Position numbers and translations under genes: made by a program. Shown piece by piece: positions 1 to 43,057 of a stretch of 43,057 nt of DNA. Each line of letters begins with the position of its first letter. The stretch's first letter is position 1. The stretch spans positions 1 to 43,057 of the IMG/VR virus record IMGVR_UViG_3300025767_001696; one strand, given 5' to 3'. The notes beneath the pieces were generated by a model, which made no database searches, had not been told where the DNA came from, and saw only the letters and a program-made list of their open reading frames with translations. Origin of the DNA: a virus.

Positions 1-1230
1 TGATGTTACTCTTTTTTTCTTAACATCTCTTTCTGATACACCTGGCACATCTTCTAAGTTTTCTTCCCACGCAATTCCTGCCTCATCGCCAATCATACCT
101 TCGTACGGACAAGGTGTACCTGCCATCTTCATAGCAGTCCATACACGCTCGTCTTGACACATTAGCGATACAGCAGCTACACGCATACCCATATCGTATA
201 TTGTCTTAGCAAGTTTGATACGCTCACAGTTTGTGTCAGTAATACTCTTACCACCAGAGAAGCCAAAGATTTGTGTTTGTACAGCACCGCTGATACCTGT
301 AGTACACAAGTCTTGCGAAAACGAACTGCCAATAGAAGGAGCAATAGCGGACGGAGGAGGAGACTCAATCTTTTGATTTATTGTCTGCTCTGATTGTGTC
401 TGGTTAATGTTCTGATTTACATTCTCGTTTTTATTTGTATTATCAGTTGTTACCGTACTTGTGCTGTTAGATACACTTTCCGAGGTCGATGTTGACTCGT
501 TAATATTTTTATTTGTGTTGTCAGAAGTTGATTCTGATGTATTAGTGTTTACATTGTTATTATTACTAGTGCTTACATTGGTGTTGCTGTTTACATTGTT
601 ACTGGTCGATGTATTTGTATTTGTATTGTTGCTAGTAGAAGTATTGTTGTTGGTATTTGTATTTGTCGCTGTACTAACACTGGTGTTGTTATTTGTATTA
701 GTCGAAGTACTAGTGTTGACATTTGTATTAATATTAGTATTTTTGTTAGTCGAGGTACTGGTGTTAACATTGGTGTTGCTGTTTGTGTTCACGTTAGTCG
801 CAGTACTGGTATTAACATTATTATTGTTGTTAGTATTTGTGTTTGTAGTACCGCCGCTCATCACATTGTTGTTGGTATTCACATTCGTGTTTGTGGCTGT
901 AGATGTACTAGTATTTGTATTGCTATTAGTATTTGTGTTAGCCGAAGTATTGGTATTGACATTAGTATTGTTGTTAGTATTCGTGCTTACATTGGTGTTG
1001 CTGCTTGTGTTAGTGCTCGTATTGGTATTAACATTATTATTACTGTTATTATTAGTATTAGTGGTTGTAGCAGTTGATGTAGATGTAGACGTTGAGCTGA
1101 TATTAGTATCCGCAGCAGACCCTTCACAGTACTGAGTCCCCAAGGTACAGGTACCCGATGCTTGTGCATGTAATGTGTTTGAAAATATAGGAGTCATCAG
1201 GAGCATAATAAGAAACGATAAGCGCTTCAT
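1..1230 (-). CDS. Exported protein with long Asn/Thr/Ser tract (3' end outside window)
   Basis: The open frame starts at ATG 1230 and runs off the left edge (410 codons seen). AGAGG lies 8 nt before the start. The first ~23 residues (MKRLSFLIMLLMTPIFSNTL, then HAQA) form a signal peptide. Residues ~43-265 are a low-complexity tract made almost only of Asn, Thr and Ser with scattered Val. After a Gln/Asn-rich linker and a Pro-rich hinge, a folded domain follows with conserved-looking Cys residues (DLCTT, TNCERIKLAK, SLMCQDERVW, GTPCPYEG). The folded part resembles a domain I associate with marine T4-like phages, but I cannot name a family. Export suggests a surface or envelope role; the tract may be a flexible spacer. 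The plus-strand ORF over this region is its antisense shadow. Confidence 0.8.
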   Translation of the reverse strand, partial: MKRLSFLIMLLMTPIFSNTLHAQASGTCTLGTQYCEGSAADTNISSTSTSTSTATTTNTNNNSNNNVNTNTSTNTSSNTNVSTNTNNNTNVNTNTSANTNTNSNTNTSTSTATNTNVNTNNNVMSGGTTNTNTNNNNNVNTSTATNVNTNSNTNVNTSTSTNKNTNINTNVNTSTSTNTNNNTSVSTATNTNTNNNTSTSNNTNTNTSTSNNVNSNTNVSTSNNNNVNTNTSESTSDNTNKNINESTSTSESVSNSTSTVTTDNTNKNENVNQNINQTQSEQTINQKIESPPPSAIAPSIGSSFSQDLCTTGISGAVQTQIFGFSGGKSITDTNCERIKLAKTIYDMGMRVAAVSLMCQDERVWTAMKMAGTPCPYEGMIGDEAGIAWEENLEDVPGVSERDVKKKRVTS

Positions 1231-1257
1231 GGCTTAGCCTCTTAAGGGGAATGATCT

Positions 1258-1625
1258 GATGTTATTTATCTCGGACGAGCATTAGATGTGTGGAGGACTT
1301 GGGTAACAAGGCTCCTCCGAACCCCGATGAAGTTTACGCCGCTAGGCGCACGTCTCCATAGTAATCGTCATTAGCTGCGATTATAGTTTTGCTTCTAGTT
1401 TAACGACCTTCTGCGTTAGTCGATTCTCCACATGCCTTCAGTTGCCTGTCGAATCCATATCAGCCCCATTAAAAAGAACACTCCCTAACTAACCCTTGCA
1501 AAGGTTATGTCAGAGGAGGCTACCATAGCCTAGGATAGTACGGCTTATCGAAGGAGTGCTCTTATTGGTGGAGCCGAGGGGATTTGAACCCCTGTCCAGA
1601 CTTCCTATTACATGCTTCATCGAAT
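1258..1625 (-). ncRNA. ssrA: Circularly permuted (two-piece) tmRNA
   Basis: Trans-translation RNA with its halves in permuted order. The acceptor piece comes first (about 1625 to 1566): AAGCATGTA, a T arm with loop TTCAAAT between AGGGG and CCCCT, then CGGCTCCACCA ending at 1566. A 98-nt intervening segment (1468-1565) follows. The coding piece starts at 1467 with GGGGCTGATATGGATTCGAC. GGGGCUG (1467-1461) pairs with CGGCUCC (1576-1570) as a 7-bp acceptor stem containing the G3-U70 pair read by alanyl-tRNA synthetase. The tag frame begins at GCA 1378 and encodes AANDDYYGDVRLAA, with stop TAA at 1336-1334. A hairpin (GGAGGA..TCCTCC) follows the tag. Near-complementary acactcc (1479-1485) and ggagtgct flank the intervening loop. 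Permuted tmRNA is known from alphaproteobacteria, cyanobacteria and some betaproteobacteria. The 5' limit of the acceptor piece and 3' limit of the coding piece are estimates. Confidence 0.92.
1263..1270 (-). promoter_or_regulatory. Possible T4-type late promoter element
   Basis: On the minus strand GATAAATA differs from the T4 late promoter consensus TATAAATA only at its first base. It lies 33 nt before the start of the exported Asn/Thr-rich protein, a sensible distance for a late leader. It also lies close to the presumed 3' end of the tmRNA coding piece, so it could simply be part of that RNA. Weak call. Confidence 0.3.
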
Positions 1626-1659
1626 TCTTTTACAACAATATTACAAATTTGTAATACAT

Positions 1660-2376
1660 TCAACTATACATCTTTTGATACACAGCAATATTATAAAAGC
1701 TACTGTTATCTAGATATCTTTTTTCATCCTGCTCTAATACACTTCTGTATATATCATTAATATTGACAAATCTATGTTTAGATATAGCGCATGAAGTAGC
1801 TACATTCTTGGTAATATCAGATACACTTACACAAGTAAAATAATCTTCATAATAAGATAACGGTGGTAATCCCGGTGCAGCCTGTATTAATAGTCCGCCA
1901 GGCTTAAGTACTCTGTAGCATTCTGAAACATACTGCTCAAACGGATCATAATATAAGCACGCCTCTACCGTTGTAAGTATATCAACACTTTCATCAGAGA
2001 AAGGTAAATTTGTAGCGCTTGACAAATAAAAATCTATATCGTCATATACATCATTGCAAAATTCAATATGTATTGGGGTAATGTCAACACCAGCAAGACT
2101 ATCAAAATTATAGTAGTCTTTGTAAAAAGACAGTCCCCCGCCTTTCCCACAACTGATATCTACAAGATTTCCTTTTGATGTGTGAGGTGTAACATTGGCG
2201 ACATCAAGCATTTTTCTGTATAGATTAACTTGATATCGCCAGTTGCTATATTTTGGTAATAGATTTATGTAATTGTCAACAGGGTAGCCATGGTCGTCTA
2301 AATCGACATAACCGTCATTCATAAAAATAAAATTATCGCCAACGAACGAACTTGTATATCTATCAACAACATTCAT
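1660..2376 (-). CDS. Class I SAM-dependent methyltransferase
   Basis: 238 residues. Motif I is LVDISCGKGGGLSFY (residues ~72-86), an acidic residue ends strand 2 (GVDITP), and VDILTTVEACLYYDPF with YRVLKPGGLLI matches the Methyltransf_11-type fold. It therefore binds SAM and probably methylates a small molecule or sugar; the substrate cannot be read. It sits between tRNA-Arg and the tmRNA. A T4-type late element (TATAAATA) lies 25 nt before its start, and a 12-bp direct repeat (cgaattctttta at 1621-1632 and 2391-2402) flanks it, as if it were inserted cargo. It is visibly richer in A+T than the 3-4 kb genes. Confidence 0.8.
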   Translation of the reverse strand: MNVVDRYTSSFVGDNFIFMNDGYVDLDDHGYPVDNYINLLPKYSNWRYQVNLYRKMLDVANVTPHTSKGNLVDISCGKGGGLSFYKDYYNFDSLAGVDITPIHIEFCNDVYDDIDFYLSSATNLPFSDESVDILTTVEACLYYDPFEQYVSECYRVLKPGGLLIQAAPGLPPLSYYEDYFTCVSVSDITKNVATSCAISKHRFVNINDIYRSVLEQDEKRYLDNSSFYNIAVYQKMYS

Positions 2377-2400
2377 AATATATATTTCAACGAATTCTTT

Positions 2401-2408
2401 TATTTATA
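2401..2408 (-). promoter_or_regulatory. T4-type late promoter TATAAATA
   Basis: The minus strand reads exactly TATAAATA, the T4 late promoter core bound by the phage sigma factor gp55 family. It sits 25 nt before the methyltransferase ATG, just after the 3' end of tRNA-Arg. It would drive the methyltransferase and, by read-through, the tmRNA. Confidence 0.5.
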
Positions 2409-2409
2409 T

Positions 2410-2486
2410 TGGTACACCCTGATGGGCTCGAACCATCAACCTACGCCTTAGAAGGGCGTTGCTCTATCCAATTGAGCTAAGGGTGC
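2410..2486 (-). tRNA. tRNA-Arg (anticodon UCU)
   Basis: 77 nt including an encoded CCA. Acceptor GCACCCT pairs with AGGGTGT (a G-U at the first pair), the D arm is GCTCAATTGGATAGAGC, the anticodon stem is ACGCC/GGCGT around loop CTTCTAA, and the T arm is GATGG-TTCGAGC-CCATC. Anticodon UCU reads AGA and AGG, which are rare in many GC-richer hosts, so the tRNA may support translation of phage genes. Confidence 0.95.
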
Positions 2487-2497
2487 ATTGAACTCTG

Positions 2498-2734
2498 TTA
2501 ATCTTTGAGCATGATATTAGTAAACGCAGTCTCGAACTCATCATTCAGCGCTGACTCATCATGGAAATTTTGCTTGTGATAAGCCCGAGCCATCTTTCGA
2601 AGAACTCGTTTATCCATTCCTTCATCCTCATTGATCTTGTTTATAATCTCTTTGACAAGATCGCGCTCTGCATCCGTGCGTACCATTGAGTTAGATATCT
2701 CTTCAATAGCGTTTCTAATCTTAACTGCATCCAT
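2498..2734 (-). CDS. dsbA: DsbA-like double-strand DNA-binding protein (T4 late-transcription type)
   Basis: 78 residues, close to the 89 of T4 DsbA. The C-terminal half (KINEDEGMDKRVLRKMARAY, then HKQNF and FETAFTNI) follows the pattern I recall for T4 DsbA: an acidic helix, GxDxxxxxRxLxxYHK, then an acidic tail with F/Y-DTxF. In T4 this protein binds dsDNA near late promoters and is encoded close to rnh. Here it is the last protein gene before the tRNA. It lies 4 nt after the HAD gene and is probably co-transcribed with it. Assignment rests on remembered motif similarity only. Confidence 0.5.
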   Translation of the reverse strand: MDAVKIRNAIEEISNSMVRTDAERDLVKEIINKINEDEGMDKRVLRKMARAYHKQNFHDESALNDEFETAFTNIMLKD

Positions 2735-2738
2735 TAGT

Positions 2739-3311
2739 TTAACCTCTCACCATCTCATAAATTTCTCGCCAGCTCTTTACTAGCGGAATATTACTATTAT
2801 AGTCCATATTGTGTCCGTGTTCAACTATAATTGAGTTTAAACCGAGCTTAGCTCCTACTTCAGCGTTCTGATACTTGTCTTCAATCCATAAGAGACCTGA
2901 GTCTTTATATTGCTCTAAAGCTTCGTCTTTGTCCGCCCCAGTGTCGAGGCACACAACATCATCTATTGCAGTACCAAAGAGCTTAGCGAGATTCTTCTTA
3001 CGTAAATCAACCGCATGAGGCTGCGTACTTAGCGAGGTTATAACCTTAAATATATACCCACATTCTTCATGAAGCTTTTTCACATAGTGCATTGCATCGC
3101 GAAGCGGTGGCAAGTAACCTATTGAGGCCGACTCATTAAAAAATTTAACAAGCGAGTTAGCCTTATCCTTTGGTATATTATACCTTTTATTAATGTTGTA
3201 GGAGAGAGGCTCTATCAGTGTATGACCTTTCTCTGTCATCCAGATGTTGAAGGCGTACTCCCAATCGAGCAGCACACCATCGCAATCTGTTAATATTAAT
3301 TTATTATACAT
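2739..3311 (-). CDS. HAD-superfamily hydrolase
   Basis: 190 residues. Motif I LTDCDGVLLDW (residues 7-17) supplies the nucleophile Asp and the acid/base Asp. VITSLST is a motif II candidate (Ser/Thr after a beta strand), and the C-terminal LLWIEDKYQNAEVGAKLG carries the acidic motif IV. These phosphatases act on small phosphorylated compounds such as nucleotides; the exact substrate is unknown. AAGGAAAC precedes the start, which overlaps the upstream gene by 8 nt. Related HAD proteins are common in marine T4-like phages. Confidence 0.75.
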   Translation of the reverse strand: MYNKLILTDCDGVLLDWEYAFNIWMTEKGHTLIEPLSYNINKRYNIPKDKANSLVKFFNESASIGYLPPLRDAMHYVKKLHEECGYIFKVITSLSTQPHAVDLRKKNLAKLFGTAIDDVVCLDTGADKDEALEQYKDSGLLWIEDKYQNAEVGAKLGLNSIIVEHGHNMDYNSNIPLVKSWREIYEMVRG

Positions 3312-3654
3312 TTGTTTCCTTTTTTCTATCTATTATTTTACTTAGTTTATAATCGTACCAGGAGTCCCTAAAATGACCTGTACCCTCTAACGGGATAGGT
3401 ATATCATACTCCTCATTGTAGCAATTCTCATCTGCGGGAATTGTTACGAAGCCTGTAAAGTTAGGATTCTTCTCCGCGTACTTGTCAGCACGGTAGCATC
3501 CGGTCTCGTAGTAGAGCTTCTTATTGACCTTCTTAGCACTATCATCAAACATACGTTCAATCCAAGGCTTGTATGCAAACACAGCGATGTTAGCTTTGGT
3601 GCCGCAGGGTAAGACTCTCGTCTTACCCGTCACCTTGTAGACGTAGTCACCCAT
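3304..3654 (-). CDS. Conserved phage-type hypothetical protein
   Basis: 116 residues with no recognised family. The protein is rich in Tyr, Lys and Asp, has no signal peptide or membrane segment, and ends in a basic tail (KIIDRKKETNV). It overlaps the DUF932 gene stop by one base (TAATG) and the HAD gene start by 8 nt, so it is translated within one operon. No function is proposed. Confidence 0.65.
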   Translation of the reverse strand: MGDYVYKVTGKTRVLPCGTKANIAVFAYKPWIERMFDDSAKKVNKKLYYETGCYRADKYAEKNPNFTGFVTIPADENCYNEEYDIPIPLEGTGHFRDSWYDYKLSKIIDRKKETNV

Positions 3655-4601
3655 TATGCAGCCTCCGCCATTTCAACTGCAAGCTGCAGTGCGTTGTTCT
3701 TACGATCCTTATTGACGCCAAACCAGGCAGATCGAAGTCTTGAATCTGCGTCACGACCCAGCTCGTGATCAGTTAAGTAGGTAACAGCGTTAAGAGCTTG
3801 CCACCAAGTACCCTTTCCGAACTCAGCACCAGGTTGATGCTCTACTACTTCAAGAGCTCGCTCTGCAGCTCGAGACAGCTTGATCTTCTCACCTGACTCG
3901 TTCTTAGCTGAGTAGCCAGGGAACACGCTAGCAAAGTAGTCTTCAAGACTAACGACATTGAACTTCTTCTTAGAAAGAAACTCAGCCGCTTCCTTATAAG
4001 TCTCGAACTTCTCTTTAGCGATACCGATCGCATCCTTCATTGCATCTACATCAAACGCCTGACGGTGATTCTGAGTAGACTTAACATCTGAGTGCGTTCC
4101 TAATGAGAACGATAACGTATTATTACACACCACTCGAATAGGAGTCGAACGAACATGAATACCGCTACCGAACTTATGAGGGTTAACTAGCAGCAGATAC
4201 TGCTCTGTAACGTCATCGTTGAAGAGGGCGAACTGCTCTTTCATCTTAGCAAGTCCCCATACAATCTGACCATTCTTAAGAGAGCCAGCTGTATTCATTT
4301 CCAGTTCACCGGCCTCTACAAACTCTTCGAAGATAGCGAACGCGTCTTCGTTCTGACAAGGCTCCCAGGTATCTGAAACAGTATCAAGAAACTTGTTATC
4401 AGTTTCACGCAAGAGCGCAAATTTACCTGAGTTAATAACTTGACCGTTCACATCGTAGAACATCGGAGACTTAGTAACACCCCAATCGATCTCAGCTGCT
4501 TTCATCATATCCTTAACGCTTAGAGTCTCTTCTACTCGTACACCTAAACCGTGCCAGGGAGTCTCACCTGCGTAAGCCATCGTTTCAACCATATGTGACA
4601 T
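3654..4601 (-). CDS. DUF932 / phage-plasmid-like protein (TIGR03299 type)
   Basis: 315 residues. The N-terminus SHMVETMAYAGETPWHGLG is typical of the DUF932 family found on phages and plasmids. Further family-like parts are the central IRVVCNNTLSFSL and the C-terminal WQALNAVTYLTDHELGR. The role of the family is not established, though it often sits near recombination or replication genes. The start follows AAGGAAATATATTATGTC, a leader identical over 18 nt to that of the winged-helix gene at 11362. This suggests both are expressed strongly early. First large gene downstream of the promoter at 4982-5010. Confidence 0.85.
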   Translation of the reverse strand: MSHMVETMAYAGETPWHGLGVRVEETLSVKDMMKAAEIDWGVTKSPMFYDVNGQVINSGKFALLRETDNKFLDTVSDTWEPCQNEDAFAIFEEFVEAGELEMNTAGSLKNGQIVWGLAKMKEQFALFNDDVTEQYLLLVNPHKFGSGIHVRSTPIRVVCNNTLSFSLGTHSDVKSTQNHRQAFDVDAMKDAIGIAKEKFETYKEAAEFLSKKKFNVVSLEDYFASVFPGYSAKNESGEKIKLSRAAERALEVVEHQPGAEFGKGTWWQALNAVTYLTDHELGRDADSRLRSAWFGVNKDRKNNALQLAVEMAEAA

Positions 4602-4632
4602 AATATATTTCCTTTTTTAAATTGTAAGTTAA

Positions 4633-4950
4633 TTATAATTGCATCCAACGTCTAGCGGTCTCCTCATCAGGAGCGTACTGCATGAATGTTTGGAGGGTCT
4701 GCTCCTCCTGATCTGCATCCCTGCGAAGCTGGTTAGACCAGAAATCACACTCCGCCTCAAGTTCAGCGAAAGATAACTGAGTTGGATCAAAGCGATCACG
4801 GACGCCCATAACATCCTTGGACACATCCGAGATATAACCGTACAGTTCATCCGAATAAGACTGCATCGCTACTTCTGCAGTAGCGTAACGACCGGCATCG
4901 ATGCCGTCAGCAATGATTGTGTAGTCGAGGATGTCTGTAGTTGTATTCAT
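4633..4950 (-). CDS. Small hypothetical early protein
   Basis: 105 residues, acidic and mostly helical in appearance (AELEAECDFWSNQLRRDADQ). AGGTGAT precedes ATG 4950. It is the first gene after the sigma70-type promoter at 4982-5010 and is probably co-transcribed with DUF932. No family recognised. Confidence 0.65.
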   Translation of the reverse strand: MNTTTDILDYTIIADGIDAGRYATAEVAMQSYSDELYGYISDVSKDVMGVRDRFDPTQLSFAELEAECDFWSNQLRRDADQEEQTLQTFMQYAPDEETARRWMQL

Positions 4951-4981
4951 GTCTTATCACCTTTTCCTATATTATGTACAT

Positions 4982-5010
4982 ATTATAGTCCCTCCGAGTC
5001 AGAAGATCAA
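4982..5010 (-). promoter_or_regulatory. Sigma70-type early promoter
   Basis: Minus strand TTGATC - 17 bp - TATAAT. The spacer starts TTCTGACTCGG, which recurs in other promoters of the window. A second copy of the -10-like sequence (CATAATAT) follows 3 nt after TATAATAT. It drives 4633-4950 and the genes beyond. A copy of the dispersed 23-bp motif lies 9 nt upstream of the -35 box. Confidence 0.75.
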
Positions 5011-5018
5011 CTCTTTAA

Positions 5019-5112
5019 GTCCTTGCAATTCAATAGGTTACAATTATTTTGCACAAAAAAATAACCCATTGAAATCATTGAAGAAAAAAGTCCAATGAAA
5101 TCAATAGGTTAT
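5019..5112. repeat. Three copies of the dispersed 23-bp motif (locus 1)
   Basis: Copies at 5019-5041 (direct), 5061-5081 (inverted) and 5090-5112 (direct) of a motif with plus-strand consensus TCCAATGAAATCAATGAGTT. The layout direct/inverted/direct is the same as at 11198-11292. The motif core is pseudo-palindromic (CCAwTGAwwTCAwTGG). Confidence 0.8.
5053..5112 (-). terminator. Intrinsic terminator built from two inverted repeat-motif copies
   Basis: On the minus strand an arm ATAACCTATTGATTTCATTG and an arm CAATGATTTCAATGGGTTAT pair with one G-U and two U-U mismatches around a loop of about 10 nt. A run of seven T follows. It lies after the stop of 5131-5529 and before the promoter at 4982-5010, so it separates two transcription units. 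On the plus strand the hairpin is not followed by T. Confidence 0.65.
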
Positions 5113-5130
5113 AAAAAAGGCTGGTTTTCT

Positions 5131-5529
5131 CTAGTTGCGACGCATGTTAGATACGTCTTTCGCATGCTCTTCGCTGAAGATAGGTACCAGGTTACTCTTA
5201 TGCATTATACTAATACCGAGCAGCTTATCACCTGTATATCTATCGCGATCGCGCTTCTCTGCTACAAGTACTCCAGTAGAAGTAACACTAGGATAGTTAG
5301 GAGTCTCGCGACGATAAACACCAGTCTGAACTACCGGCTTCAGAACAATCTTCTTAGGCCGCATACCATACCTATCGCTTGCACGCTTCTGCTTTCGCGT
5401 CTCGATCTGATCAGGATGGATACCAAGACGTTTCAGCTCCTTATCCTTCTCTTTTAGAGCTCGAATCTGCTCATGCTCAAACTCACGTCTCTTAGCAGCC
5501 AACTTCTTTAGTTTAGACTTCGAAGCCAT
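5131..5529 (-). CDS. Conserved basic phage protein of unknown function
   Basis: 132 residues. A strongly basic N-terminal helix (residues 1-50, rich in Lys/Arg/Glu) precedes a conserved-looking C-terminal part with TPNYPSV, RYTGDKLLGISIMHKSNLVP and a final MRRN. I recognise the MHKSN(L/A)VPI block as recurrent in marine phages, without a known role. The charge suggests nucleic-acid binding. The gene stands alone between the promoter at 5557-5585 and the terminator hairpin at 5053-5112. Confidence 0.75.
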   Translation of the reverse strand: MASKSKLKKLAAKRREFEHEQIRALKEKDKELKRLGIHPDQIETRKQKRASDRYGMRPKKIVLKPVVQTGVYRRETPNYPSVTSTGVLVAEKRDRDRYTGDKLLGISIMHKSNLVPIFSEEHAKDVSNMRRN

Positions 5530-5556
5530 AATAATAATCTCACATCACAAAAACAT

Positions 5557-5585
5557 ATTATAATCTATCTAGATCATAAAATCAA
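5557..5585 (-). promoter_or_regulatory. Sigma70-type early promoter abutting the halogenase stop
   Basis: Minus strand TTGATT - 17 bp - TATAAT with spacer TTATGATCTAGATAGAT. The -35 box follows directly on the TAG stop of the halogenase (5588-5586). Drives 5131-5529. Confidence 0.7.
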
Positions 5586-7157
5586 CTACGAAGATGGATA
5601 CTTCCATTCTGCTGAATTAATGACTTCGCTATGAGTGAGATGTTTTTTAACAAATTCATCTATACTAATTTTAATATTATCAAGATGATAACTATTAAGA
5701 GGAGATACATCATGAGATACTTTAAGCATATTTAAACCTACACCAACCTGACAATATGATGGTTGGCCAAATATAAGAGGAAAACAGCTTACCTGGTGTG
5801 TGTCAGTTATACCATTGTTGAGCATGTGCACTTTAGCCATTGTTCTATCAAAGAGTATGTTTTTCTGTCTAAACTCTTTCCAAAATTTTGTATCATCTCT
5901 ATCGCTAATGTAATGAAACTGAATGAATTCTGCAGTATCCTGATTTGATTCTCTGCAATATTCGTTTACTCTATTGCATATCATTTGCTGCAGGTTTATA
6001 TCTTGTTCCGAGTTATCACTAGATATGAAAGACTGGAATAGACCGTTACGATAGGCGTACATCAGCTGATCAATACATAGATAGAGCGATGTTGCTTCTA
6101 AAGGCTCAACAAAGCTGCTTGATAGACCTGCAGCAAAAGAATTATTAATTGCGGTTTTATTAAAGTAGCCTGCTTTAAATTTAAATGTCTTCTCGCCTAT
6201 CATAGCGTCAGGATACATTTGTTTAATTCTTGCTCTTACAGTATCATTATCTACATAATCAGAATCGTATACGTACCCGCAACCATATCTATGCTGTAAA
6301 GGTATTTTCCATATCCATCCGTCATCCTGTGCAATAGATTCAGTCCACGGATTTACCTCTTCAAGATCTTGTACTGGTAAGAAGAACGGTTGAGCTTCTT
6401 TCATAGGAAGATTTTCACTCAAACTAATCCATTCTGAATTGTAAGTTTTGCCATTTATAAGGCGTGCAAAACCAGTACTATCTATTATATAATCAACTTC
6501 ATATTTTCCATTGCTTTCTAAATCTAGAGAAGAAATATATTTCTTATCATCTAGGTTTACTTCTAGTACCTTGTCGTTTATAACTTTAATACCGCGCTCA
6601 ACAGCTACTTTTTCTAAGTAGGCAGCAAGTTCCCCAGCGTCGAAATGAACGGCAAAACTTACCGAGTTTCGTGTTAAACTTTTAAATACATTAATATTAT
6701 GTTGATTAATTTCGTCTCGACTTAAACTAACAAAGCTATTATTTTCTACAAACGGACTCTTACAGCAGTTTGCTAACTGATACGGAATACTATAATCGTC
6801 ATAATTTTTACCCTCACGTACAACATTTTTAAAAAAATCACCATTGACAAGAAACGCGGCTGGTTCATGTATATGGAAGCCATGAAAGTAACTGCCCTTA
6901 TCTTTCGTCCAGTTAGTAAATTTGATACCGGTTTTTAATGTAGTGTTTGTGTTTTTAAATAATTGGAAGATTGATATGTTGAGCTCATTTTCTAGAAAAT
7001 CTACCATATGAGGAGTCGTGCCCTCACCGGCTCCTAGAATACCAATTTTATCGTCTTTGATTAATGTAACGTTATATTCTGGGTATTTACATTTAATAAA
7101 GAGTGCAGATATAAAGCCCGCTGTACCTCCGCCTATAACAACAAAATTATTTTTCAT
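5586..7157 (-). CDS. Flavin-dependent tryptophan halogenase family protein
   Basis: 523 residues, the usual length of the family (PrnA about 538). The N-terminal VVIGGGTAGFISALF (residues 6-20) is the FAD GxGxxG fold and LGAGEGTTP is the family signature. K75 in TLKTGIKF matches the catalytic Lys that forms the chloramine, and WIWKIPL matches the WxWxIP motif that keeps the enzyme from acting as a monooxygenase. SFVEPLEAT carries the Glu facing the substrate. The family uses FADH2, oxygen and chloride or bromide to halogenate tryptophan or other aromatics. A flavin reductase partner is not seen here. ATGA overlap with the preceding gene. The substrate in a phage is unknown; it may be a peptide, metabolite or signalling compound. 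Confidence 0.88.
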   Translation of the reverse strand: MKNNFVVIGGGTAGFISALFIKCKYPEYNVTLIKDDKIGILGAGEGTTPHMVDFLENELNISIFQLFKNTNTTLKTGIKFTNWTKDKGSYFHGFHIHEPAAFLVNGDFFKNVVREGKNYDDYSIPYQLANCCKSPFVENNSFVSLSRDEINQHNINVFKSLTRNSVSFAVHFDAGELAAYLEKVAVERGIKVINDKVLEVNLDDKKYISSLDLESNGKYEVDYIIDSTGFARLINGKTYNSEWISLSENLPMKEAQPFFLPVQDLEEVNPWTESIAQDDGWIWKIPLQHRYGCGYVYDSDYVDNDTVRARIKQMYPDAMIGEKTFKFKAGYFNKTAINNSFAAGLSSSFVEPLEATSLYLCIDQLMYAYRNGLFQSFISSDNSEQDINLQQMICNRVNEYCRESNQDTAEFIQFHYISDRDDTKFWKEFRQKNILFDRTMAKVHMLNNGITDTHQVSCFPLIFGQPSYCQVGVGLNMLKVSHDVSPLNSYHLDNIKISIDEFVKKHLTHSEVINSAEWKYPSS

Positions 7158-7696
7158 ACTGCTTCCTTAAACCATATAGGTGTAGATCTGTTCTTCCACG
7201 TAGCGAAGTCGCTTTTATATCGAGTATAGTATTTACGGTACGCTTGTACAACATCGCTATCTTTACATTCATCAGGCATGGCTTGAGGGAATATAGTCAA
7301 TCCTTTTTCAGGAATATTAACGGGTACACAAGCTAAAGGATCAACAAGCTTCTCACAGGCATGATTCTTATCATACCTCCATCTATATTCAGAGAGTAGT
7401 GCTAGGAAATGGTTATAGAGCCAGTAGTAGTTGGACATACTCTCTCGTAACCATATATTGCAAGGATGCTTATAATGAACTGCTTTATATAGATGAGACT
7501 CACGCCAATCATTTAACTTGTAGTATTGTACTTGTCGCTTTCCAGATACGCTGTCTCGCTTCTCAGGAGTACCATCAAGCATACGGTGACAGGTAGAGAG
7601 CATCTGAGCGCTCTCTACAATCATTTTCACAACATGCTTATCACACATATCGCGAGCTGCGATATACGGATCGCGACTCAAAACAAATATATTCAT
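7154..7696 (-). CDS. Conserved phage protein with CDKHVVKM motif
   Basis: 180 residues. The N-terminus MNIFVLSRDPYIAARDMCDK followed by HVVKMIVESAQML is a pattern I associate with a conserved protein of marine phages whose function is not established. Other invariant-looking parts are HPCNIWLRESMSNYYWLYNH and YRKYY...KSDFATWKNR near the C-terminus. Cys, His and Trp are abundant, but no metal site is certain. It overlaps both neighbours by 4 nt (ATGA), in an operon with a membrane protein and the halogenase. Confidence 0.7.
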   Translation of the reverse strand: MNIFVLSRDPYIAARDMCDKHVVKMIVESAQMLSTCHRMLDGTPEKRDSVSGKRQVQYYKLNDWRESHLYKAVHYKHPCNIWLRESMSNYYWLYNHFLALLSEYRWRYDKNHACEKLVDPLACVPVNIPEKGLTIFPQAMPDECKDSDVVQAYRKYYTRYKSDFATWKNRSTPIWFKEAV

Positions 7697-7917
7697 TCTT
7701 CTTCATCACCTTCCTCAATTTCAAGAGGAACAGAATACCAAATAATTAAAAGGTTAGCAAACGATAATATAGCGCAAACCTTTATCGTTACATCTATGTC
7801 AAATTCAGAAAATATTCCTGTAACAGCCATAAAGGCTTGTAATGGCAATACTATAAAAATAGCATATACAAATCCCCAGAAGAACTCGCTCAAGCTATAG
7901 AATAGAATATTAGTCAT
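7693..7917 (-). CDS. Small integral membrane protein
   Basis: 74 residues with two hydrophobic segments (about 12-35 and 46-63) and an acidic tail EIEEGDEEE. No family recognised. Two-helix topology with a charged end also fits a holin-like protein, but there is no lysis gene beside it. It overlaps the cupin gene by 8 nt and the next gene by 4 nt. Confidence 0.6.
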   Translation of the reverse strand: MTNILFYSLSEFFWGFVYAIFIVLPLQAFMAVTGIFSEFDIDVTIKVCAILSFANLLIIWYSVPLEIEEGDEEE

Positions 7918-8380
7918 CAGCGATAGTTACTGTATATGTATCTGTAATATCAGTAACTGCTGCCGCAGTGTCTGCAGATATTGTTACAGAATATTTTTCA
8001 TCATCGAGATTTATATAACCAACCGTTTCACGTCTAATATCGTTATGACCGAGTTCCGTCCAATATAATTCATAGGCCACACCAGACTCTAAGCATTCAA
8101 ACTGATGGTAGAGGCCTGGTTTAACTTTTGTATACTGTCCTGGTCCGATGATTGTTTCATCAACTAGATCATAGTCCCCTAGATCATAGTCCCTCTGCCA
8201 GACCTTGACTTTTAACCTACCTGTCTCTACAAAAAATCCATTCCACTTATACTCATGCATGTGCTTAGAGCACACACCACCTTCATTCATCTCTATTCGG
8301 TGGAATTCCAGAGCTCCGTTCGCTTCTATCTGCTCCGTCGTTCCCCATATCTTGCCCGCTTTCATCGCTATCTTCCCCAT
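7910..8380 (-). CDS. Cupin-fold protein
   Basis: 156 residues. Cupin motif 1 is CSKHMHEYKWNGFFVETGRL (residues ~37-56), with His residues for the metal, and motif 2 is GQYTKVKPGLYHQFE. A Thr/Asp-rich tail follows. Such single cupins act as sugar epimerases/isomerases or dioxygenases; the exact reaction is not readable. The start may be M6 (8365), which has GGGGAAG upstream. The gene's first 83-98 nt overlap the previous gene in another frame. Confidence 0.7.
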   Translation of the reverse strand: MGKIAMKAGKIWGTTEQIEANGALEFHRIEMNEGGVCSKHMHEYKWNGFFVETGRLKVKVWQRDYDLGDYDLVDETIIGPGQYTKVKPGLYHQFECLESGVAYELYWTELGHNDIRRETVGYINLDDEKYSVTISADTAAAVTDITDTYTVTIADD

Positions 8381-8510
8381 TCATAAATTCTTCAGCCGTA
8401 GAAAATTTTAGATCTTTCTTGCCAAAGATCATATCCCAGTTGTCAGCGTACTTCTTTCCATCTACCTTGCGGTAGTTGCTGCCCTTACCGCCGTGCCATT
8501 TGCCGCTCAT
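8283..8510 (-). CDS. Small conserved phage protein
   Basis: 75 residues. The N-terminal block GKWHGGKGSNYRKVDGKKYA, then DNWDMIFGKK, resembles a short conserved protein of marine T4-like phages (GGKGSxxR...NWDxIFGK). No function is known to me. The last ~32 residues overlap the cupin gene and look like low-quality sequence, so the original protein may have been shorter. ATGA overlap with the DUF2061 gene. Confidence 0.65.
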   Translation of the reverse strand: MSGKWHGGKGSNYRKVDGKKYADNWDMIFGKKDLKFSTAEEFMNGEDSDESGQDMGNDGADRSERSSGIPPNRDE

Positions 8511-8710
8511 GTTATACCATATCCAATGTGTTTATACCAAACCCGTTCATGTATGTAGTACAGTACTGTTTTAGTAATTACTTCAGTACCTCCGATGATA
8601 GCGCCGAGCTCTAAAGAGCCTGTAAACAAAGAAGCAAGCAGAAACGTATCCAACGTTCCTACTACTCTCCATGATAGTGCTTTCGCAACATGTCGTCTTC
8701 TCTCTATCAT
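8507..8710 (-). CDS. DUF2061 membrane protein
   Basis: 67 residues with the family pattern KALSWRVVGTLDTFLLASLF, then ITKTVLYYIHERVWYK. Two membrane segments are predicted. DUF2061 proteins are small bacterial and phage inner-membrane proteins of unknown role. It overlaps the upstream small membrane protein by ATGA. Confidence 0.85.
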   Translation of the reverse strand: MIERRRHVAKALSWRVVGTLDTFLLASLFTGSLELGAIIGGTEVITKTVLYYIHERVWYKHIGYGIT

Positions 8711-8853
8711 TCAGCCATTCCTTTTTTTAGTAATCCCTTCTCATGCAATATATCATAGAGTCTAGACGCTCCTTGTGTCATCCAATAAGACCGCGACAAC
8801 CAGAATCCAGCTAAAGTACCAATACCATAAGCGATAATTATTTCAGCGGACAT
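8707..8853 (-). CDS. Very small membrane protein
   Basis: 48 residues beginning MSAEIIIAYGIGTLAGFWLS: one N-terminal membrane helix, then a basic amphipathic tail (LHEKGLLKKGMAE). The stop overlaps the DUF2061 start (ATGA), and the pair is first after the promoter at 8895-8923. Function unknown. Confidence 0.6.
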   Translation of the reverse strand: MSAEIIIAYGIGTLAGFWLSRSYWMTQGASRLYDILHEKGLLKKGMAE

Positions 8854-8894
8854 ATCGTAAATACCTTTTCATCATCAAATCCTTTATACATATA

Positions 8895-8923
8895 ATTATA
8901 CACTCTTATCTGAGTAAATGCCA
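8895..8923 (-). promoter_or_regulatory. Sigma70-type promoter (weaker -35)
   Basis: Minus strand TGGCAT - 17 bp - TATAAT, in the gap upstream of the small membrane-protein operon. The -10 box is perfect and the -35 box poor. It lies just after the stop of the dioxygenase gene. Confidence 0.5.
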
Positions 8924-8927
8924 GCTC

Positions 8928-9428
8928 TTAGGTGTAGTTTAAATTTAAAACTATTCTCACCTTCTCATCAGTACAGTTCGTACCCGTATGTCTCATTGTC
9001 GCAGGAAATGTTACTATTCTATTGGCGACAGATTCTATTGCTGTTCCATCTTCGAACTTAGTTAATCCATTGTTCGTATTGATATAAAGAATAGATGTAT
9101 AGAGTTCACGTTGATGCGCACATTCGAAATTACCGACGTCTATATGATACGGATATGTATCCATTACCTGGCTTCTAGGATTAATATTAGCTTTAACTTT
9201 AACCAACTCATAAGGTCTGATTATGTTTAGAATAGGATTTAGAATATCCATAAACGGACTAAAAGCGCCGTGTCCGGCGAGAAAGAACATATGGAAGAAT
9301 TGAAAGTAGCCGTCACCAGCTGCAACTACAGAGTCACTGTACTTCCAATCAAAATCCTGACCCATGATTATGCTTTGAAGCGTATTAAACTCCTCCCAGG
9401 GTAGGAAGTTGTCAGTTACTTGAATCAT
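8928..9428 (-). CDS. 2-oxoglutarate/Fe(II)-dependent oxygenase
   Basis: The GTG at 9437 is possible, but ATG 9428 has a better spaced GAGTGG and gives 166 residues. YHID supplies the HxD iron ligands, MRHTGTN the distal His, and KVRIVLNLNY the Arg that holds 2-oxoglutarate. This is the prolyl-4-hydroxylase-like fold common in cyanophages and other marine phages. Substrate unknown; candidates are proteins, nucleic acid bases or sugars. One of five such enzymes in the window. Confidence 0.8.
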   Translation of the reverse strand: MIQVTDNFLPWEEFNTLQSIIMGQDFDWKYSDSVVAAGDGYFQFFHMFFLAGHGAFSPFMDILNPILNIIRPYELVKVKANINPRSQVMDTYPYHIDVGNFECAHQRELYTSILYINTNNGLTKFEDGTAIESVANRIVTFPATMRHTGTNCTDEKVRIVLNLNYT

Positions 9429-9494
9429 CGAAGCCACTCTTAATTTAGAATATCTTAATTATATATTCCCCCACCCTCTAAAACCACGGCTTTT

Positions 9495-10073
9495 TCATTC
9501 GCCGCCGAACCGATTTTCCAGTCGTAAGTATCGCTCCTTCCAGGCTTCATACTCCAGAGGTTTCCTTATCTTAGAAATCTTCAGCCCTTTTTCCTTAAAC
9601 AAACTCTTAAGCGACGTCGAGACCTCTCTGCCGAGAAACCGCGAACATAACTTAAGAAGCATAATACGAAAGCCGCGGCCATGATTCATGTATCCCGCCA
9701 CATGGGCTAACTCATGCAGTGCCACATACTTAGACGCTCCTGACGGAGAGAACCGTATAGAGTATCTGTCAGCCACAGCGTTTACTCGGCGACCTCCTCC
9801 CATATCTTTCATCCATTCAATACGAGGTGTAGTATAACCGCTCCAGAACTTAGACTTACAGATACGTTGTACATATTTCTCAGTATCTTTCCGCGACATC
9901 ACTGCATTGATCTGAGGGTAGAGCTTCTCCAGTTTCCATTCACACTGATAAGTTTTATTCTTCTCAGAGTCTTTCATATGATAAGAAGAACCATCATTGT
10001 GAGCCGTAGCCTTATTACGGTGTTTAATCAGATAGAGCTGATACTTCTCTTCTAATCGTATTTCCTCTCTCAT
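9495..10073 (-). CDS. SprT-like zinc metallopeptidase
   Basis: 192 residues. KYVALHELAHVAGYMNHGRG holds the HExxH zinc motif followed by a GYxxHGxxF-type segment, as in SprT/Spartan-like domains where the third ligand is a His near HGRGFR. The N-terminal third is basic. SprT domains cleave DNA-bound proteins in Spartan; phage versions are uncharacterised. ATGA overlap with the upstream small gene. Confidence 0.72.
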   Translation of the reverse strand: MREEIRLEEKYQLYLIKHRNKATAHNDGSSYHMKDSEKNKTYQCEWKLEKLYPQINAVMSRKDTEKYVQRICKSKFWSGYTTPRIEWMKDMGGGRRVNAVADRYSIRFSPSGASKYVALHELAHVAGYMNHGRGFRIMLLKLCSRFLGREVSTSLKSLFKEKGLKISKIRKPLEYEAWKERYLRLENRFGGE

Positions 10074-10231
10074 TTCAGCACCTCACAGATAACGTAGCCA
10101 GTATTGTTATTCACTATACGGAAAGGCTCAAAGCGCTTTTGTCCGGCGTAGATAGCCTCTGGCAGCGTATTGAATGTGTTGATAAGCTTGTACTGTAGAT
10201 CAACCAGTTGAAACTTACGAGTAGTATCCAT
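10070..10231 (-). CDS. Small hypothetical protein
   Basis: 53 residues starting MDTTRKFQLVDLQYKLINTF. It looks like a small alpha/beta domain and ends ...GYVICEVLK. AAAGGA lies 5-10 nt before the ATG, and its stop overlaps the peptidase start (ATGA), so it is probably translated. No family recognised. Confidence 0.6.
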   Translation of the reverse strand: MDTTRKFQLVDLQYKLINTFNTLPEAIYAGQKRFEPFRIVNNNTGYVICEVLK

Positions 10232-10411
10232 GGGGGTCCTTTTTTAGTATTTTGCGCGCGAGAAATTTTCTATAGAGCAGGGAAACACATTGGGATAGCT
10301 CTTTTGTATTATACCCATGTACATGAACCTGATATAAGAACTTTTTTTATACCGGGTTCTTCTGAGGCTTTACACCGCCTCCTTGTAACTGCTAGCACAT
10401 AGCTTGGCTTC
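10232..10411. other. Gap of about 180 bp with possible promoter
   Basis: No convincing gene. On the minus strand GGGTATAATAC (around 10305) could be a -10 box for the peptidase unit, but no good -35 is found 17 bp upstream. AAGAAC...GTTCTT (around 10328-10352) can form a 6-bp hairpin around a run of A. Confidence 0.35.
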
Positions 10412-10507
10412 TTATCCAAACACCACAGCTAGTACGATGAGCATCAAAGGAAGAGCAAACACCATTGCGCCCATATAAGTTCCTAACTTGTCTCTGTCTA
10501 TATTCAT
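10412..10507 (-). CDS. 31-residue membrane peptide
   Basis: MNIDRDKLGTYMGAMVFALP then LMLIVLAVVFG: a short polar N-terminus and one membrane helix. Its ATG overlaps the stop of the preceding 37-residue gene (TAATG), so it is probably translated by coupling. Function unknown. Confidence 0.5.
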   Translation of the reverse strand: MNIDRDKLGTYMGAMVFALPLMLIVLAVVFG

Positions 10508-10620
10508 TATTGTAGGCCTAGACCAAATACTATTCCAAGGCTGAGTCCTACTGCTATGCATATACCTATGTTGTATGTGAGTAGCAGTGCTTGCATCTTA
10601 ATACGTTCTACTGTAGTCAT
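10507..10620 (-). CDS. 37-residue membrane peptide
   Basis: MTTVERIKMQALLLTYNIGI followed by a Gly-rich hydrophobic helix ending FGLGLQ. ATG overlaps the stop of the 168-residue gene by one base (TAATG). The tandem pair of tiny membrane genes matches another pair at 14295-14488. Confidence 0.5.
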   Translation of the reverse strand: MTTVERIKMQALLLTYNIGICIAVGLSLGIVFGLGLQ

Positions 10621-11126
10621 TATAGGCCTCTCGCTTTCTTGAAGTTGTAGATGTAAACGCCAGCGTTGGCTTTGGTGACGTTCAGAGTATCTACGATAAG
10701 GTTGATAATAGTCTTACGATCTTCTAGGCCTACTCGCTCAATCATCTCAGCGACTAGCTCTTTCTTAGTCAGCGTCTTAGCTTTAGCTTGCTCGATGATC
10801 TCTTCGCCTATCTCAGCGAGGTCATCATCGTTGTGCAGCTTATCGAAGCCGAATCCTGCTACTTCATACCACTCACCTTCTACCAGCATACGATCGCGAA
10901 CTGATGTTGAACGGTGGCCCATTCCATTTACCAGAGGAGCGATGTCTGTAACGTTCTCACGCCAGTCAGTGTTATTCGCGATGTCGTCACGTGACCATGA
11001 ACCGTTGATGTTGTTAGTCCAGCGATACGCATACTCTAATGCTTCCATCACATCAGTACCAGGTGCGTGAACTGTGGCCATACGATCGAATCTGTCATCT
11101 TCTTTGTGAAATACTGCTATTCTCAT
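10620..11126 (-). CDS. Hypothetical early protein with C-terminal helical domain
   Basis: 168 residues. The N-terminal half is acidic and Asn/Trp-containing. The C-terminal region (about 110-168: KTLTKKELVAEMIERVGLED, then VTKANAGVYIYNFKKARG) resembles a small helical module that recurs at the C-terminus of T4-like marine phage proteins. It may bind nucleic acid, but this is a guess. It is the first gene after the promoter at 11161-11189. Confidence 0.65.
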   Translation of the reverse strand: MRIAVFHKEDDRFDRMATVHAPGTDVMEALEYAYRWTNNINGSWSRDDIANNTDWRENVTDIAPLVNGMGHRSTSVRDRMLVEGEWYEVAGFGFDKLHNDDDLAEIGEEIIEQAKAKTLTKKELVAEMIERVGLEDRKTIINLIVDTLNVTKANAGVYIYNFKKARGL

Positions 11127-11160
11127 TTTCTCTATCTCCGTTTCTTCTCTAAGTGTTTAT

Positions 11161-11189
11161 ATTATGGCTTATCGCATTCATAAGATCAA
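11161..11189 (-). promoter_or_regulatory. Sigma70-type early promoter
   Basis: Minus strand TTGATC - 17 bp - CATAAT, spacer TTATGAATGCGATAAGC. A dispersed-motif copy (11198-11220) lies 8 nt upstream of the -35 box. Drives 10620-11126 and the tiny genes after it. Confidence 0.75.
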
Positions 11190-11197
11190 CTTTTTAA

Positions 11198-11292
11198 GTC
11201 CTTAGAGATCAATGAGTTACAATTATTTTACCCAAAAATATAACCCATTGAAATCATTGGACTTTTTTATCTAATGAAATCAATGGGTTATA
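11198..11292. repeat. Three copies of the dispersed 23-bp motif (locus 2)
   Basis: Copies at 11198-11220 (direct), 11239-11261 (inverted) and 11270-11292 (direct). The order, spacing and flanking AATTATTTT after the first copy match locus 1 at 5019-5112, so the two about 95-bp modules share ancestry. Confidence 0.8.
11233..11292 (-). terminator. Intrinsic terminator from inverted repeat-motif copies
   Basis: Minus-strand arms ATAACCCATTGATTTCATTA and the near-complement CCAATGATTTCAATGGGTTA pair over about 22 bp with three mismatches around a short A-rich loop. TATATTTTT follows. It ends the unit holding the winged-helix gene and precedes the promoter at 11161-11189. Confidence 0.6.
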
Positions 11293-11361
11293 GAAAAGTA
11301 GGGGCCCGCTCACCTGTCTAAGGAGATTGAGGAGGAGATAGACAGGGAGCGAGCGTAACTT

Positions 11362-11613
11362 TTAGCCGCGGAGTGCAGCGATACCAGCAGCAACTACTGC
11401 CTTAGTAGGAGTACCTACGCGGTAGAACGTTGAAGTACGACCTTTAGAGTCAGTACGCTTGTTAGCATACACGGCGTAACCAGCAGAGCGAAGATCGCTT
11501 ACACGAGCCGCTACAGTAGCGGCAGATGAACCGAACCAAGCACCCATTTGCTTAGCAGTAGCCTGACGGCCTTCAGTTACGAGAGTGTTAAAAACTTTTG
11601 AATAAAGCGACAT
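11362..11613 (-). CDS. Winged helix-turn-helix DNA-binding protein
   Basis: 83 residues. ATAKQMGAWFGSSAATVAAR followed by VSDLRSAGYAVYANKRTD forms a helix-turn-helix with a wing, in the layout seen in small phage wHTH proteins (recognition helix AATVAARVSDLRSAG). It probably binds DNA as a dimer and could act on the nearby promoter-linked repeats, although this is speculative. The leader AAGGAAATATATTATGTC is identical over 18 nt to that of the DUF932 gene. It ends the unit begun at the 12146-12174 promoter. Confidence 0.75.
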   Translation of the reverse strand: MSLYSKVFNTLVTEGRQATAKQMGAWFGSSAATVAARVSDLRSAGYAVYANKRTDSKGRTSTFYRVGTPTKAVVAAGIAALRG

Positions 11614-11624
11614 AATATATTTCC

Positions 11625-11909
11625 TTAATTAAATTTAACCATTGTTGGTTTTACACAATTGCATTTCAAATAACCAGAATTGGTTATCCTTAATCCTTGG
11701 CGTTGGGCGTCTATCCCAGCTAGTTCCATTAGCTTTCCAAGTTTGTCGACCACACGATCATTATCTGATACGTTGAATGTGACAATTCTTTCTTCATCGC
11801 GACCATTGCGGTTGCGATAGTCTGTCCAGGAGCTCAGAATAGAGGTCCCAGTCGCGCGAGCAGCAGTACGTACTAGCTCACGAAATGTGTACGTATAGAG
11901 CTCGCTCAT
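11625..11909 (-). CDS. Small hypothetical protein
   Basis: 94 residues. It begins MSELYTYTFRELVRTAARAT and ends with LKCNCVKPTMVKFN, including a CxC. Its start overlaps the preceding stop (TAATGAGC). No recognised family. It lies between two small early genes, in the unit that ends with the winged-helix protein. Confidence 0.6.
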   Translation of the reverse strand: MSELYTYTFRELVRTAARATGTSILSSWTDYRNRNGRDEERIVTFNVSDNDRVVDKLGKLMELAGIDAQRQGLRITNSGYLKCNCVKPTMVKFN

Positions 11910-12115
11910 TACGCAGCCTTCTCAGCCAGTGCTCGAAGCTTGATATGCGACACGATACGAGATTCTACACGCGCTTTAAGCTCTGGTATCTCGTACATCG
12001 CGTTAGCAACAAAGCTCTCGAGATAACCAAACTTGTAGTGAATATCACTATCACCTAGCATGACCTTCACCAAAGCTTCGTTTTCGATCACTGCATCATT
12101 AAAATTCTTTGTCAT
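11909..12115 (-). CDS. Small helical hypothetical protein
   Basis: 68 residues, acidic in the centre and helical throughout (YLESFVANAMYEIPELKARV). GAGGA lies 8 nt before the ATG, and the promoter at 12146-12174 is immediately upstream. First gene of a three-gene unit (this, 11625, 11362). Confidence 0.6.
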   Translation of the reverse strand: MTKNFNDAVIENEALVKVMLGDSDIHYKFGYLESFVANAMYEIPELKARVESRIVSHIKLRALAEKAA

Positions 12116-12145
12116 AATTATTTCCTCAATCTCAAATTATACTAT

Positions 12146-12174
12146 ATTATGGCTGCTCTCAGTCAGAATGGCAA
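12146..12174 (-). promoter_or_regulatory. Sigma70-type early promoter
   Basis: Minus strand TTGCCA - 17 bp - CATAAT, spacer TTCTGACTGAGAGCAGC. Nearly the same as the promoter at 12452-12480. It starts 4 nt beyond the stop of 12178-12420. Drives 12115 down to 11362. Confidence 0.7.
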
Positions 12175-12177
12175 CTA

Positions 12178-12420
12178 CTAAATTGCCTCACGCTGTTCAG
12201 GAGTCAATGCTTCCCATGCTTCCCAACCACCAGCACGTGCTATCTGGGCACGTGGGTCCGGATTAGTCTCCATGGCCAGAGCACTTAGATGGTCTCTGAG
12301 CTCATCGATGGCCTGCATCACTATGCCGGCATGCTTGGCTTCCTCGCAAACAGCCATCAGCTTCTTGTACGATGCTGCAACGTCGTTAACCAGGTTCATC
12401 TCAATCTTCTTAGCAATCAT
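12178..12420 (-). CDS. Small helical hypothetical protein
   Basis: 80 residues. Helical sequence (VAASYKKLMAVCEEAKHAGI) ends with GGWEAWEALTPEQREAI. AAGGAG precedes the ATG with ideal spacing, and the gene has its own promoter 32 nt upstream and another directly after its stop, so it is probably a single-gene unit. Not recognised. Confidence 0.65.
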   Translation of the reverse strand: MIAKKIEMNLVNDVAASYKKLMAVCEEAKHAGIVMQAIDELRDHLSALAMETNPDPRAQIARAGGWEAWEALTPEQREAI

Positions 12421-12451
12421 AATATTCTCCTTAATCTCATATTATGTACAT

Positions 12452-12480
12452 ATTATGGCTCACCTCAGTCAGAATGGCAA
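12452..12480 (-). promoter_or_regulatory. Sigma70-type early promoter
   Basis: Minus strand TTGCCA - 17 bp - CATAAT, spacer TTCTGACTGAGGTGAGC, followed by a second CATAATAT after 3 nt. A dispersed-motif copy lies 8 nt upstream of the -35 box. Drives 12178-12420. Confidence 0.75.
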
Positions 12481-12488
12481 CTTTATAA

Positions 12489-12511
12489 GTCCTTGGAGAT
12501 CAATAGGTTAC
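12489..12511. repeat. Dispersed 23-bp motif, single clear copy (locus 3)
   Basis: gtccttggagatcaataggt then tac in the plus direction. A degenerate inverted partner (attgtaactgcttgaattca) follows at about 12528-12547, but the pair lacks a T-run and does not look like a terminator. Confidence 0.65.
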
Positions 12512-12746
12512 AAATTAATTTAAAATAATTGTAACTGCTTGAATTCATTAGCCCTTTATCTCCTTAGTTCTCAAGAGGTTACAGAAGAAGGTACTGTCTA
12601 CGTATGGCTAGGCGGGGATCATTGGAGAGACCGTAGGAGACACAGGCAGGCTTTGGAGCTCGGCTGGGAATGCGCAGGAAAGCCAACATCTTCCCAATAC
12701 GTTTCTCCAATGACCAATAAGTACAGTTAATTAGTAATGACTATCG
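12512..12746. other. Intergenic stretch of about 235 bp with inverted repeats; possible structured RNA
   Basis: No convincing gene on either strand. cattggaga (12620-12628) and tctccaatg (12704-12712) are perfect 9-bp complements enclosing about 75 nt, inside which ggcttt and aaagcc form a further stem. The segment 12600-12715 is visibly richer in G+C than its flanks. A 63-codon plus-strand ORF covers it, but it has no good ribosome site and odd composition. The segment could be a small RNA, a leader or decayed sequence. Confidence 0.35.
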
Positions 12747-12932
12747 TTACTCATCGAAACAAAGCTTATTCTCTACTACTTCTCTCATATAACGACCTTG
12801 TTCTTCACACTCTTCTTCTATGATCTCCATAACCGTATCGATAACCGTATAGACTAACTCTTTAGAATACTCATCTATATCGCTGGTATGTTCTTTGGAT
12901 TGTTCTATCATTTGTTTGACTATCTTATTCAT
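12747..12932 (-). CDS. Small acidic helical protein
   Basis: From ATG 12932 (GAGAG upstream) the product is 61 residues. A longer frame from 12974 overlaps the Fe-S carrier gene and is less likely. The product MNKIVKQMIEQSKEHTSDID and following sequence is helical and acidic, with Cys in ECEEQGRY and NKLCFDE. Similar short MNxxIxxLAEQ-type proteins occur in many marine phages; function unknown. Last gene of the unit starting upstream at the IscA-like gene or further. Confidence 0.6.
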   Translation of the reverse strand: MNKIVKQMIEQSKEHTSDIDEYSKELVYTVIDTVMEIIEEECEEQGRYMREVVENKLCFDE

Positions 12933-12943
12933 TGATAGGCTCT

Positions 12944-13279
12944 CTATACTGTAAAGGATACTCCGCATCCACACGTCCCTACTGCATTAGGATTGGTTAT
13001 CTGAAACTGGCTACCCATGATGTCCTTCTTATAGTCTACTGTGCTTCCTACGATATAACTATACGATAGACTATCTACTGCCATCATTTCCTCTATGACC
13101 GTATCGTCCTCTTGTACAGTGTCTATCTTAAAGCCATATTGAAAGCCAGAGCATCCTCCTCCTTCTACATAGACTCTTACTACCTTACCTAGTCCTGCTA
13201 TTAATATTAACGATAGACACTTCTCTCTTGCGTTATCAGTTAATGTAAAGGCCTGGGGAGTGTAACTGTTAACCAACAT
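12944..13279 (-). CDS. A-type iron-sulfur cluster carrier (IscA/ErpA/HesB family)
   Basis: 111 residues, the full family length. VYVEGGGCSGFQYGF (residues ~37-51) carries the first Cys, and GTCGCGVSFTV at the C-terminus the CxC pair. Together these form the three-Cys Fe-S site. LTDNAREKCLSLI is the usual N-terminal helix. A-type carriers deliver [4Fe-4S] or [2Fe-2S] clusters to apo-enzymes. In this phage the client is unknown. The gene overlaps the preceding stop by 11 nt. Confidence 0.88.
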   Translation of the reverse strand: MLVNSYTPQAFTLTDNAREKCLSLILIAGLGKVVRVYVEGGGCSGFQYGFKIDTVQEDDTVIEEMMAVDSLSYSYIVGSTVDYKKDIMGSQFQITNPNAVGTCGCGVSFTV

Positions 13280-13571
13280 GATACTCTATGCCTTCTTCGT
13301 CACCATCTGGATTAAGCTCTGTCAGATCCTTCTGTATCTGTTTGTAGTCTTTTTCATCTTCGGTGGTGGTGTCTTCATTCTGGTCATTCATCCACGTTCT
13401 CCCCTGCTTGTCTTCCATAATGTCTATGGTGACCATGTCGTTCTGGATGAGTTGTATCTCTTCTGTCAGATCATTATACTCTTTCGAGTCTTCATTGAGC
13501 TTATCGCGTTCTTCTATTAGATCTTCTAATACGCTTAATGATCTTCCTCTTAGTCTGGATGTCTTACTCAT
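13269..13571 (-). CDS. Acidic coiled-coil hypothetical protein
   Basis: The start at ATG 13571 follows AGAGGAT and gives 100 residues; the ATG at 13595 has no ribosome site. After a basic start (MSKTSRLRGRSLS) a Glu/Asp-rich coiled-coil region follows (LEDLIEERDKLNEDSKEYND), then a very acidic tail. No family recognised. Confidence 0.6.
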   Translation of the reverse strand: MSKTSRLRGRSLSVLEDLIEERDKLNEDSKEYNDLTEEIQLIQNDMVTIDIMEDKQGRTWMNDQNEDTTTEDEKDYKQIQKDLTELNPDGDEEGIEYHVG

Positions 13572-13594
13572 TTGATATCCTCTGGCATTATGCA

Positions 13595-13825
13595 TTATTT
13601 ACATACCGAATGATGGGCTAAGGCGTATGAGCCACCTAGAAGGACTCCTGCTCCTAATCCTATTGGAGTACTGGCACTCGCTATTCCTAATGATATTCCA
13701 GCCAATCCTCCTATGGCTAATCCATCTGCCGTTGGATTGGTTCCACACTGCTGATAGGTCTCGTTTCTGTATGGACTAAGCGAGCAGCTGGTCATGATAA
13801 TGGATAGCAGCAGTATTCTTTTCAT
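13595..13825 (-). CDS. Small lipoprotein with glycine-zipper helix
   Basis: 76 residues. The N-terminus MKRILLLSIIMTSCSLS has a signal with lipobox-like MTSC, so Cys14 is probably lipidated. Residues ~34-68 form a Gly/Ala-rich membrane helix (GGLAGISLGIASASTPIGLG) of glycine-zipper type. It is likely an envelope protein. Roles in superinfection exclusion or lysis are possible but untested. ATG overlaps the preceding stop (TAATG). Confidence 0.65.
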   Translation of the reverse strand: MKRILLLSIIMTSCSLSPYRNETYQQCGTNPTADGLAIGGLAGISLGIASASTPIGLGAGVLLGGSYALAHHSVCK

Positions 13826-14046
13826 TAGTTCTCACTCTTTACCGTAACAGAGTCTTGAGTATTATGCTTTGGACCCTCTACAATGAATGTTTCAGATACT
13901 TCTCCAAGACATAGTCCATAGCGAATAACTTTGTTGCCTCGCTTGGTGAGAAGCTTAGAACCATCGAATTCTATCACTTTTTCTTTGCCGTCTCGCTCGA
14001 TCTCGTTCTTTAGTTGAGTGAGACTGTTGTAGTTCTTTCTTTCCAT
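13825..14046 (-). CDS. Small hypothetical protein
   Basis: 73 residues, alpha/beta in appearance (helix MERKNYNSLTQLKNEIERDG, then short strands). GAGGATAGAG precedes the ATG. It lies 3 nt after the GroES-like gene. Not recognised. Confidence 0.6.
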   Translation of the reverse strand: MERKNYNSLTQLKNEIERDGKEKVIEFDGSKLLTKRGNKVIRYGLCLGEVSETFIVEGPKHNTQDSVTVKSEN

Positions 14047-14049
14047 ACT

Positions 14050-14298
14050 CTATCCTCGCTCAATGATTCCTTGGATATGCTGCTCTTCTATGGCTGCTAA
14101 TCCTTTTCCAATGTCATGACCTTTGCTCCAGTCGGCTACTACTTCATCGTATAAACGTACACTCTCACACTGAGGACCAATGCCTTGAACAGTGCCTATG
14201 CGTGTGTCTTGACTGGATCCTTGGACGATGATGCCTGATTCGGTCGTGGTCTCTTGCTTCTTAAAACTTACTATAACAACGTTTCGCGTGGGTCTCAT
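14050..14298 (-). CDS. GroES/gp31-like co-chaperonin
   Basis: 82 residues, slightly shorter than GroES (97). The pattern VVIVSFKKQETTTESGIIVQ, then GTVQGIGP, LYDEVVADWS and the final IEEQHIQGIIERG follows the Cpn10 fold. The mobile loop would be the TTTESGIIV segment, whose SGIIV matches the SGIVL of GroES that docks on GroEL. T4-type phages use gp31 with host GroEL to fold the major capsid protein, and this is the likely role. ATGA overlap with the small membrane gene upstream. Confidence 0.72.
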   Translation of the reverse strand: MRPTRNVVIVSFKKQETTTESGIIVQGSSQDTRIGTVQGIGPQCESVRLYDEVVADWSKGHDIGKGLAAIEEQHIQGIIERG

Positions 14299-14396
14299 CG
14301 CTTATTCCTTTCGTTAATAATATATAAACACACCGCAAATCCCATGTAACACATCGAAAAGATAGCGAATGAACCTATAATTTGCTCGGCTATCAC
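14295..14396 (-). CDS. 33-residue membrane peptide, GTG start
   Basis: Begins GTG at 14396, overlapping the TGA stop of the previous small gene (GTGA), and ends with TGA overlapping the co-chaperonin ATG (ATGA). It has one hydrophobic helix (IGSFAIFSMCYMGFAVCLYI) and a charged end NERNKR. The two overlaps support translation. Confidence 0.5.
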   Translation of the reverse strand: MIAEQIIGSFAIFSMCYMGFAVCLYIINERNKR

Positions 14397-14488
14397 AAGG
14401 CAAGCACCGCAATAATGTATCCAATACCTACGACTAGAGTGACTAAACCCATAATCATTTTGCCTGTCTCATGATCGTCTTCGCTCAT
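14393..14488 (-). CDS. 31-residue membrane peptide
   Basis: MSEDDHETGKMIMGLVTLVV followed by GIGYIIAVLAL: an acidic N-terminus and one membrane helix. Followed directly by another one-helix peptide through a GTGA overlap. Function unknown. Confidence 0.5.
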   Translation of the reverse strand: MSEDDHETGKMIMGLVTLVVGIGYIIAVLAL

Positions 14489-14491
14489 ATT

Positions 14492-14953
14492 TTATACATC
14501 GTATTCAAAGTTATCTGTTTCTGCATTGTTAGACAGCAACCTGGCTCCGTTTCTTGTATGAAAGCGTGCGGCTGTCTCTGTTTTTGGCGAGAGCGTTATA
14601 ACACGAGGCTTGTACTGCTCTGATACTGATGCATATTGTTCTCGCATATTGTTTAATATGCCCAGTATCAAATCGCGACCAGCTCCTTTATTGTATGACC
14701 ATACCGTATAAGGCATAATCACATAAGGTCCATCCTCTTTCCTGTCACCAAAAGAATATAAATCACTCTCCTGGATAGGTATTCCGTTGCCATAAGCCAC
14801 ACAGCATATCGCTTGAACCCCGCTATCTTCCTTAAGAGCAAAGACTTTACGTTGTGCTTTGATGCGGTCTTCTAGCGGGATATCTGGTCTAACTGGATCG
14901 TCATTGATGTACTGCTCTAGTTCTGCTTGTGTCAGCTCTACAATCTCTTTCAT
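14492..14953 (-). CDS. GNAT-like N-acetyltransferase
   Basis: 153 residues. The core YNKGAGRDLILGILNNMRE resembles motif A (acetyl-CoA-binding Q/RxxGxG/A variant). ITLSPKTETAARFHTRNGAR is the motif B region with the usual xNxxAxxFYxxxGF-like pattern. It is probably an acetyltransferase of unknown substrate. It follows the dioxygenase gene by 8 nt. Confidence 0.6.
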   Translation of the reverse strand: MKEIVELTQAELEQYINDDPVRPDIPLEDRIKAQRKVFALKEDSGVQAICCVAYGNGIPIQESDLYSFGDRKEDGPYVIMPYTVWSYNKGAGRDLILGILNNMREQYASVSEQYKPRVITLSPKTETAARFHTRNGARLLSNNAETDNFEYDV

Positions 14954-14961
14954 GTTATATC

Positions 14962-15639
14962 TCAGTCACGTAAAATGTAATTACCAGATAAGCTCACCCT
15001 TGTCACATCTGTATCAAATCCAAGTACCATGTGATGCAAATAAGATGGAAATATTAGTAGCTCCCCTGATACAGGTTTTATAGATCCTGTTGCAGCCACG
15101 GGGTTAAGGCAATCTCGTAGTGCTCGCGATGTATCTGGTAGATCTGCGGTACTTGGCTGATGATCAAACCCATAAAAGAACATTATAGAGCCATTTGGGG
15201 CCCCGTTTCGGTCTATCTTTTCGTTAAATATGACAGGAGGTACGTCGACATATAAAACAAAAGAAATATCGCCGTAATGTCTGTGTATTGGGTTATATTC
15301 ACCTTTCTTCTGGAAATTAGCCCAAAAACTAGCTAAAGCAAGGTTATTTGATATTGCCTCTATTTCTTTTGTCTTGTCATCTTTACATTCTCTCCATGTG
15401 TACATCAATCCTTCTAGATACAGTACGATGTAAGGATGCAGCAGCGCTTGATACTTAGATATCAACTCATCGCTATAGCCAAGAGCCTGTTCAGTAGTAG
15501 CAACTAAATTTGATTTATAATCTATATTATCTTCAATAACCGTTCCTAAATCTGCACGTATGTCCTCTAATAATGCATCTTCAATTTTGGTTTGCATTAA
15601 AAAAGGACCAAAATTAAAGTAATTAAATTCTTTGCCCAT
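14962..15639 (-). CDS. 2OG/Fe(II) oxygenase (2OG-FeII_Oxy_5-like)
   Basis: 225 residues. NPIHRHYGDISFVLYVDVPP supplies the HxH-type metal site used in this subfamily. ELLIFPSYLHHMVLGF supplies the distal His, and TRVSLSGNYIL the 2OG-binding Arg. The subfamily is common in marine phages and bacteria; its substrate is unknown. GGAAGGAC precedes the start. Confidence 0.75.
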   Translation of the reverse strand: MGKEFNYFNFGPFLMQTKIEDALLEDIRADLGTVIEDNIDYKSNLVATTEQALGYSDELISKYQALLHPYIVLYLEGLMYTWRECKDDKTKEIEAISNNLALASFWANFQKKGEYNPIHRHYGDISFVLYVDVPPVIFNEKIDRNGAPNGSIMFFYGFDHQPSTADLPDTSRALRDCLNPVAATGSIKPVSGELLIFPSYLHHMVLGFDTDVTRVSLSGNYILRD

Positions 15640-15651
15640 GTCCTTCCTCAG

Positions 15652-15858
15652 TTATTTTCCTTTATCCGTAAGACCGTACATATAATTCTGTACCATATCT
15701 TTATCAGAGGACTTGCATCCATAGTTAAAATTTTCTACATCCTTCATCGGCCACCAGTAGCGGTTAAACGATGTAATGTCTTTGTACACATACGAAAAAC
15801 GCTTCCAGGAAAAGCGTCTGATACCGTAGGTTCCATTTTTAAATTCGACTATCTTCAT
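15652..15858 (-). CDS. Small hypothetical protein
   Basis: 68 residues, very rich in aromatic and basic residues (YGIRRFSWKRFSYVYKDITS; RYWWPMKD), so possibly a compact beta domain. It overlaps the previous gene by 20 nt. Not recognised. Confidence 0.6.
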   Translation of the reverse strand: MKIVEFKNGTYGIRRFSWKRFSYVYKDITSFNRYWWPMKDVENFNYGCKSSDKDMVQNYMYGLTDKGK

Positions 15859-16021
15859 CTATTGGTCTCGTGAGGTAATCTATTTGTAAGGTTCCACAGT
15901 AGGATAGACCTAAATCCTCCCACGTTACAGTAAATTTATCTATTTCGTAATTGGAAGAAATGAAATCTTTTTTACGATTGAACTCAATAACCTTCGCTAG
16001 TTTTTGACCATCGTCACTCAT
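15839..16021 (-). CDS. Small hypothetical protein
   Basis: 60 residues from ATG 16021, which overlaps the preceding stop (ATGAGTGA); the upstream ATG at 16033 lies inside the previous gene. Begins MSDDGQKLAKVIEFNRKKDF. No family recognised; translationally coupled to both neighbours. Confidence 0.55.
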   Translation of the reverse strand: MSDDGQKLAKVIEFNRKKDFISSNYEIDKFTVTWEDLGLSYCGTLQIDYLTRPIDEDSRI

Positions 16022-16179
16022 TGTGCTTTCCACTTCTGATCTTTATCTACTTCTTCGGAGATCAACTGAGCAAGCTCAATGCTACTACGTGTGATCTCGT
16101 ACTTGTTAGAATACGTTCCATTCTGAATCTGAGCTGCTGCTAACAATACAGCAAAGTGCTTAAGTTCTTCTGCTGTCAT
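16018..16179 (-). CDS. Small helical hypothetical protein
   Basis: 53 residues: MTAEELKHFAVLLAAAQIQN, then an Ile/Glu-rich helix and a Lys/Gln tail. Start and stop both overlap the neighbouring genes (ATGA), which supports a real gene. Function unknown. Confidence 0.55.
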   Translation of the reverse strand: MTAEELKHFAVLLAAAQIQNGTYSNKYEITRSSIELAQLISEEVDKDQKWKAQ

Positions 16180-16343
16180 ACCACTTCCTCCACAATACCT
16201 AATATTTCAGCAATAACAAAAAAGGTACCGGCTCCAACCATATCGCCGAAAATAAGACAGAATGCAGCTGCTATCCTCGTTACACTTTTAAAAAGGGAAA
16301 CATAAAAGTGTCCCTTGCTTGTATCTTTGGGTTGTATTCCCAT
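16176..16343 (-). CDS. Small membrane protein
   Basis: 55 residues. A polar N-terminus (MGIQPKDTSKGHFYVSLFKS) precedes two short hydrophobic segments around FCLIFGDMVGAGTFFVIAEI. It overlaps its neighbours by 1 and 4 nt. The next upstream gene is also a small membrane protein, so the two may act together. Confidence 0.5.
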   Translation of the reverse strand: MGIQPKDTSKGHFYVSLFKSVTRIAAAFCLIFGDMVGAGTFFVIAEILGIVEEVV

Positions 16344-16510
16344 TATATTAGATCCTCGGTCATAGACTTACAGTCTTCGACTGCTTGCATGACAAAAGGA
16401 AATATTAATCCTGTCGCAGCAATAAAAGCAATCAGTTCAATAAACCCGTCTGCAAAATAGGGAACAAGACAAATTCCACATATGCAGGCGAAAAGTTTCA
16501 TTAAATACAT
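16343..16510 (-). CDS. Small membrane protein
   Basis: The start at ATG 16510, after a GGGG-containing leader, gives 55 residues with two hydrophobic stretches (LMKLFACICGICLVPYF; LIAFIAATGLIFPFVM). A longer frame from 16591 overlaps the cytidylyltransferase gene and adds a polar, unlikely N-terminus. Function unknown. Confidence 0.5.
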   Translation of the reverse strand: MYLMKLFACICGICLVPYFADGFIELIAFIAATGLIFPFVMQAVEDCKSMTEDLI

Positions 16511-16547
16511 TATAACCCCGTAATTACATAAAGTCAATAGTTGAGTG

Positions 16548-17012
16548 TTACATCTCTTCGATGTTTTTAATTCGTTCTCTCTCACGTTCAAGAACTCTTG
16601 TCCTTAGCTGTGTAGAAGAGAACGAGTGGTCACGGGAATTATGTACTATCTTGATTCCCTTCTTCAGACATTCCCGCTTGCCAGTGAAGTCCTTATCAGC
16701 ATACTCCACACCTAGAATCCGAACATCTACAGGAAGTGCAAGGAGGATGTCCTCAAGGTCTTTCTCAGTATTGTACACGACAATGTCGTCAACAAACGTG
16801 CATGCGGCAAGTTGGATCTGTCTTTCGACTATGCTTTGGACAGGGGAGTTCTTTTGAGCTCGGTCTACAGATGGATCGTTTTGCAATGCACATATGAGAT
16901 AGTCACAGTGCTTCTTACATTCGGACAGCATCATGATATGACCTGCATGCAGTAAGTCAAAAGTACTTGCGGTTATTCCAATCTTTCCTTTTGCGTTGTA
17001 CTTAATCTTCAC
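16548..17012 (-). CDS. Cytidylyltransferase-like nucleotidyltransferase
   Basis: Read from GTG 17012 (AGGAG upstream) the product is 154 residues; the frame extends back to a TTG at 17039, but that part overlaps the 33-residue gene. KIGITASTFDLLHAGHIMML carries the HxGH motif. DPSVDRAQKNSPVQSIVERQ fits the RTxxVSTT-like loop region poorly, while the C-terminal SSTQLRTRV matches the (I/S)STTxLRxR signature. It probably forms CDP- or ADP-activated glycerol, ribitol or heptose phosphate, which links it to the glycan genes at 25.6-36.3 kb. Confidence 0.75.
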   Translation of the reverse strand: MKIKYNAKGKIGITASTFDLLHAGHIMMLSECKKHCDYLICALQNDPSVDRAQKNSPVQSIVERQIQLAACTFVDDIVVYNTEKDLEDILLALPVDVRILGVEYADKDFTGKRECLKKGIKIVHNSRDHSFSSTQLRTRVLERERERIKNIEEM

Positions 17013-17103
17013 CGTAGAGGAGCTCCTTAATCTTTTCAATCAATGTAATTATTTCTTCAGAGTCTTTCTCTGTATCGATTTCTATCTCAAGCTTTATTTT
17101 CAT
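17002..17103 (-). CDS. 33-residue acidic peptide
   Basis: MKIKLEIEIDTEKDSEEIIT, then a short helix ending LLYGED. A beta strand plus a helix would be expected. It sits 2 nt after the preceding gene, and its end overlaps the GTG of the cytidylyltransferase. Short but consistent with operon layout. Confidence 0.4.
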   Translation of the reverse strand: MKIKLEIEIDTEKDSEEIITLIEKIKELLYGED

Positions 17104-17105
17104 AC

Positions 17106-17393
17106 TTATTCTTCACTAGCCGGATCGCTGAAGCCAATCTCCTGTACTCTTCCTTCGGCATATTCATACGCATTCTTTAGCGTTGCAAGAAGTTGCTCTA
17201 CCTCTTCTTTGTGGATACTATCCATTGTATCTCCAAAACCATACGATTCGAGAGCCTTATCAATGAGAGGCTCAAAAGATTCTATCGTAACAACTTGAGG
17301 CATATCTACACTGCCAATATAGACCGTAGTCTCTATTCCAGTCTCAGTTAGCCAAGAGCCTGCTTCTACTTCTAAACTTACTTTAATACTCAT
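17106..17393 (-). CDS. Small acidic hypothetical protein
   Basis: 95 residues. A beta-rich N-terminus (MSIKVSLEVEAGSW) precedes an acidic helical C-terminus (HKEEVEQLLATLKNAYEYAE). GAGCGATGAG lies at the start. Not recognised. Confidence 0.6.
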   Translation of the reverse strand: MSIKVSLEVEAGSWLTETGIETTVYIGSVDMPQVVTIESFEPLIDKALESYGFGDTMDSIHKEEVEQLLATLKNAYEYAEGRVQEIGFSDPASEE

Positions 17394-17396
17394 CGC

Positions 17397-17594
17397 TCAT
17401 TCTCCAAACACTGAAGGCGCTAACTCAGCAGCCTCTTCCATATCATAGTCACTTGGATAATGCTTGAGCAGTGACCTTGCTCGTTGTCTAATCGCCTGAG
17501 GCACACGAGGAGTTTCTTTCGGGTCACATAACGCAAGAAGAAACGCTTCGGTATTCTTCACAGCAACCTTTCTTTCTCTAGGCATTGTCATCAT
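17397..17594 (-). CDS. BPSL0761-family protein
   Basis: 65 residues from ATG 17594, chosen because GGAG lies 4 nt upstream; longer frames lie inside the cupin gene. The pattern PRERKVAVKNTEAFLLAL, CDPKETPRVPQAIRQRARSL and LLKHYPSDYDM matches the small BPSL0761 family known from bacteria and phages, which has no established function. It overlaps the cupin stop by 17 nt. Confidence 0.7.
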   Translation of the reverse strand: MMTMPRERKVAVKNTEAFLLALCDPKETPRVPQAIRQRARSLLKHYPSDYDMEEAAELAPSVFGE

Positions 17595-17937
17595 TAATCT
17601 CCGACAACACTTGCTCTGTCTGACGCTCAATGTCTTCTTCAACACACTCTTCGCCTTCCTGCACTTCGAGTATAACAAGATCTTCTTCGCCTTCGTTTAC
17701 TAGCTGGTGCCATTGTTCTACATCTATAAATGCCGTCTCACCAGGTTCAAGAGCAAATCTAGTATCGCCGTACATCTTAAGGATACCCGTTCCCTCTAGA
17801 CACAACCATTGCTCACTTCTTTTAAAATGGCGCTGCTTTGATAGCTGCTGACCAGGTTTGACAGTGAGCAGCTTGATCTTGCGATCAGATTCTTCCCTAA
17901 GAACTTCCCAATGACCCCATGGTCGTTTAACTATCAT
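17578..17937 (-). CDS. Mannose-6-phosphate isomerase-type cupin
   Basis: The start at ATG 17937 has AAGGA 8 nt upstream and overlaps the previous stop, giving 119 residues. VKRPWGHWEVL opens the domain as in type II phosphomannose isomerases. KQRHFKRSEQWLCLEGTG and EPGETAFIDVEQWHQLVNEG are the two cupin motifs with metal-binding His/Glu/Gln. Alone it would interconvert mannose-6-P and fructose-6-P, feeding GDP-sugar synthesis. The nucleotidyltransferase half of bifunctional enzymes is absent. Adds to the sugar metabolism set. Confidence 0.78.
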   Translation of the reverse strand: MIVKRPWGHWEVLREESDRKIKLLTVKPGQQLSKQRHFKRSEQWLCLEGTGILKMYGDTRFALEPGETAFIDVEQWHQLVNEGEEDLVILEVQEGEECVEEDIERQTEQVLSEINDDNA

Positions 17938-18322
17938 TCTGTAATCCTTTTTGCTTACACAGTTCAATTAGCGAATAGGCTACTTGCACCTCATCGTAAT
18001 CCCATACACGCATTTCAGTTATGCCAGAGAGTTTTTTATCTTCCCACCAATTGTGAAAGTACTCCTCGTTCTTTCGACGGCGAATAGTATCCATGATTTG
18101 CTTCTCAATCTTCTCAGCTTCTTCACGAGTATATTCACGACGGGTAGAGTTCATAACCTTTATGTCGTCAAACTCTTCGTTAATAAGAATAGAATCGCTG
18201 TCGTTAGGACCGCGATAATCTAAACGAGCAAGAGCGTCCGCTGATGATGTAATACCTATCTTATAGACGCAGGACGGTTTCGTATGCTTACGCTTTAGCT
18301 TAGCCAGATATACTTTATACAT
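17927..18322 (-). CDS. GIY-YIG-like nuclease domain protein (MUG113/T5orf172 type)
   Basis: 131 residues. MYKVYLAKLKRK and CVYKIGITSSADALARLDYR fit the VYLI...YKIGxTxxxxxRxxxY pattern of GIY-YIG-related domains. EEAEKIEKQI offers the Glu expected later in the fold. Such domains are single-strand nickases or nucleases, and a free-standing mobile element role is possible. It overlaps the cupin by 11 nt and the previous gene by one (TAATG). Confidence 0.6.
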   Translation of the reverse strand: MYKVYLAKLKRKHTKPSCVYKIGITSSADALARLDYRGPNDSDSILINEEFDDIKVMNSTRREYTREEAEKIEKQIMDTIRRRKNEEYFHNWWEDKKLSGITEMRVWDYDEVQVAYSLIELCKQKGLQNDS

Positions 18323-18543
18323 TAGCTGTCATCACCCCAATCTTTAAAGTTATTCGAAGCTTCGTTATCGTTAAAGCCGCGAGTATATGCAGTGATCTCT
18401 TCTGCAGTCATATCAGCCATCTCAACCTTTTCGGAACGATGGGTATCACCTTTAAAATAGTGAGGTTCGAATGCGCGCATATAGTAGCTATCTGCAGAAC
18501 CTCTATCGTATGGACCACCGTGCCTCTTATCGTAATCGCTCAT
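18322..18543 (-). CDS. Small conserved phage protein
   Basis: 73 residues. GGPYDRGSADSYYMRAFEPH, then MTAEEITAYTRGFNDNEASN and FKDWGDD form a pattern I associate with short proteins of marine T4-like phages and some bacteria. Function unknown. TAATG overlap with the preceding gene. Confidence 0.7.
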   Translation of the reverse strand: MSDYDKRHGGPYDRGSADSYYMRAFEPHYFKGDTHRSEKVEMADMTAEEITAYTRGFNDNEASNNFKDWGDDS

Positions 18544-18779
18544 TAGATAACTCCCAAGCCGTGCCCGGCCATAATAAAGCCATTGGTCTTAAATAGGATA
18601 ATTGACTTATTGCTTCCGCGAAGAATATCGCGCTTGACAGGATGATCAGGCTTCTTAGACATTTCAATCAACCCAACACAGTGAGTTTTGAACTCATCTA
18701 CATTCACAGAAGAATCATCATATAGACGATACAGGTCAGTAAGTACCTGCTCATTCAGTTTATCGTTCTTTATAGCCAT
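18543..18779 (-). CDS. Small hypothetical protein, first gene of an early unit
   Basis: 78 residues beginning MAIKNDKLNEQVLTDLYRLY. AAGGAG lies 8 nt before the ATG, and the promoter at 18812-18840 lies just upstream, so it probably leads the run of genes down to about 12.7 kb. No family recognised. Confidence 0.65.
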   Translation of the reverse strand: MAIKNDKLNEQVLTDLYRLYDDSSVNVDEFKTHCVGLIEMSKKPDHPVKRDILRGSNKSIILFKTNGFIMAGHGLGVI

Positions 18780-18811
18780 AATACATCTCCTTATTCCTAT
18801 ATTATGTCTAT

Positions 18812-18840
18812 ATTATGGCTCATCTCATTCATAAGATCAA
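18812..18840 (-). promoter_or_regulatory. Sigma70-type early promoter
   Basis: Minus strand TTGATC - 17 bp - CATAAT, spacer TTATGAATGAGATGAGC. A second CATAATAT follows 3 nt after the first. A dispersed-motif copy lies 8 nt upstream of the -35 box. Likely promoter of the long operon 18779 to about 12747, since no other clear promoter was found in it. Confidence 0.75.
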
Positions 18841-18848
18841 CTTTTAAA

Positions 18849-18909
18849 GTCCAATGAAATCAATGAGTTATAACTTTTTTGAGTTTTCCTTAGAAATCAA
18901 TGAGTTAGT
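18849..18909. repeat. Two copies of the dispersed 23-bp motif (locus 4)
   Basis: Direct copies at 18849-18872 and 18888-18909. The second encodes the last residues of the small basic ORF at 18868-19035, and the ORF stop TAA lies inside the first. No inverted partner, so no hairpin terminator here. Confidence 0.75.
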
Positions 18910-19035
18910 AACCTCTTGTTTTCGTTGGTCATTCATGTTAACTGCATCAGCATACGCCTGTCTAGTCATTCTCTGACGTGAATTAGATGAGATACGCCTT
19001 CTTTGCTGGTCAAGCCTTAGATATCTACGCTGCAT
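18868..19035 (-). CDS. Small basic protein
   Basis: 55 residues from ATG 19035, which overlaps the stop of the preceding gene (GATGCAGCGTAG); a longer frame from 19050 is possible. It is very rich in Arg/Gln (MQRRYLRLDQQRRRISSNSR), so perhaps nucleic-acid binding. The C-terminus is encoded by a repeat-motif copy. Not recognised. Confidence 0.5.
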   Translation of the reverse strand: MQRRYLRLDQQRRRISSNSRQRMTRQAYADAVNMNDQRKQEVTNSLISKENSKKL

Positions 19036-19267
19036 CGAAAACCTCAACATCTGCTTCTGTTACAATTACAACACGTGCACCACAAGGAAGAATTGGTTTA
19101 TCAATCCCCCCATAGATCACCTCGCTTGGACCGTTTATCTTTACGGAGTGACCGTATGTATTCTTTCTGCCCTCTTTTACGGTAATCACTGGGTCGTTCG
19201 TCCCGTGTTTTAAATTTGACCGAATCCGATGCTGGTTCACGTGTATAAATTTCTTCGTCATATTCAT
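19025..19267 (-). CDS. Small conserved phage protein
   Basis: 80 residues. FIHVNQHRIRSNLKHGTNDP, then VITVKEGRKNTYGHSVKI, GPSEVIYG and PCGARVVIVTEADVEV make a compact beta-rich protein that I recognise as a recurrent small protein of phages, of unknown function. A start at M3 (19261) is also possible. A 66-codon frame overlapping it is judged a shadow. Confidence 0.75.
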   Translation of the reverse strand: MNMTKKFIHVNQHRIRSNLKHGTNDPVITVKEGRKNTYGHSVKINGPSEVIYGGIDKPILPCGARVVIVTEADVEVFDAA

Positions 19268-19293
19268 TCCAAAGCAAATTATCGAATGTACGC

Positions 19294-19635
19294 TTATTCA
19301 TCTTCCTGCTCTTCGATAGAGTCTTTATACTCCTCTATCTGCTTCTTAGTTAATTTAAGCCCTTGCTCTATCACCATATCAATGCTTGACAAGCCAAGAT
19401 GCTCCATATTATCTAGTAAGTTTCTCACATGCTTATGAAAAGGATTAGGCCTCTTAAACAGGCCCCTCCTGTACACCTCATTTCGATCGAACATCCAATC
19501 GAACAACATATCCTCATTGGATTTATAATTTAATCGGACTCGCCACTTCTCAACAGTATTCCAGTTGATTTTAGTAGCTGCAAGAGCTCTTGCCACATCA
19601 TGGTGAGCGACTTCTACTTCGATCTCAGCTTCCAC
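19294..19635 (-). CDS. Hypothetical protein, GTG start
   Basis: 113 residues. GTG 19635 shares its G with the preceding TAG stop, and GAGGGA lies upstream. The sequence is mixed: VEKWRVRLNYKSNEDMLFDW and RPNPFHKHVRNLLDNMEHLG, then an acidic tail. Lys/Glu-rich C-terminal helix. Not recognised. Confidence 0.6.
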   Translation of the reverse strand: MEAEIEVEVAHHDVARALAATKINWNTVEKWRVRLNYKSNEDMLFDWMFDRNEVYRRGLFKRPNPFHKHVRNLLDNMEHLGLSSIDMVIEQGLKLTKKQIEEYKDSIEEQEDE

Positions 19636-19784
19636 TAGCTTCCCTCTACTACAGCTTTAACCGTTTCTACTTTCTTCTTACCCAGCAGTACGCGAGCTTC
19701 ATCGCGTACCTCTGCAGTAACGGCATGACCGAAACGCTCTGGATCGAGTAGACCCTTAAGAAATTTATACACATCTTCAGACAT
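19635..19784 (-). CDS. Small hypothetical protein
   Basis: 49 residues (MSEDVYKFLKGLLDPERFGH and so on), mostly helical, ending KAVVEGS. Its stop overlaps the next start by one base. Too short for most gene callers, but the coupling and absence of alternatives support it. An ATG one codon upstream (19787) is also possible. Confidence 0.5.
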   Translation of the reverse strand: MSEDVYKFLKGLLDPERFGHAVTAEVRDEARVLLGKKKVETVKAVVEGS

Positions 19785-19811
19785 CATATTATCCACAATT
19801 TTAAATCCCAA

Positions 19812-19949
19812 CTATCCTTGACCTCTGTACTTTTTAAATGAGCGTCTCTTACTTTTATTCATAGTCGACGTTTTAATATTACGACGTCCAATGCTCGTAC
19901 GCTTATTCGTAGGCTCTACCGCCATTGCTGCTACTGCTTTTTTTGCCAT
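19812..19949 (-). CDS. Small, very basic protein
   Basis: 45 residues with 15 Lys/Arg: MAKKAVAAMAVEPTNKRTSI, then GRRNIKTS and a C-terminal KSKRRSFKKYRGQG. GGAG lies 8 nt before the ATG. Likely nucleic-acid binding by charge. Marine phages often have such short basic proteins. Confidence 0.55.
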   Translation of the reverse strand: MAKKAVAAMAVEPTNKRTSIGRRNIKTSTMNKSKRRSFKKYRGQG

Positions 19950-19964
19950 ACAATTACTCCATTA

Positions 19965-20411
19965 TTAATCTGAATATTTTTCAGTTGCAAATCTTAAGAA
20001 CAATCCTTCTTCTCTACCAAACGCTTCGATCTCCCATGGAGAGTCATAATAGTCGTCCATCTCATCTTTCTTATGCTTCCATGTCGTATTTTTCCACTTA
20101 GAGCATCGCTTCATTAATCTGAGCTCACCGGTAGCAAACTGCTTAAGGTGAACCATCTCATGAGCAAGAGTCTGCAATATCGATATATCGTCATCTGGGT
20201 TAAGCTCGATAGTAAAAAACTTAGGCATACGCTTCGGACTACAATTAGTATAGCAAGCACCTCTATCAGAGCCTTTCCTCACAAGTATTTCTAGTTCGAT
20301 CTTATCTTGCAGCTCTTTATCTATACCAAGCTTATCTGCATAGAAGTGAGCTGCCTCGGTAAGTAGCTCGCGTAAATCTAACTTGACTCTATTATTAAAC
20401 ATCATCTGCAT
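19965..20411 (-). CDS. Zinc metallopeptidase-like protein
   Basis: 148 residues. LAHEMVHLKQFATGELR carries HExxH, and the C-terminal DSPWEIEAFGREEGLFLRF an E-rich helix that may hold the third ligand. This phage-type minigluzincin/SprT-like layout is shared with the gene at 27251-27691 (HELVH, GELK, PWEVEA), so the two are probable paralogues. AAGGAG precedes ATG 20411. First gene after the promoter at 20437-20465. Confidence 0.7.
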   Translation of the reverse strand: MQMMFNNRVKLDLRELLTEAAHFYADKLGIDKELQDKIELEILVRKGSDRGACYTNCSPKRMPKFFTIELNPDDDISILQTLAHEMVHLKQFATGELRLMKRCSKWKNTTWKHKKDEMDDYYDSPWEIEAFGREEGLFLRFATEKYSD

Positions 20412-20436
20412 TCATATATCTCCTTAATTATTACAT

Positions 20437-20465
20437 ATTATAGTATTACTAGATCAGAAGATCAA
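20437..20465 (-). promoter_or_regulatory. Sigma70-type early promoter
   Basis: Minus strand TTGATC - 17 bp - TATAAT, spacer TTCTGATCTAGTAATAC. Repeat motif copies begin 9 nt upstream of the -35 box. Drives 19965-20411 and the small genes after it. Confidence 0.7.
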
Positions 20466-20474
20466 CTATAAATA

Positions 20475-20560
20475 ACCATGTATATCAATGACTTACAACT
20501 TTTTTCATGACTCCAATGAAATCAATGAGTTATAAACTTCAATATAATCAACAAGTTACA
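20475..20560. repeat. Three direct copies of the dispersed 23-bp motif (locus 5)
   Basis: Copies at 20475-20498, 20511-20534 and 20538-20560, all in the same direction, filling the space between a minus-strand promoter and the start of the only plus-strand gene. The middle copy is closest to consensus. Confidence 0.75.
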
Positions 20561-20564
20561 TAAT

Positions 20565-21110
20565 ATGTACTATCTTTATTACAATAACCCCGTCAAACAA
20601 GTCGAAATCACATCAGAAACCAAGAATGAGCGCGGTCTGGAGATGCTGGAAACCAATGCCTCTCTTGAGTCCTTGGTCGCTCGATCTGCGATGTATACGA
20701 AGATGTACAGGTGCGAGCTTGTAAATGAGTGTGCAGACGAAGTTAACAAGCGTACGCTTAACAAGATTGTTAACAAGAACTTTAGACGTGGACCACATTC
20801 TGATGAAACTAAGCAGAAGATAGCTGATGGCGTATCTGGAGAGAAGAATGGTCGTTATGGCGCTGTTGATCCTAAACATATTCGTTTATCTAAATCAGAG
20901 AAGCTTAAGTTCTATTACAAATATAATGTGCATGGTAAGAAAGGGTATAAAGACTCTGAAGAAACCAAAAAATTAAAATCTAAGAATAACTGTAACAAAG
21001 GGGGATGGTTCTGGATTCATAATCGATCAACTGGAGAAGAGAAACGATGCTACGGTGAAATACCTGAAAACTTTACTCGGGGACGACTCTACAACTATTT
21101 GAATAGCTAA
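20565..21110 (+). CDS. NUMOD-type homing-endonuclease-like protein
   Basis: 181 residues, the only gene read on the plus strand. GPHSDETKQKIADGVSGEKN then GRYG is a NUMOD3-like DNA-binding helix module. GGWFWIHNRSTGEEKRCYGE, then IPENFTRGRLYNY is another module (WIHN...EEKR..IPxxxxxGR) that recurs in phage endonuclease-related proteins. A catalytic GIY-YIG or HNH core is not evident; the N-terminal ~75 residues are unassigned. It may be a degenerate free-standing homing endonuclease. The opposite strand and position at the end of two units fit insertion of a mobile gene. It overlaps the 3' end of the RecB-type gene by 4 nt, tail to tail. Confidence 0.65.
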   Translation: MYYLYYNNPVKQVEITSETKNERGLEMLETNASLESLVARSAMYTKMYRCELVNECADEVNKRTLNKIVNKNFRRGPHSDETKQKIADGVSGEKNGRYGAVDPKHIRLSKSEKLKFYYKYNVHGKKGYKDSEETKKLKSKNNCNKGGWFWIHNRSTGEEKRCYGEIPENFTRGRLYNYLNS

Positions 21111-21775
21111 CCTTCATGCTTTCTTCTGTACTCGCTTCTTGCATCTACAAATTTCCAGATCCATTTATCTCTGTCCTCGATAAAGATCTGAGGGTCCTCA
21201 CCATCTACCGCAACTAATATTACAAGCTGTTTAACAGGTTGCTTTGTCCTCTCTTCAAACATAACAGCGTAAGCAGCTGTTTGCATAAAGTAGTTCTCAA
21301 TCCATTCCTTCTTCTTTGGCTTACGAGCTGTCTTAAAATCTATGATTGACAGCTTTCCGTTCCATTCCGCAATACAATCTACAGTACCAGCTACTTCAAG
21401 ATAATCAGAATATAGCGGACACTCTTGCATTACTACATTATTAATACATTCATCTATAACAGGCTTAATATCGTTAAACGATTGTATATTAGCTGGCATC
21501 TGCTTCTTAAGATAATCAGGATCATTATTAATATAGTCCTCACATATCTTATGTACAGCAGTTCCTCTTGTAGCCGCTTGGGTTGTTATCTTAGTAGCTT
21601 CTTCTTCACCAACACGCTTTCGCCACTTAATGATACCTTCTTTAGCAAAGATACTAGATACAGTAGTGACGGAAGGGTACTTCTTACCTTCAGGAGTAAG
21701 ATAGTACCGCTTGCCGTTTTCTGTAACCCTTTTAAGTTTTGTTATTTCATAAGGATTGGTGTGGGTGAATGTCAT
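21107..21775 (-). CDS. PD-(D/E)XK exonuclease, RecB/Cas4-like
   Basis: 222 residues. Motifs in order: RGTAVHKICEDY (the early His/Glu), EVAGTVDCIAEWNGKLSIID for the catalytic Asp, DFKTARKPKK (D-x-K) and FMQTAAYAVMFEE (QxxxY). This is the RecB-nuclease domain as in marine T4-like phages and MGME1-type single-strand exonucleases. It probably processes DNA ends in recombination or degrades host DNA. It overlaps the PhoH gene by 29 nt. Confidence 0.78.
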   Translation of the reverse strand: MTFTHTNPYEITKLKRVTENGKRYYLTPEGKKYPSVTTVSSIFAKEGIIKWRKRVGEEEATKITTQAATRGTAVHKICEDYINNDPDYLKKQMPANIQSFNDIKPVIDECINNVVMQECPLYSDYLEVAGTVDCIAEWNGKLSIIDFKTARKPKKKEWIENYFMQTAAYAVMFEERTKQPVKQLVILVAVDGEDPQIFIEDRDKWIWKFVDARSEYRRKHEG

Positions 21776-22535
21776 TATAATTTTCTTTTGCTATGATATA
21801 CTCTTTCACAAGGCTTGATCTCACAATATCATCGAAGGTAAATTCGACCTTGTTAAAATAATACATACTGTCAAGTATTTGCATAAACTCTTTTATGCCT
21901 GATTTTTCATACGGCTTATTCAAGTCTGTCTGTCTAAAATCACCACAGAACATTATTCGCGTATTAACACCTACTCGAGTAATGATACTATCTAGTTCGT
22001 GAAATGTCATATTCTGACACTCATCAACTATTACAATAGCGTCATCAAGAGTAATGCCTCTGATATAGGAAGTAGAGATAAACTCTATCATTCCTTTTGC
22101 TTTTAGAAGCTCGTATCCGTCGCCTCTGTTTGTTATCTCTGAGCATATTGCTTTATAGGGTTGCTCAAATACTGCTGTCTTTTCACTCTCTTTACCGGGA
22201 AGGAAGCCCATATCTCTCGTTGGAACTACGGACCTAACAATAACCACTTTTTCTTTATTATCATCACCGTGCATAAGATCATCTAATGCAAGGTACATAG
22301 ATAGAAATGTTTTACCAGTTCCTGCTACGCCATGAAGAAGTATATTATCTCCTTTGTCATATTGCGCAAACACTTTGCTTTGGTTTGCGGTCATTGGTGT
22401 TATTTCTCGTAACTGCAATGTCTGCTTTTGTTTCGTTTGAGTCTTCCTTTTTCTTCTTTTGTTAAACTTAAGTACGTCTTTTTCGTTCTGAGCATTATAA
22501 AAATCTTCTAAGTAATCGACAGCGAGATTGCCCAT
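21747..22535 (-). CDS. phoH: PhoH-like ATPase
   Basis: ATG 22535 has AGGAG 10 nt upstream and gives 262 residues; the frame extends to 22586 but that part overlaps the previous gene. LLHGVAGTGKTFLSMYLALD is the Walker A region, AIVIVDECQNMTFHELDSII Walker B. RIMFCGDFRQTDL is the downstream sensor motif of the PhoH/helicase superfamily I-like fold. PhoH genes are a frequent marker of marine phages. The role is debated (RNA or phosphate stress). The N-terminal 50 residues are basic. Confidence 0.9.
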   Translation of the reverse strand: MGNLAVDYLEDFYNAQNEKDVLKFNKRRKRKTQTKQKQTLQLREITPMTANQSKVFAQYDKGDNILLHGVAGTGKTFLSMYLALDDLMHGDDNKEKVVIVRSVVPTRDMGFLPGKESEKTAVFEQPYKAICSEITNRGDGYELLKAKGMIEFISTSYIRGITLDDAIVIVDECQNMTFHELDSIITRVGVNTRIMFCGDFRQTDLNKPYEKSGIKEFMQILDSMYYFNKVEFTFDDIVRSSLVKEYIIAKENYNDIHPHQSL

Positions 22536-22545
22536 TAATGTGCTC

Positions 22546-22857
22546 CTAAGTTTTACCGGTTTGCTCTCTCCACCTTTTAACAGCATTTCTAGACCCTGCT
22601 GCTTTTATAGATTTCGAACCATGCTTGTCTGCCAGCTCACTAGTTGGATGAGCTTCAGCAATACGAGAAAGGTTTTCATGCCATCCGCTATCATTCTTCA
22701 GGCCACTAGTATACCGCGAACTTACTAGTCCCGGAGCTTTTGTAATGATAGTTGTGATATGAGGGTTTTCAGCGAGAAAGGCTTCGCGATCGGAGATAGA
22801 GGTAATCTCATCCCAGATCTCGCCAGTTGAATTGTCTTTGAATGTATATATCGGCAT
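22546..22857 (-). CDS. FmdB-like small phage protein without zinc cysteines
   Basis: 103 residues. MPIYTFKDNSTGEIWDEITS resembles the FmdB/regulatory zinc-ribbon N-terminus, but the CxxC pairs are missing. A C-terminal basic helix (KAAGSRNAVKRWREQTGKT) follows. Similar proteins beside phoH or rnh occur in marine T4-like phages. AAGGAG precedes the ATG. Confidence 0.65.
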   Translation of the reverse strand: MPIYTFKDNSTGEIWDEITSISDREAFLAENPHITTIITKAPGLVSSRYTSGLKNDSGWHENLSRIAEAHPTSELADKHGSKSIKAAGSRNAVKRWREQTGKT

Positions 22858-22865
22858 AAGTCTCC

Positions 22866-23450
22866 TTAACCACTTTTATTTAGGTATGACATAAGTTCGT
22901 CGATAAACATTCCACGGATATTAGGTGAGGAAAGCGGATGAATCTTTAAGTCTTTCTCACGCGGCAGGATAAATTTATACTGGGCAACACTATTTTTTCT
23001 AGCAAACCAATCAAGGTACTTTGCTCGTCGAAGTCCATCTGCCAACGATGTCATAGTCTCACGTCCATAACAATCCGTACCTTCATAAACATTAGCAGTA
23101 GCAAGATCGTTTTGTATAATAAAATCGAAACCTATGCAGATAAGTTCTCGATGACCATGTCTCAAAGCTTCGATCATTGCATTCATACCAGCGTTAGATC
23201 TTAATCTAGTAAACGGATTAAACTCTGGATGCTCGAATTGCTCTTCAAATGCAGGATATATAAACTTCTCTTCCGGGAAGTCGCTATTACGAATTTCTTC
23301 TGTTATAGCGTCATCAATAGCAATAAGATAATCTGGCTCAAAATCTCTATATAAGGCATTGCAGCCATATATCGTACCATGTTTTCGAAGCTGTTCAAGA
23401 TCAAATCCATCTCGTGACTTCCCGTTTCCTATAATAAATGCTCTACTCAT
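22866..23450 (-). CDS. DUF115/sialyltransferase-like phage protein
   Basis: 194 residues. AFIIGNGKSRDGFDLEQLRK, then GTIYGCNALYRDFEPDYLIA and IDD matches the nucleotide-binding front of DUF115/CstI-like proteins (GNGxS..G......GxxxGCN). It may be a glycosyl- or sialyltransferase relative; the acceptor is unknown. ATGA overlap with the preceding gene. Confidence 0.6.
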   Translation of the reverse strand: MSRAFIIGNGKSRDGFDLEQLRKHGTIYGCNALYRDFEPDYLIAIDDAITEEIRNSDFPEEKFIYPAFEEQFEHPEFNPFTRLRSNAGMNAMIEALRHGHRELICIGFDFIIQNDLATANVYEGTDCYGRETMTSLADGLRRAKYLDWFARKNSVAQYKFILPREKDLKIHPLSSPNIRGMFIDELMSYLNKSG

Positions 23451-23878
23451 GTCCAGCCTTTAGTCTCGTTAGGGAATGCCTCCATAACGAGTTTTTTAGT
23501 GATGGTCTTAAATGGAAGTTTTTTATCTTTAGCTGCTATAACAAGTTTTGCATCTCTAGAATCTACAGATTCTAGCATTTCAATAAACATAGTCTCTCGA
23601 CGTAACGGCTTCATAACCTTTCCTTGCGGAGTATTTACAAAGTATTGAAGACGTCTATAGTCAGATTTGAGTACATGCTGTAGATCTGCTTCTTTAGCTG
23701 ATGGACTATATGGTGGACTCCCTTCTGGTAGGAGCCATTTCCAACCTGAATCAAGAGCAAAGTCAAGTAACACCATTAACGCTTTTGTATTACTAAATTC
23801 GCGAAGCTTCGCAATTTTCTTCGCTTTAGTACCCTCTTTATCTACTATTTCTAGCATCTCGTATACACTAAGATTCAT
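23447..23878 (-). CDS. Conserved T4-like phage protein of unknown function
   Basis: 143 residues, helical. Conserved-looking blocks are FALDSGWKWLLPEGSPPYSP, LQYFVNTPQGKVMKPLRRET and FIEMLESVDSRDAKLVIAAK. I recognise this layout from proteins next to rnh in marine T4-like phages. It is possibly a DNA replication accessory, but no function is established. TAATG overlap with rnh. Confidence 0.7.
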   Translation of the reverse strand: MNLSVYEMLEIVDKEGTKAKKIAKLREFSNTKALMVLLDFALDSGWKWLLPEGSPPYSPSAKEADLQHVLKSDYRRLQYFVNTPQGKVMKPLRRETMFIEMLESVDSRDAKLVIAAKDKKLPFKTITKKLVMEAFPNETKGWT

Positions 23879-24741
23879 TAAAATTCACCTATTGCGTCCA
23901 TTAAGTTATTAAGTCTTTTCTCTATAAAGAAGTTAAACAAACGACTTCTGTCATTTGTCTGATAATTATTATAGGCGCTCATAATACTTTTTTCAATATC
24001 TTCTGGTATTACAGAGAGATCAATCAGCTGCCTATTACGCATCCAGTTTCGCTTGAGCTCTTCTTTAGAAAGATATTCGGATTCTTGAATGTCATTTATA
24101 TCTATCCTACTGATGGAATCGAGTATACCCTTTCTAACAGGCTTCTGACGACCACCATCCACGAAGACGCCATCTGGGGAATTGATGTTAGGAATACCAT
24201 CACCGCGATCACCTTTAATAATATGCTCTTTAAGGTATACCCCAGGACTCTCATGACGTACAAATTTCTTCATTACTGGACTATACTGCTTAACGTTAGG
24301 ATTAACATGAAGCTGAATAAAGTCTTTATCGCTTGATAGAATCAGAATCTTATCGTCTGTAACATTGCGGGCAAGTGTACCGATAATATCATCTGCCTCA
24401 GCACCGTCAATAAGAATAGTTTTATAAGGAAAAACGTCAATGAGTTCCTGTCTTACCTTATTTAAAGTGGCGAACATAGTAGGCCAGTCAACACCTGACG
24501 CCTGTCTATCTTTCTTACGACCTGCTTTATAGAATGGAAACACTTCTTTGCGCCAGTATCTTTTACTATCACAGCAGATAACAAGCTCTCCAAAGTCTTC
24601 AGAGAACTTTTGACGGTAGTGTCGAAGGGCGTTGAGAATCATATGCCTAAGCATACTCTCCTCTAGGGGAATGTTGGTATGAGCACCAACTTGTACCATA
24701 AAATTACTGATAACTACTTGGTTAAAATCTACGAGTATCAT
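23878..24741 (-). CDS. rnh: T4 RNase H-like 5' flap nuclease
   Basis: 287 residues (T4 RNase H 305). ILVDFNQVVISNF at the start gives the first metal-binding Asp. ELVICCDSKRYWRKEVFPFY, then KAGRKKD is the helical-arch region. ILIDGAEADDIIGTLAR gives acidic ligands, and LILSSDKDFIQL the late Asp pair. IIKGDRGDGIPNI is the helix-hairpin-helix region. The enzyme removes RNA primers and flaps from lagging-strand fragments. First gene of a unit that also holds PhoH; upstream promoter is within the preceding gap or read-through. Confidence 0.9.
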   Translation of the reverse strand: MILVDFNQVVISNFMVQVGAHTNIPLEESMLRHMILNALRHYRQKFSEDFGELVICCDSKRYWRKEVFPFYKAGRKKDRQASGVDWPTMFATLNKVRQELIDVFPYKTILIDGAEADDIIGTLARNVTDDKILILSSDKDFIQLHVNPNVKQYSPVMKKFVRHESPGVYLKEHIIKGDRGDGIPNINSPDGVFVDGGRQKPVRKGILDSISRIDINDIQESEYLSKEELKRNWMRNRQLIDLSVIPEDIEKSIMSAYNNYQTNDRSRLFNFFIEKRLNNLMDAIGEF

Positions 24742-24771
24742 AATAAAGCTCCATATTTTTTAGTTAACATA

Positions 24772-24800
24772 ATTATAGTAAACGTCAATCAAAAAATCAA
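24772..24800 (-). promoter_or_regulatory. Sigma70-type promoter for the rnh unit
   Basis: Minus strand TTGATT - 17 bp - TATAAT, 31 nt before the RNase H start. The -35 box overlaps the TGA stop of the gene at 24797-25114. The spacer (TTTTTGATTGACGTTTAC region) is less like the other promoters. Confidence 0.65.
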
Positions 24801-25114
24801 CTATTATCTTCCTCGAGGAGCTCGTTGAGTTTGTGCTGAATTTTCTGAAGAGGGTGTTCTAGGTCCACGCTTCTCAGTAGGCAGGATTTAAAGGACTCCA
24901 TAACAAATATATAATCTTCAAGAAATATTTCGTCGTCTATATCAAAGCCTTGACTATGAAGACTCCTTAGAATACTAGACCCGTATCGCTCTACTTGGCG
25001 TTCAATGAAGCGGTGTTTCTCTGCTTCTTGGAGTTGAACTTCCAAAGCTATCCTGGCATCTGCAGTCATCTGATGCTCTACTTTTTCGATAGGAAATTTA
25101 ATTATGTTTGACAT
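24797..25114 (-). CDS. Small helical hypothetical protein
   Basis: 105 residues. MSNIIKFPIEKVEHQMTADA starts in a style common in small phage proteins (MSNIIxFP), then long helices and an acidic tail EEDNS. Unknown role. Last gene of the unit that includes the glycan cassette. Confidence 0.65.
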   Translation of the reverse strand: MSNIIKFPIEKVEHQMTADARIALEVQLQEAEKHRFIERQVERYGSSILRSLHSQGFDIDDEIFLEDYIFVMESFKSCLLRSVDLEHPLQKIQHKLNELLEEDNS

Positions 25115-25127
25115 ATGTATATTTATG

Positions 25128-25631
25128 TCAGACGTCTCCCATTTTTCTATCGTACGTCTGTCCGAGATCAGGATAGTAAACTCCGTGTGATCTCTTCACA
25201 AGCCCTTTCTTTGGACCTTCATGGTAATACGCCTTGACATAGCATATGTCTTTGACTCTCATGTTATGGTTTTCACCCCAGAATAAATCAAGCCAGATAC
25301 CCGTTCTAAGGTACCTTTCCATATTCTTAATATAGGCCTGGGTTGCAAGATACTTTGCTTCAGCCCCTTTGTCTCCACGTCTGACAGCTGATCTATGCGA
25401 CGTCAGTAGTTCTTTCTGAGCCTTGATATAACTCTTGACGTTCTTATGACTCCAGTCGTGCTTATCATCTAAGGCAAGAACATCTTCGTGAATAGATTTA
25501 TACTCAGGAGGATTGGCTTTAAGACGTTTCTCACGTGCAGCTGCTAACCTTTCAGTAGCAGCTTGCTTTTGTTCTGGTGTCATCTCACGACGACGTCTAA
25601 TTTTTTTAGGCTTTGCTTGCGAGGACGCCAC
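25128..25631 (-). CDS. Conserved phage protein with basic N-terminus
   Basis: 167 residues from GTG 25631; ATG 25583 is an alternative. KPKKIRRRREMTPEQKQAAT, then ERLAAAREKRLKA is a basic helix, followed by EDVLALDDKHDWSHKNVKSY and a Trp/Tyr-rich C-terminus. Resembles a conserved protein of marine T4-like phages. Its role is unknown, and DNA or virion binding is possible. It overlaps the glycosyltransferase by 26 nt. Confidence 0.65.
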   Translation of the reverse strand: MASSQAKPKKIRRRREMTPEQKQAATERLAAAREKRLKANPPEYKSIHEDVLALDDKHDWSHKNVKSYIKAQKELLTSHRSAVRRGDKGAEAKYLATQAYIKNMERYLRTGIWLDLFWGENHNMRVKDICYVKAYYHEGPKKGLVKRSHGVYYPDLGQTYDRKMGDV

Positions 25632-26625
25632 GTATTAATCCCTCCCATTCACGAGCTCGTTGATCCCAGTTGTAAAATGAATCAGTGTAGTTCTTTTGAA
25701 CAATAAGTCTATTCTTCACAGCATCTTCATTACGGCCTACCATATCTATAACAGCGCTCAATGCATTAGCGAAAATATTAACGTGCTGTTGCACATCTTC
25801 ATGCCACTGATACGTATAGGCAAAGTTAGCTGTAGTTTCTGGTAGAGCTGCGTAGTTAGGACATACTATAGCGCATCCTGCACTCATTGCCTCAATAGCA
25901 GCAATGCAAGATGTTTCTTGCCAGATCGACGGGTATGCAAAGATGTGAGCCTCTTGTAGTGCTTTACGGACTACTTCATTCGGCTGGTAGCCGTGGTAAG
26001 TCATATTAGGATTAGACTTAATGCGCTCAAAGAGCTCCTTATAAGGCTCATCTCTCTGTGGCCACCCGTAAGCTTCAAATGACGAATACACGTCAAGATG
26101 AATGTTATCATGATGCCTCAGTAAGAACTCAAACGTTGGTACAAGCAGTTCGAGTCCACGATGAGGTGTAGTATGATAGATAAGTTTTATCTTATCATCT
26201 GTAGATTTAGGCTTTTGCGGAATTGGCTCAATAGCGTTTCGTAATGTAAGAGATTCAGAATAAGGAACACCCATAGCAAGATGATATGTATTAAACTGCC
26301 AGTTAGATACAAATACAAGCTTATCAAATCTTTTTCTTGACTCTTCGTCTTTTAAATGAACAGCTTCAGGATCATTAAACATGTCATGGAGCCACAGAAT
26401 AGAAGGACGATGAGTATCTACTTCACGGACTCGTGAGCATATAATCTGAACTTCATCTTTAATATCTTCGGGTAGACGATCGTATAAACCATACTTCATC
26501 ATCTCTGTGCCGCCCATAGCGTTTTGAGATAATTCGTCAACGGTAACTCCGTCGCTGCTTTTACTGAGACTAAAACCTGTATCGTCTTCTTGTGACTCTG
26601 ATTCTACTATTGTTAGTTGTGTCAT
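25606..26625 (-). CDS. GT4-family glycosyltransferase
   Basis: 339 residues. NAMGGTEMMKYGLYDRLPED is the N-terminal GGxE acceptor region. FVSNWQFNTYHL and LRNAIEP lie before the linker. IYHTTPHRGLELLVPTFEFL opens the second Rossmann half, and YPSIWQETSCIAAIEAMSAG is the E-x7-E donor-binding motif. GT-B fold, retaining. Probably adds a sugar from a nucleotide-sugar to a phage-directed glycan. At the 3' end of the cassette. Confidence 0.85.
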   Translation of the reverse strand: MTQLTIVESESQEDDTGFSLSKSSDGVTVDELSQNAMGGTEMMKYGLYDRLPEDIKDEVQIICSRVREVDTHRPSILWLHDMFNDPEAVHLKDEESRKRFDKLVFVSNWQFNTYHLAMGVPYSESLTLRNAIEPIPQKPKSTDDKIKLIYHTTPHRGLELLVPTFEFLLRHHDNIHLDVYSSFEAYGWPQRDEPYKELFERIKSNPNMTYHGYQPNEVVRKALQEAHIFAYPSIWQETSCIAAIEAMSAGCAIVCPNYAALPETTANFAYTYQWHEDVQQHVNIFANALSAVIDMVGRNEDAVKNRLIVQKNYTDSFYNWDQRAREWEGLIRGVLASKA

Positions 26626-26643
26626 TATTTAATACTCGCATTT

Positions 26644-27264
26644 TTAATTTGTGGGTACGGGGGATATACCAGCTAAAACTGTTACAGTTAACCTGCCTCC
26701 GACCTCCACATTCTTATCGATTTGTTCTACTGGACATACCTTGTGTAAAGTGGTACTCGGAAAAACGATGCAACAGTTATTCTTAAAAGGTACTATAACG
26801 TTGTGTTCGGGAAATAATAAATCACCGCCTTTAAAGTTTATAGGCTCTTGATTAAAGAACATTACAGCGGTAAACATACAAGAGTCTTTATGCGCATCAT
26901 AATGTTCTCCATCCTTCAAGTAGTACTGCATCAATATAGCGTGCCAGTTTGCTGATTCATAACAACGAAATACTGAATCTGATGGAAGAGAAGGCAGCGT
27001 CTCCTGAATTCCGGTATTCATAGATACTATTACTTCATCACATAAAAACGGTCGCGGGAACAATTCATTTAAGAAAATACCTCGATTCTTCTTTAGAAAA
27101 GTACCGTCTTGGCTCTTTGCTGATCCTGTACCCTCAGGTCCACGGAAATGATCTTTTGCATAATTAAATATTGTCCAAACATTATCGTTTGCAGAAGGGG
27201 AAAGAACATCATGTATTAGTATAAAGTTCAAACCGTTTATACTTTTATATTCAAAACGCGCCAT
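26644..27264 (-). CDS. 2OG/Fe(II) oxygenase
   Basis: 206 residues. EHYDAHKDSCMFTAVMFFNQ gives the HxD iron ligands, GGDLLFPEH the jelly-roll turn, SSTTLHKV-like PSTTLHKVCPV the distal His, and GGRLTVTVLAG the 2OG-binding Arg. P4H-like fold. It lies inside the sugar cassette, so it could hydroxylate a glycan or a protein to be glycosylated. It overlaps the peptidase gene by 14 nt. Confidence 0.8.
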   Translation of the reverse strand: MARFEYKSINGLNFILIHDVLSPSANDNVWTIFNYAKDHFRGPEGTGSAKSQDGTFLKKNRGIFLNELFPRPFLCDEVIVSMNTGIQETLPSLPSDSVFRCYESANWHAILMQYYLKDGEHYDAHKDSCMFTAVMFFNQEPINFKGGDLLFPEHNVIVPFKNNCCIVFPSTTLHKVCPVEQIDKNVEVGGRLTVTVLAGISPVPTN

Positions 27265-27691
27265 ATTTACTCACATAAAGATTATATAAATCACTTTCGA
27301 ATTTTCTTGCTTCTACTTCCCATGGAACATCGTAAAAATTATCATCGTTGACAATTACTAACTCTTTATGCCACATATGATAATAATTAGGCTTATGCCT
27401 TTCTTTTAGCTCTCCTTTGACGTACTGTTTAACATGTACGAGTTCATGCGCTATAGTCTTTATAAGCTCTTCACCTTCAAGTTGATTGCTTATCTCTAGT
27501 ATAAAAGATCTTGGACGTATATTACTATCCTCGTACTGGCAAAAGCCATCAGCCCATATCTTTTTACGCACTATTGTAAGCTCTAGCACTCTTAGAGTAT
27601 TTGGATGTATGAGTTTATTAATAAAGAATAGAGTAGCATCAGTAACGATGCGTTCTTGCTTTCTACTAAATCCTTTAACGTCAAGATACAT
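27251..27691 (-). CDS. Zinc metallopeptidase-like protein (paralogue of 19965-20411)
   Basis: ATG 27691, just after the previous stop, gives 146 residues, matching the length of the paralogue at 19965-20411; an in-frame GTG lies at 27721. AHELVHVKQYVKGELKERH carries HExxH, and YDVPWEVEARKFESDLYNLY the conserved C-terminal PWE(V/I)EA helix. The order of motifs is the same in both. Likely a minigluzincin-type protease or an inactive relative; substrate unknown. Confidence 0.65.
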   Translation of the reverse strand: MYLDVKGFSRKQERIVTDATLFFINKLIHPNTLRVLELTIVRKKIWADGFCQYEDSNIRPRSFILEISNQLEGEELIKTIAHELVHVKQYVKGELKERHKPNYYHMWHKELVIVNDDNFYDVPWEVEARKFESDLYNLYVSKYGAF

Positions 27692-27692
27692 A

Positions 27693-27884
27693 TTAAAGCA
27701 GCTGCCGTGGTAACCATCCACCTGATAGAAGTCCTTCTACAAAGTGTGGTACTTCGCTATCCCTCATTGTAAGAGTTTGTACTGAACTACCTCCAGACTC
27801 TGTTACTGTGCTGACGCCTCCAGGCATAGTGCCTGGCTCGATTTTAATAGTCTTACCTGAATCAGGGTGATAATATTCGCTCAT
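27693..27884 (-). CDS. Small hypothetical protein
   Basis: 63 residues: MSEYYHPDSGKTIKIEPGTM, a Gly/Ser/Thr-rich centre and a hydrophobic end WLPRQLL. ATGA overlap with the preceding glycosyltransferase. No recognised family. Confidence 0.55.
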   Translation of the reverse strand: MSEYYHPDSGKTIKIEPGTMPGGVSTVTESGGSSVQTLTMRDSEVPHFVEGLLSGGWLPRQLL

Positions 27885-28657
27885 ATTTTGCTCCAGTACT
27901 CTGCTTTTCTTTCGTTAAACAAATCTGACTTTTTACTCTTACCAGCATTCTTACGGTCGCCTTTCATGTGATCCATGTACTCGCCAAGAATGCTGTTAAT
28001 AAAGACGTGATCGTAATCCTTTCCCCAAGGAGTAAGGTTAATATTCTCGATTTTTAGATCTCCTTCGAACATCTTTCTAATCTGATCGAATACATAACTA
28101 TCGTGCCACTGAGGATAACTAAAAACTCCGTCGTGTGTATATTCCATCTTCCAGCGGCTCATAAAGGCATCATTAACTTCGTGGCTAGTGTTGTATATAA
28201 CGAAACCGCATTCTGAATAGTTATTCTCGCGACCAAGATACGTTAGATACTTACTATCATCTACTAGACTCTCGAGAAAGTCAATGGTCACATCTGTATG
28301 TGTAAGAGTATCAGCATCAAGCCATATTATATAATCAGCTGCCTTGTCAAGGCAAGCATTAATTACACTAAACGTCTTATAAGAGAATCTAACAGCTCCT
28401 AGATGCAGCTCTTTAGGATTTTGCTGATCTGGTCTATCCTTGTGTCTATTGACGAACTTACGAAGCTCAGGCTCTTCTTTAAATATGTTAAGTACATCAT
28501 ATTTTGGATGTTGTGGTAGCTTCAGACCATCCTCAGTGTATATTCTTAGCTTGACATCTTCAGGCCATTTCTCAATCCAGCTGTCGAGCATTACATTGCC
28601 AATCTTATCGTAGTAAGATTGACTCATTGATGTTATCACTTCAAATTTAGGTTTCAT
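27881..28657 (-). CDS. GT-A type glycosyltransferase
   Basis: 258 residues. FEVITSMSQSYYDKIGNVML is the first Rossmann strand and DYIIWLDADTLTH the DxD metal/nucleotide-sugar motif. SECGFVIYNTSHE, QWHDSYVFDQI and KSKKSDLFN match a glycosyltransferase type I associate with marine phage and SAR11-type surface clusters. Overlaps both neighbours by 4 nt. Confidence 0.75.
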   Translation of the reverse strand: MKPKFEVITSMSQSYYDKIGNVMLDSWIEKWPEDVKLRIYTEDGLKLPQHPKYDVLNIFKEEPELRKFVNRHKDRPDQQNPKELHLGAVRFSYKTFSVINACLDKAADYIIWLDADTLTHTDVTIDFLESLVDDSKYLTYLGRENNYSECGFVIYNTSHEVNDAFMSRWKMEYTHDGVFSYPQWHDSYVFDQIRKMFEGDLKIENINLTPWGKDYDHVFINSILGEYMDHMKGDRKNAGKSKKSDLFNERKAEYWSKI

Positions 28658-29334
28658 TTAATAACTCTCACACCAGCAGATTGATGCCAATTTCTCCACA
28701 AAGGTTCGACCTGTCTATCATACTTATTCAGCCATTCGTTAAGAGCTTTCCATTCTCCTTCTAGCCAGGTCGTGTAGTAGGATATACGATGCTTACCAGC
28801 TTTCTCCCAATCAAACCACCCAAGATGTCTCCAGTCACTTAACTCATCAAACCTAATTATTGTACCTGGTACAATTCTATCATTAAGTATATCTAGAGAG
28901 TATGCAGTAGCGCTGTAGATGTCCGGATCCATATTAATGAATGATAAGTTACCAGGATGGCTTTTCAGCCAGCTCTCTAACGTGTCCTGGAATAAACCTT
29001 TAGTGAGTGTAATGTTGTCTCGAACCTTAGGCAGACCAGTTTCAGAATCTATCAGGTCCTCACTTTGCATGGTAAATCTATCCATGTAGACAGTCTTTCC
29101 ACCTGTCTCCCATATTTCATCGACCCCATCAAACGTGTCAAATCCATAAAAATGAGTATCTGGTCGTAGCTTCGCCATGTAGTTTAAGCTTAATGCCTGC
29201 CAGACTCCAAGCTCAATAAACAAACCATTGTCATTACAAAGCGGCATACAGTATTCAAACTCTTTATATTTTGCTTCGAGAGGGACATGTCCATCTTCTA
29301 TGACATGGATGTCTTTAAATTCTTCTATGTTCAT
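28654..29334 (-). CDS. TylF/MycF-like methyltransferase
   Basis: ATG 29334 overlaps the preceding stop (ATGA) and has AAGG upstream, giving 226 residues. LFIELGVWQALSLNYMAKLR, then FYGFDTFDGVDEIW and the metal-binding LSFINMDPDIYSATAYSLDI correspond to the macrocin-O-methyltransferase family, which methylates sugar hydroxyls with SAM and Mg2+. It probably caps or decorates the glycan made by neighbours. Confidence 0.8.
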   Translation of the reverse strand: MNIEEFKDIHVIEDGHVPLEAKYKEFEYCMPLCNDNGLFIELGVWQALSLNYMAKLRPDTHFYGFDTFDGVDEIWETGGKTVYMDRFTMQSEDLIDSETGLPKVRDNITLTKGLFQDTLESWLKSHPGNLSFINMDPDIYSATAYSLDILNDRIVPGTIIRFDELSDWRHLGWFDWEKAGKHRISYYTTWLEGEWKALNEWLNKYDRQVEPLWRNWHQSAGVRVIK

Positions 29335-30239
29335 AGTTGATGCCTTATGTGATTCCAAGCTGTTCCATCTTTCACTTCTTTACGCGACCATTGAGCGTAA
29401 GACAGGTTATTTAACCACTGCTGCCTGTCATTAGAGCGAACAAGACTTTCAATTTGTGATAGTTTATTGTTTCCAAGAGAGTAGGCAAAGCTGCCTGGGT
29501 CCATTGCTATAGTTGGAACACCTCTAATGACTGAATCAATACCAAATCCGGAACTGTATGTTACTGTAGCATATGCATTGTCGAGTGTATGGAATAAATT
29601 GTCTCGTGTTCCTTGTTGAAGCGATACACCGTCAACACGAGTGATACGTAGAATGTTATCCTTATCGAACTCTCTATCGAGTTGCGGGGTACGGACAATA
29701 ATTTGCCTATCGGTATACTTTCTCAACTCTTCTGTTGTTTCAGCTGCCCACTTCGATACATCTACTCCTCGCAAAGAGGCATCACCGGGTAGCTGAAGAG
29801 CCACGACAATATAGTTACCTTCCTCTCTCCAAGGCTTCAGCTGTACCTTGAGCTTTTTAGAAATCTTATTCCACCGATCTGAAGGGTAACTTTGGTTTTG
29901 TCTGAAGAATCGACCAGTGTCCGCTAGGAAGCCGTTAACACCGATACGATACCATTGATCTTCGAGTATGTCGCTAACAGGACCTCGGCCGATAAGAGGC
30001 GTTTCAATACACACGAAAGGTTTCCCGCTGTTAACAATCTTTCGCTTACAGTTATGCCATAGAGTATCTCTATCCTTCCAAGATCCAAATATGACTGCAA
30101 CATCACAATTGTTTATATCATCATCATTATATGTAACAAATGCATCGCCACACATCTCCGTGATACCCCACTGCATATCAAACAACAGACTTTTAAATCT
30201 ATCATCGTTTGCACTGTTTAGAAATATACCTACTCTCAT
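29331..30239 (-). CDS. Capsule-type glycosyltransferase (KpsC/S-like)
   Basis: ATG 30239 with GGAA upstream gives 302 residues; a TTG upstream is less likely. VAVIFGSWKDRD and VVALQLPGDASLRGVD are N-domain parts. AYATVTYSSGFGIDSVIRGV, then PTIAMDPGSFA matches the C-domain donor site of capsular polysaccharide transferases. A Kdo-type or other sugar may be used. Part of the coupled cassette. Confidence 0.65.
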   Translation of the reverse strand: MRVGIFLNSANDDRFKSLLFDMQWGITEMCGDAFVTYNDDDINNCDVAVIFGSWKDRDTLWHNCKRKIVNSGKPFVCIETPLIGRGPVSDILEDQWYRIGVNGFLADTGRFFRQNQSYPSDRWNKISKKLKVQLKPWREEGNYIVVALQLPGDASLRGVDVSKWAAETTEELRKYTDRQIIVRTPQLDREFDKDNILRITRVDGVSLQQGTRDNLFHTLDNAYATVTYSSGFGIDSVIRGVPTIAMDPGSFAYSLGNNKLSQIESLVRSNDRQQWLNNLSYAQWSRKEVKDGTAWNHIRHQL

Positions 30240-30240
30240 A

Positions 30241-30975
30241 CTACTTTCCAATTATATTATATTCACCGAACTTTTCTACGGGCTCGTAATTACTAACATT
30301 ATAACCAGCGTCTATTGCTTCATCCTTATAGTCAATCCATAGATCGAATATTTCAGGTCTCTTGTGATCGGCGATCGCGCCAGTATACCAGGCAGGGCGC
30401 CATGGCTGTGATGCCATATTAGTATAATGCAGTTGCCAGATGTCATCGACGTCATAATCTTCCCCATCGAGACAATTCCATCTAGGATCAAGATCATGTA
30501 CAAGATCTGATCCGCTGAACTTACTAATCATCCTATGATGAGACTCAGCAATATTCTTCATTCTTGAAACAGGTATCGAATGAGGTTCGAACGCTTCGCA
30601 GTCAAATACCATTACACAGAACTCATGTCCGCCAAATCTACTGCCTCTTCTGGCTGCAATCGGCTTACCTTGCATATCTATGTTTAAAAGCTCATTGATA
30701 TCTCGAAAGTTAATCATGTCACAATCGGTGTATATCGCTCTGCCTTTGAAACCGCACGCTTCTGGAATAGCCCATCTGAACCCCGAGAAAGGAGTTGACC
30801 AGTTTTGAGTTTGCCATCCTCCCCACAACGATGAAGTATCTTTGGCTTGCCTCATCCATACAATTTCTACAGGAGCAGAGGCGTTCTTGCGCAGGGTATA
30901 CTCGTATACCATCTCAGCTGCAGCGTCTTCGCCGTTGGCTGATGTACCAATGAAAATTCTTATCGGTTCACTCAT
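30241..30975 (-). CDS. GT8-like glycosyltransferase
   Basis: 244 residues. IRIFIGTSANGEDAAAEMVY at the start is followed by FRWAIPEACGFKGRAIYTDC and the DxD within YTDCDMI. Retaining GT-A enzymes of this type use UDP-sugars. QLHYTNMASQPWRP near the C-terminus fits the metal-binding HxxN... region of GT8. ATGA overlap with the sulfotransferase. Confidence 0.72.
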   Translation of the reverse strand: MSEPIRIFIGTSANGEDAAAEMVYEYTLRKNASAPVEIVWMRQAKDTSSLWGGWQTQNWSTPFSGFRWAIPEACGFKGRAIYTDCDMINFRDINELLNIDMQGKPIAARRGSRFGGHEFCVMVFDCEAFEPHSIPVSRMKNIAESHHRMISKFSGSDLVHDLDPRWNCLDGEDYDVDDIWQLHYTNMASQPWRPAWYTGAIADHKRPEIFDLWIDYKDEAIDAGYNVSNYEPVEKFGEYNIIGK

Positions 30976-31616
30976 AAGTCATATCCAAATTTTACAAAAT
31001 CTTTCTTGTACCTACTGTATATTCTTGCTTTTTGTTCATCATTAAGTATTAAATTGTTATCTGATCTATTATAGATTGGTAGCGGTTTAAAGTCAACACC
31101 TAGTTGACTCGAGACAATTTCCCACTGCTCGGCAAGCTCCTCTATTTTTAAAATGCGGCATGAATCGTGGTAAATAAAGGAGAACTGGGAGGCAAAATGC
31201 TCGTCTGCTTGGTTGTCTTCGTAAGACTCTATTATATCAAGAACCTCGTTCACAGTCTTTTTATTAAGATTTATTTTGTTATCGGAATAAAATTTGGGAG
31301 CAGATCCTCTCCCAGATGCTTTGTTAGCAAACAAATCGCTATAGAAACTCTTGAATCTTTCTAGAGGATGACGAGCTACAGTGAAATGAAACCAATCGTT
31401 AAACTTAGTCTTAATACATTCGATTTCAGGGTAAATGGAGCCGCCTCTGGCATGGGATTTACCTTTATGTATCCACTGCTTATTACCTTTAAAATTACAT
31501 CCATTCTCATATTCGTACAATGCATTTTTTACACTTGTAGATGCATTCTTAGGTATACCGTGGAAGACAACTTTTAAATCTTTGTATATGCATGGTGTCT
31601 GTCTATTATATTTCAT
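30972..31616 (-). CDS. Carbohydrate sulfotransferase (Sulfotransfer_2 type)
   Basis: 214 residues. KVVFHGIPKNASTSVKNALY (residues ~14-33) is the 5'-phosphosulfate loop for PAPS. FTVARHPLERFKSFYSDLF holds the 3'-phosphate-binding Arg and Ser. The C-terminal region LPIYNRSDNNLILNDEQKAR is usual for the family. It would transfer sulfate from PAPS to a sugar hydroxyl; PAPS would come from the host. Located between glycosyltransferases with overlaps on both sides, so the product is likely a sulfated glycan. Unusual cargo in a phage. Confidence 0.82.
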   Translation of the reverse strand: MKYNRQTPCIYKDLKVVFHGIPKNASTSVKNALYEYENGCNFKGNKQWIHKGKSHARGGSIYPEIECIKTKFNDWFHFTVARHPLERFKSFYSDLFANKASGRGSAPKFYSDNKINLNKKTVNEVLDIIESYEDNQADEHFASQFSFIYHDSCRILKIEELAEQWEIVSSQLGVDFKPLPIYNRSDNNLILNDEQKARIYSRYKKDFVKFGYDL

Positions 31617-32460
31617 TACATATAAAACCTTCTTTGTCTAGCGCGTCTATTATATACTTATCACTTACTACAGGGCTATCGTTTTCAATAGTTAACTTTC
31701 CGTTGGTGTATGTGTAAAACTCAGGATGATAGACGGCAAGATCTCTATAGTATTGAACCGTTCTCGTTTCTCTGTGCCAATTAACATCATATCCTTCTGG
31801 GTAGATATGGATTGGCTGAATGTCGCTTTCCACTACATTGAGACCAATATATCTAAGATAAGTGCCATATACAAACTCCGGTTGAAACTTCCAACCCGCA
31901 ACGTCTTTATTAAATAAGGAAAACGGGATCCAGCGATGAAAAAGAAAGTACCAAGACATTGCATTGAAATTACCAAGAGCAAATCCATCCCATATATTAA
32001 TTGGACTTGACTTGCCTCCCATCTTTCTAGTTACTACAATATCTTTGTCTGATTTAACAAGTGGTAGATAGTCAATCAATTTACCCTCGTATTGGAAATC
32101 GTACCGTAGCCTTAAAACATAGTCATACTCATTAGACATATGGTAAAAAGGTTCAAGAGCCATACCTGTCATATACTGAATACGACCCAGCATGAATATA
32201 GGGTGATTTTTTTTAGATGCAAGCAATCTTTTTTCAAACTGTAAAATGTCTGGGCGCTCGGTGCACTCATAATCAACAAGTGATACATTTTTTAAATTTG
32301 GAGATAGGCTAATCTTTTTATGATCTTCGTCTGAAGCTTTAGACCACGTAGAATGATATGTATGATATTCTAATCCATCGAGAAATTCAAGATGTTGACT
32401 TACAACACTATCATAGGATCTTGGCTCGCCACTGTATATTACTGCTACTCGTATAGTCAT
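31606..32460 (-). CDS. Putative glycosyltransferase-like protein
   Basis: 284 residues. VAVIYSGEPRSYDSVVSQHL opens with a GxPR motif seen in WavE-like and related surface-glycan proteins. YDYVLRLRYDFQYEGKLIDY offers an RxRxD-type motif in place of DxD. INIWDGFALGNFNAM follows. I cannot fix the family with certainty. Context in the cassette supports a transferase role. It overlaps the sulfotransferase by 11 nt. Confidence 0.6.
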   Translation of the reverse strand: MTIRVAVIYSGEPRSYDSVVSQHLEFLDGLEYHTYHSTWSKASDEDHKKISLSPNLKNVSLVDYECTERPDILQFEKRLLASKKNHPIFMLGRIQYMTGMALEPFYHMSNEYDYVLRLRYDFQYEGKLIDYLPLVKSDKDIVVTRKMGGKSSPINIWDGFALGNFNAMSWYFLFHRWIPFSLFNKDVAGWKFQPEFVYGTYLRYIGLNVVESDIQPIHIYPEGYDVNWHRETRTVQYYRDLAVYHPEFYTYTNGKLTIENDSPVVSDKYIIDALDKEGFICNEI

Positions 32461-32463
32461 TTT

Positions 32464-33459
32464 TTAATCGTACGTATCGAATGGTGTTTCTACTCTAATA
32501 GCGCCATGCACTGCACTTCTTATTGTTGACGACCTAACATCACCGCGGCAGTGAAAACCGCTAGTGTCAGCTATAACTAAAGAATTTGCTTTAGCCGTAA
32601 TCGGCTCTAACTTCACATTCATCGTTTCAAGATCGTTCGGCATAGCCCTAAACGATCCTTCACCGTGGCCTTTGTTTCTACTTGTGTCCCATTCATCTTT
32701 TGCCACAAGAACCGACTCGCGATAGAAGAAGTCAAGCTGCTCTTCTGTAATTACGTTACTCTTCTTAGCATACATGAAAGGACCATCATCGACTGTAACA
32801 TCCTCTGGAAAATACCAATACTTCAAACAAGGATAGAATACATCGCTATGACATACCTTCTGAATATCACCATTGTTAGGATCATTCTTAAGTCTTTGTA
32901 CATAGGTCGTATCTTGAAAATGATTCCACGCAGCATCATCTGTGACACGTCTGTGAGCTGCGCCAGCGCATATCTTATACACTCCCTTATCGATAAGCAT
33001 GGATTGTATATTGGGATGCTGGCTGCTAATTTTGTTATGAGATTGTATATTCTCACCTAACGAAAAACTCAAAATCTCTTCTTTTACTTTACCGGCAAGT
33101 ACATCTGGTAGGAAGTTTTCTATTACAACTACGCCGTTGTCATCCATCTCTCTGTTACAATTACTTGATCGTCGTAGTTCGTAAGCATGTCTTGCGAACA
33201 TCATTCTGAATAGGTGCAACCCTTTCTCCATGAGATCGACCCTAGAAAATAATGGGTGAACTACTTTTGTTCGAAAGAACTTGTGACCAGTAAAGACAAT
33301 TGGGTCCGGTTCTTCTTCAAAGATAATTTTATATGCCAGTTCTGATTGCTCGGCAAAATTGTCGTTGGTAAGAAAGTGCTCAATGTTGAGAACGTCATCG
33401 CACTGAGCCCCGGACATCAATCCTCTGCTGTAGAGATAGTCACCTAGATATGTCTTCAC
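32464..33459 (-). CDS. Phytanoyl-CoA dioxygenase (PhyH)-like oxygenase
   Basis: 331 residues. NGVVVIENFLPDVLAGKVKE is the PhyH-type N-terminus. CHSDVFYPCLKYWYF supplies HxD, SLVIADTSGFHCRGDV the distal His, and STIRSAVHG an Arg for 2-oxoglutarate. Some PhyH relatives act in polyketide, phosphonate and sugar pathways, so a glycan hydroxylation role is possible. The ATGA overlap couples it to the nucleotidyltransferase. Confidence 0.75.
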   Translation of the reverse strand: MKTYLGDYLYSRGLMSGAQCDDVLNIEHFLTNDNFAEQSELAYKIIFEEEPDPIVFTGHKFFRTKVVHPLFSRVDLMEKGLHLFRMMFARHAYELRRSSNCNREMDDNGVVVIENFLPDVLAGKVKEEILSFSLGENIQSHNKISSQHPNIQSMLIDKGVYKICAGAAHRRVTDDAAWNHFQDTTYVQRLKNDPNNGDIQKVCHSDVFYPCLKYWYFPEDVTVDDGPFMYAKKSNVITEEQLDFFYRESVLVAKDEWDTSRNKGHGEGSFRAMPNDLETMNVKLEPITAKANSLVIADTSGFHCRGDVRSSTIRSAVHGAIRVETPFDTYD

Positions 33460-34493
33460 ATCTTTTCCCAGTAGTCATTATCATCCCTTGGCACGTTTAT
33501 AGCTGATGCTGAGGGGTACGGATTGGTTTTACTTGTATCATTTATTAATATTCGTGGTGCATGCGGAACGTCGTATAATATTCTGAAATCATCAATCCCA
33601 GCAGCTCGCAATGCTTCTTCTGTTTGCCGATAGTATTTTTCAGGTCTCGATGTAGTGAATATTAATGTAGCCCCCTCTGACTGTTTCTTCAGAAGGTACT
33701 TGACTGCATTAGGAATAACTTGAGGCGTGTTACTATAATCATTGCTGAATAATTTTGATTGGTTGTAGAATACGGTACCATCGAGATCGCAGAATATTGT
33801 AGCTCGTTGTTTGTTATACTCTACGAACTCTTTATATGTGCCTAAATCTACATACTCTTCAACTTCGTTTGCAACAAATACACCGTCTTCGATCATCTTC
33901 TTAATAACATGCGAGACGAATATTTCATCGATGTTACCTGTATTGGATAGATATTCAAACGCTTTGCAATATTCTGCAGCACTCCTAAATCCATAACCTC
34001 CGACACATATGAAGTTACTAATTACAGACTTCTCAACGATATTAGTAACAACAGATTGCTCGTTAATTGCTGCAAAACTTTTTGCTGCTATGTTTTGGAG
34101 ACTTAGATTCTTTCTTAAATCGATGACATTAACGTGATTATCTTTTCTGAACTCTCCCTCAAAGAAGCTATCGCAGTCCTGTATGAATATAGGCTCATTC
34201 CCCAACTTCTGAGCTATACGATATACCGTCTCTGCAGGACCAGAAGTTTGTTCTTCGAATATATGTTGAGTTACATTATCGTAGTCATCATACACTTTGT
34301 CTATTGCAATCTTAGCATCGTACTTATCAACATGCTCTCGAAGAATTGCAAAATGTACATCTAATCCGCACTGTATGTATTTGTCTGCAGCTTTTTCAAA
34401 TAAGCATTCACCATCGCTTAGTGTTAACAAGTACTTGGGTCTTGTGCCAGGAAATCTAGAGCTCAGTCCCGCGCAGGGAATTATAACGGCCAT
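33456..34493 (-). CDS. Sugar nucleotidyltransferase fused to HAD phosphatase
   Basis: 345 residues, two domains. Residues 1-~225: IIPCAGLSSRFPGTRPKYLL is the G-x-G-x-R...PK signature of NTP transferases, followed by FIQDCDSFF (metal Asp) and FICVGGYGFRSAAEY. Residues ~232-345: TIFCDLDGTVFYNQSKL is HAD motif I, IFTTSRPEKYYRQTEEALRA motif II, and ILINDTSKTNPYP motif IV. The fusion may activate a sugar-1-phosphate and dephosphorylate an intermediate, as in heptose or related pathways. Coupled to the kinase and PhyH genes. Confidence 0.82.
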   Translation of the reverse strand: MAVIIPCAGLSSRFPGTRPKYLLTLSDGECLFEKAADKYIQCGLDVHFAILREHVDKYDAKIAIDKVYDDYDNVTQHIFEEQTSGPAETVYRIAQKLGNEPIFIQDCDSFFEGEFRKDNHVNVIDLRKNLSLQNIAAKSFAAINEQSVVTNIVEKSVISNFICVGGYGFRSAAEYCKAFEYLSNTGNIDEIFVSHVIKKMIEDGVFVANEVEEYVDLGTYKEFVEYNKQRATIFCDLDGTVFYNQSKLFSNDYSNTPQVIPNAVKYLLKKQSEGATLIFTTSRPEKYYRQTEEALRAAGIDDFRILYDVPHAPRILINDTSKTNPYPSASAINVPRDDNDYWEKM

Positions 34494-35215
34494 ATTCTGT
34501 CTATCTCTTTAGTGAGGAATTTTGTTGTGTGTTTATCTTTACTGTAGGGTAATATTCTTGAAAGCATAAAGCAATACAATACATTATTATTCATAAACTC
34601 ATACTTAGATTTTAAATGCTCACCTATCTTAAGGCAACTTATTTTAACGTTACCAGTGTTTTCACTATTTCTTAAGAACCAATAACCATCGATATCCTGT
34701 CTAAGTTTTGCTCCATCGAAGTGAATACTAGAAAGAGGTGTTGGATTAGCATCTATAAGAAAGAACTCACCGTCCTTGTGGAGTATATTGTCGAAAGTAA
34801 AGTCACCGTGTATTAGACCTTTTGGCATATCGTATTGCATTAAAGGTATAAATGGATATATGTTAATTGATGGACCAAGTTCAAGAGCTTTTTGATGCAG
34901 CTCCTCATAGAAGGAATAAGGCTCAGAATTACTAAGACACCAAGAAAAGTATTGATCTATAAATTTAATAATACTATCTACGCTTTCGTTGCTTCCACTC
35001 TCTAAAAAAGTATAGATGTCCTCTCCAGCTATGTAATCCATAATAATTGTATTATCTGTTACACTGTGGATGTGAGGAGTATTAAATGGAAGCGATTCTA
35101 GTATTTCAGTACTTTGCCTTGCTTTAGCATATCCAGACTTTACTACCGTATTATTATCATAAAGACAAACGCTAACTCCGCTGTGACCTTTAAGTTCTTT
35201 TATTAATTTTGTCAT
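34481..35215 (-). CDS. Aminoglycoside/choline phosphotransferase-like kinase
   Basis: 244 residues. GLIHGDFTFDNILHKDGEFF is the HGDxxxxNIL catalytic loop and FLIDANPTP the metal-binding Asp. TVVKSGYAKARQS lies in the ATP-binding lobe. The family phosphorylates sugars, choline and similar small molecules. Beside a nucleotidyltransferase-HAD fusion it may prepare a sugar phosphate. Overlaps the next gene by 13 nt. Confidence 0.72.
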   Translation of the reverse strand: MTKLIKELKGHSGVSVCLYDNNTVVKSGYAKARQSTEILESLPFNTPHIHSVTDNTIIMDYIAGEDIYTFLESGSNESVDSIIKFIDQYFSWCLSNSEPYSFYEELHQKALELGPSINIYPFIPLMQYDMPKGLIHGDFTFDNILHKDGEFFLIDANPTPLSSIHFDGAKLRQDIDGYWFLRNSENTGNVKISCLKIGEHLKSKYEFMNNNVLYCFMLSRILPYSKDKHTTKFLTKEIDRIWPL

Positions 35216-35216
35216 A

Positions 35217-36290
35217 TCAAATTGTGTTTTTAGCGATAGCTTGCTGTAGTGTTTCTCTCAACTTATCAATATTAATCTCCAGATGAGAGTTTTTAGGTTT
35301 AGCACGCTCTGGCGGCATTCCTTTTGTCTGCGCTACTAGTGTATGCCAATTCAATTCGCATATATCAGCTATATTGTTCCAACCGCATTCCTCCGCAACT
35401 TCGAATTCATGATTGAAGTCTATTACTGTACTGCCTGGCTTCATAGCATGTGTATGTGTAAGACCAGCACCAGTGGGTGAAACAATAATATCAGCAGCTG
35501 CAAACAGTTTTAATTTTTCATTAAGCGACATATTTGACATGCTATTGTCTTTATGAGTATTGAATGGTACAAAATCAAACTCATTAACGAGCATATCAAT
35601 AACCGCCGGCTCGTTAGTTACATTTCTTGCTACTGCATCATTACGTGAAATATAGACTCTCTTAAACTCACCTACATCTCTAGTTTTAAGATTGTCTTTA
35701 AGAAACTCAACAACCCACGATGCAACACGACCTCTGTATGAGATAGCAGGATAAGTTGCCGCATGTACCTTGTTTGATACGACAAGGCATGGTGTATCAA
35801 GCTCGATTATTCTTTCTTTGATATCTGGAAAATAGGATAGGGAATCAAGCTGATACTGTTTGAGGTGATTTGTAACAATAGGTATATCCGGCTTCTGTCT
35901 GAAAGCCTCGATGAGAGGAAGATCCTCAAAGAACCAATGCCAATACTGACCTATATTGAACCATGTAAAACATTCATTTATCGTATGTCTATCAGCATAG
36001 GTATTGTCAATGTCAATCTGAAAGGAGTCTTTAGCGTGCGACCAAAAAGGACTTTTAATTCGAAAGTTTTGAGCGTCTTTGGTAAAGCGCTCGTGATAGA
36101 ACTTGTTGTCTTTTACGACACCAGCTAAGCCATGTTCCCAGCTTCCACTAGTTAAGACGCAATCTTCGAATGTAACTATCTCACATGAAGGAGCAGTATA
36201 ACTAAACACTCTATCGGAGATAATGTAACTACGATTTTCAGACGGCCTTACAACAATACCTTCAGGCGTCTTCGCCTCCATCACTAACAT
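35217..36290 (-). CDS. GT61 (DUF563) glycosyltransferase
   Basis: 357 residues; ATG 36281 (M4) is an alternative start. GQYWHWFFEDLPLIEAF, KRVYISRNDAVARNVTNEP and ADIIVSPTGAGLTHTHAMKP, then GSTVIDF are the conserved blocks of the GT61 family, which includes xylosyl- and N-acetylglucosaminyltransferases. First gene of the glycan cassette in transcription order. It overlaps the GIY-YIG-like gene by 29 nt. Confidence 0.82.
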   Translation of the reverse strand: MLVMEAKTPEGIVVRPSENRSYIISDRVFSYTAPSCEIVTFEDCVLTSGSWEHGLAGVVKDNKFYHERFTKDAQNFRIKSPFWSHAKDSFQIDIDNTYADRHTINECFTWFNIGQYWHWFFEDLPLIEAFRQKPDIPIVTNHLKQYQLDSLSYFPDIKERIIELDTPCLVVSNKVHAATYPAISYRGRVASWVVEFLKDNLKTRDVGEFKRVYISRNDAVARNVTNEPAVIDMLVNEFDFVPFNTHKDNSMSNMSLNEKLKLFAAADIIVSPTGAGLTHTHAMKPGSTVIDFNHEFEVAEECGWNNIADICELNWHTLVAQTKGMPPERAKPKNSHLEINIDKLRETLQQAIAKNTI

Positions 36291-36723
36291 AATCTTCTCT
36301 CAAACCTTTCACGTGCTTAGAATGAATCTTAACACCTATGAATTCATTGTAATAATCATCTCTGAATAATACATCGTTATCAAACTGAAGTTTGGCTTCT
36401 ACGTAAGAGAGCTCACCACGAGTCTTACATTTTTTAAGTATCTCTCTCTTAAATCTAGATGATCCAGATTCTTCTACTAACCTCTTTACTTCCTCGCTCG
36501 AACCATAGTAGTCTTTCCAGTCTGATTCTTTCTTCTGTATTCGTTTATTCTTCTTACCTTTTAGCGGAGGTAATTTTTTTGTTGACCAGAAGAACTTCTT
36601 TCCTATGTACTTCTTGTCGTTGGTGAGATCTGTAATTAGATATACAAACCCGTAATATTCGTCTATGTCCTCCGCTGAATAGATCTCACCTTCGTACAGC
36701 CAATCACTCATTGTCATCATCAA
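36262..36723 (-). CDS. GIY-YIG-like nuclease domain protein
   Basis: 153 residues; ATG 36711 (M5) overlaps the previous stop and may be the true start. YGFVYLITDLTNDKKYIGKK is a GIY-YIG-like motif pair (GFVY...KYIG), KKESDWKDYYGSSEEVKRLV holds a YYGSS typical of the phage branch, and ELSYVEAKLQFD supplies the catalytic Glu. Proteins of this type occur widely in T4-like phages as putative endonucleases. Basic loop KGKKNKRIQKK may bind DNA. Confidence 0.7.
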   Translation of the reverse strand: MMMTMSDWLYEGEIYSAEDIDEYYGFVYLITDLTNDKKYIGKKFFWSTKKLPPLKGKKNKRIQKKESDWKDYYGSSEEVKRLVEESGSSRFKREILKKCKTRGELSYVEAKLQFDNDVLFRDDYYNEFIGVKIHSKHVKGLREDYVSDGGEDA

Positions 36724-36883
36724 ATTCTAAATTACTGATATCCATCTCATCATAATCTTGAGATAGTGAAGAGCAAAACGGACAATGCATAGGTTGATCG
36801 ATAACGTTGTCTTCATCAAACGTTACCATATACTCTACGCCACAATCATCACACATAAAGTCTTTTGTTACCTTACTTGGCAT
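36704..36883 (-). CDS. Small zinc-ribbon protein
   Basis: 59 residues with two CxxC pairs: FMCDDCGVEYMVTF and MHCPFCSSLS, then an acidic tail ending FDDDNE. A zinc ribbon is clear from the Cys spacing. Start overlaps the dCMP deaminase end by 16 nt and its stop the next ORF. Role unknown; it may bind nucleic acid or protein. Confidence 0.7.
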   Translation of the reverse strand: MPSKVTKDFMCDDCGVEYMVTFDEDNVIDQPMHCPFCSSLSQDYDEMDISNLEFDDDNE

Positions 36884-37317
36884 ACCTGTACTCCTGATTT
36901 TTCTAAAAATCCGATACCTTCGTCGGATCTATACTCATTTATATAATACACATTTTTGATGCCTGCCTGATATATTAATTTAGCACAGTGCATACAAGGT
37001 GCATGGGTTATGAATAAGTCTGCATCTTTACTTGATTCGGTAGACGAGCATAGCTTCATTAGAGCGTTTGCTTCTGCGTGCAGTACTTCTGGCTTGGTTT
37101 TCAGTTGCTCATAATCAACCCACTCGTTCGGTGGAACAACTTCTTCACACTCATTGTCCCACCCGGAGGGTGTTCCATTATAACCTACAGATAGGATACG
37201 ATTATCTTTTACAATAACGCATCCTACCTTGAGTTTCTTAGCATGGGAGAGTTTAGACGTTATCTCTGCTACATCACTAAAATATTCTATAAATTTCTGC
37301 TTCAAGCGGCTCCCCAT
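36868..37317 (-). CDS. cd: dCMP deaminase
   Basis: 149 residues. LHAEANALMKL (His ligand and catalytic Glu) and HAPCMHCAKLIYQ (two Cys ligands) form the zinc site, and GCVIVKDNRILSVGYNGTPS is the usual substrate region. It deaminates dCMP to dUMP for thymidylate synthesis, next to ribonucleotide reductase as in T4-like phages. The start overlaps nrdB by 16 nt. Confidence 0.9.
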   Translation of the reverse strand: MGSRLKQKFIEYFSDVAEITSKLSHAKKLKVGCVIVKDNRILSVGYNGTPSGWDNECEEVVPPNEWVDYEQLKTKPEVLHAEANALMKLCSSTESSKDADLFITHAPCMHCAKLIYQAGIKNVYYINEYRSDEGIGFLEKSGVQVCQVR

Positions 37318-38276
37318 ACCTCATTCCAATCACCTGAAAGAGCGCCTCGCGCATAATCAGTAGCTCGATTTTCAAAGAAGTTGGTATGCGTTGGAGCGTT
37401 AATCATCTCCTCTACCCAGAGTAATGGGTTCTTTTTCATCTTAAAGATGCCTTTTAATCCAAGGCTAATGAGTCGTCTATCAGCAATATATCTAATGTAC
37501 TTCTTTACATCCTCAGCTGTTAGATTCTCCATATCCCCCATAGCAAAAGATAGATCAATAAATTTATCTTCCAGTTCAACCATCTTTTCTGCTATTGTAT
37601 ATATTTGCCCTTTTAGCTTGTCATTCCATAGCTCAATATTTTCTTCTATGTAAGTACGGAACAGTTTAATCATAGACTCAGCGTGCATTGTTTCATCAAC
37701 AATAGACCAAGTAACTATCTGACCCATACCTTTCATCTTGCCGTGGCGTGGGAAGTTTAGAAGCATGATAAACGATGAGAATAACTGCATACCTTCAGTA
37801 AATGCTGAAAAAGCAGCAATATTAGTTGCTACGGATTCCTTAGTACCGTTGTCATTAGAAAGACCCATGAAATATTCATGTTTATCTTTCATAGCTTCAT
37901 ATTCAAGAAACTCGTTATACGTAGATTCAGGCATACCGAGGGTTTCAATAAGATGAGAATAAGCAGCAACATGCAATGCTTCTCGGGCCGCAAACCCTGC
38001 TAGCATCATTCTTACTTCAGGTTGAGGAAAGTGGGGTAGATAGTTATTAACATATCCCCCTGCTACATCGATATCACCTTGAGTAAAAAATCTAAAGATG
38101 TTAGTAAGAAATGCTTTCTCTGAAGGGCTGAGTTTAGATCCCCAGTCTTTAACATCCTCGTTCATAGGTACTTCAGTATGAAGCCAATGGGACTGTTCGT
38201 GTTTGAGCCATGCGTTATACGCCCATGGGTAGTTGAACGGTTTAAAGTAACTTCTTTCTTCCGTTAGTGATTTCAT
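37302..38276 (-). CDS. nrdB: Class I ribonucleotide reductase small subunit
   Basis: 324 residues. Iron ligands D68, E99, H102, E161, E195 and H198 are readable from FTQGDID, AAREALHVAAY, FTEGMQLF and VDETMHAES. Y106, seven residues after E99, is placed as the stable tyrosyl radical of class Ia enzymes. The C-terminal SGDWNEVWGAA would bind NrdA. It generates the radical for nucleotide reduction. Separated from nrdA by an oxygenase gene, with 4-nt overlap. Confidence 0.92.
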   Translation of the reverse strand: MKSLTEERSYFKPFNYPWAYNAWLKHEQSHWLHTEVPMNEDVKDWGSKLSPSEKAFLTNIFRFFTQGDIDVAGGYVNNYLPHFPQPEVRMMLAGFAAREALHVAAYSHLIETLGMPESTYNEFLEYEAMKDKHEYFMGLSNDNGTKESVATNIAAFSAFTEGMQLFSSFIMLLNFPRHGKMKGMGQIVTWSIVDETMHAESMIKLFRTYIEENIELWNDKLKGQIYTIAEKMVELEDKFIDLSFAMGDMENLTAEDVKKYIRYIADRRLISLGLKGIFKMKKNPLLWVEEMINAPTHTNFFENRATDYARGALSGDWNEVWGAA

Positions 38277-38803
38277 TCTTTCTTCTCTTCTTCTAGCTTG
38301 AACGCTATTGTTGTCCTTAGCCCTGCATAACCTGCAGCAGGCCCCATTCCCAGATGTCTCATATTAGCGTCAAACAATATGCCGCTGTTTGGAACATATG
38401 CTACTGCTTTTTCTAAATCATTCTCAAACAGCGTTTGTCCTCCCCATTCTTGTCTCCATACTGGATTACTATAATATAAGAATGTATGAGTTACCTGTGT
38501 AGCAGCTTTATTATCTGTATGCCAATCTCCATCTTGTCCTCTTGTTTGTCCGTTAGCATATACATAATGTAGTTTGTAATTGCTGCCTATTAGCTCTTTT
38601 ATTCGACTAAACAAATATTCTGTAACATACTCAACATGTTCTAATGGATGATACCAAAGAGGATTAACATCTGGTTCTATAATATTAAAATCTGGTGTAA
38701 CCTCACTAATTCCGTTAAACTGCCAGTTATTTGAATAAATTAGTTCATTAAATAAAAAATCATGATCTTTTTTATCTAGAATATCATAATACCGCTTGTA
38801 CAT
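38273..38803 (-). CDS. 2OG/Fe(II) oxygenase between the RNR subunits
   Basis: 176 residues. DGDWHTDNKAATQVTHTFLY gives HxD, WGGQTLFEND the turn, DANMRHLGMGPAAG the distal His and LRTTIAFKLEE the Arg. Prolyl-4-hydroxylase-like. The gene sits directly after nrdA (adjacent) and overlaps nrdB by 4 nt. Its position among nucleotide genes may mean a nucleic-acid or protein substrate, but this is a guess. Confidence 0.82.
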   Translation of the reverse strand: MYKRYYDILDKKDHDFLFNELIYSNNWQFNGISEVTPDFNIIEPDVNPLWYHPLEHVEYVTEYLFSRIKELIGSNYKLHYVYANGQTRGQDGDWHTDNKAATQVTHTFLYYSNPVWRQEWGGQTLFENDLEKAVAYVPNSGILFDANMRHLGMGPAAGYAGLRTTIAFKLEEEKKE

Positions 38804-40606
38804 TTACCCCTCACAAGCCAAACACTCGGTGCCGTCAGCCAAAGCAGTCATGTCTATTTCCTGAATAATATCTCTTTCAATTCTTTTTGATACTTTATCT
38901 GCTTTTCCAAGCTTCTCTGATCGACAATAGTATAACGTCTTGAGCTTATTTTTCCAAGCCATAAAATGAACGGCGTGCAAGTATTTTTTATTAACGTCTG
39001 GTCTAAAGAATAGATTTAACGATTGAGCTTGATCGATATACTCCTGCCGCTTAGCAGCGTGATCGATCAGCCAACGCTGATCTAGTTCCATCGATGTCTT
39101 AAATACATTTTTTTCTTCCTCTGTTAGGAAGTTTAAATGCTGCACCGATCCGTCATTAGATATCACTGAGGACCAGACTTCGTCTTCTGCCTGTTTAGTC
39201 TCCCCAGCTTCAATCTTATTCTTAATAAGCACCACCAGATGCTTATTCTTATTGAGATAAGCTCCAGATAATGTATCTTGCCTGTAAGCATTCGCTCTAT
39301 ACGGCTCAATACTTGGTGAAGTGTTTCCCATGATGATACTAGAAGAAGCGTTAGGTGCGATAGCCATAACATGACTAAACCTTCTTCCTGTGCCAGCTGC
39401 ATCAGGTGCTTCGCCTCGTTCTGCACCCAGCTCCATATTTGCTTCATCAAGTTTTCCTCGAATATGCTTGAACATTCTTACATTAGCACTCGTGGCTTGC
39501 CATGATTCCCATTCTATCATATTTTTCTGCAGATAGGCATGAAAACCTAATGCACCTACACCAATACTCCTCTCACGCGTTGCTGAGAATTTTGCTCTCG
39601 CTACTTCATCAGGTGCATTGTCGATAAAATATTGTAGTACGTTATCAAGCATCTCTGCTGCATCTTTAAGAAATTGAACATTTCTCGACCACGAATCGTA
39701 GTGCTCAAGATTAACAGAAGACAGGCAGCACACTGCAGTTCTATCTTTATTAGTAGGAAGAATGATCTCTGAGCATAGATTAGACTGATGTATTTTAAGG
39801 TTTAGATCTTTTTGAAACTGAGGTAAGTTATCGTTACTCGTATCAATAAAGTGAATATAAGGCTCACCTGTCTCCATTCGAAGCTCTAGTATTTTTTGCC
39901 AGAGGGCTTTTGCAGAGACTGTATCGCGGATTTCACCTGAATGCGGATCTGTGAGATTCCATCCATCATCTGCGTCTGAGTCCTGCATACACCTCTCAAT
40001 AATAGACATGAAGCGATTTGTAATATTGACACCGTGATGAAGATTAAGGCATCGTACATTAGGATCCCCTGTAGGCTTTCTCATTTCAAGATACATCATA
40101 ATATCAGGATGGCTTATATCCAGATACGTGGCATAAGAGCCTCGTCTTGTACGTCCTTGTCGATAGGCAAGACAAGATGCATCATAAGTTTTAAGGTGAG
40201 GCATTACCCCTGTTGACTTATCATCACTTGCGCGAATACCAAATCCTATTCCAACACCGCCCCCAAGCATACTCAGCCAGCTAGTCTCAGACAGATTATC
40301 TACAAGTCCTTCTGCTGAATCGTTAATGTAATTCAAAAAGCAGGATATTGGCATACCCCTTTTAGATCTACCAAACGATAGGATAGGTGTTGAGTACGAT
40401 AACCAGTGCTTGCTCGAGTATTCGTATAGTCTTTGAGCATGCTCATCGTTACTGGCAAACATCTTACTCACATAAGCAAAACGCTCCTGAGGTGATGTTT
40501 CATCCTCTCTCATATAGCTTTCTTTTAATCTCGATATACCTAGCTTATCAAAAAGATTATCTCGCGAATAGTCAATCTGCAACCCTAAAAATTCAGTCTT
40601 TGCCAT
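38804..40606 (-). CDS. nrdA: Class I ribonucleotide reductase large subunit, lacking the ATP cone
   Basis: 600 residues, against about 760 in E. coli and T4. The N-terminal ATP-cone (activity regulation) is absent. C89 (GMPISCF) and C293 or C294 (AVCCLSS) would be the redox pair, N276, C278 and E280 (QSNLCSEI) the radical and acid/base residues. LYYCRSEKLG holds the two stacked Tyr of the radical path, and the C-terminal TECLACEG the cysteines that re-reduce the site. It reduces NDPs to dNDPs. Loss of the cone would free it from dATP inhibition. Confidence 0.93.
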   Translation of the reverse strand: MAKTEFLGLQIDYSRDNLFDKLGISRLKESYMREDETSPQERFAYVSKMFASNDEHAQRLYEYSSKHWLSYSTPILSFGRSKRGMPISCFLNYINDSAEGLVDNLSETSWLSMLGGGVGIGFGIRASDDKSTGVMPHLKTYDASCLAYRQGRTRRGSYATYLDISHPDIMMYLEMRKPTGDPNVRCLNLHHGVNITNRFMSIIERCMQDSDADDGWNLTDPHSGEIRDTVSAKALWQKILELRMETGEPYIHFIDTSNDNLPQFQKDLNLKIHQSNLCSEIILPTNKDRTAVCCLSSVNLEHYDSWSRNVQFLKDAAEMLDNVLQYFIDNAPDEVARAKFSATRERSIGVGALGFHAYLQKNMIEWESWQATSANVRMFKHIRGKLDEANMELGAERGEAPDAAGTGRRFSHVMAIAPNASSSIIMGNTSPSIEPYRANAYRQDTLSGAYLNKNKHLVVLIKNKIEAGETKQAEDEVWSSVISNDGSVQHLNFLTEEEKNVFKTSMELDQRWLIDHAAKRQEYIDQAQSLNLFFRPDVNKKYLHAVHFMAWKNKLKTLYYCRSEKLGKADKVSKRIERDIIQEIDMTALADGTECLACEG

Positions 40607-40751
40607 TTTGCTCTCTTTGTTTTTTTAATTCTTGTTGTAGTTCTTCGATTCGCCTGTATGCATTATATAGTTGCTCGTTAAGCGTTCTGATGTGACCCTC
40701 GTAAAAATCTGACAAGGTTACATCTCTAGGAGGTTGATGTAGATCTCTCAT
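40593..40751 (-). CDS. Small coiled-coil protein between primase and nrdA
   Basis: 52 residues. ATG 40751 overlaps the primase stop (ATGA) with GGAAG upstream; an ATG at 40763 is less likely. MRDLHQPPRDVTLSDFYEGH, then a Glu/Gln/Arg-rich helix (YRRIEELQQELKKQREQNGK) predicted as coiled coil. It overlaps the nrdA start by 14 nt. Confidence 0.6.
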   Translation of the reverse strand: MRDLHQPPRDVTLSDFYEGHIRTLNEQLYNAYRRIEELQQELKKQREQNGKD

Positions 40752-41761
40752 ATTTTCTTCCATTGATTAAATTTTAACTTCAATTCAAGACCGCTGAACG
40801 TATTCTGATTTATAATATCTTGTACTGCGAGTCCACTGAGAACCATCTCATTAATATCTTTTTCTTTAATATTGCTTGGCCATATAACCATTCTGTATCC
40901 GCTATCAACCGCTTTACCAATCAGCTTTACAATCTCCACGTTACGAGGCTGATTGTCGAATATTAGGATTAGTTTTTCTTTCGGTATTGCTTGTGTAACG
41001 CTATTTAGATCGCTGGATCCAGCTGCGACTGCGTTAGGTATAAACATACTATCTAAAGGTCCCTCAGTAACATAAACATCCTTAGTTATATCTATTTTAT
41101 CTAAGTTGTACACCAGAGGATAGTTTTCGTCGACACGTATGGTAACATATCTCAGCCTTTCAGAGCCTAACGCTCTGCACGTTACTCCGATAAACTTACC
41201 GTCTCTATTATAGAAAGGAATAACTAGTCTCCCCTCTTCTCCGACGATTCTATCCTTGTACTTTTCTGACAACTGCTCCATCTTCTGCATGTTATCTATA
41301 TAGTACAGCTCCTTCCATCGATCCTCAGGTATCTTACGCTCACGTAAATACTCCTCAGATGGTGTATTATATACTTTATCGAGTAGATGATCAAGCAGGT
41401 TTTCTTTTTTTCTAGACTCAAAATCAGGAGCGCTAAAGTCAAGCACAGAAGCAACATTAGCATGCGACTTTCGGTAAGTGCCGTCTTTATATCTTTCTAA
41501 CGTATATTGATTGTATAGGAAGTTATCCAGCTCTTTAATGAGACTGCCCACAGACGCGCTATAGCCACAGTTGTGACATTTATAGAAAAGACCGCCTTTG
41601 CGAGTAAAGAAGTATCCTCGAGCCTTCCACTTATTGCTCTTAGAATCGCCGCAGATAGGACATCTACAGTTAGCCGTGAAGGGATTGTTGTTCTTGACTT
41701 TATATTGCTCCAGACGAGGAGCTAAAAGATTCACATACTTAACATCAATAAAAAGGGACAT
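40748..41761 (-). CDS. 61: DNA primase, T4 gp61-like
   Basis: 337 residues (T4 gp61 342). The N-terminal zinc ribbon is CRCPICGDSKSNKWKARGYF and FYKCHNCGYSASV. The TOPRIM core is DVYVTEGPLDSMFIPNAVAA (Glu) and LILIFDNQPRN (DxD-like). It makes short RNA primers with the gp41-type helicase, not in the window, during lagging-strand synthesis. ATATTATG leader; single promoter candidate upstream is within the preceding unit at 41795-41823. Confidence 0.88.
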   Translation of the reverse strand: MSLFIDVKYVNLLAPRLEQYKVKNNNPFTANCRCPICGDSKSNKWKARGYFFTRKGGLFYKCHNCGYSASVGSLIKELDNFLYNQYTLERYKDGTYRKSHANVASVLDFSAPDFESRKKENLLDHLLDKVYNTPSEEYLRERKIPEDRWKELYYIDNMQKMEQLSEKYKDRIVGEEGRLVIPFYNRDGKFIGVTCRALGSERLRYVTIRVDENYPLVYNLDKIDITKDVYVTEGPLDSMFIPNAVAAGSSDLNSVTQAIPKEKLILIFDNQPRNVEIVKLIGKAVDSGYRMVIWPSNIKEKDINEMVLSGLAVQDIINQNTFSGLELKLKFNQWKKI

Positions 41762-41794
41762 AATATAACTCTATTCATCATTGGCTACACGATG

Positions 41795-41823
41795 ATTATA
41801 CAAGAGTTTAACGTATAAGTCAA
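41795..41823 (-). promoter_or_regulatory. Sigma70-type promoter for the primase-nrd unit
   Basis: Minus strand TTGACT - 17 bp - TATAAT, 34 nt before the primase start. The -35 box overlaps the TGA stop of the gene at 41820-42293. The closest to the bacterial consensus in the window. Confidence 0.75.
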
Positions 41824-42293
41824 GCGATAAATTCTGGGAGCATTGAAAATATAATACCAGCCAGAGTAGCCATTCCGATAACATACCACTTCCACATTTC
41901 AAGCTTAGTCAGACGGTCAGCTACATCCTTGTGATGCTCAGCGTCTCTTAACTTCATATCTTTTATCTCTTGCATCATCTCTCTTATAGATGACTCGAGA
42001 TTGTCCTCGAAATCTTCTCTCACATCTCCGATCCTTTTATGTAGAACTTCATATTGCTCTTTTGCTTCTTTGCGACGATCTTCGATCAGAGAGAATAATT
42101 CTTTATCAACAGTATCATGTATTTCTAATCTATTCTCGTGAACAGCAATAACACGATCAAGACTGTTTGCTACAGTAGTTAACTTTTCTATAGCCGTATC
42201 AAGCTTGCCCATAAGACTAGACATAGAGTTAACATCTTTCTTGAGTAGCTCAAGATCTGTAGCAAGCTCTTTATTAGTAGCCATATTACACAC
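41820..42293 (-). CDS. Coiled-coil protein with C-terminal membrane anchor
   Basis: 157 residues; ATG 42284 (M4) is an alternative start. A long heptad-patterned helix (about 10-125) ends in KLEMWKWYVIGMATLAGIIF, one C-terminal membrane helix. This resembles small phage membrane proteins such as XhlA/holin-associated types, but it is longer and has no enzyme motif. Possible roles include an inner-membrane anchor or lysis control. Confidence 0.65.
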   Translation of the reverse strand: MCNMATNKELATDLELLKKDVNSMSSLMGKLDTAIEKLTTVANSLDRVIAVHENRLEIHDTVDKELFSLIEDRRKEAKEQYEVLHKRIGDVREDFEDNLESSIREMMQEIKDMKLRDAEHHKDVADRLTKLEMWKWYVIGMATLAGIIFSMLPEFIA

Positions 42294-42312
42294 AGTATTT
42301 GTTATATAGTTG

Positions 42313-43057
42313 TTATTTATTAAAACACTTTTCTAGATGAGTGCATATACTACTGTGTATCATATCTACTTCTTCTTCTGTAAAATCTATAGCACCTTCA
42401 TTTAAGAAGTTTGTTATATATGAATCCATATTGGAAATACGAATAGGCGAGTAATGTTTTTCTATACCTGGTTTTTCTATAATATTAAAATAATCTGTAT
42501 ATGTACAGTTAGAAGCAAATGAGCTTCCTAGTATTACTGTGCCTGGAACATTAACAGCGCGAGCCATATGCTGGCCAACTGAGTCACATCCTATAAAATA
42601 ATCTGATGCCTCAATGATAGATGCCCATCCCCGCAGATCGTTTTGTATTTTATATGTATAGACATCTTGAGGGAGATGAAATGTATTCTCGCCAAAGAAT
42701 ATAACGTTATAAGTCTGGGAAAGCTTTTGTACAAGACTTATATAGTTTTCCGCGCTCATAGAACGGACAGTAGAGTCTGCTACATTACCGTTAAAATCTG
42801 TTTCAGCTGATTGACCAAACGGCTGTATCACTATTGTTATATCTTTACCTTGCGTTTTTCTTATATCGCTTACAGTAGAACCAGCATGTAGTTTTTCTGT
42901 TTTACTTGAGAAAAAGCATGGTACTACTGGTACTTGATCATCCTGTTTGCGACCATTCAACAGCTCATCAAAAGCTTCAGCGATATTTACCTGTTGTCTG
43001 AAATAGCTAGGTAGTATGTATGGCTCAGGCTTATAAACTACATCACATTTAGATATT
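42313..43057 (-). CDS. GT9-like (heptosyltransferase family) glycosyltransferase, 5' end outside window
   Basis: The frame stays open to the right edge (248 codons seen) with no stop, so the true start lies beyond it. ITIVIQPFGQS and YNVIFFGENTFHL are in the C-domain, and IIEASDYFIGCDSVGQHMAR, then AVNVPGTVILGSSFASNC is the GT9 donor site (DxGxxH-like, here DSVGQH). The family transfers ADP-heptose or related sugars to lipopolysaccharide cores. It ends 20 nt before the coiled-coil gene. Confidence 0.75.
   Translation of the reverse strand, partial: ISKCDVVYKPEPYILPSYFRQQVNIAEAFDELLNGRKQDDQVPVVPCFFSSKTEKLHAGSTVSDIRKTQGKDITIVIQPFGQSAETDFNGNVADSTVRSMSAENYISLVQKLSQTYNVIFFGENTFHLPQDVYTYKIQNDLRGWASIIEASDYFIGCDSVGQHMARAVNVPGTVILGSSFASNCTYTDYFNIIEKPGIEKHYSPIRISNMDSYITNFLNEGAIDFTEEEVDMIHSSICTHLEKCFNK

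Follow-up and report, generated by a model that had tools for sequence, protein, structure and literature searches.

Here, a permuted tmRNA gene was identified on the minus strand (1626-1292) of a viral DNA stretch of 43,057 bases, referred to as the window. It is very likely a genuine and probably functional phage two-piece tmRNA of beta type, the precursor of which would be cut, charged with alanine and used with host SmpB to rescue stalled ribosomes and to add the tag AANDDYYGDVRLAA. ARAGORN called a permuted tmRNA with this tag, and Rfam tmRNA_permuted (RF04321) matched over the full model (1-213) with 85.5 bits as compared to a cut-off of 47 (E 3.9e-15). Searches of both kinds had been proposed in a first-pass annotation of the window, which had described the tmRNA halves in reversed order around a 98-nt loop: the ends that it gave (1566 and 1467) and the loop length were exact, and the 7-bp acceptor stem with G3-U70, the T arm, the CCA and the open tag frame that it had listed are all present (Table 1), on the minus strand, no strand having been named there. 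Its extent of 1258-1625 located the gene correctly but reached slightly too far at 1258, as the conserved structure stops at the pseudoknot hairpin (1292). The calls by two independent finders (ARAGORN and Rfam), together with covariation in 19 distinct relatives, show that the gene is not a chance occurrence.

Table 1. Coordinates of the tmRNA gene parts and neighboring features; positions refer to the window unless a related viral contig (L number) is given.
Feature	Position	Strand	Remarks
Acceptor (tRNA-like 3') piece, first in gene	1566..1626	-	~61 nt; encoded CCACCA at end, terminal A = 1566
T arm	1577..1593	-	5 pairs + 7-nt loop, AGGGG TTCAAAT CCCCT; 4/5 pairs double-changed
Acceptor stem, 3' strand CGGCTCC	1570..1576	-	pairs with 1467-1461
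Acceptor stem, 5' strand GGGGCTG	1461..1467	-	7 pairs including G3-U70
Intervening sequence (spacer)	1468..1565	-	98 nt, branched hairpin, excision expected
Coding (mRNA-like) piece	1292..1467	-	~176 nt, from G1 of acceptor stem to post-tag pseudoknot
Tag reading frame AANDDYYGDVRLAA	1334..1378	-	ARAGORN; resume codon GCA, stop TAA
Post-tag pseudoknot	1292..1325	-	beta_tmRNA alignment; GGAGGA/TCCTCC stem; GGGGT with ACCC of loop GCCTTGTTACCCAAG, this second stem read by eye
Class I SAM methyltransferase gene	1660..2376	-	Pfam Methyltransf_11, 3e-16; between tRNA-Arg and tmRNA
Displaced copy of tmRNA start (AAAGAATTCGTTGAA)	2386..2400	-	intact copy = 1616-1630
tRNA-Arg (TCT)	2410..2486	-	ARAGORN + Rfam; upstream of tmRNA, same strand
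abiF RNA	L015 7820-7857; L127 5582-5618; L226 2617-2654		RF03085

The relatives were gathered by pattern scans of viral contigs, and 19 distinct genes were aligned without their spacers and compared over 28 named pairs. Double changes were detected in 16 of these pairs, amounting to 66 double-changed cells in the 19 genes as compared to 19 expected from shuffles. The named pairs were formed in 92.9% of cases as compared to 40-54% in all slid registers, with none of 500 shuffles coming near; as the pairs were named on the window's own sequence, some excess over the slid registers is expected, whereas compensatory changes are not. T arm and acceptor stem were 100% paired across all 19 genes, the G-U at the third acceptor pair (G3-U70) was invariant (19/19), and the arms of the post-tag hairpin covaried (50 of 54 cells paired vs. 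32.7 after arm shuffling). Moreover, all relatives detected by ARAGORN possess an open tag frame, mostly with an LAA end (e.g., AANDDYYEGLRLAA and ANDDVYALAA). These observations bear on the alternative that the phage produces a decoy, i.e., a tmRNA-like molecule binding up the SmpB or alanyl-tRNA synthetase of the host, so that host rescue is blocked instead of performed. A precedent exists in the CDS-less tmRNA of mycobacteriophage DS6A, a phage-borne tmRNA relative reported to inhibit endogenous tmRNA in E. coli (PMC11915505); however, this molecule has no tag frame, whereas tag frame, resume codon, stop and pseudoknot are all kept in the gene described here and co-vary across its relatives, although a pure decoy would need none of them. 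We therefore regard a decoy role as quite improbable.

The window is an IMG/VR virus record with 39.4% G+C and encodes T4-like ribonucleotide reductase subunits, primase, dCMP deaminase, PhoH and exonucleases. Contig L002, which matches it at 99.7% identity over 4,292 bases with the same junctions, extends beyond the window edge and encodes an endolysin, a gp33-like late-promoter regulator, a gp59-like helicase loader and a gp32-like protein. The gene is thus phage-borne, as had been annotated, and the contig belongs to a T4-like virus, probably one that infects aquatic bacteria. The gene might instead be bacterial, either as a host ssrA picked up by a prophage at its attachment site, since tmRNA genes are common integration sites in bacteria (PMC4383910), or as a result of misassembly. 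However, lytic T4-like genes lie on both sides, the junctions are identical on the second assembled contig, and the exact 21-mer of the pseudoknot was absent from 84,980 species genomes, whereas a 19-mer from within it was found in 12 viral contigs, which renders a bacterial gene extremely improbable. Of the 46 genome loci matched by a looser 18-nt pattern, none had a tmRNA according to ARAGORN, and a search for a bacterial donor among 398 Pseudomonadota genomes yielded two short matches only (45 and 22 nt).

Directly downstream of the tmRNA lies a gene (1-1229, minus strand; complete in L002 at 3063-4313) for a 416-amino-acid protein that consists mostly of T/N/S repeats and has a signal-peptide-like start; the plus-strand ORF at 461-1135 is merely its antisense. 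The window furthermore encodes a flavin-dependent tryptophan halogenase (5586-7157; Pfam PF04820, 8e-86), adjoining several genes resembling glycosyltransferases and 2OG-oxygenases, as well as a NUMOD3 protein on the opposite strand (20565-21110, plus) and a SegE-type GIY-YIG protein (36262-36723, minus), both likely relatives of homing endonucleases.

With regard to the region upstream of the tmRNA, the methyltransferase gene is flanked by copies of the tmRNA start, AAAGAATTCGWTGAA (1616-2400). The related contig L175 represents the empty site: it is devoid of the methyltransferase gene, and tRNA-Arg is followed directly by the tmRNA with a single junction. The arrangement suggests that a gene inserted at the 5' end of the tmRNA and regenerated the tmRNA in doing so. 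In L124 (3477-3563), the tmRNA acceptor piece immediately follows the terminal CCA of a tRNA-Tyr gene, which fixes the 5' end of the window's acceptor piece near 1626 and suggests joint transcription and processing of tRNA-Tyr and tmRNA in that contig. A promoter scan directly upstream of the tmRNA returned chance-level matches only, with no clear promoter, and the terminator scan was uninformative; the frequency of the T4-late-like TATAAATA, present at 2408-2401, was not above expectation. A candidate fluoride riboswitch adjoining the tmRNA (14.9 bits vs. a cut-off of 34) was dismissed as chance.

Within the tmRNA clan, beta_tmRNA (RF01850) was the best model for the window with 63.3 bits (E 7e-19), a score below the curated cut-off of 84, which was exceeded by the relatives L185, L007, L038, L180 and L181. 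The post-tag pseudoknot with GCCUUGUUACC loop is present as in the RF01850 model. The alpha model (RF01849) was not the best for the window, and L178, L182 and L187 pass it weakly. As some relatives pass the alpha and others the beta model, the phage group is mosaic or intermediate. The viral contigs L019 and L062 are of cyano type. In the tree, a split (99/97) divided the phage genes from the permuted tmRNAs of the sampled beta genomes; L007 fell among the bacterial genes and the window tmRNA in a phage-only group. The alignment was short (256 columns), and L185 as well as the phage Melnitz (EXVC044M, MZ577097; PMC9004378) are on long branches with unsure placement. In the sampled bacterial order, the permuted-tmRNA cut-off was passed in 13 of 250 genomes. 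DNA comparison to 50,697 phage records revealed no match to the window tmRNA or to 23 kb of the contig, and thus no isolate phage with a tmRNA of similar sequence. For the tmRNAs of the relatives, similarity in these records was confined to stretches of about 35-50 bases around the T arm. Taken together, the window tmRNA is by sequence a member of a little-described phage lineage of betaproteobacterial type.

The question raised in the first-pass annotation, whether permuted phage tmRNAs are known, can be answered in the affirmative: the kind has been published, with 53 structures of two-piece tmRNA reported across phage genomes (50 being marine or aquatic; PMC9004378), and 79 phage tmRNA sequences have been listed elsewhere (PMC11915505). 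Like the window, the T4-like myovirus Melnitz has a permuted tmRNA close to genes for PhoH and a PD-(D/E)XK exonuclease; gp33-, gp59- and gp32-like genes follow downstream, in a layout resembling that of L008 and L002. By contrast, the Melnitz tmRNA is of alpha type (RF01849, 106.7 bits) with the tag ANDNYVPVDYALAA and a 142-nt spacer, none of which applies to the window, and is followed by a glutamine riboswitch that the window does not have. Since Melnitz combines an alpha-type tmRNA with a beta-lineage host, the tmRNA type does not give the host. The betaproteobacterial permuted tmRNAs (RF01850; G001, G002, G224, G254 and others) resemble the window in piece order, coding-piece layout and post-tag pseudoknot, but the window differs from them by its longer tag (14 vs. 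10 amino acids), its long structured spacer, its separate tree branch and its score below the RF01850 cut-off. The cyano-type permuted tmRNAs (RF01851), phage-borne and permuted as well in L019 and L062, belong to another lineage with long tags ending in VAA and other domain lengths. Phage-borne two-piece tmRNAs are thus known, although unexplained, and the window adds a beta-type lineage distinct from the alpha (Melnitz) and cyano types, so that all three bacterial types of permuted tmRNA seem to occur in phages. Within the openly readable literature, neither the beta-type phage group nor spacer exchange nor an abiF neighbor was found to be described, which is weak evidence given this scope.

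For the phage tmRNA, we propose that a single precursor comprises acceptor piece, hairpin spacer and coding piece, probably together with tRNA-Arg, that host tRNA-processing nucleases cut the spacer out, and that the two pieces are held together by the acceptor stem and the P2 helices. The molecule would be charged with alanine via G3-U70 and, with host SmpB, would rescue ribosomes stalled in infection; AANDDYYGDVRLAA would be appended, the LAA end of which is expected to direct the product to ClpXP. SmpB was not found in seven phage records (the window, five related records and Melnitz), most of which are possibly incomplete, and host SmpB would thus be needed if the tmRNA works. The benefit for the phage might lie in ribosome recycling or in quality control during host mRNA degradation. 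The notion of the first-pass annotation that the tmRNA could replace or compete with host rescue and direct tagged proteins to proteolysis is likewise a functional proposal, to be read conditionally.

The spacers of the phage genes are mostly 67-99 nt long as compared to 24-42 nt in eight sampled beta genomes, exceptions among the phages being L038 (10 nt), L180 (29 nt) and Melnitz. A consensus fold of six sequences, in which three pairs are double-changed, hints at conservation of the window's spacer fold; the window spacer matched no Rfam family at E<=1. Window and L008 are 88% identical over 333 bases of the tmRNA region, other matches being short (70-78%). L184 and L182 match in the tmRNA region alone (95%), and a stretch of 123 bases with 100% identity (spacer and start of the coding piece) is all that L043 and L182 have in common in the loci compared. 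Similarly, L176 and L177 have exactly 116 bases in common (CCACCA, spacer and 12 bases; 99%) and nothing else. In L176 (5085-5200), the spacer hairpin with a few flanking bases stands alone, no tmRNA being present in the whole 27.8-kb record, and six of seven acceptor-stem pairs, as read by eye, are still possible beside the hairpin. That L176 simply reflects a chimeric assembly at a shared repeat was judged unlikely, since neither flank is tmRNA sequence. These comparisons suggest that spacer hairpins have been swapped between otherwise unalignable phages; this exchange and the solitary spacer of L176 both seem new.

Moreover, L015, L127 and L226 each contain an abiF RNA (RF03085; 51-56 bits vs. 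a cut-off of 37), separated from the 5' end of the acceptor piece by a few bases. In C. difficile, abiF RNA counteracts the AbiF toxin (PMC12373285), and its occurrence in a cyanophage has been reported as well (PMC9964418); its position beside phage tmRNA makes a phage antitoxin mimic possible. The hairpin that fills the spacers of L015 and L226 is found free-standing upstream of the tmRNA in L041, L109 and L126.

These findings would fit an alternative in which the spacer is the selected part, i.e., a slot for small hairpin RNAs freed on processing, such as anti-defence decoys or antitoxins, with the tmRNA as carrier; a working tmRNA would be compatible with this. The long phage spacers, the nearly identical spacers in phages not otherwise aligning at the locus, the solitary L176 spacer, the L015-type hairpin outside tmRNA and the adjoining abiF RNA all speak for it. 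However, the tmRNA itself is clearly constrained, as seen from the covariation in 19 genes, the window spacer resembles no Rfam family, the L038 spacer is very short, long hairpins could serve precise processing or precursor stability, and L176 could be a deletion remnant. We therefore consider selection on the spacer unlikely, and a further elaboration, namely that the spacer is a mobile cassette slot in which phages trade hairpin RNAs, with abiF-type antitoxin RNAs adjoining, and from which precursor processing frees an anti-defence small RNA, unlikely as well. The spacer exchange, the tmRNA-less L176 copy and the upstream abiF RNA make it testable whether a second RNA, excised and possibly serving counter-defence, is carried by viral tmRNA genes.

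The hairpin motif AAGTCCT...TGGGCA, for which the scans made matched no Rfam family, is repeated in L109 (8650-8677), L226 (near 2755) and L015 (7954-7981), both inside spacers and free upstream. L126 carries an AAGCCT...GCTCAAATCG version of the abiF RNA with a long insert.
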